A program made the translations under genes and the position numbers. 64,000 bases of DNA from Roseicyclus mahoneyensis (GTDB lineage Bacteria > Pseudomonadota > Alphaproteobacteria > Rhodobacterales > Rhodobacteraceae): contig NZ_QGGW01000003.1 in the NCBI RefSeq assembly GCF_003148775.1, forward strand, positions 310,001 through 374,000, read 5' to 3'. A model generated the notes under the pieces. It saw only the letters and a list, made by a program, of their open reading frames with translations. It made no database searches and was not told where the DNA came from. Below, piece by piece: positions 1 through 64,000 of the stretch (the stretch's first letter is position 1; the number at the start of each line of letters is the position of its first letter).

Positions 1-2
1 TC

Positions 3-416
3 CTTGCGGGGAACCTTGGCGCTCTTGAAAGGGATTTCCGCGCTGTCTGCGCGCATCTCGAGGCGCGCCGCGATGCCAATGGGTCCCTCACCGCGCATCA
101 GGCCGTGTGTCATCCGCTCGCTGATGTTCAGGCGCGCATCGAAGCCGCTAGGCTTATTCTTTATCGCGGAGCGTGGTCACTTGATCAGGGAAAAGACGCG
201 GCGCATTGGCCCTCGATTTCGAAACTGACGCTGGCCGAAACTCTCGTGGAATGCCATGTGATCCTTCGGCAGCTGATGGCGGGCGCGGGGTGGTCCAACC
301 AAGCGGGGATTGCTGATGCTTTGGACGATGCGCTGGCCGTGGCTGCGGCGTCAGGGACATCTGAAATCCAGAGAACCCTGATCGCCACGCGTCTTCATCA
401 AAGCGGGCAGCGATGA
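3..416 (+). CDS. C-terminal part of an acyl-CoA-dehydrogenase-like flavoprotein (possible aminoacyl-carrier-protein dehydrogenase)
   Basis: The reading frame is open from the left edge, so only about 137 C-terminal residues are present. They show the helical C-terminal domain of acyl-CoA dehydrogenases: an ARLILYRGAW helix, an LDQGKDAAHW segment, and the terminal ASGTSEIQRTLIA motif, which in this family lies near the active-site/FAD contact. The stop overlaps the next start (ATGA at 413-416), so the two are translationally coupled. Next to an adenylation enzyme, a carrier protein and a halogenase, the natural inference is a PltE/Bmp3-type flavoprotein that oxidises a carrier-bound amino acid (proline to pyrrole in the known cases). 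Ordinary acyl-CoA substrates cannot be excluded because the FAD and catalytic-base regions lie outside the window. Confidence 0.75.
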   Translation, partial: LAGNLGALERDFRAVCAHLEARRDANGSLTAHQAVCHPLADVQARIEAARLILYRGAWSLDQGKDAAHWPSISKLTLAETLVECHVILRQLMAGAGWSNQAGIADALDDALAVAAASGTSEIQRTLIATRLHQSGQR

Positions 417-1861
417 TCGTCTCGTTTCTTGCCCAGTCCACCAATCCACACCGGCTTGCGCTCAGCGATGAAACAGAACGGCTTACATGGGCCGACATGC
501 ACGCCCGCATTGCAGCCTTTGCGGACCATTTCCGTGCATCAGGTGTCAAGGCAGGCGACCCGGTCCTCATCACTTTGCCGAAGGGCTGCGACGCGGTCTG
601 TGCTCTTCTCGCGGCCTTGGCCATAGGCGCGATCGCTGTACCGCTGGACTACCGAACCCCCGACCGGCGCAAGGCCAGCGTGATCGAACGGATGGCGCCT
701 CGCCTTGAAGTCACGCAGGCAATCGCAGACGCTGTGCGCGCGGGCGCACCTGACGCTGCATCCTTCCAGCCCACTGCGATAGAGCCTGGGCATCCGGCGC
801 TCGTGCTCATGTCCTCTGGCACGACAGGGACGCCCAAGGCCATCACGATCAGCCACGGCAACCTGTCAGCCTTTGTGACTTGGGCCACCGAGGCCTTCTC
901 GCTTGGCAGCAGTGATCACATACTCTCCGTCGCACCGCTTCATTTCGATCTCGCAACCTTCGATATCTTCGCGGGGCTCGGCGCGGGGGCCCATGTGCAC
1001 CTGCTTTCCGAGATCGAGGCGAGCTTTCCCGCGAAGGTGGCTACAGTATCCCGCCGCGAGGGGGCGACACTGATTTACGCGGTTCCGACCGTCTATGCGA
1101 TGATTGCGCGTCTGCACGAGACGGCAATGCCGGCGTTTCGCTGGGTTCTCTTCGCAGGTGAGGTGATGAGCGCGCCAACGTTGCAGGCGCTGCGACGCTT
1201 TGCACCAAACGCGCGTCTGGCCAATCTCTACGGCCCCTCAGAGACGAATGTGGTGACTTGGCATGAGGTCACCGAAGCGGACACTTCGCTGGTGCCCATA
1301 GGTCGGCCCTGTAGCGGTGCGCGTGTCTGGATTGCCGATGCCGAAGGGCACTCGGTTCCCGTTGGTGAAGAAGGCGAGATCTGCGTCGAAGGACCGTCGG
1401 TCTTCCTGGGCTACTGGGGTGATCAGGACCGGACGCTCGGGACCCGACTGGACGGCCGGGCGACGACCTACCGAACTGGGGACTACGGTTGGCAAGACGC
1501 CAGCGATATCCTCCACCTGTCGGGGAGGCGTGACCGACAGATCAAGGTCCGCGGTATCCTCGTCAGCCTCGACGAAATAGAGGCCGTCGCCTCGCAGTCA
1601 CATCTGGTACAAGCCTGTGCAGTCGTTCAATACAGCTCCGGTCTGATTGACACGAATCTGCACTTGTTCATTGTGGTGGATGACCGAACCGTGGATGCCC
1701 GCAAGGAGGTAAGGGACTGGCTTTGCGGTCGCTTGCCACGGGTGTGTGTGCCGGGTCGCATTACTGTGGTTGAGGCGCTTCCCAGAACCTTGAACGGCAA
1801 AATTGACCGGCAAGCCCTCGACTCGAAATCGAAGGAGATACAGCGTGGACACTGGCTTTGA
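413..1861 (+). CDS. Stand-alone adenylation enzyme (AMP-binding; amino-acid-activating type)
   Basis: A 482-residue ANL-superfamily enzyme that would activate a carboxylic acid as acyl-AMP and load it on a carrier protein. Visible core motifs in order: P-loop-like MSSGTTGTPK (about residues 133-142), LYGPSET (about 272-278), YRTGD (about 353-357), RRDRQIKVRG, and near the C-terminus NGKIDR with the catalytic Lys (about 462-467). The length and the missing fused carrier domain fit free-standing prolyl-AMP ligases such as PltF. The substrate-pocket start, FDLATFDIF, gives Asp, Leu and Phe at the first code positions, which does not settle the substrate. It overlaps the gene before by 4 bp and the carrier-protein gene after by 17 bp. 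The adenylation call is firm; proline specificity is inferred from context. Confidence 0.9.
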   Translation: MIVSFLAQSTNPHRLALSDETERLTWADMHARIAAFADHFRASGVKAGDPVLITLPKGCDAVCALLAALAIGAIAVPLDYRTPDRRKASVIERMAPRLEVTQAIADAVRAGAPDAASFQPTAIEPGHPALVLMSSGTTGTPKAITISHGNLSAFVTWATEAFSLGSSDHILSVAPLHFDLATFDIFAGLGAGAHVHLLSEIEASFPAKVATVSRREGATLIYAVPTVYAMIARLHETAMPAFRWVLFAGEVMSAPTLQALRRFAPNARLANLYGPSETNVVTWHEVTEADTSLVPIGRPCSGARVWIADAEGHSVPVGEEGEICVEGPSVFLGYWGDQDRTLGTRLDGRATTYRTGDYGWQDASDILHLSGRRDRQIKVRGILVSLDEIEAVASQSHLVQACAVVQYSSGLIDTNLHLFIVVDDRTVDARKEVRDWLCGRLPRVCVPGRITVVEALPRTLNGKIDRQALDSKSKEIQRGHWL

Positions 1862-2108
1862 CCAACCGGATCGCGTGCTCCATGGAATTTTGGGCTGGAT
1901 CATGGACAAGACCGGAAGTTCGCCAGAGGATATCCAACCCGATACCGCGCTTTTGGACATTCAGCTTCTGGATTCGCTGCAACTCATGGACCTCGTCTTC
2001 TTCCTCGAGAAGACCCATGGGACGTCGATCCCCCTTGAGTGGTTAACGCCGGAAAACTTCGCCACACCAAGGGCTATTGGTGACATGATCAAGAAGGCAT
2101 GCGCATGA
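1845..2108 (+). CDS. Acyl/peptidyl carrier protein
   Basis: An 87-residue carrier protein starting at GTG 1845, chosen because GAAGGAGA (1831-1838) sits just upstream and an in-frame upstream extension would run far into the preceding gene. The phosphopantetheine attachment site is Ser44 in LLDSLQLMDL, preceded by the usual acidic loop-1 helix (SPEDIQPDTAL). It resembles small DltC/PltL-type carriers. It is placed between the adenylation enzyme (17-bp overlap) and the halogenase (ATGA overlap). Its likely job is to hold the activated amino acid while the dehydrogenase and halogenase act on it. A phosphopantetheinyl transferase is not visible in this window. Confidence 0.88.
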   Translation: MDTGFDQPDRVLHGILGWIMDKTGSSPEDIQPDTALLDIQLLDSLQLMDLVFFLEKTHGTSIPLEWLTPENFATPRAIGDMIKKACA

Positions 2109-3376
2109 CGGCTGATTTTGATGCCTTCGACGTTGTTGTCGTCGGAGCGGGTCCAGCGGGAAGCACATTGGCTTGGCGGCTCGCCAACCGCGGGCTGCGC
2201 GTGGCCGTGGTCGAGCGCGAGCACTTTCCGCGCCACCGCGTGGGTGAGTCTCTCACCGGCACAGCGGGGCAGCTCTTGCGCGACATGGGGCTTGAAGACG
2301 AGATGACGGCCCACGGCTTTCCGGTAAAGCGCGGCGTCAGGGTATATGGGCCAAACCCGCGCGCCACCTTTGATGTACCCATCATCGATATTGCGGAGGA
2401 TGGCAGCCACATTCCCAACCCGACATGGCAGGTCAGACGCCCCGAGTTCGACGCCATCTTGCTCAAGGCTGCCACGGACGCGGGCGCGGTGCACATTTGC
2501 GCCGACGCGCGCTCTGTCATCATGGATGATGCGCGCGTCACCGGTCTTGTGATCAGGACAGCCGACGGCGAAGACCGGAGCCTTCGATGCCGCTTCTTGG
2601 CCGATGCGTCAGGTTTTGGAACCTTCCTTTCCAAGGTGGGGGTTCTTGGTGTGCGGAACAAATGCGGCTTCGACAAACAGATTGCGTTTTATGCCCATGT
2701 CGACGGCGTCAGGCGGGACGAGGGCCCTACAAGCGGCAACACGCTTCTCTACTATACAAAACAGTATCATTGGTCCTGGCACATTCCAGTCAGTGACATG
2801 CGAACCAGCATCGGCATCGTCGTGCCGCAGGATACCTATCGTGCATCCGGACTTTCGCCGGAGGCATTCTACGATCATCAGCTTGCAACCCTGCACCCCG
2901 AACTTGCCGACCGTAGCGCGCGGGCGACGCGCGTGACAGAGGTCTGGACCCGTGCAAACTACTCCTACGAGATCGCCGATTTCGCGGGGCCGGGTTATGC
3001 AGCCATAGGGGATTCACACAGGTTCCTTGATCCCATCTTTTCCTTCGGCGTCTGGCTCGGATTGAAGGAGGCGGAACTGGTCGATGCTCTCATCGCGCAG
3101 ACCCTCGATGACCTGGCGACCGAGGGCGCCGCGATCGAGGCCTTCGTGACGACATCGAACCGCGCGCAGGCGGTGGTTACAACCATCCTCGACACGTTCT
3201 GGACGGTGCCGCTCGCCTTCTTGAAGCTCGCGCACTTCACCCACAAGCGCGAGGTGGCAGAACTGCTTGCTGGTCGGATTTTCGATCCATCGGTCGATGA
3301 CGTGGAGGCGCTTAGGTTGATGCGCCAGACACTGCAGAATTCGCGCGCCGAGGACAAAAACCATGTGGCCGCGTGA
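2105..3376 (+). CDS. Flavin-dependent halogenase (carrier-protein-substrate type)
   Basis: 423 residues if started at ATG 2105, which overlaps the carrier-protein stop; an ATG six bases earlier is in frame, but AAGAAGG at 2091-2097 spaces better for 2105. The N-terminus has the FAD Rossmann motif GAGPAG (14-19), followed by FPRHRVGESL, typical of FADH2 halogenases. GFPVKRG puts a Lys at residue 75 where the halogenase catalytic Lys is expected. WSWHIP (223-228) matches the family signature WxWxIP, which separates halogenases from flavin monooxygenases. Enzymes of this clade (PltA, Bmp2) act on pyrrolyl-carrier-protein substrates, and the carrier gene directly upstream agrees. Whether it chlorinates or brominates cannot be read. 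A flavin reductase is not encoded nearby. Confidence 0.88.
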   Translation: MTADFDAFDVVVVGAGPAGSTLAWRLANRGLRVAVVEREHFPRHRVGESLTGTAGQLLRDMGLEDEMTAHGFPVKRGVRVYGPNPRATFDVPIIDIAEDGSHIPNPTWQVRRPEFDAILLKAATDAGAVHICADARSVIMDDARVTGLVIRTADGEDRSLRCRFLADASGFGTFLSKVGVLGVRNKCGFDKQIAFYAHVDGVRRDEGPTSGNTLLYYTKQYHWSWHIPVSDMRTSIGIVVPQDTYRASGLSPEAFYDHQLATLHPELADRSARATRVTEVWTRANYSYEIADFAGPGYAAIGDSHRFLDPIFSFGVWLGLKEAELVDALIAQTLDDLATEGAAIEAFVTTSNRAQAVVTTILDTFWTVPLAFLKLAHFTHKREVAELLAGRIFDPSVDDVEALRLMRQTLQNSRAEDKNHVAA

Positions 3377-3965
3377 GACCAACGAGACCAAGATATCCAT
3401 TTGGGACAGAAAATGGGGATGTGCGGATTTCGACCCCCACTGGCGCATCGAGGTGCTTCCCGATTGGTTCGTGCAAGAGGTGGCGCGACTGCAAATCCCG
3501 CACGGAGCCAGATGGCTTGATGTCGGCTGCGGCGATGGGGTCCTGACAATGGATCTTGCGGCCCGGTTTGGCCCCTGCTTGGGCGTCGACTATTCCGCCG
3601 CTGCGGTGGAAAAGGCGCGTGCGCGGGCTGTCGCATCCGGTCATCAGGTTGGATTTGCATGTGCCGATGCCACGCGTGACGATATTGCGGGAGCCCCGTT
3701 CAACGTGGCTCATGACCGGGGATGTCTGCACGGTTTGGGGCACGACGATGCCGCGCTCTACGCCGCCAACATCGCGCGGCACTTGGCCCCTGATGGTATG
3801 CTCCTTTTGTCCCATCGCGTGGATCCTCAAGACGCCGACCTCGTTGACAGGACTGAAAGCGCCTTGGCGGATCATTTCGAACTGAGATCTGCCAACGAGA
3901 TGCGCTTCGCCGATGATGAAGATGCTCGGCAGGGCTGGTTCATGGTCTTCGACCGCAAGGTCTAG
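3363..3965 (+). CDS. Class I SAM-dependent methyltransferase
   Basis: 200 residues with the Rossmann motif I WLDVGCGDG (51-59), an acidic post-I residue in LGVDYS, and ACADATRDDI as motif II. The short single-domain layout resembles TehB/thiopurine-type small-molecule methyltransferases. The start lies inside the last codons of the halogenase (14-bp overlap), so it belongs to the same transcript. It is probably a tailoring O- or N-methyltransferase for the cluster product, but the target cannot be told from the sequence. Confidence 0.8.
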   Translation: MWPRETNETKISIWDRKWGCADFDPHWRIEVLPDWFVQEVARLQIPHGARWLDVGCGDGVLTMDLAARFGPCLGVDYSAAAVEKARARAVASGHQVGFACADATRDDIAGAPFNVAHDRGCLHGLGHDDAALYAANIARHLAPDGMLLLSHRVDPQDADLVDRTESALADHFELRSANEMRFADDEDARQGWFMVFDRKV

Positions 3966-3979
3966 CTGGGTATCATGCC

Positions 3980-5083
3980 ATGAACCCAAGAGAAATCATT
4001 CTCCATCTCGGTGCGAGCAAGACCGCGACAACATCGTTTCAGGGATATTGCTTGGAACATGAGGCCGCGCTCAACGCGCAAGGAATTGGGCGGGTCTCGG
4101 CTCTGCGGAACGGCTACAACGACAACTTTGCCGGATTCTACATGGGCATGCCTAAGCAATGGTCCAAGATAAGGATTTTGCCGGCTTTTCAGGGCCTTGA
4201 TCCGGACCAGGCTCAATCGCGTCTGCGGGACATCTTTCTCGCGGAGGCAAGGGTTTTCGGACACGAAAAGATGTTGATCACGTTCGAAGGTCTTCTTCCC
4301 CGGCAAAAGCATGAAATCGACAGATTCATGGCGCTCTGTCACGAGGTGACGTCGAATGTCTGGGCTGTCGTGGCCATCCGGCGGCAAGATCGTTGGGCGT
4401 TGAGTTCCTACAACACACGATTGGTCGGTGAGGTCCCGATCTCGGAAAATCCGCTGGAGAGCACACGTCAGGGGCGGCTTGAGCATCCGGAACCGGCTGG
4501 CATGCATTATGCAACATGTCTTTCGCACTGGGCCAAGCATATCCCGCGCGAGAAGCTCGCGGTGCTCGCCTACGAGGATCACCCAAACATGCTTGCGGCC
4601 TATTTTGCAGCCATCGGATTTGTCGCCGATACCCGAATAGAGGACAGAAGAAATACCGGCATGTCCGCCTATGGGCAGCAGGTGCTGCGCTTGGCGGGAA
4701 TGCGCGAGTTGGAGCGCGGGCGACCGCTTGGGGAGATCAAGCGATTGCAGCGTTTGCTCAAAGGCATTGTCCCGAGAGGTGAGGGGCGGCGCCCGAGTGC
4801 CGCTCAGGCCGCAGCCCATCTTGCGCATTTCGCGAAGGATCATGAACGGTTGAGGGGGGATTGGCTGCCGGAAACGTCCAAATTCTTCGAGGACGATGCA
4901 CCCTATCCGGACGAAGCCACCGTCGTACAGATCGCAGACGACGAGCTCGAGGAGTGGATCGCGAAGGCGGAAAAATTCGGACCCGATCGCATTGACCGGG
5001 ATGGCGGCATTGTCACTCCAGGAACAGCGGCGTGGCACAGGCTCGAGGCGATCAGCCGCGGCACCTTGAGTGCCATATCATGA
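3980..5083 (+). CDS. Sulfotransferase-like protein
   Basis: 367 residues. The N-terminal HLGASKTATTSFQ (9-21) has the form of the PAPS 5'-phosphosulfate-binding loop (HxGxxKTGTTxLQ) of bacterial sulfotransferases, with Ala replacing the usual middle Gly. A second conserved-looking stretch, WAVVAIRRQDRWALSSYN, resembles the 3'-phosphate-binding region (RxxxxxxxS). It follows the methyltransferase by 14 bp and overlaps the next gene by an ATGA. Related proteins in marine Rhodobacterales are usually annotated only as sulfotransferase family, so acceptor and activity are unknown. The sulfotransferase fold call is moderately firm. Confidence 0.65.
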   Translation: MNPREIILHLGASKTATTSFQGYCLEHEAALNAQGIGRVSALRNGYNDNFAGFYMGMPKQWSKIRILPAFQGLDPDQAQSRLRDIFLAEARVFGHEKMLITFEGLLPRQKHEIDRFMALCHEVTSNVWAVVAIRRQDRWALSSYNTRLVGEVPISENPLESTRQGRLEHPEPAGMHYATCLSHWAKHIPREKLAVLAYEDHPNMLAAYFAAIGFVADTRIEDRRNTGMSAYGQQVLRLAGMRELERGRPLGEIKRLQRLLKGIVPRGEGRRPSAAQAAAHLAHFAKDHERLRGDWLPETSKFFEDDAPYPDEATVVQIADDELEEWIAKAEKFGPDRIDRDGGIVTPGTAAWHRLEAISRGTLSAIS

Positions 5084-7812
5084 ACCTGCATCGCCGCAAT
5101 GCTATTGCCTTCGAAAGCACCGCGCAGGGTTTTCTGATCATGGCTGTGCCGCGGTCAGGCACGACGTTGCTGGCGCGCGTCATGAACGCACATCCCGATA
5201 TCGTTTGCGGGTCCGAACGTTTTCATGGCCATACCTTTTCGCCCGAGAGCCTGTCCGAGATCGGGTTTCGCACGCTTGACCTTGAGCGCAAGGACGCGCT
5301 CGCATCTGCGGCAAACCTCAGGGAAAAAGCGGATCGGCCGGGGGTCACCTTCGGCGAGAAGTTTCCTCGGGCCTATCTTCATATGCGCACGACGATGCCG
5401 CGTTTCGAGGAAAAGGGCGCGCGGCTCAAGATCATCGTCCCCATGCGAAACGCCGACGAGGTGGCGCAGTCCTGGTACCAAAGGGCGGTTAATCCAGAGG
5501 ACAAGCACTGGCCAGCGGGCATGTACGGCGTCTTTCCGTATATCGAGCAACTTCTGCTCATGCGGTGTCTCGCCGACCTTCGCAGGCCAGCGGACGTGCT
5601 GCTCGTCTCGTACGAAAAGATGCTCGCCCGGGATACCGCACCAAAGATCTTCGACGCCATAGCGGAGCATATCGGCGTGGGCGACCCTTCCCCGTTTCTC
5701 GCCGCCCTTAGTGACAATGCGCGCGTCACCCAGAATTCCCGCGACAGGGACAGGTCGCAAGACCCCACGAAGTTCGAAGCGGGCTCCGCCTTGGTTCCGG
5801 CTTTCACGTCCGTCTTGGGTGAGGCTGGAACCGTCTCTCTTGCTGACGTACGGAACGCGCTCAGTGGGCTAATGGAAGATGCCTTGGCCAATGAAGCCCT
5901 GAGAAGGGCATTGCTCGGTGCGCTGGCTGATACCTCGGACCCCGATCAGATCTCGTATCGCGCTACGATCAAAGACATCTATGCGCGAGAACTTCCATCC
6001 CTTGACGGCGACTTTGCCCGCGAAGCGATCGCGGCAATGCAAGCCACGCATCAGGGATCTATCGCGCCAGCGGCCACGCTCGGCGCCAACCTGGTGATCC
6101 ACTACGACGTGAGCGACGTGGTGCAATTCCTGTCGGTACATGGCTCTGTCACCGGAATCCAGCGTGTGCAACTCGACGCGGTTCTCGCCGCCGCCGAGCG
6201 TGGGACTTCCACCGATCAGGACAAGGCGGTCATCCTCGATGCGCAGCGCGGCTGGATTTCTCTCCCGCTCAAGGATTTCGCGCAGACCATGGTTTCGGGC
6301 GCGTCTTTGGAGGAAGCGGCGAAATCTTGCATGGAGCAATTGCCACGCCATGAACCCGCATGCTTTGGCTCCCGTGATGTGATTGTGTTTCTGGGGGCCA
6401 CCTGGACGGCACCAGGTCTGACCACCTCCATGGGCGATTTGCGCCGGTCGGGCGCGCGCATCGTGACATACATCCACGACGTTCTGCCTCTCGAGATGCC
6501 CGAAAACTTCCCGAAGGGGCACGCGAAAGCCTTTGAGCAGTGGCTCAAGACAATCCTGACCAATTCCGCCGCGATCTTGTGTAATTCCGAGGAAACGAAG
6601 GCTGCGCTTCTTGCGCACGCCCGGGTACGGCTGCCGGTCGGTGTCGTGAACCTCGACATAATGCCGACATTTGTCAAAGAACATCTGGCGCGACCCGAAC
6701 ACGAGCGTAGAGCTCCACTCGATGCGCTGGAACTGGCGAGCGTTGACTATGTGCTAGCCGTGGGAACGCTAGAGCCGCGCAAGAACCACCTCACCTTGAT
6801 CAACGCCTGGACGGCACTTCAGCGCAAGCTGGGAACGAGCTGCCCAAAGCTTGTGCTAGTCGGGAAGGACGGCTGGAAGACGGCGGGCATCCATGAGGCC
6901 CTCGAGTCGAGCTCGGATCATTGTGACATTCTTCTTCTTCAGCACACAGACAACGAGACCTTGGCTGCCCTTTACGAAAATGCGCTGATGACGGTGTCAA
7001 TTAGCCGGGGCGAGGGCTGGAATTTGCCGGTGACCGAGTCCCTCGCATCCGGCGTGCCTGTCTTCGCAGGGCGGGCCTCTGCGGCAAAGGCGGCCCTGCA
7101 AGGTCTGGCATTCGAGACAGATGCCCTCTCAGAGCGAAACGTGCGCAGCCGTCTCCAAGAGGTGCTGTCGGATCGAGAAGGCCTTGCGCGGAAAAGGGCC
7201 CTCGTCCGACAGAAGGCACGTTTCAAGGAATGGGGCGACCTGATCATGGAAACGCGCCGGTTCATCGACAAGATGCTACCGGCCGGGCCCGTCTCGTACG
7301 GTGTACAGACACGCCATCCCTACAGATACGGACGCGATCAGGAAAGCGATCTTAAATCGAACCGCATCACAGGTCTTCAGATGCGTACGGGTCTTGGCTG
7401 GAACGCACCCGACAGTTGGGGCTGTTGGTCGAGTGCCAGCATCGCCGAAATTGATCTCTTTGATCTTCCCGTCGGGTCTTATACTGCCTATGCCGTCCTG
7501 ACGACGACAGACAAACTTACTTCGTTGCCGCTCAAAGTCCGTGGGCCCGATGGCCCGACCTGGCAAGGTACTCTTCATGCAGGGCAAAGGAGTCTCGTGG
7601 CCGTCGATTTCGACTTGCCACCCAGCGTACAAGGAAAAGGGACCCTGACATTCACTTCGGGTGAGCCTTACGATTTCGCAAACGATGACAGCTTCGCCGA
7701 AATGCGAACACTGGGTTTCGCCCTCATTGAGCTTGTCCTTCTGGCGCGGGCAGATATGGCGGGCCGGGTAGAAACAATGGAGGTGATGTTGAGCACCTAT
7801 ATGGCCCATTGA
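5080..7812 (+). CDS. Sulfotransferase-glycosyltransferase (GT4) fusion protein
   Basis: About 910 residues from ATG 5080, which overlaps the previous stop (ATGA); an in-frame upstream start would lie inside the previous gene. Residues about 18-300 form a sulfotransferase with PAPS loop MAVPRSGTTLL. Residues about 333-730 form a GT-B glycosyltransferase: VTGIQRVQ, YIHDVLPLE, AVGTLEPRKN and the GT4 nucleotide-sugar signature GEGWNLPVTE (E-x7-E, about 644-653). The last 170 or so residues (WGCWSSASIAEIDLF and following) are strand-rich and resemble the beta-sandwich tail found on some polysaccharide glycosyltransferases. No signal peptide is seen. It is the last gene of the run. One polypeptide could both glycosylate and sulfate a product, but the substrate is unknown. 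Confidence 0.8.
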   Translation: MNLHRRNAIAFESTAQGFLIMAVPRSGTTLLARVMNAHPDIVCGSERFHGHTFSPESLSEIGFRTLDLERKDALASAANLREKADRPGVTFGEKFPRAYLHMRTTMPRFEEKGARLKIIVPMRNADEVAQSWYQRAVNPEDKHWPAGMYGVFPYIEQLLLMRCLADLRRPADVLLVSYEKMLARDTAPKIFDAIAEHIGVGDPSPFLAALSDNARVTQNSRDRDRSQDPTKFEAGSALVPAFTSVLGEAGTVSLADVRNALSGLMEDALANEALRRALLGALADTSDPDQISYRATIKDIYARELPSLDGDFAREAIAAMQATHQGSIAPAATLGANLVIHYDVSDVVQFLSVHGSVTGIQRVQLDAVLAAAERGTSTDQDKAVILDAQRGWISLPLKDFAQTMVSGASLEEAAKSCMEQLPRHEPACFGSRDVIVFLGATWTAPGLTTSMGDLRRSGARIVTYIHDVLPLEMPENFPKGHAKAFEQWLKTILTNSAAILCNSEETKAALLAHARVRLPVGVVNLDIMPTFVKEHLARPEHERRAPLDALELASVDYVLAVGTLEPRKNHLTLINAWTALQRKLGTSCPKLVLVGKDGWKTAGIHEALESSSDHCDILLLQHTDNETLAALYENALMTVSISRGEGWNLPVTESLASGVPVFAGRASAAKAALQGLAFETDALSERNVRSRLQEVLSDREGLARKRALVRQKARFKEWGDLIMETRRFIDKMLPAGPVSYGVQTRHPYRYGRDQESDLKSNRITGLQMRTGLGWNAPDSWGCWSSASIAEIDLFDLPVGSYTAYAVLTTTDKLTSLPLKVRGPDGPTWQGTLHAGQRSLVAVDFDLPPSVQGKGTLTFTSGEPYDFANDDSFAEMRTLGFALIELVLLARADMAGRVETMEVMLSTYMAH

Positions 7813-8067
7813 CGCGGTTGCAGCGTTTGACCTTTCCCGCACACCGTCGGCACAAGTAGGAAAACGGACTAGTGGCCGGCCGATCTCCTGCGTGACATTC
7901 CGCAAAAGCCGTTGCTCGGGCGCTGGCGAGCGAAGGACCCGAGCAAGCCTCACCCGCACCAAGTTTTGCGCGCTACCGCCCTGCCGGCTGCTTGAGCGCG
8001 GGCTTGTTGACCTGCCGACCTTCGGGATAGGTGAGTGCGGGGCCGCAGGAGCCCTCACGAGGGCGGC

Positions 8068-8958
8068 ATGACCATCACGCTACTGGACGGCGGCATCGGG
8101 CAGGAAATGGTGACGCGGGCAGGTGACCGGCCGACGCCCCTTTGGTCGACCCGCGCGATGATGGACCACCCCAGCCTGTTGCAAGGCGTGCATGCGGATT
8201 ACTTCGCCGCCGGGGCCGATATCGCGACGACCAACAGCTATGCCATCCACCGCGACCGCCTTGTCCATGAGGGGATCGAGGCCGAGCTCGTGGCCCTGAT
8301 GAGCGCAGCGCTTGCCGAAGCGCAGGCCGCGCGCGCCGCCCATGGCGCGGGGCGCATCGCGGGCTCCATCGGGCCGCTCAAGGCCAGCTACCGGCCCGAC
8401 CTGCATCCGCCCCATGCCGAGGCCGTGCCGCTTTACGCCGAGATCGCGCGCCTGCTTGCGCCCGGCGTGGATCTGATCATCGTCGAGACGGTCGCCTCGC
8501 TCGCCCATGCCCGCGCGGGGCTGGAGGGGGCTGCGGCGGCGGGCCGACCGGTCTGGCTCGCGGTGACGCTGGACGACGAGGACGGAACAAAACTGCGCTC
8601 GGGCGAGGCGCTGGCCGATCTGCTGCCCGTCGCCACCGACGGCGGCGCGACGGCAATTCTTGCCAATTGCTCCGCGCCCGAGGCGATGCCCGCGGGCCTT
8701 GATATCCTTGCCCGCGCGCGTCTGCCCTTCGGGGCTTATGCCAACGGGTTCCAGCGCATCACCAAGGCCTTCTTGCAGGATCGCCCGACCGTCGACGCGC
8801 TGTCGGCGCGGCGCGACCTTGGCCCGGTGGCCTATGCCGAGCACGTCATGGGCTGGATCGCGCAGGGCGCCACCATCGTCGGCGGCTGCTGCGAGACGGG
8901 GCCCGCCCATATCGCCGAGATCGCCCGCCGCCTGCGCGAGGCCGGGCTGCACGATTGA
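8068..8958 (+). CDS. Homocysteine S-methyltransferase family protein
   Basis: 296 residues from ATG 8068, preceded by GAGGG at 8059-8063. The Zn-thiolate ligands of the family are present: a Cys in ILANCSAPE and the paired Cys in VGGCCETGP near the C-terminus. The N-terminal LLDGGIGQEM is the usual family opening. Members methylate homocysteine or related thiols/selenols, with S-methylmethionine, betaine or other donors; the donor cannot be read here. It is the first gene after the compositional break and is followed 32 bp later by the LysR gene. Confidence 0.82.
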   Translation: MTITLLDGGIGQEMVTRAGDRPTPLWSTRAMMDHPSLLQGVHADYFAAGADIATTNSYAIHRDRLVHEGIEAELVALMSAALAEAQAARAAHGAGRIAGSIGPLKASYRPDLHPPHAEAVPLYAEIARLLAPGVDLIIVETVASLAHARAGLEGAAAAGRPVWLAVTLDDEDGTKLRSGEALADLLPVATDGGATAILANCSAPEAMPAGLDILARARLPFGAYANGFQRITKAFLQDRPTVDALSARRDLGPVAYAEHVMGWIAQGATIVGGCCETGPAHIAEIARRLREAGLHD

Positions 8959-8990
8959 AGATTTCGATTGATTGATCGCCGTTTGATCGC

Positions 8991-9887
8991 ATGATCGGGC
9001 GCATGATCAACAAGCTCGAAATGTTCATCGCTGTCGCCAAGGAAGGCCATTTCGGCCGCGCCGCCGAAACGCTTGGCATCACGCAACCGACGCTGTCGAC
9101 CGGCATCAAGCAGCTGGAGGAGATGCTGGGCGTGCAGCTGATCTTTCGCGGCTCGCGCTATGGGGGTCTGACACCCGAGGGCGCGCGCGCGCTGGTCTGG
9201 GCGCGCAAGCTCGTCAGCGACAGCCGCACCTTCCGCGAGGAGATGCGCGTCAGCCGGCACGGGCTGTCGGGGCACTTGCGGCTGGCTGTCATCCCCACCG
9301 CGCTGACCTGGGCTGCGCGTCTGTCGGCGCGGTTTTCCGAGCGGCACCCCAAGGCGCGCTTCACGATTCTGTCGCGCACCTCGGTCGAGATCCTGAAGAT
9401 GCTGGAGAACCTCGAGATCGACGCGGGGCTGTCCTACCTTGACAACGAGCCTTTGGGGCGCGTGACGACCATGCCCATCTACACGGAACGCTACATGCTG
9501 GTGTGCCATGCCGACAACCCGCTGGCCCTGCAGGCCGCGGTGACATGGGCCGATCTTGCGGGTGAAAACCTGTGCCTGCTGACCCCCGACATGCAGAACC
9601 GTCGCATCATCAACCAATGCTTCATGGAGGCCGATGTGACGCCGGACGCGTTGGTCGAGGCCAATTCCACCGTCGTGCTGGCCGCCCATGTGGAGCAGGG
9701 CGGCTGGGTCACGGTGCTGCCGTCCGACATGGCGCGGTTTCTTGCCACGGGCAAGCGGCTGGCCATCGTGCCGATCACGGGCGGGCATGTTGAGCATGTC
9801 GTGGGCCTCGTCGCGCCCTACCGCGAGCCGCACACGCCGGTTCTGGGCGCGCTTCTGGCCGAGGCGGCGGCGCTTTCGGCGGTCTGA
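8991..9887 (+). CDS. LysR-family regulator, probably of the formate dehydrogenase operon
   Basis: 298 residues (or 294 from the second ATG at 9003). It has an N-terminal winged helix (FGRAAETLGITQPTLSTGIKQLEEMLG) and a periplasmic-binding-like effector domain (RLAVIPTALTW, LEIDAGLSYL). It lies directly upstream of fdsGBA in the same direction. A LysR regulator (FdsR) controls fds in Cupriavidus, so the same role is likely here. Inverted repeats between it and fdsG are candidate binding sites. Confidence 0.85.
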   Translation: MIGRMINKLEMFIAVAKEGHFGRAAETLGITQPTLSTGIKQLEEMLGVQLIFRGSRYGGLTPEGARALVWARKLVSDSRTFREEMRVSRHGLSGHLRLAVIPTALTWAARLSARFSERHPKARFTILSRTSVEILKMLENLEIDAGLSYLDNEPLGRVTTMPIYTERYMLVCHADNPLALQAAVTWADLAGENLCLLTPDMQNRRIINQCFMEADVTPDALVEANSTVVLAAHVEQGGWVTVLPSDMARFLATGKRLAIVPITGGHVEHVVGLVAPYREPHTPVLGALLAEAAALSAV

Positions 9888-9931
9888 TTGGGGCATCGCG
9901 TCGCTGCTGGTGTCTGAGGCGTCGCATGTAC

Positions 9932-9985
9932 TTCATTCGATTTCCCTATCGAACAACGGAATTGCGATATTGATTGTCGAATGAA
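9932..9985 (+). promoter_or_regulatory. Inverted repeats upstream of fdsG (candidate LysR operator)
   Basis: Two nested symmetries: TTCATTCGA (9932-9940) with TCGAATGAA (9977-9985), perfect 9-base arms 36 bases apart, and TTCGAT (9936-9941) with ATCGAA (9948-9953), separated by 6. LysR proteins bind dyads of this kind, and the repeats lie 37-90 bases before the fdsG start. The operator role is inferred. Confidence 0.45.
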
Positions 9986-10021
9986 ACCTGGCACTCTGGC
10001 CGCAGTCGACCGGAGCTTGCC

Positions 10022-10498
10022 ATGCCATCCACAGCCGCCCCGCACGGGACCCCAGAGGACCCGGTCATCGCGCGTATCATCGCCGACCATCTTGGCGTGG
10101 AGGGACCACTGCTGCCGATCTTGCATGCGGTTCAGGCGGCCCTTGGGCATATTCCGGCTGCGGCCCATGGGCCCATCGCCGAGGCGCTGAACATCACCCG
10201 CGCGGAACTGCATGGCGTCATCAGTTTCTATCATGATTTCCGGGACAGGCCCGCGGGGCGTCATGTCGTCAGGATCTGCCGGTCCGAGGCCTGTCAGGCG
10301 GTCGGGGGTGTGGCCTTGTCGCAAGCCGTGCTGGACAAGCTGGGCCTCGATTGGCACGGCACGACGCCCGACGGCCGCGTGACGGTGGAGCCGGTCTATT
10401 GCCTTGGCCTGTGCGCCTGCGGGCCGGCGGCCATGGTCGATGGCGCGCTCAAGGGACGGGCGACGCCCGAGGATGTCTTGGCGGGGTTGGAGGCATGA
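10022..10498 (+). CDS. fdsG: NAD-dependent formate dehydrogenase gamma subunit (2Fe-2S, NuoE-like)
   Basis: 158 residues from ATG 10022; earlier in-frame codons lack a ribosome site, whereas GGAG lies at 10012-10015. It resembles the thioredoxin-like 24-kDa subunit of complex I, with four Cys for one 2Fe-2S cluster (CRSEAC, then CLGLCACG). It carries electrons between FdsB and FdsA in the soluble heteromeric NAD-dependent formate dehydrogenase. The stop overlaps the fdsB start by 4 bp. Gene order G-B-A-C-D equals that of Rhodobacter capsulatus. Confidence 0.93.
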   Translation: MPSTAAPHGTPEDPVIARIIADHLGVEGPLLPILHAVQAALGHIPAAAHGPIAEALNITRAELHGVISFYHDFRDRPAGRHVVRICRSEACQAVGGVALSQAVLDKLGLDWHGTTPDGRVTVEPVYCLGLCACGPAAMVDGALKGRATPEDVLAGLEA

Positions 10499-11991
10499 AG
10501 GTCTATGTGCCGCGCGACGCAGCCGCCCGCGCGCTGGGCTCCGATGCGGTCGCTGCCGCCTTTGTCGCGGCTGGGCATCGCGTGATCCGGAACGGCTCGC
10601 GCGGGATGGTCTGGCTGGAGCCGTTGGTCGAGATCGAGGAGGATGGGCTGCGCCGCGCCTATGGGGCGGTGACGCCTGCGGATGTGCCGGGCATCTTGTC
10701 GGGCGCGGTGGAAAGCCTTGGGCCGGTCGAGGATATCCCCTTTTTCGCCCGCCAGACGCGACTAACCTTTGCGCGGTGCGGGCTGATCGACCCGCTGGAC
10801 CTGTCCGATTACGAGGCCCATGGCGGCCTTGCGGGCCTGCGCCGGGCGCTGGCGCTTGGCCCCGAGGGGATCGTGGCCGAGGTGAAGGCCAGTGGGTTGC
10901 GCGGGCGGGGTGGCGCAGGTTTTCCGACCGGCGTGAAATGGGACACGGTGGCGCGCGCGCAGGCGGACCGGAAATACATCGTCTGCAACGCCGACGAGGG
11001 CGACAGCGGCACCTTTGCCGACCGGATGATCATGGAAGGCGACCCGTTTTCCGTGATCGAAGGGATGGTGATCGCTGGGATCGCGGTGGGGGCGACCAAG
11101 GGCTTTGTCTACATCCGCTCGGAATATCCCGACGCGATCGACGTAATGACGCATGCGGTTGAAATATCGCGCAAGAACAAATTACTGGGCCGCATTCTTC
11201 AGTCATCGCATGAGTTCGATATCGAGCTCCGCGTGGGCGCGGGCGCCTATGTCTGCGGCGAGGAGACGTCGCTTTTGAATTCGCTCGAGGGCAAGCGGGG
11301 CGTGGTGCGCGCCAAGCCGCCCCTGCCGGCGCTCGAAGGATTCATGGGGCGGCCCACGGTGGTGAACAATGTGCTGAGCCTCGCCACCGTGCCGGTGATC
11401 TTCGAGAGGGGCGCGGCCCATTATGCGGGCTTCGGCCTTGGTCGGTCGCGCGGCACGATGCCTGTTCAGATCGCGGGCAACGTGGCGCGCGGCGGACTGT
11501 TCGAGACGGCGTTCGGCATGCCGCTGGGCGATCTGGTCCATGACATCGCAGGCGGCACGGCCAGCGGCCGTCCCGTGAAGGCGGTGCAGGTCGGCGGGCC
11601 TTTGGGCGCCTATTTCGCGCCCGCGAAATTCGACACGCCCTTTGGCTACGAGGAATTCGACGGGCAGGGCGGCTTGATCGGGCACGCGGGTGTGGTGGTG
11701 TTCGACGACAGCGCCGACATGCGGGCCATGGCCCGGTTTGCGATGGAGTTCTGCGCCATCGAAAGCTGCGGGAAATGCACGCCGTGCCGGATCGGAGCGG
11801 TGCGGGGCGTGGAGACTATCGACCGGATCGCGGCTGGCGACGCAGGCGCCGTGCCGCTGCTGGTCGATCTGTGCGAGACGATGAAGCATGGCTCGCTCTG
11901 TGCGCTGGGGGGCTTCACACCCTATCCGGTGATGAGCGCACTGGAACAGTTCCCCGAGGAGTTCGGCGGCTTGCGGGAGGCGGCGGCGTGA
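10495..11991 (+). CDS. fdsB: NAD-dependent formate dehydrogenase beta subunit (NuoF-like diaphorase)
   Basis: 498 residues. It reduces NAD+ through FMN in the cytoplasmic formate dehydrogenase complex. The N-terminal 120 or so residues are the short thioredoxin-like extension typical of FdsB. Then come the FMN/NADH-binding stretches GLRGRGGAGFPTG and CNADEGDSGTF and, at the C-terminus, the 4Fe-4S ligands ESCGKCTPCRIG plus a later Cys in SLCALGG. The start overlaps the fdsG stop. A 115-bp gap with a repeat-like element separates it from fdsA. Confidence 0.94.
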   Translation: MKVYVPRDAAARALGSDAVAAAFVAAGHRVIRNGSRGMVWLEPLVEIEEDGLRRAYGAVTPADVPGILSGAVESLGPVEDIPFFARQTRLTFARCGLIDPLDLSDYEAHGGLAGLRRALALGPEGIVAEVKASGLRGRGGAGFPTGVKWDTVARAQADRKYIVCNADEGDSGTFADRMIMEGDPFSVIEGMVIAGIAVGATKGFVYIRSEYPDAIDVMTHAVEISRKNKLLGRILQSSHEFDIELRVGAGAYVCGEETSLLNSLEGKRGVVRAKPPLPALEGFMGRPTVVNNVLSLATVPVIFERGAAHYAGFGLGRSRGTMPVQIAGNVARGGLFETAFGMPLGDLVHDIAGGTASGRPVKAVQVGGPLGAYFAPAKFDTPFGYEEFDGQGGLIGHAGVVVFDDSADMRAMARFAMEFCAIESCGKCTPCRIGAVRGVETIDRIAAGDAGAVPLLVDLCETMKHGSLCALGGFTPYPVMSALEQFPEEFGGLREAAA

Positions 11992-12039
11992 GCGGCGGGC
12001 GGACAGGGGTTTCGTCGCCTTCGGCGCCGACCCGTGCGA

Positions 12040-12095
12040 GGGGGCGCTGCCCCCTTGCGCTCCCCCGGGATATTTTTGAAACAGAGAAGCAGGGA
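12040..12095 (+). repeat. Intergenic element between fdsB and fdsA (possible dispersed Rhodobacteraceae repeat)
   Basis: The fdsB-fdsA gap holds GAGGGGGCGCTGCCCC (GGGGCGCTGCCCC-like hairpin) followed by a C-rich run, GGGATATTTTTGAAACAG and AGAAG. From memory, very similar C-rich/GATATTTTTG sequences recur between genes in this family; there is no second copy in this window. It may be an intra-operon RNA hairpin that tunes fdsA expression. The repeat identity is inference. Confidence 0.4.
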
Positions 12096-12106
12096 TCGGT
12101 CGGGCC

Positions 12107-15019
12107 ATGAAGGATTTCATCATTCCCTGGGGCGACGACCGCGACATGGGCACGCCTGCACGGGACGGTGCGCCGGTCTCGCTCCGCATCGACGGCTTCG
12201 AGGTGACGGTGCCCGAGGGGACGAGCGTGATGCGGGCCGCCGCCATCGCGGGGATCGCGGTGCCGAAGCTGTGTGCGAGCGACAATCTGGAGGCCTTCGG
12301 GTCGTGCCGGCTCTGTGTGGTGGAGATCGAGGGGCGTCGCGGCACGCCGGCGTCGTGCACCACGCCGGTGGCGGCTGGCATGGTCGTCAGGACGCAATCG
12401 GAGCAGGTTCAACGCATCCGCAAGGGCGTCATGGAGCTTTACATCTCGGACCATCCGCTGGATTGCCTGACGTGCAGCGCCAATGGCGATTGCGAGTTGC
12501 AGGATATGGCAGGCGTCGTGGGGTTGCGCGACCAGCGCTATACAGCGCCTGAGGGGGGGATACGGACCCATTTCGCGGCGCGCGACACCAGTGGGCAGGC
12601 CAACCCCGAGTGGTTGCCCAAGGACGACAGCAACCCCTATTTCACCTATGATCCGGCCAAATGCATCGTCTGCAACCGCTGTGTGCGGGCCTGCGAGGAG
12701 GTGCAGGGCACCTTCGCGCTGACAATCGAAGGGCGCGGGTTCGAGAGCCGAGTGAGCGCGGGCGGTGTGGGGGATGATTTCCTCGCCTCCGATTGCGTCA
12801 GCTGCGGGGCCTGTGTCCAGGCCTGCCCGACGGCGACGCTGCAGGAGAAATCGGTGATCGCGCTGGGCACGCCCACGCGGTCGGTCATCACGACCTGCGC
12901 CTATTGCGGGGTGGGCTGTTCGTTCAAGGCGGAGCTGAACGGCGACCAGCTGGTGCGGATGACGCCCTACAAGCACGGCGCGGCCAATCGCGGGCATTCC
13001 TGCGTCAAGGGGCGCTTTGCCTATGGCTATGCGACGCATGCCGACCGCATCCTGAAGCCCATGATCCGCGAGCGGATCGAGGATCCCTGGCAGGAAGTGA
13101 GCTGGGATGAGGCGCTGGCCTTTGCCGCGGCAAGGATGCGCGGCATTCAGGCGAGGCATGGGCGCAAGTCGGTGGGCGTCATCACCTCGAGCCGCTGCAC
13201 CAACGAGGAAACCTATCTGGTCCAGAAGCTGACGCGGGCGGTGTTTCTGAACAACAACACCGACACCTGCGCGCGGGTGTGCCATTCGCCGACGGGCTAT
13301 GGGCTTGGCCAGACCTTCGGCACCAGCGCGGGCACACAGAATTTCGACTCCGTGGCGGCGGCCGATGTGGTCGTGGTGATCGGGGCGAACCCGACCGACG
13401 GGCACCCCGTCTTTGCCTCGCGGCTGAAAAAGCGGCTCAGGGCGGGGGCGAAGCTGATCGTGATCGACCCGCGGCGGATCGATCTGGTCAAGACGGCGCA
13501 TGTGGAGGCGGCGCATCATCTGCCGCTGCGGCCGGGCACCAATGTCGCCGTGGTGACCGCCATGGCGCATGTCATCGTGACCGAGGGTCTGTTTGACGAG
13601 GGGTTCATCCGAGCCCGCTGCGACTGGGACGAGTTCGCGGAATATGCGGAGTTCGTCAGCGATCCGCGTCATTCGCCCGAGTTGACCGAGATGCTGACCG
13701 GCGTTCCGGCCGAGGAGTTGCGGGCGGCGGCGCGCCTCTACGCCACGGGCGGCAACGGAGCGATTTACTATGGGCTGGGCGTGACCGAGCACAGCCAGGG
13801 CTCCACCACCGTCATGGCGATTGCCAATCTTGCCATGCTGACGGGGAACATCGGGCGCGAAGGGGTGGGGGTGAACCCGCTGCGTGGCCAGAACAATGTG
13901 CAAGGGTCCTGCGATATGGGATCCTTCCCGCATGAATTGCCGGGCTACCGCCATGTGAAGAACCCGGAGGTGCGCGCGATCTTCGAGACCGCATGGGGTG
14001 TCGAGATCGACCCGGAGCCGGGGCTGCGCATTCCCAACATGCTCGATGCCGCCGTCTCGGGCCAGTTCAAGGGGCTCTACTGTCAGGGCGAGGATATCTT
14101 GCAATCCGATCCCGACACGCGGCATGTCTCGGCGGGGCTGGCGGCGATGGACTGTGTCATCGTCCATGATCTGTTCCTGAACGAGACGGCGAATTACGCG
14201 CATGTCTTCTTGCCCGGGTCGACATTTCTGGAAAAGGACGGGACCTTCACCAACGCCGAACGCCGCATCAACCGGGTGCGCAAGGTGATGGCGCCGCGCA
14301 ACGGCTACGCGGATTGGGAGATCACGCAGCTGCTGGCCAATGCGATGCTGGAGGCCGAGGGGCGGCCCTTGTGGCGCTACACCCACGCCGCGCAGATCAT
14401 GGAAGAGATCGCGGCCACGACCCCCGGCTTCGCCCATGTCGATTATGCACTGCTGGAGGAAAAGGGGTCGGTGCAATGGCCCTGCAATGACGCCGCGCCC
14501 GAGGGCACGCCGATCATGCATGTCGATGGCTTCGTGCGGGGCCGCGGGCGGTTCATCGTCACGGAATATGTCGCAACCGAGGAACGGACCGGGCCGCGGT
14601 TTCCGCTTTTGCTGACCACGGGGCGCATCTTGTCGCAATACAACGTGGGCGCGCAGACGCGGCGGACGGCGAATACCGTCTGGCATGCCGAGGATGTGCT
14701 GGAGATCCATCCCCATGATGCCGAGGTGCGCGGCGTGAAGGCGGGCGATTGGGTGAAGCTGGCAAGCCGGTCGGGCGAGACCAGCCTGCGGGCGCATCTG
14801 ACCGACAGGGTCAGCCCCGGCGTGGTCTACACGACCTTTCATCATCCCACGACACAGGCCAACGTCATCACGACCGATCATTCCGACTGGGCCACGAATT
14901 GCCCTGAATACAAGGTGACGGCGGTGCAGGTCGGGCTGTCGAACGGGCCGACCGAGTGGCAGCGTGACTATGAGGCGCAGGCGGCGGCCGCGCGTCGCAT
15001 CTTGCCGGCGGCCGAATGA
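12107..15019 (+). CDS. fdsA: NAD-dependent formate dehydrogenase alpha subunit (Mo-bis-PGD)
   Basis: 970 residues; oxidises formate to CO2 in the cytoplasm. Cofactor sites in order: 2Fe-2S (Cys 56, 67, 70, 84), NuoG-like His-Cys3 4Fe-4S (His116, Cys 120, 123, 129), two ferredoxin-type 4Fe-4S clusters (Cys 186/189/192/196 and 230/233/236/240), and the 4Fe-4S of the molybdopterin domain (Cys 264/267/271/299). The Mo ligand is Cys392 in VCHSPT, so this is a cysteine rather than selenocysteine enzyme. There is no TAT signal, in keeping with the soluble Fds type. It ends overlapping fdhD (ATGA). Length matches the family. Confidence 0.95.
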   Translation: MKDFIIPWGDDRDMGTPARDGAPVSLRIDGFEVTVPEGTSVMRAAAIAGIAVPKLCASDNLEAFGSCRLCVVEIEGRRGTPASCTTPVAAGMVVRTQSEQVQRIRKGVMELYISDHPLDCLTCSANGDCELQDMAGVVGLRDQRYTAPEGGIRTHFAARDTSGQANPEWLPKDDSNPYFTYDPAKCIVCNRCVRACEEVQGTFALTIEGRGFESRVSAGGVGDDFLASDCVSCGACVQACPTATLQEKSVIALGTPTRSVITTCAYCGVGCSFKAELNGDQLVRMTPYKHGAANRGHSCVKGRFAYGYATHADRILKPMIRERIEDPWQEVSWDEALAFAAARMRGIQARHGRKSVGVITSSRCTNEETYLVQKLTRAVFLNNNTDTCARVCHSPTGYGLGQTFGTSAGTQNFDSVAAADVVVVIGANPTDGHPVFASRLKKRLRAGAKLIVIDPRRIDLVKTAHVEAAHHLPLRPGTNVAVVTAMAHVIVTEGLFDEGFIRARCDWDEFAEYAEFVSDPRHSPELTEMLTGVPAEELRAAARLYATGGNGAIYYGLGVTEHSQGSTTVMAIANLAMLTGNIGREGVGVNPLRGQNNVQGSCDMGSFPHELPGYRHVKNPEVRAIFETAWGVEIDPEPGLRIPNMLDAAVSGQFKGLYCQGEDILQSDPDTRHVSAGLAAMDCVIVHDLFLNETANYAHVFLPGSTFLEKDGTFTNAERRINRVRKVMAPRNGYADWEITQLLANAMLEAEGRPLWRYTHAAQIMEEIAATTPGFAHVDYALLEEKGSVQWPCNDAAPEGTPIMHVDGFVRGRGRFIVTEYVATEERTGPRFPLLLTTGRILSQYNVGAQTRRTANTVWHAEDVLEIHPHDAEVRGVKAGDWVKLASRSGETSLRAHLTDRVSPGVVYTTFHHPTTQANVITTDHSDWATNCPEYKVTAVQVGLSNGPTEWQRDYEAQAAAARRILPAAE

Positions 15020-15828
15020 GGGCGAGCCGGTCCATATCCGCCAGGGCGCTTGGCCCCGATGGCGCGCGCGCCATTGCCCGCTCGCTGCCCGAGGAAGTGC
15101 CGGTGGCCATCACCTGCAACGGCTCGACGCAGGCCGTGATGATGTGCACGCCGTCCGATCTTGAGGATTTTGCAACGGGTTTTGCCTTCACCGAAGGGTA
15201 TGCGACCCCATCGCAGATCGAGGGGATCGAGATCATCGAGGTCGCGCAAGGGATCGAGGCGCGACTTTGGATCGAGGAGGAGGCAGCGGCGGCTTTGGGC
15301 GCGCGACGACGCGCGATGATGGGGCCGGTCGGCTGCGGGCTTTGCGGCATCGACAGCCTCGAGCAGGCGCTGCGCGATCTGCGGCCCGTGTCGGCCGACC
15401 TGTCGCTTGCCGCTGACGACGCGGCGGGCGCCGGCGAGGCGCTGCGCGCCCATCAGCCTTTGCATGACCTGACACAGGCGGTTCATGCGGCTGGCTTTTT
15501 CATGCCTGGTCAGGGTATCGTGCTGGCACGAGAGGATGTCGGGCGGCACAATGCGCTCGACAAGCTCATCGGGGCGGCGCTGCGGGCAGAGATCGACCCT
15601 GCCTGTGGCGCCGTCGTGATCACCAGCCGTGTATCGGTCGAGATGGTGCAAAAGACGGTGTTGGCGGGGTGCGCGATCCTGATCGCCGTCTCCGCCCCCA
15701 CCGCGCAGGCGCTGCGCGTGGCAGATGCGGCCAGGCTGACGGTCGCGGCGCTGGCGCGTGGCGGCCGGATCGAGGTCTTCACCCACGCCCGCAGGATCAA
15801 CGAGGGAGCCGTCGATGTCGTCGCCTGA
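15016..15828 (+). CDS. fdhD: Formate dehydrogenase accessory sulfurtransferase FdhD/FdsC
   Basis: 270 residues. FdhD proteins pass sulfur from a cysteine desulfurase to the molybdenum cofactor and bind Mo-bis-PGD before insertion into FdsA. The essential CxxC loop is visible as GCGLCG (Cys107, Cys110), and AREDVGRHNALDKLIG is the strongly conserved cofactor-binding stretch. It is coupled to fdsA by ATGA and overlaps fdsD by 14 bp. In Rhodobacter the same gene is called fdsC. Confidence 0.94.
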   Translation: MRASRSISARALGPDGARAIARSLPEEVPVAITCNGSTQAVMMCTPSDLEDFATGFAFTEGYATPSQIEGIEIIEVAQGIEARLWIEEEAAAALGARRRAMMGPVGCGLCGIDSLEQALRDLRPVSADLSLAADDAAGAGEALRAHQPLHDLTQAVHAAGFFMPGQGIVLAREDVGRHNALDKLIGAALRAEIDPACGAVVITSRVSVEMVQKTVLAGCAILIAVSAPTAQALRVADAARLTVAALARGGRIEVFTHARRINEGAVDVVA

Positions 15829-16021
15829 CAAGCTGATCCGCATGGCCAACCAGATCGCCATCTTCTTCCACAGCCAGCCCGGCCCAGATCAGGCCGAGCG
15901 GGTGGCCGCCCATCTCAAGGATTACTGGGGCCCCGAAATGCGGGCGGATCTCAAGGCCAAGGCCAAGACGCAAGAGGACGAACTGGACGTGCTGGTGCGA
16001 CAGGCGCTGCCGCTGATCTGA
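15815..16021 (+). CDS. fdsD: Formate dehydrogenase delta subunit
   Basis: 68 residues from ATG 15815, inside the end of fdhD. The opening DKLIRMANQIAIFF and the motif HLKDYWGPEMR are typical of FdsD, a small subunit needed for a stable and active Fds complex. It is the last gene of the fds operon. It is followed by 99 bp with no gene before the dehydratase. Confidence 0.92.
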   Translation: MSSPDKLIRMANQIAIFFHSQPGPDQAERVAAHLKDYWGPEMRADLKAKAKTQEDELDVLVRQALPLI

Positions 16022-16090
16022 GGCGCGCGGGCGGCTCTTGGCAAAGGGGTTGTGGGGGCGTGGCTTCCTCCGCTACCACTGGCGCAGGTC

Positions 16091-16127
16091 GTTCCACTAT
16101 GCGGCCAAAGGTTTCACTATATGGAAC
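16091..16127 (+). promoter_or_regulatory. Duplicated dyad operator at the dehydratase start (IclR-like)
   Basis: GTTTCACTATATGGAAC (16111-16127) is a dyad of GTTYCA and TGGAAC around 5 bases. A direct partial copy, GTTCCACTATGCGG (16091-16104), lies exactly 20 bases, two helical turns, upstream. IclR-family regulators of sugar-acid and aromatic catabolism bind sites of this form. The second site covers the first possible start codon (16121), so bound protein would block transcription or initiation. No IclR gene is visible in the window. Confidence 0.5.
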
Positions 16128-17902
16128 ATGCCATGTCCAACACCCGCGCGAACCGCCGTTATCGCAGCCAGGAATGGTTCGACAATCCCAACAACCCCGG
16201 GATGACGGCCCTCTATCTGGAACGCTACCAGAACCAGGCTTTCACCCAAGGGGAATTGCAGGCGGAAAAGCCGATCATCGGTATCGCGCAGACGGGCAGC
16301 GATCTGGTGCCGTGCAACAAGATCCATGTCTTCTTGATGGACCGCATCAAGGCGGGCATCCGTGATGCGGGCGGCATCCCGATGGAATTCCCGGTCCATC
16401 CGATTCAGGAAACCGGCAAGCGGCCCACGGCGGCGCTGGATCGCAACCTGCAATACCTGAGCCTTGTCGAGGTGCTGCATGGCTACCCGATCGACGGCGT
16501 GGTGCTGACCACCGGCTGCGACAAGACCACGCCGGCCATGCTGATGGGGGCGGCCACGGTCGACCTACCCGCCATCGCGCTGAACGGCGGGCCGATGCTG
16601 GATGGCTGGTGGCAGGGCAAGCGCGCCGGGTCGGGCACGATCATCTGGGAAAGCCGCCGGCTGATGGCCGAGGGCAAGATCGGCTACGAGGAATTCATGG
16701 CGCGCGCCTGCGCCTCCTCGCCGTCGCTGGGGCATTGCAACACGATGGGCACGGCCTCGACCATGAATGCGCTGGCCGAGGCCTTGGGCATGACCCTGCC
16801 CGGGGCCGCCGCCATCCCCGCGCCCTTCCGCGAGCGGATGGAGATGGCCTATCTCACGGGGCGACGGATCGTGGAGATGGTCGAGGCGGATCTGAAACCC
16901 TCCGACATCCTGACCCGCGCGGCGTTTCTGAACGCGATCAAGGTCAACACCGCCATCGGCGGATCGACCAACGCGCCGCCACATCTGGCCGCCATCGCGC
17001 GGCATGCCGGGGTGGACCTGGACGTGACGGATTGGCAGGTGCATGGGCTGGACCTGCCTTTGCTCGTGAACATGCAGCCAGCCGGTGAATATCTGGGCGA
17101 GAGCTTTTTCCGCGCAGGTGGCGTGCCGGCCGTGATGGGTGAATTGCTGGCGGCAGGGCATCTGGATGGCAGCGTGATGACGGCCAGCGGCAAGCCCTTG
17201 GCCGACGCGCTGGGGGCGGCGCGCAGCGTGGACCCCGATGTGATCCGCCCCGTCGAGCGCCCGATGCGCGAAAAGGCGGGCTTCGCGGTGCTGACGGGCA
17301 ACCTGTTCGACAGCGCCTTGATGAAAACCAGTGTCATTTCAGCTGATTTCCGGGCGCGGTTCCTCAAGGATGGTGTCTTCGAAGGCCGCGCCGTGGTCTT
17401 TGAAGGGCCCGAGGATTACCACGACCGGATCAACGATCCCGCCCTTGGCATCGACGAGACGACGATCTTGTTCATCCGAGGTGTGGGCTGCGTCGGCTAT
17501 CCGGGTTCCGCCGAGGTGGTGAACATGCAGCCGCCCGACCATCTGGTGCGCGCGGGCATCCGCCACCTGCCGACGGTCGGCGACGGGCGGCAATCGGGCA
17601 CGTCGGAAAGCCCCTCGATCCTCAACGCCTCGCCCGAGGCGGTGGTGGGGGGCGGTCTTGCGCTGCTGCAGACGGGCGACCGTGTGCGGCTCGATCTGAA
17701 CGCGGGCAGGCTCGATGCGGTGGTCTCGCCCGAGGATTGGCAGGCGCGGCGCGATGCGTGGCAACCGCCCCAGATCGTGCACCAGACGCCTTGGCAGGAG
17801 ATCTACCGCACTCATGTGGGTCAACTGGCGCGAGGTGGCTGTCTGGAACTGGCGACGGCCTATCAGCGCATCGCCAAGGACCTGCCGCGGGACAATCATT
17901 GA
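16121..17902 (+). CDS. IlvD/Edd-family sugar-acid (pentonate) dehydratase
   Basis: 593 residues from ATG 16121; ATG 16133 (MSNTRANRR) is an equally possible start because the operator covers the first. It would dehydrate an aldonic acid such as D-xylonate or L-arabonate to the 2-keto-3-deoxy acid. Fe-S ligands Cys65 (VPCNKIH), Cys133 (TGCDKTTPA, with the adjacent metal-binding Asp/Lys) and Cys206 (GHCNTMGT) keep the spacing known for Caulobacter xylonate dehydratase. The C-terminal TPWQEIYR matches that subfamily rather than biosynthetic IlvD. It stands alone, between fdsD and convergent rnpB. Confidence 0.88.
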   Translation: MEHAMSNTRANRRYRSQEWFDNPNNPGMTALYLERYQNQAFTQGELQAEKPIIGIAQTGSDLVPCNKIHVFLMDRIKAGIRDAGGIPMEFPVHPIQETGKRPTAALDRNLQYLSLVEVLHGYPIDGVVLTTGCDKTTPAMLMGAATVDLPAIALNGGPMLDGWWQGKRAGSGTIIWESRRLMAEGKIGYEEFMARACASSPSLGHCNTMGTASTMNALAEALGMTLPGAAAIPAPFRERMEMAYLTGRRIVEMVEADLKPSDILTRAAFLNAIKVNTAIGGSTNAPPHLAAIARHAGVDLDVTDWQVHGLDLPLLVNMQPAGEYLGESFFRAGGVPAVMGELLAAGHLDGSVMTASGKPLADALGAARSVDPDVIRPVERPMREKAGFAVLTGNLFDSALMKTSVISADFRARFLKDGVFEGRAVVFEGPEDYHDRINDPALGIDETTILFIRGVGCVGYPGSAEVVNMQPPDHLVRAGIRHLPTVGDGRQSGTSESPSILNASPEAVVGGGLALLQTGDRVRLDLNAGRLDAVVSPEDWQARRDAWQPPQIVHQTPWQEIYRTHVGQLARGGCLELATAYQRIAKDLPRDNH

Positions 17903-17963
17903 GCGCGCGCTCCGCGGGATAATCCCTGAGCGCGCGTTCCGCACGACAATCACTGAACCAGCG
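17887..17963 (+). repeat. 27-base tandem repeat over the dehydratase stop codon
   Basis: Unit 17887-17913 is followed by 17914-17940 with 4 differences in 27 and a diverged partial third copy (17941-17963). The first unit carries the real stop (TGA 17900-17902), so the gene's 3' end was duplicated downstream. No further function is seen. Confidence 0.6.
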
Positions 17964-18001
17964 GTCAAGCAGGCCTTTGGCGTCTGCGGCCAAGCCCCGA
18001 A

Positions 18002-18390
18002 TTTGCGCGGAGGGCCTGTAAGCCGGATTCTGTCCAAGGGGTTGCCCCCTCTGGATGACCATTCCTCTGGACGCAGGGTTGCCTCTGCGCCTCAAGCTGC
18101 CAACCCGGATACCTGGGGCCGAAGCCAAGCCCCGGGGTTGCCCCCGCGGTATCCCTATTCGGCATTGCTCCCGGTGGGGCTTGCCGTGCCGCTCCTGTTG
18201 CCAGTCGCGCGGTGGGCTCTTACCCCACCGTTTCACCCTTACCGCGCCCCGAAGGCCGCGGCGGTCTGTTTTCTGTGGCGCTTTCCGTCGGATCGCTCCG
18301 CCCGGGCGTTACCCGGCACCGTGGCTTAGGGGAGTCCGGACTTTCCTCGAACGGTTGCCCGCCCGCGGTCATCCAGCCCTCCGCGCCCGT
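18002..18390 (-). ncRNA. rnpB: RNase P RNA (rnpB), type A
   Basis: Read on the minus strand, the 5' end has the universal GAGGAAAGTCCGGACTCC (CR-I region, complement of 18331-18348) and the 3' end the conserved CCGGCTTACAGGCC (complement of 18012-18025). The P1 stem can be seen: GCGCGGAGGG (complement of 18377-18386) with CCCTCCGCGC (complement of 18005-18014). The length of about 389 nt fits alphaproteobacterial RNase P RNA. It is the catalytic RNA for tRNA 5' processing. End positions are judged from P1 and may be off by several bases. Confidence 0.93.
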
Positions 18391-18417
18391 GCCTGCTACG
18401 CCTGTGCGCGCTGCGGT

Positions 18418-19071
18418 TCAAGCGCTGATGCGCGCCGCCATCTCGGCCATGACCCCGCAATCGCGGCCATCCAGCGGCCCGGTTACGCGAGGGCGGAAGC
18501 GCAGGCGGACGGCGGCCAGCAGCAGATCGTCCGCGACATCGGGAAAGCCATAAGCCTGTGCCTCGGTGCGGAAACGCTCGGCGTCAACCGGGGCCTCGCC
18601 CTTGCCTTCGGGCCAGAGCGCCAGCCCCGCGCGCGCCAGCCTGCACCAGTCAAAGCGCGGGCCGGGGTCGATCTTGCGGCCGGGCGCCATGCAGGAATGG
18701 CCGATCACGCCATGGGGCGGGATGGACCAGCGCGACAGGATACCGGGCAAAAGCCCCTCCAGCGCGTCCATCAGCGGTGCTGCGAAGGGCGAGCCGCCAT
18801 CATTGTCCAGCTCTATCCCGATGGAGCGGGAATTGACGTCGCCATGCCCCCGCCATGTGCCCGCACCCGCATGCCATGCCCGCATTGCCTCGTCGACCAG
18901 CGCCACCACCCGCCCGTCGCGGCGGATCAGGTAATGGGCCGAAACCTCGCGCTCAGGCGTGCACAAGACGCGCAGTGCCGCGTCGCAATCGGGCATGGCC
19001 GTGTAGTGCAATACAACAAGCTCGGGCCGCAGCCCGTCGCGGCGCGGCCCGAAATTGGGCGAGAGGCTCAA
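18418..19071 (-). CDS. N-acetylmuramoyl-L-alanine amidase (AmpD-like)
   Basis: 217 residues if started at TTG 19071, which overlaps the upstream stop (TTGA); no ATG exists near the expected N-terminus. Amidase_2 zinc ligands are visible: His in VVLHYTAM, His in VIGHSCMAPGRK, and Asp in KIDPGPRFDW. HAGAGTWRGHGDVNSRSIGIEL is typical of the family. No signal peptide is seen, so it is likely cytoplasmic and recycles muropeptides by removing the peptide from anhydromuropeptides. It is downstream of the lipoprotein gene and just upstream of rnpB. Confidence 0.85.
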   Translation of the reverse strand: MSLSPNFGPRRDGLRPELVVLHYTAMPDCDAALRVLCTPEREVSAHYLIRRDGRVVALVDEAMRAWHAGAGTWRGHGDVNSRSIGIELDNDGGSPFAAPLMDALEGLLPGILSRWSIPPHGVIGHSCMAPGRKIDPGPRFDWCRLARAGLALWPEGKGEAPVDAERFRTEAQAYGFPDVADDLLLAAVRLRFRPRVTGPLDGRDCGVMAEMAARISA

Positions 19072-19913
19072 TTCCGCGCGGCCGCCGCAGCCGACCGGAA
19101 CATGCCGGGGTTCCAGCCGCAGGCATAGCCATCGCCGTCGGGGTCGAGCCCCTGCCGGTCGCGGCCCGGCCCGCCGTTTTGCAAGAACCATTCCTGCGCC
19201 AGATCGGCGGAGCGGAAGGCGATGCAGGCGCGTTGGTGCCTTTCTTCGGAGATGGGGCGACGGTTGTAGCGGCGCTCGCCCACGGGATGCGAGGTGGCCA
19301 GCGCGTAATCGATGATGTTGGGGCCAAGCCCCTCGGGCCGTTCGGGAATGGCAGTGGGCGCGATCACCACGCGTTCGGCCTGCATCCGGGCAAGCCGTGC
19401 GGCGTCGCTTTCGATGGTCTCGCGGCCTGCGACCGCGTCGAATTCCTGTTCATCCGAGATCCCGGGGTTGGCGACGCTCTCCGGCGGGGGTGCACTGGCC
19501 AGTGCCACCTGCGGGGCGGAGGCGGTCGGTCGGGGGCTGGCGTCAAGGGCGGCAATGGCGGCGGCCGCGACGCTGGCGACCTCTGGGGCCGGGGCGGGGG
19601 CTGCGGCCGGGATCGGGGCCTGTGTGGCGACAGGCGCGCGGGCCACGGCGACAGGGGGCACCGCGGCTGCCGGAGGGGCTGCAGGCCGAGGCGGCAGGGC
19701 TGCGCTGACGGGCGCGATGGGAGAGGTGACGGTCGTCGTCGTGCGCACCGGCACCCAAGTGCCCCGGAGCGCGGCCTGCCGCATCTGGAAGGATTGAAGG
19801 TCGCTGAAGCCCACACCTTGCGCGACATCATTGGGCGGCGCGCCACCGCCACAGGCCGCAAGGACCCACGCAACAAGGATAAGGGCACTGCCGCCCCTCG
19901 GAAAACCTGCCAT
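19068..19913 (-). CDS. Lipoprotein with Ala/Pro-rich linker and excalibur-like calcium-binding end
   Basis: 281 residues. The signal sequence ends in the lipobox LAACGGG (Cys21). A long Ala/Pro-rich low-complexity region (about 75-165) links it to a C-terminal globular part. The last 35 residues include DPDGDGYACGW, an excalibur-type Ca-binding loop (DxDxDGxxC) with a partner Cys in QRACIAFRS. It is probably anchored in the envelope; function is unknown. It overlaps the amidase gene by 4 bases, which suggests a cell-wall-related role. Confidence 0.75.
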   Translation of the reverse strand: MAGFPRGGSALILVAWVLAACGGGAPPNDVAQGVGFSDLQSFQMRQAALRGTWVPVRTTTTVTSPIAPVSAALPPRPAAPPAAAVPPVAVARAPVATQAPIPAAAPAPAPEVASVAAAAIAALDASPRPTASAPQVALASAPPPESVANPGISDEQEFDAVAGRETIESDAARLARMQAERVVIAPTAIPERPEGLGPNIIDYALATSHPVGERRYNRRPISEERHQRACIAFRSADLAQEWFLQNGGPGRDRQGLDPDGDGYACGWNPGMFRSAAAAARN

Positions 19914-19947
19914 TTTACTGCCTCGAAGGTTTATCGTTTTCGAGACA

Positions 19948-21432
19948 TTACCACCATTTTTCGGGTTTCGCTACAAATCCGGCTGCCTGTTCCAAGGCAT
20001 AGCCGATGTTGAGCAACTCGCCCTCTTCCCAAGGCTTGCCGATCAGTTGCAGCCCCAGCGGCAGCCCCTGCGCATCAAGGCCCGTGGGCACGGCCAGACC
20101 GGGCAGACCGGCAAGGTTCACGGTCACGGTGAAGACGTCGTTGAGGTACATCTGCACCGGATCGTCGAATTTTTGGCCCAGTGCAAAGGCGGCCGAGGGT
20201 GTCGCGGGCGTCAGGATCGCGTCGACGCCCTCGTTGAACACGGTCTCGAAGTCGTGCTTGATGAGTGTGCGGACCTTGCGGGCGCGGTTGTAATAGGCGT
20301 CGTAATAGCCCGCCGACAGCACATAGGTGCCGACCATGACGCGGCGGCGCACCTCGGGTCCAAAGCCTTCGGCGCGGGTTTTCTCGTAGAGCTCGGTGAT
20401 GCCGTCGCCCTGCGCCAGTTTCGCGCGGTAGCCGAAGCGGACGCCGTCATAGCGGGCCAGGTTCGACGACGCCTCCGCCGGTGCGATGACATAATAGGTC
20501 GGTAGCGCGTATTTCGTGTGCGGCAGGCTGATGTCGCGGATCACGGCACCTGCGTCGGCCAGCATCTCGCGGCCACGGGTCCAGAGCGCCTCGATCTCGG
20601 CGGGCATGCCGTCCATGCGGTATTCCTTGGGGATACCGATCACCTTGCCCCGGATGTCGCCGGTCAGCATCGCCTCGAAATCGGGCACGGGCAACTCGGC
20701 GCTGGTCGAATCCTTGGGGTCATGGCCCATCATCGCCGCGCCCATGATGGCCGCGTCGCGCACCGTCTTGGTCATCGGCCCTGCCTGATCGAGCGAGGAC
20801 GCAAAGGCGACGATCCCCCAGCGCGAGGCGCGGCCATAGGTGGGTTTCAGCCCCACGATGCCGGTGAAGGCGGCGGGCTGGCGGATCGAACCGCCGGTGT
20901 CCGTGCCGGTGGCTGCAAGGCAGAGGTCGGCGGCGACAGCGGCGGCGGAGCCGCCCGAGGAGCCGCCGGGCGTCAGCGCCGCATCGGAATTGCCCGCGCG
21001 CCACGGGTTCACGGCATTGCCGTAAACGGATGTTTCGTTGCTGGACCCCATGGCGAACTCGTCCATGTTCAGCTTGCCCAGCATCACGGCACCTGCGTCG
21101 CGCAACTGGCCCGAGACGGTGGATTCGTATTCGGGGCGAAAGCCTTCGAGGATTTTCGATGCCGCCTGGCTCGGCACGCCCTCGGTGCAGAACAGGTCCT
21201 TGATGCCTACCGGGATGCCGCACATGTCGGGCGCGTCGCCTGCCTTGATCCGCGTGTCGGCGGCGCGGGCACGCTCCAGCGCGATCTCGGGCGTCTTGTG
21301 GACGAAAGCGCCAAGCGCGTCCGCGGCGTCGATCGCGGCCAGACAGGCCTCGGTCAGCTCTACGCTCGTCACCTCGCCCTTGCGCAGCGCGTCGCGGGCA
21401 CCGGCGATGGTCAGTTTCGTCAGGTCGGACAT
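19948..21432 (-). CDS. gatA: Asp-tRNA(Asn)/Glu-tRNA(Gln) amidotransferase subunit A
   Basis: 494 residues from ATG 21432; a GTG six bases earlier overlaps the gatC stop, but GGTGGTGGAG is spaced better for the ATG. It is an amidase-signature enzyme that releases ammonia from glutamine for transamidation of mischarged tRNA. The Ser-cisSer-Lys triad is visible: Lys in [11 protein letters not shown], and the serines of [16 protein letters not shown]. It directly follows gatC. gatB is not in the window. Confidence 0.95.
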
Positions 21433-21434
21433 GC

Positions 21435-21722
21435 TCACTCCACCACCTTGGGAACGGCGAAAAAGCCCTCGCGGGCGTCGGGGGCATTGGCCAGAACCGC
21501 GGCTTGCTGATTGCCGTCAGAGACCACATCGGTCCGGCGGGGCAGGCGCATCGGCGTCACGCTGACCATCGGGTCCACGTCATCGACGTTCAGTTCCTGC
21601 AATTGCTCGATGAAGCCGAGGATCGCGTTGAATTCATCTGCGAGCGCGGGCAGATCTGCCTCTTCCACGCGGATACGGGCAAGCTTGGCGACCTTGGCGG
21701 CGGTGGCGCGGTCAATCGACAT
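21435..21722 (-). CDS. gatC: Asp-tRNA(Asn)/Glu-tRNA(Gln) amidotransferase subunit C
   Basis: 95 residues from ATG 21722. It shows the GatC pattern: [16 protein letters not shown], then the [15 protein letters not shown] helix-turn and the basic C-terminal segment [10 protein letters not shown]. GatC wraps around GatA and stabilises its contact with GatB. First gene of the gatCA pair; it diverges from the UPF0173 gene. Confidence 0.93.
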
Positions 21723-21891
21723 GACGGTGGGGCCTCCTCGTGGGTGGGCGGTGCCGGACAGGGGGCGGTTTAGCCCTGCGCCGCCCGGCCCGCAAGCATC
21801 TCGGGCGTGGCGGGCGCAGGGGTCTTTTCCGCCGGGGCGTCGCTGTCTATCCTGCATTGGCCACATGGACCGGATGCAAAGGAAACGCGAC

Positions 21892-22584
21892 ATGAAATAC
21901 ACATGGTTGGGGCATGCGGGGGTGCGCCTTGAGATCGGCGATCAGGTGCTGCTGATCGACCCTTGGGAACAGGGCAACCCGATGTTCCCCCAAGACCGGC
22001 GCGAGGTGATGTTCGAAGGCGCCACGGCGATCTTGCTGACGCATGGACATGGCGATCATGTGGGCGGTGTGCCCGAACTGGCGCTGGAGCGCGGGCTGAC
22101 GGTCTACGGCATGGTCGAGCTGGTGGGGTGCCTGAAGGGCGCGCACGGGATCGAGACGGCGGGGTTCAACAAGGGCGGCACGGTGCAGCTTGGGTCCGTG
22201 TCCGTCACGATGGTGAATGCCACCCATTCGTCGTCTCTGTCGGGGCCCGACGGCCCGCTCTGTGCCGGGTCCGAAGCGGGCTACATCATCGAGGCTGACG
22301 GGCGGGGCGTCTATGTCTCGGGCGATACCGACGTGATGGCCGACATGAAGATCTGGGCCGATATCCACGCGCCCGACGTCGGCATCTTGTGCGCAGGCGG
22401 GCATTACACGATGAACATGAGCCGCGCAGCCTATGCGGCCTCAAGGCTCTTCAGCTTCAAGACCGTGATCCCGTATCACTACAAGACCTTTCCGGTGCTG
22501 GAGCAATCGGCGGATGCGATGAAGGCCGCGCTGCCGGGCGTCCGGGTGCTCGACCCCGATCCCGGCGTCACGATCGAGGTCTGA
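21892..22584 (+). CDS. UPF0173-family metal-dependent hydrolase (metallo-beta-lactamase fold)
   Basis: 230 residues from ATG 21892 after AAAGGAA. It has the MBL metal motif LTHGHGDHVGG (HxHxDH) and later metal ligands in NATHSSS, SGDTDV and PYHYKTFP. The opening MKYTWLGHAGVRLEI is typical of UPF0173. The natural substrate of this family is not established. It ends at a convergent palindrome shared with the GNAT gene. Confidence 0.85.
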   Translation: MKYTWLGHAGVRLEIGDQVLLIDPWEQGNPMFPQDRREVMFEGATAILLTHGHGDHVGGVPELALERGLTVYGMVELVGCLKGAHGIETAGFNKGGTVQLGSVSVTMVNATHSSSLSGPDGPLCAGSEAGYIIEADGRGVYVSGDTDVMADMKIWADIHAPDVGILCAGGHYTMNMSRAAYAASRLFSFKTVIPYHYKTFPVLEQSADAMKAALPGVRVLDPDPGVTIEV

Positions 22585-22611
22585 GGGGGTGAAAAACGCG
22601 CGTTTGTCGCA

Positions 22612-22633
22612 GGGGAAACCCCGGGGTTTCCCC
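22612..22633. terminator. Bidirectional terminator-like palindrome between convergent genes
   Basis: GGGGAAACCCCGGGGTTTCC plus CC forms a perfect 22-base palindrome, flanked by CA and TG. It lies between the + UPF0173 gene and the - GNAT gene. It lacks a clear T-run, so termination is inferred from position and symmetry. Confidence 0.5.
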
Positions 22634-22644
22634 CTGTGCCGCGC

Positions 22645-23151
22645 CTAAAGCGCGCGCTCCATCTCCACGGCGGGAAAGGTGATGCCGGGGCGCAGCGCGA
22701 TCAAGATCTCTCCGCGCACGCGGAAGCCCATCGCCTTGTAGAAGGGCACGGCGGTCTGCGTCGATTGGCAGATCATCCGCTCCACCCCTGCGGCCAACGC
22801 ATCGGCCAGAACGCGCGTCACGATTGCCTGCGCCAGTCCCTTGCGCAGGTGGCTGGGGTGGGTCGCGACATGGCGGACATGCCCGATCTCGGGCAGGCCC
22901 ACGCCGCCTTGCGGGGCGCTGCGTGTCCAGCCGCCCGCTGCCAAGGCCTGCCCCTCGGCATCCTCGGCGATGAAATAGGTGCCCGAGCGCAGCAGCGCCG
23001 GATTGGCCCGCGAGATCAGCGGCAGGGCCGTGACCAGCACCGAAGGCGCATAGTCGCGCTTGAGCAATGCGGGATAGCTGGCGGCGAGCAGCGCGTCGAC
23101 GGCGCCGAGGTCGTGCTGTGTCGTGGGCCGTATGGTGATCGTGTCGACCAT
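22645..23151 (-). CDS. GNAT-family N-acetyltransferase
   Basis: 168 residues from ATG 23151. It shows the GNAT pattern: an N-terminal TIRPTTQHDLGAVDALL strand-helix, IGHVRHVATHPSHLRKGLAQAI with the acetyl-CoA pyrophosphate loop (RKGLA), and a C-terminal AVPFYKAMGFRVRGE. The substrate is unknown. It ends convergently with the UPF0173 gene and starts just after the rpmG terminator, probably with its own promoter. Confidence 0.82.
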   Translation of the reverse strand: MVDTITIRPTTQHDLGAVDALLAASYPALLKRDYAPSVLVTALPLISRANPALLRSGTYFIAEDAEGQALAAGGWTRSAPQGGVGLPEIGHVRHVATHPSHLRKGLAQAIVTRVLADALAAGVERMICQSTQTAVPFYKAMGFRVRGEILIALRPGITFPAVEMERAL

Positions 23152-23195
23152 GGTGGGGGCCTCCTGTTGCGTCGAACAGACGCGAAAAACGAAAA

Positions 23196-23226
23196 AGGGC
23201 CGCGTCGGTGTTCCCGGCGCGGCCCT
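23196..23226 (-). terminator. Rho-independent terminator of rpmG
   Basis: On the minus strand AGGGCCGCG and CGCGGCCCT form a 9-bp stem around 13 bases, followed by TTTTTCGTTTTT. It lies 22 bases after the rpmG stop. Confidence 0.8.
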
Positions 23227-23248
23227 CAGGTCGGATATGAAAGGCGGA

Positions 23249-23416
23249 TTACTTGATCTTGCCTTCCTTGTATTCGACATGCTTGCGCACCACCGGATCG
23301 TACTTTCGTACGGTCATCTTGTCGGTCATGGTGCGGGCGTTTTTCTTGGTCACGTAGAAATGGCCCGTCCCGGCGGTCGAGTTCAGGCGGATCTTGATGG
23401 TGGTCGGCTTCGCCAT
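23249..23416 (-). CDS. rpmG: 50S ribosomal protein L33
   Basis: A short gene of 55 codons, read from ATG 23416 to TAA at 23249. The product starts [20 protein letters not shown] and ends [12 protein letters not shown], with the L33 signature [10 protein letters not shown]. It lacks the CxxC zinc pair, so it is the zinc-independent form. It is a single-gene unit with its own terminator. Confidence 0.95.
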
Positions 23417-23588
23417 GGGTCGGGCTCCTGCAGGTCGGTCGGGGCAGCGCGCCGGGCACGCCGCGATATGTCTCTTGAGACTGCGCCTTTTACCCGCGCG
23501 CCCGTCCGAGTCAACACCTCAAATCCCCGAACGTGGCAGTCGGGGCCGGATCGGTCGGCTTGGGGCAGGGCGGTTGCCGCAAAAGCAA

Positions 23589-23614
23589 AAGGGCCGGGGT
23601 GGTTCCCGGCCCTT
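23589..23614 (-). terminator. Rho-independent terminator after the BI-1/YccA gene
   Basis: On the minus strand AAGGGCCGGG and CCCGGCCCTT pair around a short loop, followed by TT and a T-rich tail. It lies 23 bases after the stop of the membrane-protein gene. Confidence 0.75.
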
Positions 23615-23637
23615 CGTAATCGGTCTTGCTGCCGCGC

Positions 23638-24420
23638 TTATTCGCGCTGACCCATGAACATCAGCAGGAACTGGAACATGTTCAGGAAGGCGATGTAGAG
23701 GCTCAGCGCGCCATCGATGGCGGCCTTGTCGAGCCACTCCTGATCGCCATGTGCCGCATGCGCCACATAGGTCGACTTGATGTCTTGCGTGTAGAAGGCG
23801 GTCAGACCTGCGAACAGCAGAACACCGATCGCCGAGATCGCGAACATCATGGCCGGCGATTGCAGGAAGATGTTGATGATCATGGCCACGATCAGGCCGA
23901 TCACGCCCATCATCAAGAAGGTGCCCATGCCCGAAAGGTCGCGCTTGGTGGTGTAGCCGTAAAGGCTGAGCGCGCCGAAGGCGACGGCGGTCACAAGGAA
24001 GGTCTGCACGATCGAGAAGGACGTGAAGACAAGAAAGATCGAGCTCATCGACACGCCCATGACGGCCGCGAAGACGAAGAAGCCAAGGCTGACCGCCGAA
24101 GCCGAGGCCCGGCTCATCAGCGCGCCCCAACCGAACAAGATGAAGGCCAGCGGTGCAAACATCACCACCCAGCGCAGCGGCGTGGTGTAAAGCACTTCGC
24201 CCAAGCCGGTCAGGTACTGGCCTTCGCGCAGCGCCACGGTGGCGCCGGTCGGGTCAGCGGTTACTGCGAGGTTGGCGATCGCCCATGCGGCGGCCGCCGT
24301 GATCAGCATGCCACCCGACATGGTGGCATAGACCTTGTTCATATGGGCGCGAAGGCCCTGATCGATCTCGACTGCGCGGGCGCCAGAAACGCCGGCCCGG
24401 ATCGTCTGATAGTCTGCCAT
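23638..24420 (-). CDS. Bax inhibitor-1/YccA-family membrane protein
   Basis: 260 residues with about seven hydrophobic segments. Family hallmarks are the soluble N-terminal ARAVEIDQGLRAHMNKVYATMSGG (split here as ARAVEIDQGL and HMNKVYATMS), the KRDLSGMGTFL loop, and the C-terminal LDGALSLYIAFLNMF-like stretch (read IDGALSLYIAFLNMFQFLL). Bacterial members such as YccA/YbhL sit in the inner membrane and modulate FtsH or act as ion/pH-sensitive leaks; the exact role here is unknown. Monocistronic, with its own terminator. Confidence 0.87.
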   Translation of the reverse strand: MADYQTIRAGVSGARAVEIDQGLRAHMNKVYATMSGGMLITAAAAWAIANLAVTADPTGATVALREGQYLTGLGEVLYTTPLRWVVMFAPLAFILFGWGALMSRASASAVSLGFFVFAAVMGVSMSSIFLVFTSFSIVQTFLVTAVAFGALSLYGYTTKRDLSGMGTFLMMGVIGLIVAMIINIFLQSPAMMFAISAIGVLLFAGLTAFYTQDIKSTYVAHAAHGDQEWLDKAAIDGALSLYIAFLNMFQFLLMFMGQRE

Positions 24421-24743
24421 GTATCCCTCCTAAGAAGACAAGCGGCCGGATCCGCGCGGCAGCATTGCGCCTTCGGATCCATCCTTACCCGGCAATATCG
24501 GCGAAGATGACGTGCATTTCAAGGAAGCTGCGTTTTTTCCGCCGTCTGCGATGCGATAGTTTTTTCCAATCATCGTGCGGATATCTGCCATATGTTGCCC
24601 TTGGTGGCGCGGATGTCGGCGTGGCCGCTTTGCGTGCAGTCGCCTTGTCAGCCCCGGTCACTGGATTTCTGGAGTTGCCATGCGGGCGGGCCTGTGCATC
24701 TTGAACCTGAATGTATCCACAGTTTCAGATCACATGGTGTGAT
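24421..24743. other. Divergent intergenic region, 323 bases
   Basis: It lies between the BI-1/YccA gene (minus) and the LysR gene (plus). T-rich stretches near 24531-24565 (TTTTTTCC occurs twice) may hold the promoters. I see no convincing ORF, RNA gene or repeat. Confidence 0.4.
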
Positions 24744-25598
24744 GTGCCGCGCAACCTCGACCTGACTGCCCTTCGTGCCTTTGTCGCCGTCGCCGATGCC
24801 GGGGGCGTCACCAAGGCAAGCGGCTATCTGAACCTGACGCAATCGGCTGTGTCGATGCAGCTCAAGCGGCTGGAGGAGATGCTGGGCGTTGGCCTGTTCG
24901 ACCGCTCGACGCGCCGCCTGATCCTGACCGGCGCGGGCGAGCAGACGTTGGGCTATGCGCGTCGCATGCTGGAGCTGAACGACGAGGTGCTGACGCGCCT
25001 GACCGCATCCGACTACGAGGGCGAACTGACGCTCGGGGTGCCCCATGACATCGTCTACCCGTCGATCCCGCGCGTGTTGCACCGGCTGGCGGCCGATTTC
25101 CCAAGGGTCAAGGTGCAGTTGGTCTCCTCCTACACCGCGCGGCTAAAGCGCATGTTCGCCCGCGGCGAGGTCGACGCGATCTTGACGACCGAGGCCGACT
25201 GCGACGCGGGCGGCGAGACGCTGATCATCCGGCCACTGGTCTGGGTCGGGGCCGAGGGCGGGCAGATGTGGAAGCAGCGCCCGCTGCGTCTGGCCTTCGA
25301 GCATGCCTGCATTTTCCGCAATTCGGTGCAGGCAGCCTTGGACCGGGCTGGCATCCCTTGGGAAATGGCGGTGGAATCTGATTCGATCCGCACGGTGGAG
25401 GCGTCCGTCAGCGCCGATCTGGCGCTGCATGCCTGCATCGAAGGGACAGAGCCCCCTTATGTGGAACGCGTGGCCCATGGCGGCGCCTTGCCCGCGTTGC
25501 CGCAGATCAAGATCAACCTCTACCGCTCGGATCTGAACCGAAGCCGCCCGCTTGACGCGCTGGTCGATCTGACCCGGTCGAGTTTCCGCAGCCTTTAG
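24744..25598 (+). CDS. LysR-family transcriptional regulator
   Basis: 284 residues from GTG 24744 (V/MPRNLDLTALRAF), the usual N-terminus of such proteins; ATG 24711 would add 11 residues with no better ribosome site. The winged helix reads GVTKASGYLNLTQSAVSMQLKRL, with the effector domain from about residue 90 (LTLGVPHDIVYP). The target is unknown. It is divergent from the BI-1/YccA gene, and its last 4 bases overlap the convergent RTX gene. Confidence 0.83.
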   Translation: MPRNLDLTALRAFVAVADAGGVTKASGYLNLTQSAVSMQLKRLEEMLGVGLFDRSTRRLILTGAGEQTLGYARRMLELNDEVLTRLTASDYEGELTLGVPHDIVYPSIPRVLHRLAADFPRVKVQLVSSYTARLKRMFARGEVDAILTTEADCDAGGETLIIRPLVWVGAEGGQMWKQRPLRLAFEHACIFRNSVQAALDRAGIPWEMAVESDSIRTVEASVSADLALHACIEGTEPPYVERVAHGGALPALPQIKINLYRSDLNRSRPLDALVDLTRSSFRSL

Positions 25599-27727
25599 GC
25601 TGCCAGCAGCCGCGCCTCATAGCTGCGGGCGCAAACCCGCGCGGTGGGGCCAAAAGCACAGGGGTCGGCGCGAAAACCGGGGCAGGTGGCAAACAGATCG
25701 GCGCAGCCTGCGGGGCTGAGCGCCCTGAGCCCTTCGTCCCCCAGATGCAGGCTCTCTACCGCCGCGCCCTCGGCATAGACGATCTGGTGCCGGTCAAAGA
25801 CCATGTGAATGTAGGTCACGGCCGTCTGCGGCGCGACGCGGACCGTGTCGTGATCGACCAGATGGCGGGCGGCGACCAGAACCTCATCCTCACCCCAGAT
25901 CAGTTGGGCGCGGTAGCCTTGGACCAACACGCGATGCTGCGGCGACACGAGCAGCGGACGGGTGGCGTGGAACGGGCCGCCGGCCGCGATGCGGATCGGC
26001 GCGTTCTTGCCCGTGCCCGGCCCCGTCCGGGCGCCGATCCAGCGGATCGGTTGCGGGCCGTCGTCGCGGGTGACGACCAGATCGCCGGGGCGCAGCGTCT
26101 CGATCGGGCGTTCGCCCGCTGGCGTCAGGATGCGGGTGCCGGGGGTGAAGCAGATCACATCCTCGATCTCGGAAAACGTCAGGACAGACCCGTCCAGAAG
26201 CGTGACGAACCCCGCCAGATTGCCCGGTGTCGTGCTGGTATAGGTGACGGGCCCGGCGTTCAGGCCGTTCAGGTCCAGCACGTCGCCCAGTGTCTCGCCA
26301 CCCTCGCCGCCGGTGATGGTCATGTTGGCCGGGCCATCGCCGGTGTCGGTCAGGATGAAGAGGTCATCGCCATCACCGCCGGTGACGCTGTCGCCCTGTC
26401 CGACCATGATGGTGTCATTGCCGGCATCGCCGAAGATCACGTCCGCGCCCGTGCCGCCCGCAAGCAGGTCATTTCCATCGCCGCCGCGGATGGTGTCGTT
26501 GCCCGCGCCACCCTCGACCGTGTCCGCGCCGCCCCCGCCGAGGATCGAGTCGTTCCCACCCTCGCCATAGATCAGATCATTGCCGGTGCCGCCGTCGATG
26601 GTGTCGTCGCCTGCTTCGGCGGGCAGGGCGGTAAAGGCGATGTCGCTGATCCAGATCGCCTGTGTGCCGTTCAACCCGTTGGAATAGTCGATCTCGATCC
26701 GGTCGACAGGGCCGGGGATCTGGACCAGAAGCGAGCCGTTCAGTGCGGCGGGGCTGGTGGCGATATTGGCGGAACTGATCGTCTGGTTGGCGCCGGTCGT
26801 GGGGGCGTTGGCGCCATAGGTCAGGGTGTAGCTGATCGCATTCCCGTTGGCGTCGAAGGCGCGGATGGTGACCGTGTCGCGGTGGTTCCCGCTGCCCCAG
26901 TCGAAATCATTGATGCGGAAGCTGACAGTCCCGACCGCGCCCGCATAGGCGGGGTCATTGGCGTCGAAGCGGATTTCCGTGCGCGAGGTCGCGGCATCGC
27001 CATTGCCGAAGAGATAGAGCGAGGAATTGGTGCCGAAGGGCTCTCCCGCGCCGACATAGACGCTGTCTGTCGTCTCGATCAGATAGGTCGGGTTGTTGTT
27101 GCCGAGATTGCTGAAGCTGACCGTCGCGTCGATCGGGCCGCTGGTCAGGGTGATGCCGCCCGATACGTCTTGATTGTCGTTTTGCGCCGTGTTCCAGCGC
27201 AGCACGCCCGTGACCGGGGCGGCTGACGTGCCGGTGTCGCCCCAGATCGTGTCGGCGCCGTCCCCGCCCAGGATCGAATCGTCGCCGCCATCGCCGAAGA
27301 TCAGGTCATTGCCGCCGCCCGCCGAGATCGTATCATCGCCGTCAAACCCGCGGACCGTGTCGGCGCCCGTGCTGACCGCATCGCCGCCATCATCCGCATA
27401 GCTGCCGTCGATCAGGTCGCCGCTGTCGGTTCCTTCGATCACCCCGTCGCCGGGTTCATAGACCGGCGTTGTGATCGTCGCGGCCGTGGTCAGCGTGGCG
27501 ACCGGCCCGAAATCCGGCACGAAATAGACGTTTCCGTCCGTGGCGAGGTAATAGACGCCCGGTTCTTGCGCATTGGTGAAGGTGCTGCTGCTCCAGGTGC
27601 CGCTCCAGGACCAGGAGCCTGCGCCGAGCGTGCTGGATGTGGTAAACGTGATCAGCGCGCCGGAGATCACATCCCCGTCGTCAAGCGCCCCGTTGGCGCC
27701 AAGGCTGACCAGATAACCGTTCGGCAT
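25595..27727 (-). CDS. RTX calcium-binding protein with C-terminal Hint domain
   Basis: 710 residues with no signal peptide, as expected for a type I secretion substrate. Two blocks of RTX nonapeptides (GGxGxDxhx) lie at about residues 120-165 and 375-450 (for example GGTGNDLIYGEGGNDSI). They flank a beta-rich middle domain of about 200 residues. Then comes a Hint module starting CFTPGTRILTPAGERPIETL (about 525), with Cys available for self-cleavage, and a later VTYIHMVFDRHQIV block. Proteins of this architecture are common in Rhodobacterales and are thought to be secreted and self-processed. No T1SS genes lie beside it. Confidence 0.88.
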   Translation of the reverse strand: MPNGYLVSLGANGALDDGDVISGALITFTTSSTLGAGSWSWSGTWSSSTFTNAQEPGVYYLATDGNVYFVPDFGPVATLTTAATITTPVYEPGDGVIEGTDSGDLIDGSYADDGGDAVSTGADTVRGFDGDDTISAGGGNDLIFGDGGDDSILGGDGADTIWGDTGTSAAPVTGVLRWNTAQNDNQDVSGGITLTSGPIDATVSFSNLGNNNPTYLIETTDSVYVGAGEPFGTNSSLYLFGNGDAATSRTEIRFDANDPAYAGAVGTVSFRINDFDWGSGNHRDTVTIRAFDANGNAISYTLTYGANAPTTGANQTISSANIATSPAALNGSLLVQIPGPVDRIEIDYSNGLNGTQAIWISDIAFTALPAEAGDDTIDGGTGNDLIYGEGGNDSILGGGGADTVEGGAGNDTIRGGDGNDLLAGGTGADVIFGDAGNDTIMVGQGDSVTGGDGDDLFILTDTGDGPANMTITGGEGGETLGDVLDLNGLNAGPVTYTSTTPGNLAGFVTLLDGSVLTFSEIEDVICFTPGTRILTPAGERPIETLRPGDLVVTRDDGPQPIRWIGARTGPGTGKNAPIRIAAGGPFHATRPLLVSPQHRVLVQGYRAQLIWGEDEVLVAARHLVDHDTVRVAPQTAVTYIHMVFDRHQIVYAEGAAVESLHLGDEGLRALSPAGCADLFATCPGFRADPCAFGPTARVCARSYEARLLAA

Positions 27728-27890
27728 CTTGCCTGTCCGCCGGATGTCCGGCGGCCTTTCCTGCGTTCTTGCCCTCGCACCCGCGCCTGTTTCCGGCTTG
27801 AGCGGTCGCTGCGAGGGACACCCTCAACGCATTGTTTCTAGTTCCGAAACAGGGCCGGAGTGCGGGGCGGATCGGGCAGGGATCGGGCAT

Positions 27891-27938
27891 GAAAAAGGCA
27901 GATTTGCCACAAATCGCAGGCAACTGGCCTGCCTTTTC
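27891..27938 (-). terminator. Terminator of the quinone oxidoreductase gene
   Basis: On the minus strand GAAAAGGCAG and CTGCCTTTTTC form the outer stem, with an inner TTGCC/GGCAA pairing, and end in a T-run. It begins 13 bases after the stop at 27951. Confidence 0.7.
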
Positions 27939-27950
27939 CGTCGCGGTGGC

Positions 27951-28910
27951 CTAAAGCGTCACGACGACCTTGCCGGTGCTCTTGCGGCTGCGCAGCAGGT
28001 CCAGCGCCTCGGCGGCTTGAGCAAGCGGGTAGGTTGCGCTGACGTGCGGCTTGATGCGGCCTTGTTCGTACAGCGCCAGCAGCGCGGCCAGAGAGGTGGT
28101 CAGAAGCTCGGGGGCAAAGCGCAGATAGCCACCCCAGTAGAACCCCATCACGCTGATGTTCTTGACCAAAAGCAGGTTGGCCGCGATCTGCGGCACCTCA
28201 CCGCTGGCAAAGCCGATGGACAGGATGCGCCCGTCCGGCCGGGTTGCGCGCAAGGCCGCGTCGAAGCCCGCGCCGCCGACCGCGTCATAGACCACATCGA
28301 CCCCGCCAAGCGCCTTGAGTGCGCCCCTCAGATCGGCGGTGTCGCTGTCGATGACGTGCCGCGCGCCTGCGGCCTGCGCCACCGCAAGCTTGTCCGCCCC
28401 GCGCGCGACAGCGATCACCTCCGCCCCGAGGATGGCGCCAAGCTCCACCGCCGTCAGCCCCACGCCGCCGGCCGCCCCCAGAACCAGCAACCTTTCGCCG
28501 GGCTTGAGCGCGGCGCGATGGGTCAGCGCCAGATGGGACGTGCCATAGGCGACCAGAAATCCCGCCGCCTCGGCAAAGGGCATCGCGTCGGGAATGGGCA
28601 GCGCGCGCGCGGCCTCGAAGACGCCGTATTCGGCCAACCCGCCATGGCCCGCGAAAACCGCCACTCGCGTTCCCGGCGCCAAGGTGGTGACGCCCGGCCC
28701 AAGCGCCTCCACCACGCCCGCCACCTCCATCCCCAGCGTGAAGGGCGCCGCGGGGGTGTCTTGATACTGCCCCTTGATCATCAGCAGGTCGGCGAAATTC
28801 AGGCCGCAGGCCGCGATCTTGACGCGGATCTGCCCCGGCCCGGGCTCGGTCCGGTCGATCTGTGTCAGTCGCGGGTCCTGTCCTGGTTCCGTCACGCGAA
28901 AGGCCTGCAT
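27951..28910 (-). CDS. NADPH:quinone oxidoreductase-like MDR protein
   Basis: 319 residues. A zinc-free medium-chain dehydrogenase/reductase: GroES-like N-terminal half (GLNFADLLMIKGQYQ), a Rossmann motif GAAGGVGLTAVELG, and the typical C-terminal PLAQAAEALDLLRSRKSTGKVVV. No structural-zinc Cys cluster is seen. It would reduce quinones or enones with NADPH in the cytoplasm. It stands alone, with a terminator after it and a divergent region before it. Confidence 0.88.
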   Translation of the reverse strand: MQAFRVTEPGQDPRLTQIDRTEPGPGQIRVKIAACGLNFADLLMIKGQYQDTPAAPFTLGMEVAGVVEALGPGVTTLAPGTRVAVFAGHGGLAEYGVFEAARALPIPDAMPFAEAAGFLVAYGTSHLALTHRAALKPGERLLVLGAAGGVGLTAVELGAILGAEVIAVARGADKLAVAQAAGARHVIDSDTADLRGALKALGGVDVVYDAVGGAGFDAALRATRPDGRILSIGFASGEVPQIAANLLLVKNISVMGFYWGGYLRFAPELLTTSLAALLALYEQGRIKPHVSATYPLAQAAEALDLLRSRKSTGKVVVTL

Positions 28911-29215
28911 ACGATCCTCCTGTCTGGTCGCAAGAACCTAGCGATCTTGAGGGCGCGCCACCAGACTGCCTGTGCGCAAACGCCCTGTTGTGGGACACGC
29001 TAAAGGCGACTAGGGTGACGTGAACTCGCGCCGGGCCTGTCCTTTGGCGGGGCTGCTGCCTTCTAAGATGAGTGTGGTCGCCTGAACTCTCCAAAGGATT
29101 GATCCCGTTCGAGGTCGCGCTATCTGTTGCGCGCTGCGGGAAATCTGTGGCGCGAGCTTCCCGTGATGACCGGCGCGGGCGGCGAAACCTGTTTTGGCTA
29201 GCAAAGGAGGGGCTC
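28911..29215. other. Divergent intergenic region, 305 bases
   Basis: It separates the quinone oxidoreductase (minus) and the XRE regulator (plus). It ends with a strong AAAGGAGG at 29203-29210 that sets the GTG start of the XRE gene. I see no supported ORF or RNA. Confidence 0.4.
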
Positions 29216-29599
29216 GTGAAGCACCCGGTAGACGTCCACGTCGGAAAACGCGTTCGGCATCGCCGCTGGATGGTCGGAATGACCCAGCAGCAACTGGCCG
29301 AAAAGGTCGGCATCAAGTTTCAGCAAATTCAGAAATACGAAACCGGGATGAACCGCATCAGCGCCTCGCGCTTGTGGGACATCGCCGAGGCGCTGGCCGT
29401 GCCGGTCGCCTATTTCTTCGAGGGCATGACCGGTGCCGAAGATGAGGCGCAGATCGCCGAGGCCTCGCACGGGCTGCCTGGCGACATCCTCGCCGACAAG
29501 GAGGCGCTGGAACTGGTGCGCTCCTACTATGCGATCCCCGAAAACCAGCGCCGCCGCCTGTTCGAACTGGCGCGCGTGCTGTCGGACGCGGCGGCCTGA
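29216..29599 (+). CDS. XRE/Cro-type HTH regulator
   Basis: 127 residues from GTG 29216, fixed by AAAGGAGG just upstream; longer in-frame starts lack a ribosome site. The HTH reads VGMTQQQLAEKVGIKFQQIQKYE, followed by a helical tail rich in Glu/Ala (ADKEALELVRSYYAIPENQRRR). This single-domain type is widespread in Rhodobacterales; its targets are unknown. Followed 84 bp later by the phosphatase gene. Confidence 0.85.
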   Translation: MKHPVDVHVGKRVRHRRWMVGMTQQQLAEKVGIKFQQIQKYETGMNRISASRLWDIAEALAVPVAYFFEGMTGAEDEAQIAEASHGLPGDILADKEALELVRSYYAIPENQRRRLFELARVLSDAAA

Positions 29600-29683
29600 C
29601 CGGGGCCACCGCTTGACCCCGGACAGGGGTTCGTGCCACCTCGGGCGATGCGGCCCAGACCCGCATTAGCCACGAGGCCCGCC

Positions 29684-30511
29684 ATGCGCGACCCCCTGTC
29701 CGGCGGCTCCGCCGATCTGCCCGCCGATGCGCTGGTCGCTTGCGCCCATGCGATGGCGGATGCCGCGCGGAGCGTGATCCTTCCCTTTTTCCGCAGTGCG
29801 AGCCTTGTCACGGATGACAAGGGTGTTGGCCGTTTCGACCCCGTGACCGAGGCCGACCGCGCGTCGGAGGCCGCGATGCGTGCGGTTTTGGCGCACTTGC
29901 GGCCCGACGACGCCATCTTGGGCGAAGAAGAGGGTGCGAAGCCCGGTACCACGGGCCTTACTTGGGTGATCGACCCGATCGACGGCACCCGCGCCTTCAT
30001 GTCCGGCACGCCGACATGGGGCGTGCTGATTGCGCTCTGCGATGCCACCGGGCCGATCTATGGCCTGATCGACCAGCCCCATATCGGCGAACGCTTCGAA
30101 GGCGGGTTCGGTCGTGCGCAGGTCGCGGGACCGCGCGCAACGGTGGCACTGTCCACGCGCGGCACCGCCCAACTGACTGATGCGACCCTGTTTTCCACCT
30201 TCCCCGAGGTCGGCACCGCGCCCGAGCGTGCCGGGTTCGAGGCGGTGCGCGACCGGGTGCGGCTGACGCGCTACGGCATGGATTGCTACGCCTATGCTCT
30301 GGTCGCGGCGGGGCAGGTCGATCTGGTGATCGAGGCGGGCCTTGCCGCCTACGACATCTGCGCCCCCATCGCGGTCATCGAGGCCGCGGGCGGTATCGTC
30401 ACCGACTGGCGGGGCGGCCCAGTGCATGCGGGCGGGCGGGCGCTGGCGGCGGCCAATGCGCAGATCCATGCGGCTGCATTGTCGGTCTTGAAACACGTGC
30501 CTGATGCGTGA
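29684..30511 (+). CDS. Inositol-monophosphatase-family phosphatase (histidinol-phosphatase-like)
   Basis: 275 residues from ATG 29684. Metal-binding motifs of the family are visible: ILGEEEG (Glu), WVIDPIDGTRAFMSG (DPxDGT) and YDICAPIAVIEAAGG (C-terminal Asp). The length and the RAFMSGTPTWGVLIA stretch resemble HisN-type histidinol phosphatases, which would supply the missing step of histidine synthesis. A general inositol or sugar phosphatase is the alternative. It overlaps the next gene by 8 bp. Confidence 0.83.
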   Translation: MRDPLSGGSADLPADALVACAHAMADAARSVILPFFRSASLVTDDKGVGRFDPVTEADRASEAAMRAVLAHLRPDDAILGEEEGAKPGTTGLTWVIDPIDGTRAFMSGTPTWGVLIALCDATGPIYGLIDQPHIGERFEGGFGRAQVAGPRATVALSTRGTAQLTDATLFSTFPEVGTAPERAGFEAVRDRVRLTRYGMDCYAYALVAAGQVDLVIEAGLAAYDICAPIAVIEAAGGIVTDWRGGPVHAGGRALAAANAQIHAAALSVLKHVPDA

Positions 30512-31847
30512 GCTGCTGTTGCGCAAGGCACGCGCGGTCGTCACGATGGACGACGCGGGCGCCGAGCTTGCAGACGCTGACATCTTGATCCGCGACGGGG
30601 CGATTGTGGCGGTGGGTCAAGGGCTTGCAACCTCGGGTGAGGTGCTCGACTGCGCGGGCTGCGTGGTGACGCCGGGGCTGGTGAACACCCATCACCATCT
30701 CTACCAGACCCTGACCCGCGCGGTTCCGGGCGCGCAGGACGCAGCACTGTTCGGCTGGCTGACCACGCTTTACCCGATCTGGGCGCGGTTCACGCCCGAA
30801 CATATCCGGGTGTCGGCCCTGACAGGGCTGGCGGAACTTGCACTGTCGGGCTGCACGATGTCGTCCGATCACCTCTATCTCTATCCCAACGGGTCGCGGC
30901 TTGATGACACGATCGAGGCTGCCGATCAGATCGGGCTGCGCCTGCATGCGACGCGCGGGGCGATGTCGATCGGCCAGTCCAAGGGCGGGCTGCCGCCCGA
31001 CAGCCTGGTCGAGGATGAGGCGGCGATCCTGAGCGATTGCCTGCGGGTGATCGACGCCTTTCACGATCCGCGCCCGCAGGCGATGATCCGCGTGGCTGTG
31101 GCACCCTGTTCGCCCTTTTCCGTCAGCCGTGAGTTGATGCGCGACGCGGCGCTTCTGGCGCGCGACAAGGGTGTCATGCTGCACACGCATCTGGCCGAGA
31201 ATGACGAGGATATCGCTTATTCCTTGGAAAAATTCGGCTGCCGTCCGGGTCAATATGCGGAGGATCTGGGCTGGACCGGCCCGGATGTCTGGCATGCCCA
31301 TTGCGTCAAGCTGGACCAATCCGAAATCGCCTTGTTCGCGCGCACCCGCACCGGGGTGGCGCATTGCCCCTGTTCCAATTGCCGGCTTGCCTCGGGGATA
31401 GCCCCTGTGCGGGCGATGCGGGACGCAGGCGTGCCGGTGGGGTTGGGCGTCGACGGCTCGGCCTCGAACGATGCGGGCAATCTGGTTGCCGAGGCGCGGA
31501 TGGCGATGTTGCTGCAGCGCGTCGCCTCCGGCCCCGGCGCCATGTCCCCGCGCGAAGCGTTGCGGATCGCCACACGGGGCGGCGCCGAAGTGCTTGGACG
31601 CGGGGCCGAGATCGGGCAGATCGTGCCCGGCTACCGCGCAGATCTGGCGATCTGGGATGTCGGCGGGGTCACGTCTGCCGGGTCGTGGGACCCTGCCGCG
31701 CTGCTGCTGGCCGGGCCGACCCAGATCCGCGATCTGATCGTGGAGGGGCGCCGTGTGGTCGCGGATGGGCGGATCACCACGCTCGATCTGCCCTCTGTGC
31801 TGGCCGATCAGCGGCGTCTTGCCGAAGATTTGGCGCGGGCTGAGTAG
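30504..31847 (+). CDS. 8-oxoguanine deaminase (amidohydrolase, TrzA/AtzB-like)
   Basis: 447 residues. Amidohydrolase metal ligands: His pair in VNTHHHLYQTL, His in LHTHLAEND, His in WHAHCVKLD and Asp in GLGVDGSASND. The stretch RGAMSIGQSKGGLPPD with an early LYPNGS is what I recall as diagnostic of the 8-oxoguanine deaminase group, which converts 8-oxoguanine to urate. Other purine or triazine deaminases are the alternative. It is coupled to the phosphatase gene by an 8-bp overlap. Confidence 0.83.
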   Translation: MRELLLRKARAVVTMDDAGAELADADILIRDGAIVAVGQGLATSGEVLDCAGCVVTPGLVNTHHHLYQTLTRAVPGAQDAALFGWLTTLYPIWARFTPEHIRVSALTGLAELALSGCTMSSDHLYLYPNGSRLDDTIEAADQIGLRLHATRGAMSIGQSKGGLPPDSLVEDEAAILSDCLRVIDAFHDPRPQAMIRVAVAPCSPFSVSRELMRDAALLARDKGVMLHTHLAENDEDIAYSLEKFGCRPGQYAEDLGWTGPDVWHAHCVKLDQSEIALFARTRTGVAHCPCSNCRLASGIAPVRAMRDAGVPVGLGVDGSASNDAGNLVAEARMAMLLQRVASGPGAMSPREALRIATRGGAEVLGRGAEIGQIVPGYRADLAIWDVGGVTSAGSWDPAALLLAGPTQIRDLIVEGRRVVADGRITTLDLPSVLADQRRLAEDLARAE

Positions 31848-32036
31848 CACATTTCAGATAAAATATTGGCCTGAAACCCGGTATTGGCCTCATGGATTTC
31901 CTTTTTCTTCTTTACCCACAATTCCATCCACAGGCTGTCCATGCTGCGACCAGCGCCGGACAATCACCTCTTGTATGGCGCCTCGCCGCCCTTCATCCTG
32001 TGTAAAACGACACAAGAGCAGACCAGAGGCACCCCC

Positions 32037-32501
32037 ATGACCCCCCGTATTCTTGCGCTTGTCCTGATGTCGATCCTGGCCGCATGTGCCCCACGGGCGG
32101 GCACGGAACGTATCTCGGCGGGCGGAACCGTCGATCTCGCCTCGGCGGGCACACAACTGTCGTTTCAGCGGGCAGGCGGCGGCATCATCCGGCCGCTCCT
32201 CCATTCGCCCGAGCTTCAGGCGGCAGCCGAAGTTCAGGCCGCCGATCTTGGCGATGCCAACCGGCGGGGTCAGATCGGGGCGAGCGGGACGGCGCTGGCC
32301 GACCGCTTGCAGCGCGCGGGCTACAGCGCCTGCGCCTCGGTCGAGAACGTGGCAAATGGTACGTCCGATATCCGCTCGACCATCGGTCAATGGATGACCA
32401 ACCCCCAGCAACGCGCCAACATCCTCAATCCGGAAGTGACACAATTCGGCTTCGCAGGCAGCGGCGAGACCTGGGTTCTGGTGCTGGCGCGTCCCTGCTG
32501 A
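32037..32501 (+). CDS. CAP/SCP-domain lipoprotein
   Basis: 154 residues from ATG 32037. A short signal with lipobox LAACAP (Cys17) leads into a CAP-superfamily domain: LHSPELQAAAEVQAADLG, then AGYSACASVENVANG and IGQWMTNPQQRANILNP. The CAP His/Glu cavity residues are poorly kept, so enzymatic activity is doubtful. It is probably anchored in the envelope; role unknown. Confidence 0.75.
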   Translation: MTPRILALVLMSILAACAPRAGTERISAGGTVDLASAGTQLSFQRAGGGIIRPLLHSPELQAAAEVQAADLGDANRRGQIGASGTALADRLQRAGYSACASVENVANGTSDIRSTIGQWMTNPQQRANILNPEVTQFGFAGSGETWVLVLARPC

Positions 32502-32510
32502 CCATGAAAA

Positions 32511-32541
32511 ACGGCCCCGGGGTCCTCCTCCCCGGGGCCGT
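32511..32541. terminator. Strong hairpin between the CAP gene and ilvC
   Basis: ACGGCCCCGGGG and CCCCGGGGCCGT form a 12-bp perfect stem around 7 bases. On the minus strand it is followed by TTTTTC, so it terminates ilvC, and it may also stop the convergent CAP transcript. Confidence 0.8.
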
Positions 32542-32565
32542 TCGGCCTTCACCTCGGTGAAAGCG

Positions 32566-34179
<1,614 letters not shown>

Positions 34180-34183
<4 letters not shown>

Positions 34184-34647
34184 GCGGTGTGATCGACCTC
34201 GACGCCGCCGACCGCGCCATTTTGCGCGCGCTACAGCACGATGCGACGTTGAAGGCCTCGGAACTGGGCCGCCGCGTGGGTCTGTCGCAGCCGGCCTGCT
34301 GGCGGCGCATCAAGCGCTTGAGCGAGGCGGGTGTGCTTTGTGCGCGTCGTCTGGATCTCGACCTCGAGGCGCTCGGCTTTGGCGTGACGGTGTTTCTGGG
34401 CGTGAAACTGGCGCTCAAGGGCCGCGTCAGCCTGCAGGATTTCGAACGCGCGGTCGCCGCCATCCCCGAGGTGCAGACGGTCGAACATGTGCTTGGCCTC
34501 TACGATTTCCGCCTGCGCGTCGTCGCCCGCGACCTGCCCGATTTCGAACGTGTGCTGCGTCGCCGGATCATGACCCTGCCGGGCGTGGGGCAGGTGGAGG
34601 CCAACGTGCTTTTGTCCGAGGAACGCCGCCCCGGCCCGCTGGGCTGA
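34180..34647 (+). CDS. Lrp/AsnC-family regulator (second of a pair)
   Basis: 155 residues from GTG 34180 (GTGA overlap with the first Lrp stop). HTH: DLDAADRAILRALQHD and ELGRRVGLSQPACWRRIKRL; ligand domain: GVTVFLGVKLALK and VQTVEHVLGLYDFRLRV. The two proteins are clearly different sequences, so this is an old duplication or a hetero-oligomeric pair. It ends 4 bp before the convergent UbiH-family gene. Confidence 0.87.
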
Positions 34648-34651
34648 TCCC

Positions 34652-35857
34652 TCAGCCCGTCGCGCCCAGCCCCGCCCGCATCATCACGCGGCGCACGGGC
34701 GTGACCGAATAGATCGCGTTCAAGGCCCGCATCCGCAGGTCGCGCAAGCCTTGTGCCTCGGCCATCGACGCGCGGTTGAGCGCATCCACCCCGGTCACGC
34801 GGGCAAGAACCTCGGCATGCCGGGCGCGGTGGTAGCGGCGCAGCAGGTCTCGCGCGCCGGGGTCCACCCGGTTTGCCTCCACCAGATCCAGCAGCACGCG
34901 CAGGTCCTTGAGGCTCATGTTCAGCCCCTGCGCGCCAATGGGCGGCACGACATGGGCGGCCTCGGCCACCAGCGCCACGCGCTCGGCCTCCATCCGCGTG
35001 GCGATCTGGCTGATGATCGGCCAGAGCGTGCGGCGCGTCACAAGCGTGAGAGGTCCGAACAGATGGGCGGAGCGTTCCGTCATCTCGGCATTGAACTCTG
35101 CCTCGGGCAGGGCGGCCAGCCGCTGCGCCTCGGGGCCGCGTTCCATCCAGACCACGGCGGAACACGGGCGCCCGTCGTGGTCGGGCAGGGGCACCAGCGT
35201 GAAGGGCCCGCCCGAGCGGTGGATCTCGGTCGAGACATTCTCATGCGGGATCGGGTGGGTCACGGCGAAAGCCAGCGCTTTTTGCCCGTAGCGCATGGTC
35301 GTCACGCTGATCCCCGCCGCCTCGCGGACGGGGCTGGTGCGGCCATCGGCGCCGATCACCAATTTCGCGGTGATGCGGCTGCCGTCGCTGAGGGTCACGC
35401 GGCCCTCGGCCTCGCGGGTCATGACCTGCGCCGTGGCGGTGCCGGGGCGGAAATCGACATTGGGCAGGGTCGCCAGATGCGCCACGATTTCGCGCCGCAA
35501 AAGCCAGTTGGGCAGGTTCCAGCCAAAGGGCAGATCCGAGATGTCGGCGGCATTGAAGTCATGGGCGACGCGAGGCTCGGAAACCTCCCCGCCTGCATCG
35601 ACGATGCGCATGATCTGGAGCGGCATGGCATGGGGTGCCAGCCGATCCCACAGGCCCACACGCTCGAGAAATTGCCGCGAGGGTTGCAAGAAGGCCGTGG
35701 TGCGCAGGTCGGCCCCTTCGGTCGCGGCATCGGTGATCGGCGGCGCAGGGTCAGCGCAGATGACGGAGAACCCCGCCTGTCCGAAGGCGGCAGCGGCGGT
35801 CAACCCCGCGACACCGCCGCCGGAAATGAAGATGTCTGTGCGCATGATTTGGCTCAT
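34652..35857 (-). CDS. UbiH/COQ6-family FAD-dependent hydroxylase
   Basis: 401 residues (397 if started at the second Met). It has the N-terminal FAD Rossmann motif ISGGGVAGLTAAAAFGQAG, the middle VIGADGRTSPVREAAGI (DG motif) and the C-terminal ALVAEAAHVVPPIGAQGLNM. The last motif is the alphaproteobacterial form in which the classic GDAAH reads AEAAH. Family members hydroxylate the ring of ubiquinone intermediates; which carbon cannot be read. It follows the HAD gene after a pair of palindromes. Confidence 0.85.
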   Translation of the reverse strand: MSQIMRTDIFISGGGVAGLTAAAAFGQAGFSVICADPAPPITDAATEGADLRTTAFLQPSRQFLERVGLWDRLAPHAMPLQIMRIVDAGGEVSEPRVAHDFNAADISDLPFGWNLPNWLLRREIVAHLATLPNVDFRPGTATAQVMTREAEGRVTLSDGSRITAKLVIGADGRTSPVREAAGISVTTMRYGQKALAFAVTHPIPHENVSTEIHRSGGPFTLVPLPDHDGRPCSAVVWMERGPEAQRLAALPEAEFNAEMTERSAHLFGPLTLVTRRTLWPIISQIATRMEAERVALVAEAAHVVPPIGAQGLNMSLKDLRVLLDLVEANRVDPGARDLLRRYHRARHAEVLARVTGVDALNRASMAEAQGLRDLRMRALNAIYSVTPVRRVMMRAGLGATG

Positions 35858-35912
35858 GAGATGAATGTAGGGTGCGTCACGGGGGCCTGCGACGCGACAG
35901 GCTGTCCCAAGC

Positions 35913-35964
35913 AGATTTTTCGTACGAAAAATCTTGGAGTCCGAAAATTCGTACGAATTTTCGG
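35913..35964. repeat. Two tandem perfect palindromes with TTCGTACGAA core
   Basis: 35913-35934 is a perfect 22-base palindrome (AGATTTTTCGT and its complement), and 35941-35964 a perfect 24-base palindrome (CCGAAAATTCGT and its complement). They are 6 bases apart and share TTCGTACGAA at the centre. The second begins 3 bases after the HAD stop on the minus strand. As RNA each would be a hairpin with a minimal GUAC loop. They probably act as terminators or processing sites between the HAD and UbiH-family genes. Confidence 0.75.
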
Positions 35965-35967
35965 GGG

Positions 35968-36636
35968 CTAGACCAGCCGGGCCAGAAAGCCCGCCAGATC
36001 GTCGGTGTGGTGTTCGATGAAATCCGCGGGCTCGGGTTCGGGGGCGACCAGCACGGTGCGCAGACCCATGGCAAAGGGCACGGCAAGGTTGCGCGGATCA
36101 TCCTCGAACATCGCGGCGCGGGCATGCGTCAGCCCGTCGGCGGCAAACACCGCCTCAAAGGCCGCGCGCTCGGGCTTGGGGATCAGGCCTGCGTGTTCCA
36201 CCCCGTAGACCGCGTCGAACAGGTCGGCGAGACCACGATGGGCGATCACACGCTCGGCATAGGGACGGGTGCCGTTTGTGTAGACGATCTTACGTCCCGG
36301 CAGCCCGGCGATGGCCGCGGCAAGCGCGGGGTCGGGCGACAGGACGGAGAAATCTATCTCGTGCACCTCCTCCAAATAAGGGGCCGGGTCGATGTCGTGA
36401 TAGCGCATCAGGCCTGCCAGTGTGGTGCCATGGTCACGCCAGTAGCGGTGGCGCAACTGGTCGGCCGCCGCGCGCTCCACGCCTGCAACCCGCATCACCC
36501 AATCGGTCATGCGGGTGTTGATCTGATCGAACAGCCGCGTCTCTGGCGGGTAAAGCGTGTTGTCGAGGTCGAAGACCCAGGTCTCGACATGGGAAAACTC
36601 GGGGGCGAAGTCGGGGGAAAGGGGCGCGCGCGTCAT
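35968..36636 (-). CDS. HAD-family pyrimidine-5'-nucleotidase-like phosphatase
   Basis: 222 residues from ATG 36636. HAD motifs in order: WVFDLDNTLYPPETRLF (motif I, nucleophile Asp), KIVYTNGTRPYAERV (motif II, Thr), GLIPKPERAAF (motif III, Lys) and MFEDDPRNL (motif IV). DLDNTLYP with the following helical cap matches the SDT1/pyrimidine 5'-nucleotidase group. It would dephosphorylate nucleotides or related small molecules in the cytoplasm. Divergent from the GntR gene. Confidence 0.85.
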   Translation of the reverse strand: MTRAPLSPDFAPEFSHVETWVFDLDNTLYPPETRLFDQINTRMTDWVMRVAGVERAAADQLRHRYWRDHGTTLAGLMRYHDIDPAPYLEEVHEIDFSVLSPDPALAAAIAGLPGRKIVYTNGTRPYAERVIAHRGLADLFDAVYGVEHAGLIPKPERAAFEAVFAADGLTHARAAMFEDDPRNLAVPFAMGLRTVLVAPEPEPADFIEHHTDDLAGFLARLV

Positions 36637-36734
36637 GACCCAAGGCCTAGGATGCCGCGCCCTGCGCCGCAAGTCTGGACAGAGGCCGCGGCACCGCCTA
36701 GCGTTTTGCGGCATACGAAAGGATACCGCACCCG

Positions 36735-37388
36735 ATGGCCATGCGACCCGCGCCCGATCCGCACAAGGATGCCTATGCCCTGATCCTCGATGCCATCGAT
36801 CAGGGGGTGTATCGACCGGGCGACCGGTTGGTGGAATCGGAACTGGCCGACCGCTTCGGGGTCAGTCGCACGCCGATCCGCGAGGCGCTGCAGCGGCTTG
36901 AGACGCAAAGCCTGCTGACACGCGACGGCCGGTCCTTGATTGTGGCCTCTCTCGATCATGCGCAGATGGCCGAGCTTTACGCCGTTCGGCAGGAGCTCGA
37001 AGGGCTGGCCGCGCGGCTGGCCGCGCAGCACGCGGCGGTGGAAGAGGTCGAAGTTCTGCGTGGCATGGTCGAGGCTGATCGCGCGCTGTTGAACGATCCG
37101 CAGGCGCTGGCGCGCGCCAACCGGCGGTTTCACCACCAGATCCATCTGGCCAGTCACAACCGGTTCCTCGTGCAGCAGCTGGATCTGGTCTACCGTTCTA
37201 TGGCGCTGATGGCACGCACCTCCTTGGCGGCGCAGGGTCGGGGGGAAAAGGCGCTGGCCGAGCATGCCGAGATCGTGGAGGCCATCGCCGCCCGCGATGG
37301 CGCGCGCGCGGCACAAGCGCTGAAGGATCACCTGTCCATCGCCTTCGTGGTTCGCCTCAAGGAAGAGGCGCAGAAGGTTCAGGCCTGA
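36735..37388 (+). CDS. GntR-family regulator (FadR/FCD subgroup)
   Basis: 217 residues. The winged helix reads YRPGDRLVESELADRFGVSRTPIREALQRL, split by the usual GntR turn, followed by an all-helical FCD domain with metal-ligand-like His residues (ARANRRFHHQIHLAS, LAEHAEIVEAI, LKDHLSIA). The effector is unknown. The last 32 bases overlap the convergent GT2 gene. Confidence 0.87.
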   Translation: MAMRPAPDPHKDAYALILDAIDQGVYRPGDRLVESELADRFGVSRTPIREALQRLETQSLLTRDGRSLIVASLDHAQMAELYAVRQELEGLAARLAAQHAAVEEVEVLRGMVEADRALLNDPQALARANRRFHHQIHLASHNRFLVQQLDLVYRSMALMARTSLAAQGRGEKALAEHAEIVEAIAARDGARAAQALKDHLSIAFVVRLKEEAQKVQA

Positions 37389-39378
37389 CCGCAGCATCCG
37401 CGGCCGGGTCGCTTGCGACCCCGCCAAAGCCCCCATGGGTGGTCTTGGCCCACCAAAAGGGACGCATCAGCATTTCGGCCGCCGCCCGCGCCGCCGAGAT
37501 CGTGGCCAGCAGGAAATAGAGTTCCGACAACATGATCCATGGCCTGAGATGGCGCAGATGCGCCGCCCGTGTGGCGTGGATCGACAGCGCGACCGACAAG
37601 ACGATGCTGCCCACAAAGGCCGTTGCCATGATCCCGTAGCCCATCGGCCCGACCAGCGCATCCAGCGGATGGGCGACCCCGAAGGGCTTGACCATCAGTG
37701 ACCACAAAAGCGGCGCGACAAGAAACCCGGCCACCGCAAAGAGCATCTGAACCTGAAGGGCGGCAAATCGCACCGGCCCCAGATCGCGCCACAGTGCGCG
37801 CGGCGCGCGCATCGCCATGGCCCACGTCATCAGGTAGCCCTTTTGCCAGCGGGCGCGTTGGCGGATCCATGGCAAGACGGCGGCGTTCGCCTCCTCAAAG
37901 GTGGTGGTGTCGATGATCTCGGTGCGGTAGCCGCGCCGCGCGAGCCGCAGGCCCAGTTCGGCATCCTCGGTCACGTTATGGGCATCCCAGCCGCCCACCT
38001 CGACCAGCACTTTGTGGCGCAGAAACAGCGTCGTGCCGCCCAACGGCACCACAAGGCCCAGTCGCTGCACACCGGGCAGCAGCACGCGGAACCAATTCGC
38101 GTATTCGATGGCGAACAGCCGCGACAAGACGTTGTGGCGCGCATTGTAGTAATCGAGCCTGCCTTGCAGACAGGCCACCTCGGGCGGGCGATTGGCGAAG
38201 CGTTCGGTGATGCGGGTGATCTGGTCGGGGTCGGGGCGGTCTTCGGCATCGTAGATGCCGATGATGTCGCCGCGGGCGAAGTTCAGCGCGAAATTCAGCG
38301 CCCGCGGTTTGGTGCGCGGCTGCCCATCGGGCACCGTGATGACCCTGATCCAGGGCGGCAGATGGGTCGCGGCCAGCGCGGCGCGGGTGGTTGCGTCATC
38401 GGCCTCGACCGCCAGCAGCACGTCGAGCCGTTCGGGCGGATAGTCCAGTTCGCCCAGCCGTTTGACCAGCGTCGCGGCGATATCGCGCTCCTGATACAGT
38501 GGCGCGATCAGCGTCACCATCGGCGGTCGCAAAAGGGTCGGGGTCGGGCGCTGGTCCTCGCCGGCGTCTTTTTGCCGGTCGCGGCGCAACGCCGAGGCAA
38601 AGGCCGTGGCCTTCAGCGCCATGTTCCCCCCGAAGATCAGCAGCGAAAGCCCGAAGACAAGGCCGATCGCCGCCACTGGCAGAAAGATCGCCAGCGCGGC
38701 AAGGGACAGGGCCGACAGCACAAGGCTGCGCACGGCGACGCGTGGACGCCAACCGCGGCAACTGTCGTTGAGAGGGGCCTGCCCTTCGGCCAACCGGGCA
38801 AGGGTTTCGCCGTAAAGCGCGATCTGCGCCATGGTGATCTGGGCGCGCGGCGACAGCGTCAGGATCATGCGCATCCCGGACGGCAAGGCGGCGCGGATCG
38901 CCTCGGCCCGGTCGGGGCGGCAGGTGGCCAGCACCAGGATATTTCCGATCCGTTCGGTCGGGACCACCTCAAGCGCCAGTGCTGTCGCGGCGGGCAGATA
39001 GCGGCCGAGGGTGGGATCGGGCGGGCGGTTTGCAAGGTCCGACAGACCGTAGCCGTGACACTCGGCCAAGGCCGAGATCAGGTCAATGTCGCTGATCGCG
39101 CCACGGGCCAGCAAGATCTCCCCGATCGACGCATCGCTGGCCCGCCGTGCCTCGCGCGCGGAGGCCAGTTCGGTAAGCGTGATTGCGCCGCGCGCCAGCA
39201 GCAAGGCCTCGAGCGCGGCGGCACCGGGCCGCGGTCTGCGCAACCGCTCACCAAGGCGCGCCCGCGACAAGAGGGCCATCGCCCGGGCGTCGGAGTCGGG
39301 AAAGGCGGCCGGAGCCGCGACGGGCGGAAAGCGAAACAGGGCAGCGGTATCGGGCGTCAGATCGCGGTCCATCCTCAT
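37357..39378 (-). CDS. Membrane glycosyltransferase GT2 with type II secretion-like N-terminal domain
   Basis: 673 residues. The N-terminal 170 or so residues (GERLRRPRPGAAALEALL, LLARGAISDIDLISALAECHGYGL) resemble the N-terminal domain of secretion/pilus ATPases (T2SSE-N). Two transmembrane helices follow at about 215-260. The GT2 catalytic part has YDAEDRPDP, VTEDAELGLRL (TED) and QRARWQKG (QxxRW), the signature of processive cellulose-synthase-like enzymes, with 3-4 more membrane helices after it. It would transfer sugars from a nucleotide donor at the inner membrane; the polymer is unknown. It overlaps the GntR gene by 32 bases. Confidence 0.85.
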   Translation of the reverse strand: MRMDRDLTPDTAALFRFPPVAAPAAFPDSDARAMALLSRARLGERLRRPRPGAAALEALLLARGAITLTELASAREARRASDASIGEILLARGAISDIDLISALAECHGYGLSDLANRPPDPTLGRYLPAATALALEVVPTERIGNILVLATCRPDRAEAIRAALPSGMRMILTLSPRAQITMAQIALYGETLARLAEGQAPLNDSCRGWRPRVAVRSLVLSALSLAALAIFLPVAAIGLVFGLSLLIFGGNMALKATAFASALRRDRQKDAGEDQRPTPTLLRPPMVTLIAPLYQERDIAATLVKRLGELDYPPERLDVLLAVEADDATTRAALAATHLPPWIRVITVPDGQPRTKPRALNFALNFARGDIIGIYDAEDRPDPDQITRITERFANRPPEVACLQGRLDYYNARHNVLSRLFAIEYANWFRVLLPGVQRLGLVVPLGGTTLFLRHKVLVEVGGWDAHNVTEDAELGLRLARRGYRTEIIDTTTFEEANAAVLPWIRQRARWQKGYLMTWAMAMRAPRALWRDLGPVRFAALQVQMLFAVAGFLVAPLLWSLMVKPFGVAHPLDALVGPMGYGIMATAFVGSIVLSVALSIHATRAAHLRHLRPWIMLSELYFLLATISAARAAAEMLMRPFWWAKTTHGGFGGVASDPAADAAVRPEPSAPLP

Positions 39379-39467
39379 CCCTCACAGCGCAAGGCGACAG
39401 GCCGCCACGCGTCAGGGCGATCATCAGGCAGAGGGATTAAGGCTTGGTTAACGCTGCGCTGCGGCGC

Positions 39468-40616
39468 TCAGGCGGTGGCGCGCTGCCGGATTGCCTCGGC
39501 GAAGCGTTCGAAGAGGTAGAAACTGTCTTGCGGCCCGGGGCTTGCCTCGGGGTGGTATTGCACCGAGAACACCGGGCGGTTGGCCATGCGGATCCCGCAA
39601 TTGGACCCGTCGAACAGGCTGACATGGGTTTCGATCACGCCCTTTGGCAGGGTCTGACTGTCGACGGTGAAGCCGTGATTCATCGAGGTGATCTCGACCT
39701 TGCCGGTTTCCAGATCCTTGACAGGATGGTTCGCGCCATGATGGCCGTGGTTCATCTTGACCGTCCGCGCCCCCAGCGCCAGCGCCAGCATCTGGTGGCC
39801 CAGACAAATGCCGAAGATCGGCAGCCCGGCCTCCAGCACGCCCTGGATCATCGGCACGGCATAAGCGCCCGTCGCCGCCGGATCGCCCGGGCCGTTCGAC
39901 AAGAACACGCCGTCGGGGTTTTGCGCCAGAACCTCCTCGGCGGTGGTGGTCGCGGGCATCACGGTGACATCGCAGCCGACGCTGGCAAGGCAACGCAGGA
40001 TGTTGCGCTTGGCGCCGTAATCCAGTGCCACGACCTTGGGCGCGGGCCCCTCGCGGCGGGTGTAGCCCTCGGGCCAGGCCCAGCGTTTCTCATCCCAGCG
40101 GTAGCTTTGCGCGCAAGTCACATCGCGGGCCAGATCCAGACCCACAAGGCCCGGAAAGCCGCGCGCGGCCTTGACCAGGGCCTCGATGTCGAAATTCCCG
40201 TCCGGGTCATGGGCCAGCGCCACATGCGGCGCGCCCTGCTGGCGGATCGCGCGGGTCAGTCGCCGCGTGTCGATGCCGCCCATGCCGATCCGCCCGGTCT
40301 TTTCCAGCCAGCCGACCAGATGGCCGGTGGCGCGCCAGTTCGACGGCTCGGTAGGGTCCCATTTCACGATCATGCCAGCCGCGACCGGATCGGCGGTCTC
40401 GTCATCCTCGGGTGTGACGCCGGTATTGCCGATATGGGGGAAGGTGAAGGTCACGATCTGCCCCGCATAGGACGGGTCGGTCATGATCTCCTGATAGCCG
40501 GTCATCGCGGTGTTGAAGCAAAGTTCCGCCGTGCGCATGCCGGTGGCGCCGAAGCCGTGCCCGAAAAACAGCGTGCCATCGGCAAGCGCGAGACAGGCGG
40601 TGGGTTTTGCGGGCAT
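39468..40616 (-). CDS. carA: Carbamoyl-phosphate synthase small subunit
   Basis: 382 residues. Glutaminase subunit that feeds ammonia to CarB for arginine and pyrimidine synthesis. The N-terminal domain opens TACLALADGTLFFGHGFGA; the class I amidotransferase has the nucleophile Cys in PIFGICLGHQML and the later His/Glu in YHPEASPGP. carB is not in the window. It is divergent from the YqeY-like gene, an arrangement common in this order. Confidence 0.95.
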   Translation of the reverse strand: MPAKPTACLALADGTLFFGHGFGATGMRTAELCFNTAMTGYQEIMTDPSYAGQIVTFTFPHIGNTGVTPEDDETADPVAAGMIVKWDPTEPSNWRATGHLVGWLEKTGRIGMGGIDTRRLTRAIRQQGAPHVALAHDPDGNFDIEALVKAARGFPGLVGLDLARDVTCAQSYRWDEKRWAWPEGYTRREGPAPKVVALDYGAKRNILRCLASVGCDVTVMPATTTAEEVLAQNPDGVFLSNGPGDPAATGAYAVPMIQGVLEAGLPIFGICLGHQMLALALGARTVKMNHGHHGANHPVKDLETGKVEITSMNHGFTVDSQTLPKGVIETHVSLFDGSNCGIRMANRPVFSVQYHPEASPGPQDSFYLFERFAEAIRQRATA

Positions 40617-40759
40617 GGCGGCAGCTCCGTTCTAGGGTCCGGGCAAACTTGGCGTGGTCTAAGGGGGGCAGGGGGGCGGGTCAAGGCGCAGCAGCTTGGT
40701 GTTGTTGCCGCGCCCCGTCTGCCCTATCTGGTGCGCTTGGACATATCATGGGGGATGCC

Positions 40760-41224
40760 ATGGGCATGGATCTGAGAGAACGGATCGGCGCGGGCCTCAA
40801 GACCGCGATGCGCGACAAGGATGCCGCGCGGCTGAGCACGCTGCGCCTGATCAATGCCGCGATCAAGGATCAAGACATCGCGCTGCGCGGCGAAGGCCGG
40901 CCCGAGGGCGTGGACGAGGCGGGTGTGCTGGCCATTCTGGGCAAGATGGTCAAGCAGCGGCAGGAAAGCGCGCGCGCCTACGAGGAAGGCGGACGGCTGG
41001 AACTGGCGGAAAAGGAGCGCGCTGAAATCGGCGTGATCGAGGAATACCTGCCGCGCCAGCTGTCGGCGGAGGAGGTCGAGGTGGCCGTGACCCGCGCCAT
41101 CGCCGAAACCGGAGCGGAAGGGCTGCGCGACATGGGTCGCGTGATGGCGGCGCTCAAGGCGCGCTACACCGGGCAGATGGATTTTGGCGCAGTGGGTGCG
41201 ATGATCAAGGGGCGTCTGGGCTGA
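40760..41224 (+). CDS. GatB/YqeY-domain protein
   Basis: 154 residues from ATG 40760 (GGGGGAT at 40750-40756 spaced well); ATG 40766 is an alternative. It is an all-helical YqeY-type domain: TLRLINAAIKDQDIALRG, VKQRQESARAYEEGGR, ELAEKERAEIGVIEEYLP and the C-terminal tail domain GAVGAMIKGRLG. It resembles the tRNA-binding tail of GatB, but these stand-alone proteins have no settled role. Divergent from carA. Confidence 0.88.
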   Translation: MGMDLRERIGAGLKTAMRDKDAARLSTLRLINAAIKDQDIALRGEGRPEGVDEAGVLAILGKMVKQRQESARAYEEGGRLELAEKERAEIGVIEEYLPRQLSAEEVEVAVTRAIAETGAEGLRDMGRVMAALKARYTGQMDFGAVGAMIKGRLG

Positions 41225-41244
41225 CGCAGCCCCCTGTGATCGGC

Positions 41245-41409
41245 TCACCCGCGCGCATCGCGGCTGACAGGGGCCGCCGATGTGCGCAGGGTCACGAACC
41301 CGCAGAAGATGCCGGGCGCGGGAAACTGCGACGGCACGGTCGGAACCGTCTGGGCCGACGCGGGCACGATGGCGAGCGACAGCGCAGAGGCTAGGATCAG
41401 GGAACGCAT
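41245..41409 (-). CDS. Small secreted protein, 54 residues
   Basis: It starts at ATG 41409. A clear signal peptide (MRSLILASALSLAIVPASAQ, cleavage after Ala-Gln or nearby) is followed by about 33 residues with one Cys (PGIFCGFVTLRT). Similar tiny periplasmic proteins exist in the order, as far as I recall. Function unknown. It lies downstream of the decayed AraC gene on the same strand. Confidence 0.55.
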   Translation of the reverse strand: MRSLILASALSLAIVPASAQTVPTVPSQFPAPGIFCGFVTLRTSAAPVSRDARG

Positions 41410-41485
41410 CGAGTCTCTCCGTTCAGGGGTGTCGATTGCCCCCCAGATGGCCCGGCACAACGCCCGAGCCCGCCGAATTCCGAAA

Positions 41486-41930
41486 TCAGTGCAGGTTAGC
41501 GCGGATCGGCGTGAGACTGCGCAATTCGGCCCGACCCACATCCTCCAGAACGGCGCGGCGCAATTCGGTAGGGCTTTGTCCGGTCTGCGCACGGAAGGCG
41601 CGATTGAACGGCCCGAGCGAAACGAAGCCGGTTTCTTGGGCAATTTCCAGACCGGTGCGGCCCATCCGCGCGCTGTGGCCAAGCTTCAAGAGGAGCGGCC
41701 AGACCCGGCCAGCGGAATGGCACAGGCCGCAAGCATCCGCTGCACCGCCACCGGGTCCGGCAGGGCAGCAGCCTGTGGCCCGTGCACCAACAAAAGGCCG
41801 GTGCCGTCACCGCGACGGCAATGACCGACAGCCGCCCCTCGCGGGCGATCGGCGCGCGCCACATCAGGCCCGCCAGCAGCATCGGCAGCGCGACGGCACC
41901 CCCGCGCAGGGCCGTGTCGATCAGGTCCAT
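41486..41930 (-). pseudogene. Decayed AraC-family membrane regulator
   Basis: The start at ATG 41930 reads MDLIDTALRGGAVALPMLLA, a membrane N-terminus. Around 41805 the natural frame shifts (continuing LLVHGPQAAALPDPVAVQRM), and near 41695 it shifts again into LLLKLGHSARMG. The last piece ends with the second AraC helix-turn-helix, EIAQETGFVSLGPFNRAFRAQ and TGQSPTELRR, to a stop at 41486. The region between membrane part and HTH is also much too short for the family. Two frameshifts and an internal deletion argue for a pseudogene; a sequencing error could explain one shift only. Confidence 0.75.
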
Positions 41931-42177
41931 GGGTCCGAATTTTCGCGGCGTTGCCCGGTGCTTGACGCCCTCACTCTGGCGCGCCGCGCCCGAGGGGTCT
42001 TGCCGCTTTCCGGAAAAGGCTGGCCGATTCCTCGAATGCGCCCGCGACAGCCACGGGGCGCGACAGGATGCCGGGCAAAGGCAGGAAAACCCTACTGTCG
42101 CGAATCCGAAAACAACCTGACTGTGGTCTTCGCTTCACGACACTTGCATTTCCCAACTCAACCTCGGAGCAAGACCG

Positions 42178-42990
42178 ATGAACGTTTCTCATTTCGAACT
42201 GATCTTTAAGCCGCAATCGCCGGTGCCGCCGGCCGACACCGTGTTGCAGGGTTACTTCCTGTCGATCACCAATCTCGAAGATGTGGCGCTGAGTTTCCGG
42301 CTCGACTTCGTCACCTCCTCCATCACTGACCCGACGCGCACGTTATCGGGCAACACGCTGGTGATCGTCGACATCGCGGGCGACAACAACGACTTCACCT
42401 ATTCCCTTCTGGGAGGGCCTGCGGCCAAGTCCTTCCGTCTCAGCCCGCTGCTCAAGATCCCGGCCCATGCCACGGCCAAGGTTGCGGTGCTGCCTTCCGA
42501 TCCGTTCCCGCCACCCATCGGCGACGGCACGGCGGACCCCGCCGACTATGAGGCGCGGGGCTACGTCACGCTGCGGCTTCCGGCGCTGATCGAGACGGCC
42601 GGCAAGGAGATCAAGATCATCCGCCAGCTTGACCGTCCGGCCAATGTGTTGCTGACCCCGCAGAACCGCGCGACCTATTTCCGCGACGGCAAGACCATCG
42701 AAAGCCAGACCCAGTCGAGCCTGCCGCTGGCGTCGGGCAGTGCGCTGAACGAGGTGCCGGCCGAACGGCGGCCCTTCCTCGAGCTGGCGATCGATCCAAA
42801 GCGGAAATTCGATCTCGGCCGTTTGCTGCGCGAGATCGACATCGATCTGGTGCCCGATCTTCTGGCCGATCTGATGGTGCTGGCCCAGGCCTCGGGCATC
42901 GACACCAAGGCCTTCAACTCGGCCCTCAAGGACGCCGGGATTGGCATGGCGCTAGAGCGTCGGCAGGTGGCGGTCGAAGCGGCCGAGTGA
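42178..42990 (+). CDS. Hypothetical protein, 270 residues
   Basis: ATG 42178 is preceded by GGAGCAAG and the gene ends at a clear terminator. The first 160 residues look beta-rich (FELIFKPQSPVPPADTVLQG, LVIVDIAGDNNDFTY), and the last 60 are helical (LRREIDIDLVPDLLADLMVLAQA). No signal peptide, membrane helix or known motif is seen. I do not recognise the family. It is monocistronic, next to the decayed AraC gene. Confidence 0.7.
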   Translation: MNVSHFELIFKPQSPVPPADTVLQGYFLSITNLEDVALSFRLDFVTSSITDPTRTLSGNTLVIVDIAGDNNDFTYSLLGGPAAKSFRLSPLLKIPAHATAKVAVLPSDPFPPPIGDGTADPADYEARGYVTLRLPALIETAGKEIKIIRQLDRPANVLLTPQNRATYFRDGKTIESQTQSSLPLASGSALNEVPAERRPFLELAIDPKRKFDLGRLLREIDIDLVPDLLADLMVLAQASGIDTKAFNSALKDAGIGMALERRQVAVEAAE

Positions 42991-43010
42991 TCCGCTGACA
43001 CAAGACCGTT

Positions 43011-43040
43011 GGGCGCGCCACGAGAGGCGCGCCCCTTTTT
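43011..43040 (+). terminator. Rho-independent terminator after the 270-residue hypothetical gene
   Basis: GGGCGCGCC (43011-43019) and GGCGCGCCC (43026-43034) pair perfectly around 6 bases, followed by CTTTTT. Confidence 0.85.
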
Positions 43041-43045
43041 CAGTA

Positions 43046-43558
43046 TCAAGGGGCGCGCAGCGCGCGGTCCAAAGTGTCCTTCAGACCGACGCGTTCAGGC
43101 GGCGTCAGAAAGGCGCCCAGCTCCACCTCGCGGTCGCCGCCCTGCAGTGTCAGGTATTGTGGTACCGGCCCACCGCGGGCGTGCAGTGTCACGCGCACCC
43201 AATAGGGGTTGGCCTCCCAGTCGCGGGATGGGCGTCTTGGTTCCTGACGTTCCAACCGGATCAGGTCGTCCCAGATCAGCAGTTCTTCAGAGATGTCGTT
43301 GTCGCGCCAGCTGCGCTTGAGCGCGATCCACACGCCCAGGATCGCTGTGGCCAGGAAGGGCAGCAATGCCCAGAACACAGCCGTTCCAAGGATGGAGAAA
43401 AGCGGCACCGAGATCAGCGCCGCCGTCAGCCCGATGAACCAGACAAAACCTTCTGGTGTCAGGGATTTGTGCGGGGTCAAGATCAGGTGCAGCCGGGGCG
43501 CGCCGCGTCCGGCGCTGGCATGATCGGTCTGGGTCGGGGCGGGACAGGTGATCGGCAT
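43046..43558 (-). CDS. DUF2244 membrane protein
   Basis: 170 residues from ATG 43558 (a TTG at 43594 is another in-frame start). Two adjacent hydrophobic helices (GFVWFIGLTAALISVPLF and TAVFWALLPFLATAILGVWI) precede a soluble part with RSWRDNDISEELLIWDDLI and NPYWVRV, the DUF2244 hallmarks. The family is common in alphaproteobacteria and often near cytochrome oxidase genes, as here; function unknown. Confidence 0.8.
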   Translation of the reverse strand: MPITCPAPTQTDHASAGRGAPRLHLILTPHKSLTPEGFVWFIGLTAALISVPLFSILGTAVFWALLPFLATAILGVWIALKRSWRDNDISEELLIWDDLIRLERQEPRRPSRDWEANPYWVRVTLHARGGPVPQYLTLQGGDREVELGAFLTPPERVGLKDTLDRALRAP

Positions 43559-43603
43559 GAAGGGAGAGTGTGCGGCGGTTTCGAACGAGAGCAAGGGGCT
43601 GCG

Positions 43604-44098
43604 TCAATCGGGCCTTGGTCTGAGGCGCGAGACGACGGCACGGGCGGCGCAGCCAAGGAGCGCGACAGAGGCGATCATGAAGACGATCTCGCTTGTGGTC
43701 GTCACCAAGGCCCATGTGTCAACGGCAGCGGGATCGTCGATCGTGCGTCGCGGTAACGGGGCAGGGATCAGGATTGACCTGGGATAGAGCGCCACCGCGA
43801 TGCCCAAGGCCCATATGATCGCGGCCATGGAGGCGGCTTGCCGTAGTGCGGGCCGCCCGAGCCAAAGCGCAACCGCAAGCAGCCCCGCCGCGATAGGGGA
43901 CAGGACGGCCATGCGGGTCATCCAGAGGTCGAACGTGGCCAGCGCATGGGTATCGACGAAGGTCGTGTCGATGCCACCGCCGGTCAGCCGCATAAGCGCG
44001 CCATCGGCCCCAAGGATCAGCGCCGCGATGAAGACGCTTCCCAACAACAGGCTTGCGAGGATGGGGAGGATTGGCATGGAGGCGGCGCGACAGGGCAT
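43604..44098 (-). CDS. Four-helix membrane protein of unknown function
   Basis: 164 residues from ATG 44098, or 157 from ATG 44077 (MPILPIL). Four hydrophobic segments: LPILASLLLGSVFIAALIL, MAVLSPIAAGLLAVALWLG, MAAIIWALGIAVALY and IVFMIASVALLGCAARA. The first and second helices are joined by a short loop, TTFVDTHALATFDLWMTRM. It lies between ctaD and the DUF2244 gene on the same strand. I do not recognise the family. Confidence 0.65.
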   Translation of the reverse strand: MPCRAASMPILPILASLLLGSVFIAALILGADGALMRLTGGGIDTTFVDTHALATFDLWMTRMAVLSPIAAGLLAVALWLGRPALRQAASMAAIIWALGIAVALYPRSILIPAPLPRRTIDDPAAVDTWALVTTTSEIVFMIASVALLGCAARAVVSRLRPRPD

Positions 44099-44110
44099 GA
44101 TGGGAGAAAT

Positions 44111-44137
44111 AAAGGGCGCCCTTTTGGGGCGCCCTTT
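44111..44137 (-). terminator. Terminator of ctaD
   Basis: AAAGGGCGCC and GGCGCCCTTT pair perfectly around 7 bases, 16 bases after the ctaD stop on the minus strand, with a T-containing tail (TTTATTTC). Confidence 0.8.
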
Positions 44138-44153
44138 CTGATCTGAGTTTCCG

Positions 44154-45815
44154 TCAGTGATGCGGCTGACGGTCCCACATCTCGCGCGTCGGAAGCTCCT
44201 CGAAGGTGTGCTCCGGCGGCGGGTTGGGAAGGGTCCATTCCAGCGTGTCGGCGTGTTCGCCCCAATAGGCGTTCTCTTCCAGCTTCTTGCCGGCGCGCAG
44301 CGTGTAGAACACGATGCCGATGAACAAGAGGAACGAGCCAAAGGAGATGAAGGCGCCGATCGAGCTGACATAGTTCCAGAGCGCGAAGGCATCCGGGTAG
44401 TCGATGTAGCGGCGCGGCATCCCCTGACGGCCCAGGAAGTGCTGCGGGAAGAAGGTCAGATTGGTGCCGAGGAAGAAGGTCCAGAAATGCACCTTGCCGA
44501 GGAACTCGGGGTACTGGCGGCCGGACATCTTGCCGATCCAGTAATAGACGCCCGCGAAGATCCCGAACACGGCACCAAGGCTCATGACGTAGTGGAAGTG
44601 CGCCACGACGTAATAGGTGTCGTGATAGGCGCGGTCGACGCCCGCCTGGGACAAGATGATGCCCGTCGTGCCACCCAGCGTGAACAGGAAGATGAAGCCC
44701 ACGGCAAACAGCATCGGGGTCTTGAAGCTGATCGAGCCCTGCCACATCGTGGCGATCCAGCTGAAGATCTTGATGCCGGTCGGCACCGCGATCACCATCG
44801 TCGCCACCATGAAATAGGCCTGCTGCGTCAGGGTCATGCCCACGGTGTACATGTGGTGCGCCCAGACGACAAAGCCCAGACCGCCGATGGCGACCAGTGC
44901 GTAGACCATCGGCAGATAGCCAAAGATCGGCTTTTTCGAGAAGGTCGAGACCACGTGGCTGATGATGCCGAAGGCCGGCAGGATCACGATGTAGACCTCG
45001 GGGTGGCCGAAGAACCAGAAGATGTGCTGGAACAGAACCGGGTCACCGCCGCCCGACACGTCGAAGAAGGTCGTGCCGAAATTGCGGTCGGTCAGCAGCA
45101 TGGTGATGGCACCTGCCAGAACCGGCAGCGACAGCAGCAGCAGCCATGCAGTGACGAAGATCGACCAGGCAAACAGCGGCACCTTGTGCAGCGTCATGCC
45201 CGGCGCGCGCATGTTGAGGAAGGTCGTGATGATGTTGATCGAGCCGAGGATCGAGGATGCACCCGAGACGTGCACGGCGAAGATCGCGAAATCGACCGCG
45301 CGCGAGGTCGGTGCGTCCTGCCACGACAACGGCGGGTAGAAGGTCCAGCCCGGGCCTGCGCCGCCGTCGATGAACACCGCGCAGAAGGCGAGACATGTGC
45401 CCGCGACGTAAAGCCAGTAAGACAGGTTGTTCAGACGCGGAAACGCCATATCCGGCGCGCCGATCATCAGCGGCATGAAGTAGTTGCCGAAGCCGCCAAA
45501 GAGCGCTGGGATCACAACAAAGAACATCATCAAGACGCCGTGGCCCGTGATCATCACGTTCCACAAATGCCCGTCGGGGGTGCAATCCTCGACCGCGGCT
45601 GCGGTCAGGCGCGCGCCCTCGGCGCACATGTATTGCACGCCCGGTTCCATCAGTTCCATCCGCATATAGACGGTGAAAATGACAGATACGAGGCCCACCA
45701 CACCTGCCGTAAACAGGTAGAGAATGCCGATGTCCTTGTGGTTGGTGGACATGAACCACCGGGTGAAGAAACCCGGTCGGTCGTGGTCATGCCCCTGTAG
45801 CGTGGCGTCTGCCAT
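44154..45815 (-). CDS. ctaD: Cytochrome c oxidase subunit I (aa3 type)
   Basis: 553 residues from ATG 45815. Twelve membrane helices carry haem a, haem a3 and CuB. Visible: [15 protein letters not shown] at the start, [23 protein letters not shown] (haem-a His, split here), [17 protein letters not shown] (CuB His-Tyr crosslink motif), [11 protein letters not shown] (CuB His pair) and [14 protein letters not shown] (haem a3 and a His). The E286-type Glu of the D-pathway is in GHPEVY. The other oxidase subunits are not in the window; Rhodobacter also keeps ctaD apart. The main aerobic terminal oxidase subunit. Confidence 0.96.
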
Positions 45816-45999
45816 GTGGTGCTCCTGTCTGTCGCGCGTCAGTGCCGTCCGGTCTAAAACAGCCGGCATGCCATATTGTGACGTTCTACGATCCTCGCAC
45901 CAGCGGTTCAATCGCGCTCGCGTCAATCAGCCGCGACTTTGGGTGAGGGAAATTGTCTCAGATCAAGGCGTGGTCCGAATGGAGGCGGGACGGGCCGGT

Positions 46000-46617
46000 T
46001 CAGCCTATCAGGGTGACCAGAAGCCAGCCCGCCCCGCCCATCGGCATCATCGCCAGCGCGGCCCAGAGCCCGTCGCGCGTCAGCAACGAAAACCCGAGGC
46101 AGGTGACCGCCATCGCCAGCAGCGATGACGTGAAGGGCAGGATCTCGAGAAAGGGCATCGACAGTCCCGCAAGCCCACATAGCACAAGCACCAGTTGCGA
46201 GACCGGCGGGGCTGTCATCATCCGCAATCGAGGGCGGCTGTGCCGGTCGAGAAATTCCGCCGCCGGGCGCAATCGGACCAGCGCCGCCGACAGGCGATCT
46301 CGCGGAATGGATCGGCGGCCGAGCCAGCCGGGCAGCCATAGCCGGTCCCTGCCCAGCACCAGTTGCAGCGCGATGCCGGCAATGGTCAGGCCGCCAAGGC
46401 TGGACAATAGCGGGATGCCCGACAAGGGCGAGACGATGACAAGCGCCACGAGCATCATCACCGGCAGCGCGCCGGCCGGGCCAAAGGCGCCCATGACGCT
46501 GTGCAACGAGGGGTGATCCTCGTTTTCGGTCAGGGCGTCGACCTCGTCGAGCAGTTCCGTCAGGCCCTGCGGTAGATGCGGCCGCACCCGCGACGGCAAA
46601 ATGGTTGGTGATGACAT
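46000..46617 (-). CDS. ExoD-family membrane protein
   Basis: 205 residues with four or five hydrophobic segments (ALPVMMLVALVIVSPLSGIP, GGLTIAGIALQLVLG, and two near the C-terminus). SLHSVMGAFGPAGALPVMML and RDRLWLPGWLGRRSIPRDRL are typical of ExoD, first described for exopolysaccharide synthesis in rhizobia; the molecular role is unknown. It lies upstream of a short hairpin and downstream of ctaD. Confidence 0.82.
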   Translation of the reverse strand: MSSPTILPSRVRPHLPQGLTELLDEVDALTENEDHPSLHSVMGAFGPAGALPVMMLVALVIVSPLSGIPLLSSLGGLTIAGIALQLVLGRDRLWLPGWLGRRSIPRDRLSAALVRLRPAAEFLDRHSRPRLRMMTAPPVSQLVLVLCGLAGLSMPFLEILPFTSSLLAMAVTCLGFSLLTRDGLWAALAMMPMGGAGWLLVTLIG

Positions 46618-46631
46618 CTCGTACCCGCGCC

Positions 46632-46658
46632 CCTGTCCCGGCGGCGTGCCGGGACAGG
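46632..46658. other. Perfect 11-bp hairpin upstream of the ExoD gene
   Basis: CCTGTCCCGGC (46632-46642) and GCCGGGACAGG (46648-46658) around 5 bases. No T-run follows on either strand. It may end the upstream secreted-protein transcript or sit in the exoD leader. Confidence 0.45.
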
Positions 46659-46722
46659 CAGTGCAGATAGGCGCGCCGTAGGGGTTTCGGAAGGATCGCG
46701 CCTGCGCTCGGCGCGCGCCCGC

Positions 46723-47112
46723 CTATTCGAAGAACAGGCCTTCGTTGGTGACCTGAACGATCGCGGTGCCGCAATAATCGATGTAGCCGTCCAGCACGGC
46801 GCCATTGCGGAAGACCACGCGGGTCAGGATCTCGCAGCGTGTGTCCAGCGGGTCGCTGAATTCCAGCGTCAAGCCTTCGCCGGGGGCCATGCCGCGCGCC
46901 AACCAGTTGTGGCTGAAGGCGCCCGACATCTCCTGAATCTGGAAGGCCTGCAGCGCGATGGACGAGTCGTTGAACAGATTAAAGGTCCAATCATCTTGAT
47001 GCAGATTTTGCTGCGCTGTGGCGGGCAGCGCAAGAAAGGCAACGAGCGCAAGGGTTGCGAACGCAGGCGCAGCAATGGAGAGCGCCCGGAAAGGACGGTT
47101 CGGCGTCGTCAT
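46723..47112 (-). CDS. Secreted hypothetical protein, 129 residues
   Basis: A long signal peptide (AAPAFATLALVAFLALPATAQ) leads into a mature part of about 95 residues with two Cys (DTRCEIL and YIDYCGTA), likely a disulphide. Beta-rich pattern: WTFNLFNDSSIALQAFQIQE. It is periplasmic or extracellular. No family recognised. Confidence 0.65.
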   Translation of the reverse strand: MTTPNRPFRALSIAAPAFATLALVAFLALPATAQQNLHQDDWTFNLFNDSSIALQAFQIQEMSGAFSHNWLARGMAPGEGLTLEFSDPLDTRCEILTRVVFRNGAVLDGYIDYCGTAIVQVTNEGLFFE

Positions 47113-47254
47113 GTGGGTGGTCCGTGACTGAGGATGCGGATTGCATCGTGGACAGGCTATCGCTCTTCCAAACCAAGGGGCACGGGCTATCGATAGTGAA
47201 GCGCGAAAACCCAGGCTTGTGGCGGCAAGGCCACAGCGGTCGGACAGGGCCGTC

Positions 47255-47917
47255 CTAACCCGGCTTCAGGTCGCAAAAGGCCGTCGCAAAGGACGCCCGG
47301 AGGGCAAGGTCGAGGTCATCCATCGTCACCGGAAGGCCCAGATCGACAAGGCTCGTCACGCCATGCCCGGTGATCCCGCAAGGCACGATGCCGTCGAAAT
47401 GGCCGAGGTCCGGGTCGAGGTTGATCGACAGCCCGTGAAAACTGATCCATTTGCGCAGCCGCACGCCGATGGCCGCGATCTTGTCCTCGCGCGGGGTACC
47501 ATCGGGCAGGGGTGGCTTGTCGGGCCTCGCCACCCATACGCCGACGCGGCCCGCCCGCACCTCTCCCGCGACGTTGAATTGGGCCAGCGTGGCGATCACC
47601 CATGTCTCCAGCGTGGTGACAAAGGCGCGCACGTCGCGGCCGCGCCGGTTGAGGTCGAGCATGACATAGACGACGCGCTGGCCCGGACCGTGATAGGTGT
47701 ATTGCCCGCCACGGCGCGTGACATGCACCGGGAAACGGTCGGGATCGGTCAGGTCTTCGGGCCGGGCCGAGGTGCCCGCGGTATAGAGGGCGGGGTGTTC
47801 GAGCAGCCAGATCGCCTCGTCCGCCGTGCCTTGCGCGATGGCATCCGCACGCGCCTCCATCCAGGCGACGGCCTCGGCATAGCCCACCGGCCGGTCCGAG
47901 GTGATCCATTCCACCAT
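47255..47917 (-). CDS. lipB: Octanoyl-[acyl-carrier-protein]:protein octanoyltransferase
   Basis: 220 residues. First enzyme of lipoate attachment: moves octanoyl from ACP to lipoyl domains. The conserved [20 protein letters not shown], the Lys-containing [17 protein letters not shown] and the nucleophile Cys in [15 protein letters not shown] are visible. It starts 12 bp after the LytTR stop, with AGAGGG overlapping that region, so the two may be cotranscribed. Confidence 0.94.
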
Positions 47918-47929
47918 GTTGCCCTCTCT

Positions 47930-48709
47930 TCAGCGGGGCAGGAGGCCCGCCTCTCTCAGCGCCGGGATATGCGAGCGCGAGGCGGGAATGTCACCCCCCA
48001 CCGTCATTTCAAGGATCGCGCGGTCGCCGTCGCGGCGCACGGCCCTGACGGCCGCCAGCGCCACCCAATGCGAGCGGTGCACCTGCAGGCCCGGCGTGGG
48101 CGCGGCCTCGCGGATCGCGTCGCCAAGGCGCATGAGCAGCATCGTCTCGCCCCGCGTGGTGCGGATGCGGACGTAGTGATCCTCGACCGACAGCGCCACG
48201 AGCGCCCCGCGCCGGTCGAGCGGCACCCGGTCCAGCAAGGGTGGCGGGGCGTCGGATGCGTTTTGCGTGGCAGGCCCGGACTCCGCCTGAACCTGCAGGA
48301 GCAAGGTGGCGATGACGGCCACGGCGAAGATCGCTGCAAGGGTCCAGATCATCCCGCCGGTGTCGGGCCACGCGCCCAGGAGCAGACGGTTCAGACCAGC
48401 CACGACCCCCGTGACCGCCACCGCCGTCGCCAACGTCACGGCGGCCACGCGCAACGCCCGGCCCCGGCCGGCAAGACGCGGCCTGAACATGATGTCGATG
48501 GCTGCGCCCATGGCATAGGTGCTGAACACCACGGCGCCCCAATAGCCCGCCCGCGCCCCAAGCGAGAGGCGGTCGAGCGTGCCGAAGGGACCGGCCAGCA
48601 CCAGCACGGCCACGGCGCCCGCCAATGCGGCCAGGGTCGTGGGGCGGACCAGATGGGCCCGCAGGTCACGAAGCGCGGACTGCGGCGGGCGGTCAGTCAC
48701 GAAGTTCAT
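47930..48709 (-). CDS. LytTR-domain membrane regulator
   Basis: 259 residues from ATG 48709, set by GCAAGGAGCG before it. Four hydrophobic helices lie in the first 150 residues (TLAALAGAVAVLVLAGPFG, ALRVAAVTLATAVAVTGVVAG, MIWTLAAIFAVAVIATLLL). The C-terminal LytTR DNA-binding domain reads ALSVEDHYVRIRTTRGETML and QVHRSHWVALAAV. It is a one-component membrane-bound regulator. It diverges from a small membrane-protein gene, its likely target. Confidence 0.85.
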   Translation of the reverse strand: MNFVTDRPPQSALRDLRAHLVRPTTLAALAGAVAVLVLAGPFGTLDRLSLGARAGYWGAVVFSTYAMGAAIDIMFRPRLAGRGRALRVAAVTLATAVAVTGVVAGLNRLLLGAWPDTGGMIWTLAAIFAVAVIATLLLQVQAESGPATQNASDAPPPLLDRVPLDRRGALVALSVEDHYVRIRTTRGETMLLMRLGDAIREAAPTPGLQVHRSHWVALAAVRAVRRDGDRAILEMTVGGDIPASRSHIPALREAGLLPR

Positions 48710-48819
48710 CCGCTCCTTGCGAAGGCGCGCTGGAAAGGCGGCGCGCGGATTGGTGAAGACCCTGCCAAAGCCATGCCCCGCCCACAAGACGGTGCGCGCC
48801 CCACGAAAGGACCTGCCCG

Positions 48820-49317
48820 ATGACCCTGCCCGATCTCGCCGCCCTGCCAACCGCCCTGCACCTGCATCTATGGCCCGCGCTGCTCGCGCTGCTGCTGGGC
48901 CCTGTGGCGCTCACCCGTCGCCGCCGCGACGTCCGGCACAAGGTGGCGGGCTACATCTGGGTCACTGCGATGGCCCTGACCGCGGCCAGCGCCTTCTGGC
49001 TCGAGGCGGCGATCTTGCCGCTGGCCTTTGGCTTCGGTCCGATCCACGCGCTGTCGGTGCTGGTGCTTTATGGTCTGTGGCGGGGCGTGTCCGCGGCCCG
49101 CGCAGGCGATGTCGCGGCCCATTCGGGCTGGATGCGCGGGCTCTATTGGCAGGCCCTGATCGTGGCGGGCACCTTCACGCTCTTGCCCGGTCGCACGCTC
49201 AACACACTGATCTTTGGGGATCGTCCCTCGCTGGGTGCGGTCGTGATCGTGGGGATCGCCCTGGCTATTGCCCTGCGGATCGTGCGGGGGCGGCGTGCGC
49301 GCCCTGCGGCGGGGTAG
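48820..49317 (+). CDS. DUF2306-like membrane protein
   Basis: 165 residues with about five hydrophobic segments (LWPALLALLLGPVALT, YIWVTAMALTAASAFWLEA, IHALSVLVLYGLWRGV, and two more). HKVAGYIWVTAM is typical of DUF2306 proteins. Function unknown. It is divergent from the LytTR regulator 110 bp away, an arrangement suggesting control by it. Confidence 0.75.
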   Translation: MTLPDLAALPTALHLHLWPALLALLLGPVALTRRRRDVRHKVAGYIWVTAMALTAASAFWLEAAILPLAFGFGPIHALSVLVLYGLWRGVSAARAGDVAAHSGWMRGLYWQALIVAGTFTLLPGRTLNTLIFGDRPSLGAVVIVGIALAIALRIVRGRRARPAAG

Positions 49318-49340
49318 GGTTTTCCGCAGGGCAAGGATTT

Positions 49341-49371
49341 TTGGACTTAGCATCGCGCGACCCTGTGCTAG
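49341..49371 (+). promoter_or_regulatory. Possible sigma-70 promoter of the peptidoglycan-binding gene
   Basis: TTGGAC (49341-49346) and TGCTAG (49366-49371) are spaced 19 bases, a little long, 66 bases before the start. It is the best match in the gap but weak. Confidence 0.3.
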
Positions 49372-49436
49372 TCTTTAGCCAGCCAACGACCCCTGCCGTA
49401 CAATTCCGGGTCAAAATTCATCTGGAGGGACCAAAG

Positions 49437-50777
49437 ATGTTCGCTAAATTCCTTACCTCGGCCAGCCTGATCGCGGCGATTGCCCTTGTTCCTGCCGAGC
49501 GCGCCGAAGCAGATGCCGCTGAATTCCTCGGCGGTGCGCTGATCGGCGGTGTCATCGGCCATGCTCTCGCGCAGGGCAACCGCAATACCCGTCCGGTGAC
49601 CGGGACAGCCCCGCGCGTCGTGCGCCCCGGCATTCCTGCAACCCAGCAGGGCCGCGAGACGCAGCTTGCGCTCAACTATTTCGGCTTCAACGCGGGCTCC
49701 GTCGACGGTCAGATCGGCAATGGTACCCGCGCCGCGATCGAACGCTACCAGCGCGCCATGGGCTATCCGGTCAACGGGCGCGAGTTTTCCAACTACCAGT
49801 TCGAATACCTGATGGATGCCTATTATTGGGGCCAGAACGGGGGTGCGCAGCAGACGGGCATGTCGGGCCAGCCGCTGCTCTTCGCCTACCGTGACAGCCG
49901 CGAAGGCCGCCCGCTGCCGGCCGCCGCGCCGCAATTCGCCCCACAGCCGCCCGCAACCACCGTGATCGTCAACCCGCAGCCGCAGATCGCGCCGGTCGCA
50001 CCTGCGCCGGGCGTTCTGGCCGCTGCACCCGCTGTGCCCAATCTGTTCGCCAATTCCGCGCCGACCGCATCGCTGGCCAACACCTGTAACGGCGTGATGC
50101 TGCAGACCTCGACCAATGGCGGCTATGTCACGCTGGCGACGATGCGCGACCCCGATTTCACGCTCAGCGAACAGTTCTGCGTCGCCCGAACCTACGCCAT
50201 GGCGCAGGGCGAGCAGCTGATGCAGAACATCAACGGGCTCAGCCCGGCGCAGATCACGGACCAGTGCGGCCAGTTCGCGCAGCTTTTCAGCAGCCAGATC
50301 GATCAGGCCTCGTTGACCGGACCCACGCAGCTGACGCCGCAGGTGACAACCATCGCGCTGGGCTCGGGCATGCCGCCCGCCGATCTGTCGGCCACGGCAC
50401 GGGTCTGCCTGTCGGTGGGCTACGCGCAGGACAACATGCGCATGGCCGTTGGATCCGCGCTGGCGTTGACCGCCATGGGCGAGCCCGCCTACGGCGAATT
50501 GCTTGGCCATCACCTGCGCGAAGGCTTTGGCACCACGACGCGCCCCGATCTGGCGATGCAATGGTACAACACCAGCCTGAGCGCGCTTGAGCAGGGCGCC
50601 CAGCCCGCCTTCATGCCCGGCCAGCCCGAGCGGACGCAGCTTTTGCGCGCGGCTACGATGCAGTTGCAGGGCGCGCCCGCGATGCCCACGCCAGTGCCTG
50701 CCGCTCAGCAGGTCCCAGTGCCTGTCCCCGTGCCGGTGCCGCAAAACGCGCTGCCGATGTTCAACGTCACCCAATAA
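49437..50777 (+). CDS. Secreted peptidoglycan-binding-domain protein
   Basis: 446 residues from ATG 49437 after GGAGGGA; the frame stays open upstream but without a ribosome site. Signal peptide (FLTSASLIAAIALVPAERAEA), a glycine-rich hydrophobic patch (FLGGALIGGVIGHALAQ), then a PG_binding_1 module (QLALNYFGFNAGSVDGQIGN, GTRAAIERYQRAMGYPVNG). A Pro/Ala-rich linker leads to a helical C-terminal domain of about 200 residues with several Cys, and the tail ends in a Pro-Val repeat (VPVPVPVPVPQ). It probably binds cell wall in the periplasm. Followed by a strong terminator. Confidence 0.8.
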   Translation: MFAKFLTSASLIAAIALVPAERAEADAAEFLGGALIGGVIGHALAQGNRNTRPVTGTAPRVVRPGIPATQQGRETQLALNYFGFNAGSVDGQIGNGTRAAIERYQRAMGYPVNGREFSNYQFEYLMDAYYWGQNGGAQQTGMSGQPLLFAYRDSREGRPLPAAAPQFAPQPPATTVIVNPQPQIAPVAPAPGVLAAAPAVPNLFANSAPTASLANTCNGVMLQTSTNGGYVTLATMRDPDFTLSEQFCVARTYAMAQGEQLMQNINGLSPAQITDQCGQFAQLFSSQIDQASLTGPTQLTPQVTTIALGSGMPPADLSATARVCLSVGYAQDNMRMAVGSALALTAMGEPAYGELLGHHLREGFGTTTRPDLAMQWYNTSLSALEQGAQPAFMPGQPERTQLLRAATMQLQGAPAMPTPVPAAQQVPVPVPVPVPQNALPMFNVTQ

Positions 50778-50802
50778 GCGCCGCGCATCGGCGCGATCAC
50801 CG

Positions 50803-50835
50803 CCGGGCCCTGTCGCGGGGCCCGGTTTTCTTTTT
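50803..50835 (+). terminator. Rho-independent terminator after the peptidoglycan-binding gene
   Basis: CCGGGCCC and GGGCCCGG pair perfectly around 7 bases and run into TTTTCTTTTT. Confidence 0.9.
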
Positions 50836-50953
50836 CGCACAAGGCGCAGGATGGCATCCGGCCCCGCTATGACGCTGCCATGAAAATTTCCCGTCGCGCC
50901 CTCTTCACAAGGGCGCTGCCCTCGGCTAAACGCCTGCCACTACCTGATCACGT

Positions 50954-51040
50954 GCGGTCGTGGCGGAATTGGTAGACGCGCAGCGTTGAGGTCGCTGTGG
51001 GGTAACTCCCGTGGAAGTTCGAGTCTTCTCGACCGCACCA
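50954..51040 (+). tRNA. tRNA-Leu (GAG anticodon)
   Basis: 87 bases including encoded CCA. The acceptor stem GCGGTCG pairs with CGACCGC, D-loop GGTAGAC, anticodon stem CAGCG/CGCTG around TTGAGGT (anticodon GAG), a long variable arm, and T-loop TTCGAGT. It reads CUC/CUU leucine codons. Confidence 0.95.
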
Positions 51041-51149
51041 ATCAGGTCTGTATGGCAGGCTATAGGCCTGCCTCGGCCCCCTTATCCCCGTGACAGCGCG
51101 CGTCGAACATGATTAGTCGCCCCCGATCATGTCACGGAGGGAGGACAGA

Positions 51150-51995
51150 ATGAAATTCATGCGGATAGGCGATGTCGGGGCGGAACGCCCCGCGGTGCTG
51201 GATGCGGCCGGAACGGCGCGCGACATCTCGGGGATCGTGGCCGATATCGGCCCGGATACGATCGAAACCCTGACCGAACGTCTGGCTGGTGTGGACCTGT
51301 CCGGCTTGCCTGCGCTGGCGGTGGAAGGGCAGCGCATCGGCGCGCCCTTTGCGCGGCCGCGCAACATCTGGTGCATCGGGCTGAATTACTCCGACCATGC
51401 TGCCGAGGCGGGCATGCCGGTGCCGTCCGAGCCCATCATCTTCAGCAAGCCCGGAAGCACGTTGTGCGGTCCGACCGACCCGATCCTGACATCGCCCAAC
51501 ATGTCCAAGATCGACTGGGAGGTCGAACTGGGCATCGTCATCGGCACGCCTGCGCTGGATATCGCGCCGGGCACGGCGATGGACCATGTCTTTGGCTATG
51601 TCGCCGCCAATGACGTGTCCGAGCGCGTCTGGCAGCTGGAACGCGGCGGGCAGTGGATGAAGGGCAAGAGCTATCCGTCTTTCTGCCCTTGCGGCCCTTG
51701 GCTGGTCACCCGCGACGAGGTCCCCGATCCGCAGGCGCTGGGGATGGAGCTGTCGGTGAACGGTGAGGTGATGCAGACTGGCACCACCGCAACGATGATC
51801 TTCGGTGTCGCACATATCGTCGAGTACCTCAGCCGGTTCGCGCTGCTCGAAGCCGGAGATCTGATCGTGACGGGCACCCCGCCGGGCGTGGGCATGGGGA
51901 AAAAGCCACCGCGCTACCTGCAGAACGGCGATGTCGTCGAGATGTCGATCGAGGGCTTGGGCGCGCATCGCTCGCCCGTTCGCGCGCGGGTCTGA
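51150..51995 (+). CDS. Fumarylacetoacetate hydrolase family protein
   Basis: 281 residues from ATG 51150 after GGAGGGAGGA. The FAH-fold metal site is visible: WEVELGIVIG (E-x-E), AANDVSERVWQ with the Asp, and KSYPSFCPCGPWLV with the Lys. The late GDLIVTGTPPGVGMGKKPP is typical. Members hydrolyse or isomerise acyl-pyruvates such as ureidoglycolate or 2-hydroxyhepta-dienedioate intermediates; the substrate is not readable. Alone between tRNA-Leu and the ABC gene. Confidence 0.87.
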   Translation: MKFMRIGDVGAERPAVLDAAGTARDISGIVADIGPDTIETLTERLAGVDLSGLPALAVEGQRIGAPFARPRNIWCIGLNYSDHAAEAGMPVPSEPIIFSKPGSTLCGPTDPILTSPNMSKIDWEVELGIVIGTPALDIAPGTAMDHVFGYVAANDVSERVWQLERGGQWMKGKSYPSFCPCGPWLVTRDEVPDPQALGMELSVNGEVMQTGTTATMIFGVAHIVEYLSRFALLEAGDLIVTGTPPGVGMGKKPPRYLQNGDVVEMSIEGLGAHRSPVRARV

Positions 51996-52038
51996 TGTCA
52001 GGCGCGGCGTCGGTGTATGGATCACCGGCGCCGTCTGC

Positions 52039-53883
52039 CTAGAGCGTGGTGGTCACACCCGCTGATTGCAGATCGTGAAGCCGTGCGTAGGCGCCATTGG
52101 CTGCCATCAACTCGGCGTGGGTGCCTTCCTCGATCGCGCTGCCCCGGTCCAGCACCACGATCTTGTCGGCGTCCCGGATCGTCGACAGGCGATGTGCGAT
52201 CACCAAGGTCGTGCGCCCTTGCGACAGCCGCGCCAGCGCGTCCTGCACCAGCTGTTCCGAGCGGGCGTCAAGCGCCGAGGTCGGTTCGTCCAGAAGCAAG
52301 ATGGGCGCCGATTTCAGCATCGCGCGGGCAATCGCCACGCGCTGGCGTTGCCCGCCCGACAGGGCCGATCCGCGCGGGCCGACGCCGGTGTCCAGCCCCT
52401 CGGGCAGGGCTTCGGCAAACTCCAGCACCGAGGCCGCCTCGGCCGCTGCGCGCACCTCGGCCTCTGTGGCGTCGAGACGTCCCAGACGGATGTTTTCGGC
52501 AATGGTGGTGTCGAACAGCGCGGTTTCCTGCCCCACCACGGCAATAGCGTCGCGCAGGCCGTCGAGGCCAAGATGGCGCACGTCCGTGCCACCGATGCTG
52601 ATTGTGCCGGCCGAGGGGTCGACCAGCCGCGTCAACAGGCCGAAGACGGTCGTCTTGCCCGCCCCTGACGGTCCCACGAGGGCGGTGGTCTGCCCCTCCG
52701 CGGCGGTCAGGCTGAGACCCGCCAGAACGGGCAGATGACCATAGGCAAAGCGCACCTCGTCGAATCGGATATCGCCGGGCTGCACCGGCCGGGGCGCGGC
52801 AGGCGGCAGGATCGTCGGCCGCGCCTCAAGCACGGCATAGAGCCGGTCGAGCGAGGCGATCCCGGCCTGGATCTGGCCGGCGATGTTGGACAGCCGGCGC
52901 AGCGGGTCGAAGAGCAGCGCCAGCGCGGTGAAGAAGGACATGAATTGCCCCACCGTCTTGTCGCCCGCGATGATCTGCGCTCCGCCATAATAGAGCACGG
53001 CGACAAAGCCTGCCGCCGTGATCACATCGATCATCGCAGGGTTGGCGGCCAGTCCGCGTTGCGCGCGCAGGGCCTGTCGCAAATAACGCTGCACCTCGGC
53101 GCCGAAACGCGAGGTCTCGTGCGTTTCCAGCCGGTTGAGCTTGATCGACTGGATGCCGTGGAACATCTCGTCGAGCTGGGTCGACAGGCGCGCTGCCGCC
53201 TCTCGGCTGGCGTTGGTCGTGGTGCGGATATAGCCTTGCACCGCGATGATCGGCAAGATCAGCAGCGGCAGGCCCACCAGCGCCAAGAGCGTCCAAATCC
53301 AGTCGTTGACCAGCATCACCGTCAAGAGCGACGCAAGCGTGATCGTATCGCGCCCCAGCGACATCACGGTGGACGACGCCAGCCCCTGAAGCGCCAGCGT
53401 GTCCCCGCGCACCCGTTCGATCAGCGCGCCGGGCGGATTGTCGCGGAAATAGCTCAGGTCGAGTGACAGCAGGTGGGTGACCAGCCGCGACTGCAGCGCG
53501 GTCGTGACCTTGAGGCCGATCGACACGATGATCAGCCGCTGCGCAAATCCCGCCACGGCGCGCGCCACGAAGATCACGGCAATGGCGATGGCGATCCATC
53601 CCACACCCTCCATGCTGCCCGCCCCGAACATGTCGTCGAAGAGCGGCTGGACCATATAGGCCAGCACGCCCAGCGTCGCTCCCTCGACCGACATCAGGGC
53701 TGCGGCCAGCAAGAGCCGGGGCAGGTGGCCGCGCACATGCTCGCGCCAGAGCCGCCCCAGGAGGTGGCGCGCGGTGGCGGCCTCGGTGGCCTTTGGGTCG
53801 GCTGGTCTTTGCAGGGCAATGGCCTCGCGGCGGGGGCAGATGTGGCGAGGTCGGGACTTATGCCATGTGCCTGCATCAGACAA
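52039..53883 (-). CDS. ABC exporter, fused membrane and ATPase domains (MsbA-like)
   Basis: About 614 residues if started at TTG 53883; the true start is uncertain, since no ATG precedes the first helix and the longer frame overlaps the divergent DUF1330 gene. Six membrane helices, then an ATPase domain: Walker A GPSGAGKTT, Q-loop VGQETALFD, signature LSGGQRQRVAIARA, Walker B ILLLDEPTSALD and H-loop IAHRLSTI. The IERVRGDTLALQ and NASREAAARL helices resemble lipid A/multidrug exporters. It works as a homodimer in the inner membrane; the cargo is unknown. Confidence 0.88.
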   Translation of the reverse strand: MSDAGTWHKSRPRHICPRREAIALQRPADPKATEAATARHLLGRLWREHVRGHLPRLLLAAALMSVEGATLGVLAYMVQPLFDDMFGAGSMEGVGWIAIAIAVIFVARAVAGFAQRLIIVSIGLKVTTALQSRLVTHLLSLDLSYFRDNPPGALIERVRGDTLALQGLASSTVMSLGRDTITLASLLTVMLVNDWIWTLLALVGLPLLILPIIAVQGYIRTTTNASREAAARLSTQLDEMFHGIQSIKLNRLETHETSRFGAEVQRYLRQALRAQRGLAANPAMIDVITAAGFVAVLYYGGAQIIAGDKTVGQFMSFFTALALLFDPLRRLSNIAGQIQAGIASLDRLYAVLEARPTILPPAAPRPVQPGDIRFDEVRFAYGHLPVLAGLSLTAAEGQTTALVGPSGAGKTTVFGLLTRLVDPSAGTISIGGTDVRHLGLDGLRDAIAVVGQETALFDTTIAENIRLGRLDATEAEVRAAAEAASVLEFAEALPEGLDTGVGPRGSALSGGQRQRVAIARAMLKSAPILLLDEPTSALDARSEQLVQDALARLSQGRTTLVIAHRLSTIRDADKIVVLDRGSAIEEGTHAELMAANGAYARLHDLQSAGVTTTL

Positions 53884-53967
53884 GCCGCGCCCTTGGCGCT
53901 TTGGGCAGACAAGCGGTGGCCGAGGCGATAAGAGGTTGCCGAAAGACCCCGAATAAGGACGACAGCG

Positions 53968-54255
53968 ATGCCCAAAGGTTACATCATCGGCCATATCACC
54001 GTGAACGATCCCGAGGCCTACAAGGAATATGTGACGCGTGACACGCCGATCCTTCTGGGGCTGGGCGGACAGTTCGTCGTGCGCGGCGGGCAATCGCAGG
54101 TGATGGAGGGCGAGACCCTCAACCGCCATGTGGTGATCGAGTTCCCGAGCTATGCGGCGGCGCTCGCGGCCTATAACGATCCCGCCTATCAGGAGGTCGC
54201 CGACATCCGCCGTCGCACCGCCGACAGCGTGATCTTGGTGGTCGAGGGCGTCTGA
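53968..54255 (+). CDS. DUF1330 protein
   Basis: 95 residues with the ferredoxin-like dimeric alpha-beta-barrel pattern: KGYIIGHITVNDPEAYKEYV, VVRGGQSQVMEGE, HVVIEFPSYAAALAAYNDPAYQ and ADSVILVVEGV. Typical of DUF1330, whose function is unknown. Divergent from the ABC exporter. Confidence 0.85.
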   Translation: MPKGYIIGHITVNDPEAYKEYVTRDTPILLGLGGQFVVRGGQSQVMEGETLNRHVVIEFPSYAAALAAYNDPAYQEVADIRRRTADSVILVVEGV

Positions 54256-54407
54256 CCCGCCCCTCATGGCGACGCCATGTGCAGGACGTGTCAAGATTGG
54301 GGCAGGCCGCGAACGGGGCCGTAAAGAAGCCCCAATCGCCCCGCAATCCTGCCGGAGACTCGCGTTAACCCTGTGTCAGTCAAGACGCTGCCATCAGGGG
54401 AACTGCC

Positions 54408-55079
54408 ATGTCTGCACCGATGCGCCACGAGGATTTCGACGACCTTCCCGCCACGCTTGCCCGGATCGGTTCCGGGCCGATGGATGCAGGGCTCGTGCGC
54501 CCGGTTGAGGCCATCGGCTTTGTAGCCGGCACCCGCGTCGCCACGCCCATGGGTTATGTGGCGGTCGAGCGCCTGTCGTCCGGTGATCGCGTGCTGACCG
54601 CCGACGGGCGGCATGCCGTTCTGGTCTGGGTCGGTCTGACAAAGGTCGAGGCCAAGGGTGCCGCAGCACCGGTGCGTTTCGACACCGGGGTGATGGATAA
54701 TATCCGCCCCCTGCGCCTCGGGCAGGGCCACCGTGTTCGCGTCGCGGGCTGGCAGGCCGAGTTGCTGTTCGATGCCGATGCCGTTCTGGCCAGCGCCAAA
54801 AGCTTCGTGAACGGCCGCGATGTGGTGGTCGACGACAGTTGTGAGATGGTCACTTACATCCATCTGATGTTCGACTGCCACGAGGTCGTTCTGGCCGAGA
54901 ATGTGGCCTGCGAGACGATGCAGACCGGCCCCGATGCTTTGCGCCATCTCGAAGACATGGCCGGACAGGCGCTGACGATGAACCATCCGCCCATGCCGTC
55001 GGCAGCCGATCACGCCGGTTTGCGTGCTGCCTTGCCGATCCTGTCGCACGCCGAGGAACTGGTCCTGCGCGCGGCTTGA
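54408..55079 (+). CDS. Hint-domain protein lacking the catalytic Cys
   Basis: 223 residues from ATG 54408. The Hint fold is recognised from GTRVATPMGYVAVERLSSGD, RVLTADGRHAVLVWVG, the LRLGQGHRVRVAGWQAELLF block and VTYIHLMFDCHEVVLAE. It closely parallels the Hint part of the RTX protein at 25595. The self-splicing Cys (CFTPGTRIL there) is Gly here (GFVAGTRVA), so cleavage should be lost. No RTX repeats or signal peptide. It may bind partners or be secreted; role unknown. Confidence 0.78.
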   Translation: MSAPMRHEDFDDLPATLARIGSGPMDAGLVRPVEAIGFVAGTRVATPMGYVAVERLSSGDRVLTADGRHAVLVWVGLTKVEAKGAAAPVRFDTGVMDNIRPLRLGQGHRVRVAGWQAELLFDADAVLASAKSFVNGRDVVVDDSCEMVTYIHLMFDCHEVVLAENVACETMQTGPDALRHLEDMAGQALTMNHPPMPSAADHAGLRAALPILSHAEELVLRAA

Positions 55080-55091
55080 TCCGCGCGTGCC

Positions 55092-56021
55092 CTATCCCAG
55101 CAGCCAGATCCACGCCGAGGCGCTCACCACCGTGAGCGCCGTGGCGATCAGGATCGACGAGGCCACGACCCGCCGCGCCGCGCCGTACATGTCGGCGAAG
55201 ATATAGGTGTTGACCCCCGGCGCCATGGCGGCGGTGACGACGGCGGCGCGCATCTGTCCCTCAGACAAGCCACCGACGGTGCTGCCCAGGGTCCAGGCGA
55301 TGGCCGGGTGCACGATCAGCGACACCGCGCAGATCATGGCGATGATGCCCGCGTCGCCTTCGGGCTTGTAGCGGTAAAGCACGCCGCCCAGCCCGAACAG
55401 CGCGGCGGGCAGTGCTGCGCGGATCATCAGTGCCAGCGCGTCATCGACGACCTCGGGGATCGGCAGGCCGGAGAAATTCACCACGAAGCCCAAACCGATG
55501 CCGATCATCAGCGCATTGCTGAAGATTGCGCCGGTGACAGTGCGGGCAAGCTGGAGCCCGCCTGCTTCGGCGCGCACGATCTCCATCGTGACGATGCCCA
55601 GCAGGTAGCAAAACGGCGCATGCAGCGCGATGATCGCGTAATTGGGCCCAAGGCTTTCGACGCCATAGGCGCGTTCGCCGATGGCCAGACCCAGCAGGAC
55701 CGAATTGGCGAAGAGGCAGCAAAACCCGATCACCACGCTGTCGACCATCGGCCGGTTGAAGATCAGCCGCGCGCCCAGAAGCCCTGCAAAGAAGCTGACG
55801 GTGGAGCCGGTGTAGTAGCTGGCCAGAAGTGCCGCGTCGAAATCCGCGCTCAGATCCAGTGTGGCGATGGCCGAGAAGAGCAGGCAGGGGATGGCGAATT
55901 TCTGGGTGAAGACCATCAGCCCGTCGACCGCGCTGTCGGCGAAGAGCTTGCGCCAGACGGCAAGGTAGCCCGCACCCACGACCAAGAAGACGGGCACGAC
56001 GATGGCGAGGATCTCGAGCAA
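55092..56021 (-). CDS. AEC-family transporter (auxin efflux carrier type)
   Basis: 309 residues, ten predicted hydrophobic helices. Typical stretches: VVPVFLVVGAGYLAVWRKLF, FTQKFAIPCLLFSAIATLDL, ALFGLGGVLYRYKP, AAMAPGVNTYIFADMYGAA. It exports or moves organic anions across the inner membrane; the substrate is unknown. Last gene of the minus-strand operon, 4 bases after the MBL gene. Confidence 0.87.
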   Translation of the reverse strand: MLEILAIVVPVFLVVGAGYLAVWRKLFADSAVDGLMVFTQKFAIPCLLFSAIATLDLSADFDAALLASYYTGSTVSFFAGLLGARLIFNRPMVDSVVIGFCCLFANSVLLGLAIGERAYGVESLGPNYAIIALHAPFCYLLGIVTMEIVRAEAGGLQLARTVTGAIFSNALMIGIGLGFVVNFSGLPIPEVVDDALALMIRAALPAALFGLGGVLYRYKPEGDAGIIAMICAVSLIVHPAIAWTLGSTVGGLSEGQMRAAVVTAAMAPGVNTYIFADMYGAARRVVASSILIATALTVVSASAWIWLLG

Positions 56022-56025
56022 GCCC

Positions 56026-56823
56026 TCAGACCTCGTAGGTCAGGGTCAGGCCGTCATGGGCGGGCGTGACGTTGTCAGGAGTTTCGGCGGCGACAGTTGC
56101 ATAGTCGAGGTCGATGTGCATGTTGGTCAGCACAGCCTTCCGGGGCTTTGCGCGCGCAATCCAATCCAGCGAGCGGGCGAGATGGGCATGGCTGGGGTGC
56201 GGCGTGCGGCGCAGCGCGTCGAGGATCCAGCAATCGAGTCCTTCGAGCTTGGGCCAGACGGTCTCGGGAATGTCAGAGACGTCGGGCAGGTAGGCCAGAT
56301 CGCCGATTCGGAAGCCCAAGGCGTCGATATTGCCGTGTTCTACCTCGAAGGGCGTCAGCGTGATCGGCCCGCCGGGGCCCTCGATCGTCACGTCGCCCCT
56401 GATGGCATTGAGGTCGAGGATCGGCGGGTAGTCAGAATTGGGCGGCTGCACGAAGGCATAGCCAAAGCGCGAGATGAGGTCGTTCTGCGTCGGGCCATCG
56501 GCCCAGACGGGCAGGCGCTGGCGCATGTTGAAGACGATCATCCGCAGATCGTCGAGGCCGTGGGTATGGTCGGCGTGGGCGTGGGTGAAGACCACGGCGT
56601 CAAGCCGCCCGATGCCTGCGTCGAGCAGTTGTGCGCGCAGGTCGGGTGAGGCGTCGATCAGCACGGCGGTCTCGCCATCACCCTCGCGCCGCCGGATGAG
56701 CAGCGAACAGCGGCGGCGGGTGTTTTTCGGGTTCAAGGGATCGCAATCCCCCCAATGACCGCCAAGGCGCGGCACGCCGCCCGAGGAACCGCAACCGAGG
56801 ATGGTGAAGATCAGTTGCGCCAT
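56026..56823 (-). CDS. MBL-fold hydrolase (PhnP-like)
   Basis: 265 residues. The metallo-beta-lactamase motif THAHADHTHGLDDLR carries the metal ligands; also LGCGSSGGVPRLG at the start, LPDVSDIPE, and TNMHIDLDYA near the end. The opening is typical of PhnP-like phosphodiesterases, which act on cyclic phosphates; the substrate is not shown. It follows tatD by 3 bases. Confidence 0.86.
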   Translation of the reverse strand: MAQLIFTILGCGSSGGVPRLGGHWGDCDPLNPKNTRRRCSLLIRRREGDGETAVLIDASPDLRAQLLDAGIGRLDAVVFTHAHADHTHGLDDLRMIVFNMRQRLPVWADGPTQNDLISRFGYAFVQPPNSDYPPILDLNAIRGDVTIEGPGGPITLTPFEVEHGNIDALGFRIGDLAYLPDVSDIPETVWPKLEGLDCWILDALRRTPHPSHAHLARSLDWIARAKPRKAVLTNMHIDLDYATVAAETPDNVTPAHDGLTLTYEV

Positions 56824-56826
56824 GTC

Positions 56827-57639
56827 TTATGCGGCCTCTGCCCAGGCCGCGGCCTTCCAGAACAGCCGGTCGAAATTGGCGGAGGTCTGGCGCGCGAAGT
56901 CCGCGTAGTCGAGGCCGAAGACCTCCGCGCCCAAGCGGGCCGTATGGGCGGTGTAGGCGGGTTCGTTGCGCTTGCCGCGATGGGGGGGCGGGGCGAGGTA
57001 GGGGCTGTCGGTTTCCAAGAGAATGCGGTCGAGGGAGGCGGCGGCGAAGATGTCGCGCAACGCCTGCGAACGCGGGAAGGCCGCGATGCCGGACATCGAC
57101 AGGTAGAATCCCAGATCGAGCGCCGCGCGGGCGAGGTCGGCGCCCGACGAAAAGCAGTGCATGACGCAGGTGTAGGGGCCGGCGCGGTATTCCTCGGTCA
57201 GGATGCGGGCCATGTCGTCATCTGCGTCGCGGGCGTGGATGATGAGGGGAAGGGAGGTCGCGCGCGCCGCCTCGATGTGGAGGCGCAGGCTTTCTTGCTG
57301 CACGGCCTTGGTCTCGGCGGTGTAGTGGTAGTCGAGGCCGGTCTCGCCGATGCCGACGAACTTCGGATGGCGCGCCAGCGCAATAAGCTCCGCGACCGTA
57401 GCCATGGGTTCCTCGGCGGCGCTCATCGGGTGCGTGCCTGCGGCCCAGAAGACGGGGGTGTGCGCCTCGGCGATGGTGCGGACCGCGGCGATATTCTTCA
57501 GCCGCGTGCAGATCGTCACCATGCGGGTGACACCGGCAGCCTGCGCGCGCGCCATCACCTCGGGCAATTCGCCCGAGAGGCTGTCGAAATCCAGATGGCA
57601 ATGGCTGTCGACGATCTGGGGCAGGGCGGTGTCGGGCAT
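56827..57639 (-). CDS. tatD: TatD-family metal-dependent nuclease
   Basis: 270 residues. TIM-barrel metallo-hydrolase of the TatD type: DSHCHLDFDSL with the HxH pair, IGETGLDYHY, PLIIHARDADDD, CVMHCFSSG, and LLETDSPYLAP. It degrades DNA with 3'-exonuclease activity and aids repair. Between holB and the MBL hydrolase in the operon, with gaps of 3 and 17 bases. Confidence 0.92.
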   Translation of the reverse strand: MPDTALPQIVDSHCHLDFDSLSGELPEVMARAQAAGVTRMVTICTRLKNIAAVRTIAEAHTPVFWAAGTHPMSAAEEPMATVAELIALARHPKFVGIGETGLDYHYTAETKAVQQESLRLHIEAARATSLPLIIHARDADDDMARILTEEYRAGPYTCVMHCFSSGADLARAALDLGFYLSMSGIAAFPRSQALRDIFAAASLDRILLETDSPYLAPPPHRGKRNEPAYTAHTARLGAEVFGLDYADFARQTSANFDRLFWKAAAWAEAA

Positions 57640-57656
57640 GGCGGCTTTCGCGGGGG

Positions 57657-58787
57657 TCAGGCCGCGGGAAGCTGTGCGGCGGTCCGATCAAGGTCGAGGA
57701 ACATATCGAACGTGAGCGCGGCAGGGTCAAGGTTGACCGCCCGCCCGCGCCGCGCCCGCGCGGTCAGCGTCGCGGACAGATCGGCCCACGCCCGCCCGGC
57801 TTGCGGCGAAGGCGCAAGGCGGGCCAGCACCCTTGCCTCGCCCGGCACGATCTCGGGCAAGGCAATGCCATTGGTGCCAAGCCGCGCCAGTCGCGCCAGC
57901 GCCCGGTCGAGCAGGGACAGCGTCAGATCGAACTGCGCCCCACCGGTCTTGCCCGCCGTCGCCTCGGCCAGCCGCAGCGCAAGCGGCCGGTCGAGCCGGG
58001 GCAGGCTGCCCAGCAGATCGAGCAGGTCGCGGTACAGCCCCAGCCCGTCATGGGACAAGAGCCGCACGGCCTCGCCCACCGATCCGCCCGCCAGTTCCGC
58101 CAGACCCTGCGCATTGTCCTGCACAAGATGGCCCGCCTGCGCCAGTGCCGCCTGCAAGTCCTCGGCCCCGAGGCTGTGGAAACGCAAGGTGCGGCAGCGC
58201 GAGCGGATCGTCGGCAAAAGGCCCGATGGGCGGTGCGAGATCAAGAACAAGACGGCATCGCGCGGCGGTTCCTCCAGTTCCTTGAGAAGCGCATTGGCGG
58301 CCGAGGCGTTCAGCTCGTCGGCGCAGTCCACGATCACCACGCGCCGCCCGTCGCCGCTGGCGGTCATATGGAAAAAGGATTTCACCCGGCGCACCTCGTC
58401 GACGCGGATCACGTCAGACAGCGCCTTGCCATCGGGACGCGGCCCGCGCCGGATCAGGCACAGGCCCGGGTCGCTGAGCGCCCTGAGCCGCGCCGCGACC
58501 GGGTGTTCGGGCACGATGTCGAGGCTGTCGGGGGGCGGTGGTGCGCCGAAGAGACTGTCTGCGTGATCTGGCGGGGTGGCAAGAAGGTAGCGCGCCGCGC
58601 GCCACGCGAAGGTCGCTTTGCCCACGCCTTCGGGCCCGGTCAGCAGCCAGCCATGGGGCAGGCGGCCCGAGGTGAGGGCCGCAAGGAAGGTCGCCTCGGC
58701 CTCGGTTTGGCCGAAAATGCGCGCGGTTTCGCGCGGATGCGGGGCGCCCTCGAGGCGGTCGGGGTCTGGCAGGGCGTCCTCGGTCAT
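57657..58787 (-). CDS. holB: DNA polymerase III subunit delta'
   Basis: 376 residues from ATG 58787. AAA+ clamp-loader protein: Walker-A-like GPEGVGKATF, Walker-B-like VVIVDCADELNASAANALLKELEEPP, and sensor-1 VLFLISHRPSGLLPTIRSRC (SRC motif). It is part of the clamp loader that places the beta ring on DNA. It lies between tmk and tatD, separated from tmk by a cluster of inverted repeats. Confidence 0.9.
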   Translation of the reverse strand: MTEDALPDPDRLEGAPHPRETARIFGQTEAEATFLAALTSGRLPHGWLLTGPEGVGKATFAWRAARYLLATPPDHADSLFGAPPPPDSLDIVPEHPVAARLRALSDPGLCLIRRGPRPDGKALSDVIRVDEVRRVKSFFHMTASGDGRRVVIVDCADELNASAANALLKELEEPPRDAVLFLISHRPSGLLPTIRSRCRTLRFHSLGAEDLQAALAQAGHLVQDNAQGLAELAGGSVGEAVRLLSHDGLGLYRDLLDLLGSLPRLDRPLALRLAEATAGKTGGAQFDLTLSLLDRALARLARLGTNGIALPEIVPGEARVLARLAPSPQAGRAWADLSATLTARARRGRAVNLDPAALTFDMFLDLDRTAAQLPAA

Positions 58788-58814
58788 GGTCGCTGTCCTA
58801 GCATGCGGGGTGGG

Positions 58815-58884
58815 GGGCGGAAAACTCGAGTTTTCCGCCCGGGACAGCTGCGGATGTCCCTGCCGAAACCCCGCAGGTTTTCGG
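58815..58884. repeat. Three successive inverted repeats between tmk and holB
   Basis: 58815-58840 is a perfect 26-base palindrome (GGGCGGAAAACTC and its complement). 58841-58860 is GGGACA, 8 bases, TGTCCC. 58863-58884 pairs CCGAAACC with GGTTTTCGG, with one bulge. They fill nearly all of the tmk-holB gap on the minus strand, 1 base after the tmk stop. They may end or attenuate the tmk transcript before holB. Confidence 0.7.
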
Positions 58885-58885
58885 T

Positions 58886-59527
58886 TCACACCAGATGTTT
58901 CGCCACGGCGGCGGCGATATCTGCGGCGATGGCATCCGCGTCGCGGCCCGCGTCGATCAGCACGCAGCGGTCCGGCGCTTTCTCGGCCAGTGCGCGAAAT
59001 CCGTCGCGCAGCTTGTGTTGGAAGGGCAGGCCGAACTCTTCGAACCGGTCCTCGCCCGAGCGGCGGGCAAGCCCGCGGGTCAGTGCCGCCTCCGGGTCCA
59101 TATCGAGGATCAGGGTCAGGTCGGGCTCGATCCCGATGACAAGGGCGTGGACGTCATCGACCAGACCGCGCAAATCGCCCCGCGTCGCGCCCTGATAGAC
59201 GCGGGTCGAATCCGCGAAGCGATCGGTGATCACATCACGGCCCGCCGCCAGCGCGGGCCGGATCGTGCGTTCGAGATGGTCGCGGCGGGCGGCGGTGAAG
59301 AGCAAGATCTCGGTCTCGGGCGACCAGCGGTCCGGATCGCCCTCTACCAGCAGGCGGCGGATGTCCTCGGCGCCGGGCGCGCCACCGGGCTCGCGCGTCA
59401 GGACCGGATCGCGCCCTTGCGCGCGCAGGGCCTCGGCCAGCCTGCGGGCCTGCGTAGATTTGCCCGAGCCGTCGATCCCCTCGAGGCTGACGAACAGCCC
59501 GGCCTTGCCCGTCCCGTCGGAGGGCAT
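58886..59527 (-). CDS. tmk: Thymidylate kinase
   Basis: 213 residues from ATG 59527, which shares one base with the previous stop (TGATG); a GTG just before is in frame. It makes dTDP from dTMP. P-loop LEGIDGSGKSTQ, dTMP-binding DRFADS, and LID region RSGEDRFEEFGLPFQ are visible. Operon of SPOR, carboxypeptidase, tmk, holB, tatD. Confidence 0.94.
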   Translation of the reverse strand: MPSDGTGKAGLFVSLEGIDGSGKSTQARRLAEALRAQGRDPVLTREPGGAPGAEDIRRLLVEGDPDRWSPETEILLFTAARRDHLERTIRPALAAGRDVITDRFADSTRVYQGATRGDLRGLVDDVHALVIGIEPDLTLILDMDPEAALTRGLARRSGEDRFEEFGLPFQHKLRDGFRALAEKAPDRCVLIDAGRDADAIAADIAAAVAKHLV

Positions 59528-60735
59528 CACCCGCCCACGAGCGTGGGGGGCGGGCCAATCAGCCGGTGCAGTACATCGCGTGTCGCCGCGCCCAGCCGGG
59601 TGCCGATGCCACCCTGCGCCACATCCTCTGTGGCCAGCATCGGGATGCGATGTTCGACGGCATCGACGCCCGCGCCCATGCGCACCACCAGCTCGCCCAA
59701 TTGGTCACCCGTCGCGATCGGGGCCATGAAGGGGCCGGTATAGGTAACCTCGGCCGTCAGGCCCGGCGCGCCCGTCGCAGGCAGGAGCAGCGTCAGATCC
59801 TCGGCGGGCGCAAGCCCCACATCGGTCGCGGCCCCAAGAAATACAGGCGCGCGGGCCAGTTCGGTGCCGCCTGTGACCACTTGCCGTTCAACGAACTGAC
59901 GCAGGCCCCATGTCACGATGCGTTCGGCTTCGCGGGCGCGGGCCTCGCCGCTGGCCAGACCGGTTATGACGAAGGTGACGCGCCGGTTGCCCTGCGTGGC
60001 CGAGCCGACCAGCCCATATCCCGCCTCGGAGGTGTGGCCGGTCTTGAGCCCGTCGGCACCGATCCCCAGTGCCAGCAGCGGGTTGCGGTTGAACCGGTTG
60101 GCAGGCGAGCGGTTTTCGTAATCGAATTCCGTCTCGGCGAAATAGGCATACATCTCGGGGTGTTCGGTTATGATCCGCTCGGCCAGGATGCCCAGATCGC
60201 GCATGCTCATCACATGTCCTGCGGCGGGCCAACCCGAGGCGTTCATCAGCGTCGTCTGTGTCATGCCCAATTCGCGCGCACGCGCTGTCGCGATCCGCGC
60301 CCATCCGGCCTCGGTGCCATCTGGGCTGAGCGCTTCGGCCAGAACAACGGAGGCGTCATTGCCCGATACGATGATCACGCCGCGGATCAGCTCCTCGACG
60401 GTGGGGCGGTCAGTGGTGTTGAGAAACATGGTCGAGCCGCCGAAACTCATCGCATGGGCGCTGACCGGCAGCCGCGTCTCCAGCGTCAGGCGGCCCTCCT
60501 CGATCGCTTCGAAGGTCATCAGAAGCGGCATCAGTTTCGACATCGAGGCGGGCGGCAAGGGCACCTCGGCATTGTGCGAGAACAGCACCTGGCCGGTGCC
60601 GTGGTCGATGACATAAGCGGCTGTCGCCTCGGTCTCGAAGCCTTGCGCCCGGACCACGGGCGCAATCAGGACAAGGCAGGCCGCCGCCAGCATGGCGACG
60701 GCGGTGAGGATCAAAGGTCTGGGGGCAGCTTGCAT
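59527..60735 (-). CDS. D-alanyl-D-alanine carboxypeptidase (PBP5-like)
   Basis: 402 residues from ATG 60735. Signal peptide (VAMLAAACLVLIAPVVRAQ), then the serine penicillin-recognising motifs SMSK (SxxK), SGN and LKTGHT (KTG). The usual C-terminal beta domain and a hydrophobic/amphipathic end follow. It trims the terminal D-Ala of the peptidoglycan stem in the periplasm. Its stop overlaps the tmk start. Confidence 0.92.
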   Translation of the reverse strand: MQAAPRPLILTAVAMLAAACLVLIAPVVRAQGFETEATAAYVIDHGTGQVLFSHNAEVPLPPASMSKLMPLLMTFEAIEEGRLTLETRLPVSAHAMSFGGSTMFLNTTDRPTVEELIRGVIIVSGNDASVVLAEALSPDGTEAGWARIATARARELGMTQTTLMNASGWPAAGHVMSMRDLGILAERIITEHPEMYAYFAETEFDYENRSPANRFNRNPLLALGIGADGLKTGHTSEAGYGLVGSATQGNRRVTFVITGLASGEARAREAERIVTWGLRQFVERQVVTGGTELARAPVFLGAATDVGLAPAEDLTLLLPATGAPGLTAEVTYTGPFMAPIATGDQLGELVVRMGAGVDAVEHRIPMLATEDVAQGGIGTRLGAATRDVLHRLIGPPPTLVGG

Positions 60736-60757
60736 TCCGGTTCCCGTGTCTTGGGTG

Positions 60758-61711
60758 TCACCTCGTGACCGCGTAGGCATCGGCAAAGCCAAGACCGCGT
60801 ACCGTGCGCAGCATGGCGTCGCGATCCGCGCTTGTCTGGGCCGGCCCGACGACCACGCGCCAGAAGCGGCGACCATTCGTGCTCTGGTCGTAGATTGTCG
60901 GCACTAGACCGGCGTTGCGCAAGGCCTGTCCGGTGTTGTTGGCGTTTTCCTGTACGGAAAAGATCCCGATCTGGACATAGGCGCGGTCGAGCGTCGAGCC
61001 GCCCGGGGCGGGAGCTGACGCCGCCACGGCCGCAGGCGCGGCGGGGGCAGTGCTGGCGGGGGCTGACGGCGCGACAGGAGCCGGTCCGGCGGAGGCGATG
61101 CCGGCGGCGATCTCGGCCTCGGAAATAGCGGCTGCAGCCGCCGCGATCGGATCGCCAAGCGGGCTCGCTGTGATCGCGGATGCCGCTACGGAGGTGCCTT
61201 CCGCCGCCGCCAGCGTCATCTCTGCCCCTGCCGCGGGCGTGACGATCGGGTCGGCCACCTCTTCGCGCCTGAGGGCCGTAACCTGAACCTGCGTCGGATC
61301 GCCCGCAAGGATGTTGAGCGCGGCGGCGGCATCCGACGAGATCATCAGTGCCGGGCCCGGATTGTCATGTTCGCGCCGGAACAGGGCGCCGATCACGAAG
61401 CGCCCGTTTTCTTCGTTGCGGATGATCACCCGCTCGGGGTCGTTGGCGGTCGGGTGCGCGATCCAGACCCCGCCCAGCGATGGGCGGCCATCCCACAGAC
61501 CTTCTTCGGTCAGGTCGAAGACATCGGGCGCCTCGATGTCACGCTCGACCAGCCGTGTCGCGCCGATCGGCGCCGGCCCGTCCTGGGTGGCGTTGCGGGT
61601 GCCCGCATTGCCGAAGGGCTGAAACTCTTCGCCGCATGCGGCCAGGGCGAGAAATGTGCATGCGGCAAGGGAAAGCTTGGCACGCGACGGAATCGTGGGC
61701 GTTCGGGTCAT
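60758..61711 (-). CDS. SPOR-domain lipoprotein
   Basis: 317 residues from ATG 61711. Signal sequence with lipobox LALAACGEE (Cys26), a middle region with an Ala/Pro-rich linker, and a C-terminal SPOR domain (YVQIGIFSVQENANNTGQAL, LVPTIYDQ, RVVVGPAQTSADRDAML). SPOR domains bind glycan stripped of peptides at division sites. First gene of the operon, 22 bases before the carboxypeptidase gene. Confidence 0.88.
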   Translation of the reverse strand: MTRTPTIPSRAKLSLAACTFLALAACGEEFQPFGNAGTRNATQDGPAPIGATRLVERDIEAPDVFDLTEEGLWDGRPSLGGVWIAHPTANDPERVIIRNEENGRFVIGALFRREHDNPGPALMISSDAAAALNILAGDPTQVQVTALRREEVADPIVTPAAGAEMTLAAAEGTSVAASAITASPLGDPIAAAAAAISEAEIAAGIASAGPAPVAPSAPASTAPAAPAAVAASAPAPGGSTLDRAYVQIGIFSVQENANNTGQALRNAGLVPTIYDQSTNGRRFWRVVVGPAQTSADRDAMLRTVRGLGFADAYAVTR

Positions 61712-61933
61712 GTTCTGCTCTGTCCGCACTCAATGGACGCCGCAAGGCGCCTCGGTTTATCGGGCCGTCGCCGCCATGCGGACGCGGACCCGTTTGATTT
61801 GTGAGCGAAGATAGCGGGTTCTGCCGGTTCTGAAAACTGGTTTGACACAGTCCTCGCGCGAGATCGCCAGACTGTTGCCCACACGGCGCGTCTTTCAGAA
61901 TCACAATCCTTGACCTAGGAGGTAGCGACTGCT

Positions 61934-62023
61934 GGAGGAGTGGCCGAGCGGTCGAAGGCACCGGTCTTGAAAACCGGCGTGCGTGAAAGCGTACCGTGGG
62001 TTCGAATCCCACCTCCTCCGCCA
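61934..62023 (+). tRNA. tRNA-Ser (TGA anticodon)
   Basis: 90 bases including encoded CCA. Acceptor GGAGGAG pairs with CTCCTCC, anticodon stem CCGGT/ACCGG around CTTGAAA (anticodon TGA), a long variable arm typical of class II, and T-loop TTCGAAT. It reads UCA and related serine codons. It borders the mobile region that begins after 62023. Confidence 0.96.
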
Positions 62024-62411
62024 CATTCAGATACTGAATCCGTCCAAAGGCCCCGATTGGGGCCTTTTTTCTTTTTGTTTCAAAGGGCGTTGGCAGGGCC
62101 ATCCGCCCTTCGGAGACTGGGCGCTTGCCGAAGAATGGGTCTCCGAATGGCCCGTGTCTCTCTTCGAACGCCCCTCGATGGCGGCGGGACGGCGTAAATC
62201 ATCCTTGCATTTCCAATGGGTTGCCGCGTTAATGGGTTCGCCCCGTTCGCGAAATATTCCGGTGACGGAGACGGACACGAAGGCGCAAGGCGGCCAGAAG
62301 GACGGCTCCGTGGCGGCCGATCCCCAAGTCCGGCGGAAGCGTCCGAAGCGAGCCAAGGCCCTGCCGGAAGTCTCTGATGACAAACACACTTCGCGCCCAT
62401 AGCCTGGCGAA
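62024..62411. other. Gap between tRNA-Ser and the DUF3883 gene, 388 bases
   Basis: It begins with the tRNA terminator. A possible small basic ORF on the + strand ends at 62402 (RRKRPKRAKALPEVSDDK), but it has no ribosome site or family match. No attachment-site repeat was found inside the window. Confidence 0.4.
62046..62070 (+). terminator. Rho-independent terminator of tRNA-Ser
   Basis: AAAGGCCCC and GGGGCCTTT pair around GATT and run into TTTTTTCTTTTTG. Confidence 0.9.
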
Positions 62412-63248
62412 ATGTCGAACGGGCCGTGGACAGACGAGGAAAACGACCTGATCGTCGCGGATTACTTCGCGATGCTCGCCGACGACATCTCCGCGCACCG
62501 CTACAGCAAGGCCGAGCATCGGCGCGCGCTCCTCCCGCTACTGAACGACCGGTCCGAGGGGTCCGTCGAGTTCAAGCACCAGAACATCAGCGCGGTGCTG
62601 AAGGGCCTCGGCGAGGACTGGATCCCCGGCTACAAGCCCGCGTTCAATTTTCAGATGACGCTGGTTGATGCCGTGGCGCGGTGGCTGGCGCTGAACCCGG
62701 CCTGGCTCGGGCGCCAACCGGGGCTGCAAACCGCCGCTGGCCTACGCGAGGCGGCGCATATCTGGATTGGGCCGCCGCCGACGCTGTCGAACCAGCCGCC
62801 GCCACAGGAGCTGGACCAGATGCTGCACATCGCCCGCAAGTTCGACGTGGCGGGCCGGGACGAGCGCAACCGGGCCCTCGGCCGCGCGGGCGAGGAGCGC
62901 GTGCTGGCGCATGAGCGCGCGGCCTTGCGGACGGCAGGACGTGACGATCTGGCGCGCAAGGTGCGCTGGGTGTCGGAGGAGGATGGCGACGGGGCGGGCT
63001 ACGACATCGCGAGTTTCGCCCCGGACGGGCTCCCCCGGCTGATCGAGGTCAAAACGACGAACGGGTGGGAGCGCACGCCCTTCCACATCACCCGCAACGA
63101 ACTGGCCGTGGCCGAGGAGCGCCGGTCGGAATGGCGCCTGTTCCGGCTGTGGAATTTCTCACGCGAGCCGAAGGCGTTCGAACTGCACCCGCCGCTGGAC
63201 GCGCATGTCTCGCTGACCGCGACGACGTTTCAGGCGAGCTTTCACTGA
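62412..63248 (+). CDS. DUF3883 protein (PD-(D/E)XK nuclease-like)
   Basis: 278 residues from ATG 62412. The C-terminal 90 or so residues match DUF3883 (NO VEIN C-terminal): RALGRAGEERVLAHERAAL, GYDIASFAPDGLPRLIEVKT (D...EVK active-site pattern) and FHITRNELAVAEERRSEWRL. The N-terminal part (EENDLIVADYFAMLADDISA, HRYSKAEHRRALLPLLNDR) is a helical region seen in HNH/restriction-associated proteins. Such proteins are frequent in defence and mobile islands. It ends convergently with the HTH gene. Confidence 0.8.
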   Translation: MSNGPWTDEENDLIVADYFAMLADDISAHRYSKAEHRRALLPLLNDRSEGSVEFKHQNISAVLKGLGEDWIPGYKPAFNFQMTLVDAVARWLALNPAWLGRQPGLQTAAGLREAAHIWIGPPPTLSNQPPPQELDQMLHIARKFDVAGRDERNRALGRAGEERVLAHERAALRTAGRDDLARKVRWVSEEDGDGAGYDIASFAPDGLPRLIEVKTTNGWERTPFHITRNELAVAEERRSEWRLFRLWNFSREPKAFELHPPLDAHVSLTATTFQASFH

Positions 63249-63251
63249 GCC

Positions 63252-63635
63252 TCAGTCGAACACCCGCTCCAGCTGTTCATGCCATGGCAGGGCCGCGACA
63301 TCGGTCAGTTTCAACAGGGTCACGGCGGGCACCTCACGCTTGTAGACGAGGCGCTTGAGGACCCCCGGCGCGAGATAGGCGAGCCGCAGCTGTCGACTGA
63401 CATGGCGTTCGGCCAGCCCGACGGCTTTCGCCAGATCGGTGACCGTGTCGAATTCGCCAGCTTCCATGCGCCGCCGCCAGCCCCACGCCCTGCCGATGGC
63501 GCGCAGGATATGCGGATCCTGTGTCCGGTCTTCGCTGGGCAGATAGGTGGCGGGCGGCATAATCTTCGGCCGCCCGTTCTGCTTGCGGACCTTGAGCGGC
63601 ACGAAGATCTGGATGGACTCGTCGGGTTTCATCAT
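63252..63635 (-). CDS. Small HTH protein beside the serine recombinase
   Basis: 127 residues from ATG 63635, overlapping the recombinase stop (ATGA; ATG 63632 is also in frame). The centre has a ParB/KorB-like helix-turn-helix (FDTVTDLAKAVGLAERHVSRQL, RLAYLAPGVLKRLV). It is the kind of protein coded after serine recombinases in this order and may act as a directionality or control factor; that is inference. Confidence 0.7.
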   Translation of the reverse strand: MMKPDESIQIFVPLKVRKQNGRPKIMPPATYLPSEDRTQDPHILRAIGRAWGWRRRMEAGEFDTVTDLAKAVGLAERHVSRQLRLAYLAPGVLKRLVYKREVPAVTLLKLTDVAALPWHEQLERVFD

Positions 63636-64000
63636 TCCGTCACCACCTTCTTTCGTGGCGCCATCATGTCGCGCATGACGCCCGAAACGCCGTCGGTCCG
63701 GACATCGATGACCAGCCCCTCGGATGTCACGGTGACCCGGCGCACCAGCAACTGCACGATCCGAGTCTGCTCCGCAGGGAACAGCTGGCCCCAGACGTCG
63801 TCGAACGTCTGCAGCGTGGAGATCACGTCGGCCTCAGCGAAGGCGTGACCCTCGCGCGCCAAGTGGGCGATGACCTGTGCCGTGATCGAGGGCGCGCGCA
63901 TCACCCGCCGCAACTCGGTCACCACGGCCGCTTCCACGAGGTCGGCCGGAAGGCGGCGCGGGATGCCTTCATCGCTGGGTTCGCGATTCTTGATGACGTC
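63632..64000 (-). CDS. Large serine recombinase, C-terminal part (truncated by the window)
   Basis: The frame is open from the right edge (122 residues). The sequence VEAAVVTELRRVMRAPSITA, then ISTLQTFDDVWGQLFPAEQTR, IVQLLVRRVTVTSEGLVIDV and FRTDG-like VRTDGVSGVMRDM is the usual C-terminal end of resolvase/invertase-type large serine recombinases. The catalytic domain is outside the window. It is upstream of, and overlaps, the HTH gene. Confidence 0.82.
   Translation of the reverse strand, partial: DVIKNREPSDEGIPRRLPADLVEAAVVTELRRVMRAPSITAQVIAHLAREGHAFAEADVISTLQTFDDVWGQLFPAEQTRIVQLLVRRVTVTSEGLVIDVRTDGVSGVMRDMMAPRKKVVTE

What the first reader, a model, noticed from the sequence alone, without database searches (positions are those of the whole stretch)
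3..3376. Carrier-protein halogenation cassette (dehydrogenase, adenylation, carrier, halogenase) in a Rhodobacterales-like genome
Seen: four overlapping genes encoding the end of an acyl-CoA-dehydrogenase-like flavoprotein, a free-standing adenylation enzyme, a carrier protein (Ser44) and a halogenase with GAGPAG, Lys75 and WSWHIP. Known: in pyoluteorin (PltE, F, L, A) and marine bromopyrrole (Bmp) pathways these four activities turn proline into halogenated pyrrolyl-carrier. Inference: this cluster makes a halogenated pyrrole or a similar carrier-bound heterocycle. To my knowledge the set is not a standard Rhodobacterales feature.
Basis: partly seen in the sequence, partly recalled or inferred. 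Interest (0 to 1): 0.8.

Follow-up and report, generated by a model that had tools for sequence, protein, structure and literature searches.

The report
Halopyrrole gene island with acyltransferase release
A small inserted gene island in a Rhodobacteraceae bacterium encodes enzymes predicted to turn proline into a halogen-bearing pyrrole and, unlike the best-known bromopyrrole pathway, probably to hand it to another molecule such as a sugar or lipid instead of cutting it free.

Summary
In detail: window 3-3376 holds the end of an acyl-CoA-dehydrogenase-like gene, a stand-alone adenylation enzyme, a carrier and a flavin halogenase. The complete dehydrogenase (380 aa, -726..416) scores best on PigA/RedW prolyl-carrier dehydrogenases. 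The adenylation code DLFYLALVVK agrees with a solved proline enzyme at 8 of 10 sites. The halogenase groups with Bmp2 and keeps the catalytic Lys. The pyrrole reading is well supported; no chemistry was tested.

No thioesterase gene was recognised in it. It has two divergent HtrB/PatA-type acyltransferases, a methyltransferase, an unassigned protein and a sulfotransferase-glycosyltransferase fusion. The two closest relatives found (Sphingomonadales and Parasphingopyxis MAGs) have the same four genes plus one such acyltransferase after the halogenase, a carrier without thioesterase domain, and F/I/V (window F/L/V) where Bmp2 has Y/F/A.

Best reading: a new variant of the pyrrolyl-carrier halogenation cassette in which the halopyrrole is transferred to a hydroxyl acceptor instead of being hydrolysed. 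The transfer step, acceptor, halide and halogen number are inferred.

The parts
1..7961 (.). window part of the ~10.8 kb genomic island; on the same contig it reaches back to -2844 (window x = L007 x+10000). Upstream, outside the window: tRNA-Leu(tag) -2917..-2833 with the left repeat copy at its 3' end (-2844..-2833); acyltransferase P0005 -2623..-1655; acyltransferase P0006 -1700..-723; start of the dehydrogenase at -726
   Evidence: five genus relatives lack these genes between the same flanking genes; tRNA; 12-base repeat at both borders; GC 60.2% against 65.3% and 67.1% beside it; P0006 Lip_A_acyltrans 1.1e-11, model matches PatA and LpxM; P0005 29.6% identical to P0006, E 1e-30, Pfam only 0.013, below cut-off
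1..416 (+). end of the prolyl-carrier dehydrogenase-like flavoprotein P0004 (380 aa, whole gene -726..416)
   Evidence: PigA 6.1e-72, RedW 1.3e-62; Glu239
413..1861 (+). stand-alone adenylation enzyme, predicted proline, P0002
1845..2108 (+). carrier protein, 87 aa, Ser44, no thioesterase domain
   Evidence: PP-binding 2.2e-6, scanned from codon 1803
2099..3376 (+). Bmp2-like flavin halogenase, P0003
   Evidence: Bmp2 282 bits; tree
3363..3965 (+). SAM methyltransferase, P0007
   Evidence: Methyltransf_25 5.7e-17
3980..5083 (+). P0008, unassigned; a P-loop-like LHLGASKTATTSFQ start seen by eye suggests a sulfotransferase
   Evidence: no Pfam or NCBIfam match; model unusable, pLDDT 35
5032..7812 (+). 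P0009, sulfotransferase-like domain fused to GT4 glycosyltransferase (an ATG at 5080 is also possible)
   Evidence: Sulfotransfer_3 1.7e-6, Glyco_trans_1_4 6.4e-11
7950..7961 (+). right copy of the direct repeat TCACCCGCACCA (tRNA-Leu 3' end)
   Evidence: only two copies in 84 kb, both strands searched

Best explanation
An acquired ~10.8 kb biosynthetic island. The adenylation enzyme activates proline and loads it on the carrier (Ser44); the dehydrogenase oxidises it to pyrrole-2-carboxyl-carrier; the Bmp2-like halogenase halogenates the carrier-bound pyrrole using reduced flavin, O2 and halide. Instead of thioesterase hydrolysis, the HtrB/PatA-type acyltransferases use a His-Asp pair to move the halopyrrole carboxyl group from the carrier to a hydroxyl group of an acceptor, most likely a sugar or (glyco)lipid, which the neighbouring glycosyltransferase, sulfotransferase-like and methyltransferase genes build or trim. 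Shown: gene content and order, homology, conserved residues, island borders, the same five-gene set in two other genomes. Inferred: every chemical step, the acceptor, the halide and the number of halogens.
For: Cassette homology. Acyltransferase linked to this halogenase type in 3 of 3 loci of the window type (window, L011, L012), one such gene per genome in the genomes of L011 and L012 and none in G008, which has the thioesterase type (G008 is 82% complete). Thioesterase-like hydrolase domain on the carrier in 2 of 2 bmp-type carriers scanned and in 0 of 3 window-type carriers. His147 and Asp216 of P0006, invariant in the four acyltransferases, align with the PatA residues that I count as H126 and E200, shown essential in PMC4792965. 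Whole island gained at tRNA-Leu. Precedents: pyrrole-2-carboxyl transfer from carrier to a sugar in clorobiocin (PMC11218499); LPLAT plus glycosyltransferase proposed for aryl polyenes (PMC8253772).
Against: No biochemistry. The acyltransferase order differs (upstream and double in the window, downstream and single in the MAGs) and the proteins share only 24-30% identity across the two types of locus or within the window pair. The HX4(D/E) acid is missing in all four, although the title of 5knk calls that acid (E127) catalytic in LpxM. P0005 is below the Pfam cut-off. The model has pLDDT 67, and its matches have TM 0.47-0.51 with rmsd over 8 A; profile matches to PatA and LpxM are weak, E about 0.04. 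The trio of halogenases is weakly grouped (81/74). A thioesterase elsewhere in the genome was not searched for.
Confidence: 0.58

Rival explanations
1. An alphaproteobacterial tetrabromopyrrole-type pathway: polyhalogenation on the carrier, then release and decarboxylation by a thioesterase encoded elsewhere or spontaneously; the acyltransferases do something else.
For: Halogenase and adenylation enzyme are nearest to Bmp-like enzymes. Bmp-type loci exist in the same family (L010). A thioesterase elsewhere in the genome was not excluded.
Against: No hydrolase domain on the carrier and no hydrolase family match among the island genes; Bmp2's Y/F/A sites, kept in 8 of 8 bmp-type rows, are changed in 3 of 3 window-type rows; acyltransferase linkage in all three loci.
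Confidence: 0.2
2. The cassette makes the (halo)pyrrole, but the acyltransferases add an ordinary fatty acyl group (as lipid A enzymes do) to the same glycoconjugate, and the pyrrole is used in another way.
For: The fold matches are fatty acyltransferases PatA and LpxM; there are two copies in the window's island.
Against: No fatty-acid synthase family match among the island genes; L011 and L012 have one copy, next to the halogenase, and no other candidate release enzyme was seen between the cassette genes.
Confidence: 0.14
3. The flavin enzyme is a monooxygenase, not a halogenase, so the product is an oxidised or plain pyrrole.
For: The fold is shared with hydroxylases and reductases; NCBIfam ranks QhpG, a flavin monooxygenase, second with 117 bits after CmlS, 127.7, both below cut-off.
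Against: Closest solved relative is Bmp2 by a wide margin; catalytic Lys aligned and W-x-W-x-I-P kept; p-hydroxybenzoate hydroxylases score E about 1e-4 only.
Confidence: 0.05
4. Ordinary fatty-acid or other acyl metabolism misread as a pyrrole pathway.
For: All families are large and versatile; scores are below the curated cut-offs of PigA and RedW.
Against: Four enzymes of one known pathway side by side, the proline-type code, and rankings.
Confidence: 0.03

Closest known systems
Bmp1-4 tetrabromopyrrole cassette (Pseudoalteromonas; bmp-type locus L010 in Rhodobacteraceae MAG.057)
   Same: Same four activities; halogenase 41% identical to Bmp2 over the aligned stretch, same clade
   Different: Carrier free, not fused to a hydrolase; gene order differs; Bmp2 triad changed; acyltransferases present
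PigI/PigA/PigG and RedM/RedW/RedO (prodiginines), PltF/E/L (pyoluteorin): proline to pyrrolyl-carrier (gene names beyond PigA, RedW and PltA are recalled)
   Same: Adenylation code 8 of 10 as in 6o6e (PigI by recall); dehydrogenase nearest to PigA/RedW models
   Different: No polyketide or condensation family match among the island genes
Clorobiocin CloN2/CloN7 pyrrole transfer (PMC11218499, passages)
   Same: Carrier-bound pyrrole-2-carboxyl passed to a sugar hydroxyl instead of hydrolysis; methyltransferase involved
   Different: CloN2 and CloN7 were not compared with the acyltransferases here (different families by recall); that pyrrole is methylated, not halogenated
Aryl polyene ApeD/ApeJ; PatA and LpxM acyltransferases
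   Same: LPLAT-type enzymes proposed to place a carrier-made aromatic acid on a membrane lipid (PMC8253772, passages); fold match to PatA and LpxM
   Different: Predicted cargo is a pyrrole carboxylate; HX4(D/E) acid replaced by L, Q, H or R

Membership tests
Pyrrolyl-carrier halogenation cassette | stand-alone proline adenylation enzyme | tested here: met
   sequence only: 6o6e 223.6 bits, code 8 of 10
Pyrrolyl-carrier halogenation cassette | prolyl-carrier dehydrogenase with catalytic Glu | tested here: met
   PigA/RedW best models, Glu239 aligned; curated cut-offs not reached
Pyrrolyl-carrier halogenation cassette | carrier with attachment Ser | tested here: met
   PP-binding, Ser44
Pyrrolyl-carrier halogenation cassette | flavin halogenase with catalytic Lys and W-x-W-x-I-P | tested here: met
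Pyrrolyl-carrier halogenation cassette | halogenation of carrier-bound pyrrole | not testable with these tools
   needs assay
Bmp (tetrabromopyrrole) system | carrier fused to thioesterase (Bmp1) | tested here: not met
   PP-binding only; hydrolase domain in L010 and L014
Bmp (tetrabromopyrrole) system | Y302/F306/A345 active site | tested here: not met
   F/L/V
Bmp (tetrabromopyrrole) system | Bmp5-8 partner genes (needed for pentabromopseudilin, not for tetrabromopyrrole) | not tested
   no P450 or chorismate lyase family match among the island genes, but not searched genome-wide
HtrB/PatA-type acyltransferases (Pfam Lip_A_acyltrans) | family match above cut-off | tested here: inconclusive
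   met for P0006, P0010, P0011; not met for P0005
HtrB/PatA-type acyltransferases (Pfam Lip_A_acyltrans) | HX4(D/E) motif | tested here: not met
   L, Q, H, R at the acid position
HtrB/PatA-type acyltransferases (Pfam Lip_A_acyltrans) | catalytic His plus block-3 acid (PatA H126/E200) | tested here: met
   H147/D216 invariant and aligned; weak alignment
tRNA-borne genomic island | tRNA end, direct repeat, empty site in relatives | tested here: met
tRNA-borne genomic island | integrase gene | tested here: inconclusive
   no such Pfam match among the nine island proteins, one of them unassigned; small frames and other places not searched

The most novel reading that the evidence does not exclude
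A new class of halopyrrole natural product in Alphaproteobacteria: a halogenated pyrrole-2-carboxylate built on a carrier and esterified by HtrB/PatA-type acyltransferases onto a sulfated glycan or glycolipid, possibly at the cell surface, carried into this genome as a tRNA-Leu island.
Probability: 0.3. Interest if true: 0.78.

Novelty: new variant of a known kind. Interest (0 to 1): 0.58.

Why it matters
Halopyrroles are potent marine signals and toxins: tetrabromopyrrole induces coral larval metamorphosis (abstract of PMC10509201) and harms phytoplankton (title of PMC6195506). A second branch of the Bmp2 halogenase group, in Alphaproteobacteria and without thioesterase, would extend who can make halopyrroles and in what form. 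It offers a test of whether release enzyme and halogenase active site change together, and would show lipid-A-type acyltransferases handling a carrier-bound halogenated heterocycle. None of nine paper searches (seen as ranked listings, five papers read in passages) showed such a combination; subscription papers are mostly missing from that library.

Tried and rejected
Rejected: ordinary fatty-acid ligase and acyl-CoA dehydrogenase (rankings). The top solved dehydrogenase 6cxt is named 'Butyryl-CoA dehydrogenase' but its aligned stretch is 79% identical to the bmp3-position protein of P. luteoviolacea L014, so the name does not speak against a pyrrole role. Rejected: membership in the Bmp system (two features tested and not met).

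Led nowhere: viral-contig scan (5 pattern matches, no relative); plasmids by tblastn (55 records, all under 60% identity; the 30 listed at most 37.6%); P0008 structure (pLDDT 35, not searched further); promoter/terminator scan (at chance level). Acyltransferase profile: 2 of 348 other phylum genomes at 1e-12, both partial matches; the ORF lists of those two short loci showed no cassette gene by eye. In the genus 4 of 12 others match weakly at 1e-3. Low third-position GC is not unique to the island: 7 of 31 other long frames of the window, as chosen by my script, are also below 75%, so composition is only supporting evidence. In one search, 6 of the 14 fetched Pseudoalteromonas halogenases were used, besides Bmp2 itself (99.5% identical to one of them, so not independent). 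Hydrolase domains were scanned in 2 bmp-type carriers only; the window's carrier had no blastp match in L013. For L012 I trimmed over-long reading-frame starts by hand (before counting). In the empty-site test, of 8 relatives with both flanking genes matched, 3 (G198, G203, G206) have them on different contigs and say nothing.

On rechecking I added one fact against my reading, that the title of 5knk calls LpxM E127 catalytic, and lowered the best explanation from 0.60 to 0.58 for it.
Full report
Observation. The window is G000:C3:310001-374000, so the contig continues upstream; negative numbers below are that upstream sequence (window x = L007 x+10000). Pfam confirms each. The Trp_halogenase model by itself is unspecific: it rings in 5 of 14 control genomes.

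The four enzymes. The complete dehydrogenase (380 aa, -726..416) matches PigA at 6.1e-72 (242.8 bits) and RedW at 1.3e-62 (211.8), with 125.6 bits for the next family, but below the curated cut-offs of 500 and 650. Glu239 aligns with the W-E-R/K glutamate of 6cxt and of 5zw0, an L-prolyl-carrier dehydrogenase; its role as catalytic base is recalled. The adenylation enzyme hits two-module gramicidin synthase first by summed score; the best single-domain chain is 6o6e (223.6 bits) and 7thn has 186.1, both named L-proline--[L-prolyl-carrier protein] ligase; that 6o6e is PigI and 7thn PltF is recalled. Code residues read from an alignment with the 6o6e letters: 6o6e DLLYLALVCK, window DLFYLALVVK, L012 DLLYLALVVK, L011 DLLYFALVIK, three Pseudoalteromonas rows DLLYIAFVCK, L010 DLLYCAFVCK (which columns form the code is recalled). 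The halogenase hits Bmp2 with 282 bits, its mutant 278.7, then 8zop 159.4, 3e1t 154.3, Mpy16 132.1 and PltA 121.7 (Bmp2, Mpy16 and PltA entries named).

Relatives. One scan of the species-genome collection with a three-sequence halogenase alignment gave 17 loci from 76 pattern matches: L011 (Sphingomonadales MAG, 44%), L012 (Parasphingopyxis MAG, 45%), 14 Pseudoalteromonas loci (39-41%) and Rhodobacteraceae MAG.057 (39%). The scan needs short conserved peptides, so distant loci can be missed. In sampled genomes the halogenase is rare: 2 of 198 in the family, 1 of 13 in the genus, 1 of 390 in the order, 1 of 385 in the class, own genome counted each time, samples overlapping.

Two types of locus. 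The bmp-type loci examined (L010, L013, L014, L025) hold dehydrogenase, adenylation enzyme and halogenase; a carrier was matched in L010, L014 and L025 and carries an alpha/beta-hydrolase domain in both that were scanned, L010 and L014. L011 and L012 have dehydrogenase, adenylation enzyme, carrier and halogenase in the window's order, then an HtrB-like acyltransferase directly downstream, and a carrier without hydrolase domain. The window's contig has two such acyltransferases upstream of the dehydrogenase, at -2623..-1655 and -1700..-723. A profile of the four acyltransferases finds one copy in each of the genomes of L011 and L012 and none in G008, the bmp-type Rhodobacteraceae genome, 82% complete.

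Halogenase tree and active site. In a tree of 14 rows, window, L011, L012 and the 8 bmp-type rows form one group (99/98) apart from Mpy16, 3e1t and 8zop; the bmp-type rows form a group (99/97); the window with L011 and L012 is only weakly held together (81/74). PMC5577590 (passages) reports that Y302S/F306V/A345W makes tetrabrominating Bmp2 mono-halogenating; PMC8407142 (passages) says that the mutant goes no further than dibromination. Both tie the sites to halogen number. They read Y/F/A in 8 of 8 bmp-type rows, F/L/V in the window, F/I/V in L011 and L012, S/V/W in Mpy16. I infer a link between release mode and active site; three loci cannot prove it, and halogen number cannot be predicted.

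Acyltransferases. P0006 matches Pfam Lip_A_acyltrans at 1.1e-11, the MAG proteins P0010 and P0011 at 6.6e-7 and 6.6e-8, P0005 only at 0.013, below the cut-off. The window pair is 29.6% identical (E 1e-30); each is 24-27% identical to the MAG pair, which share 39%. The AlphaFold2 model from four sequences has pLDDT 67.2; its first 14 PDB matches are PatA and LpxM (E 4.5e-8 or better, TM 0.47-0.51 by query length, rmsd 8-14 A), and the next match is 8.8e-3. The classical HX4(D/E) acid is missing in all four (L in P0005, Q in P0006, H in P0010, R in P0011). Against competence, the title of LpxM entry 5knk calls the E127A exchange one of a catalytic residue, and E127 is by my count that HX4E acid. 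For competence, PMC4792965 (passages) reports that in PatA the HX4D acid is structural (D131A keeps 37% activity), that H126 and E200 are essential, and that HtrB and MsbB seem to use an acid of that later block too. P0006 H147 and D216, invariant in the four, align with PatA chain positions 122 and 196, which I take as H126 and E200 by a constant offset of 4 (weak profile matches, E about 0.04). PatA acylates a mannose hydroxyl of a glycolipid.

Island. ARAGORN finds tRNA-Leu(tag) at L007:7083-7167, i.e. -2917..-2833. Its last 12 bases recur at window 7950-7961; this 12-mer occurs only twice in the 84 kb examined, both strands; repeats of similar length occur elsewhere in the stretch, so position is what counts. 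The flanking genes (by eye an NAD(P)H-hydrate epimerase homologue and a homocysteine methyltransferase-like gene) were matched in 12 and 9 of 13 genus genomes. Of 8 relatives with both, 5 (G199, G200, G201, G202, G205) have them about 0.9-1.6 kb apart, 3 on different contigs; here they are 11.7 kb apart. In the five the stretch between aligns with our tRNA and holds a Hint-like frame (by eye). GC is 60.2% in the island against 65.3% and 67.1% beside it. So the nine genes were probably gained together and probably serve one pathway.

Other island genes. P0007 is a SAM methyltransferase and P0009 a sulfotransferase-like domain fused to a GT4 glycosyltransferase; P0008 is unassigned. In family samples P0009 is matched in 2 of 149 genomes (own, and one partial at 31%), P0008 in 1 of 149 (own). 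Near L012 lie, on the other strand, a double sulfotransferase and an EryCIII-like glycosyltransferase and genes that by eye look like dTDP-rhamnose synthesis; blastp found no link to P0008 or P0009. They hint at a glycosylated acceptor but do not show one.

Mechanism and precedents. Clorobiocin shows transfer of a carrier-bound pyrrole-2-carboxyl group to a sugar hydroxyl (PMC11218499, passages). For aryl polyenes, transfer of a carrier-made aromatic acid to a lipid anchor by an LPLAT and a glycosyltransferase/acyltransferase is proposed (PMC8253772, passages). The simplest reading of the island joins both ideas. I put the halopyrrolyl-carrier part at about 0.85 and the whole explanation with transfer at 0.58.

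Novelty. Nine paper searches (listings, five papers read in passages) showed no halopyrrole cassette with such an acyltransferase. Most subscription papers are not in that library, and antiSMASH and MIBiG could not be asked. I file it as a new variant of a known kind.

Noticed in passing
L010:4363-9416 (reverse complement of L027, Rhodobacteraceae MAG.057 contig JAHQVS010000311.1): A bmp-type cassette (carrier-hydrolase fusion, halogenase with Y/F/A, dehydrogenase, adenylation enzyme) in the window's own family, outside Pseudoalteromonas.
   Followed up: partly
L012:12232-18398: Next to the Parasphingopyxis cassette, on the other strand, lie genes that look by eye like dTDP-rhamnose synthesis, then a double sulfotransferase and an EryCIII-like glycosyltransferase.
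   Followed up: no
window 5032-7812: Unusual fusion of a sulfotransferase-like domain with a GT4 glycosyltransferase; matched in 2 of 149 family genomes, own included.
   Followed up: partly
L007:7083-7167 (window -2917..-2833): tRNA-Leu(tag) next to a homocysteine methyltransferase-like gene seems to be an integration site; in L058 and L061 there is also extra sequence between the two.
   Followed up: no
L029:1156-2106 and L030:916-1887: LpxL-like proteins of other bacteria also lack the acid of HX4(D/E) (HLGNFT, HFGANQ by eye), so its loss may not be peculiar to the halopyrrole loci.
   Followed up: no
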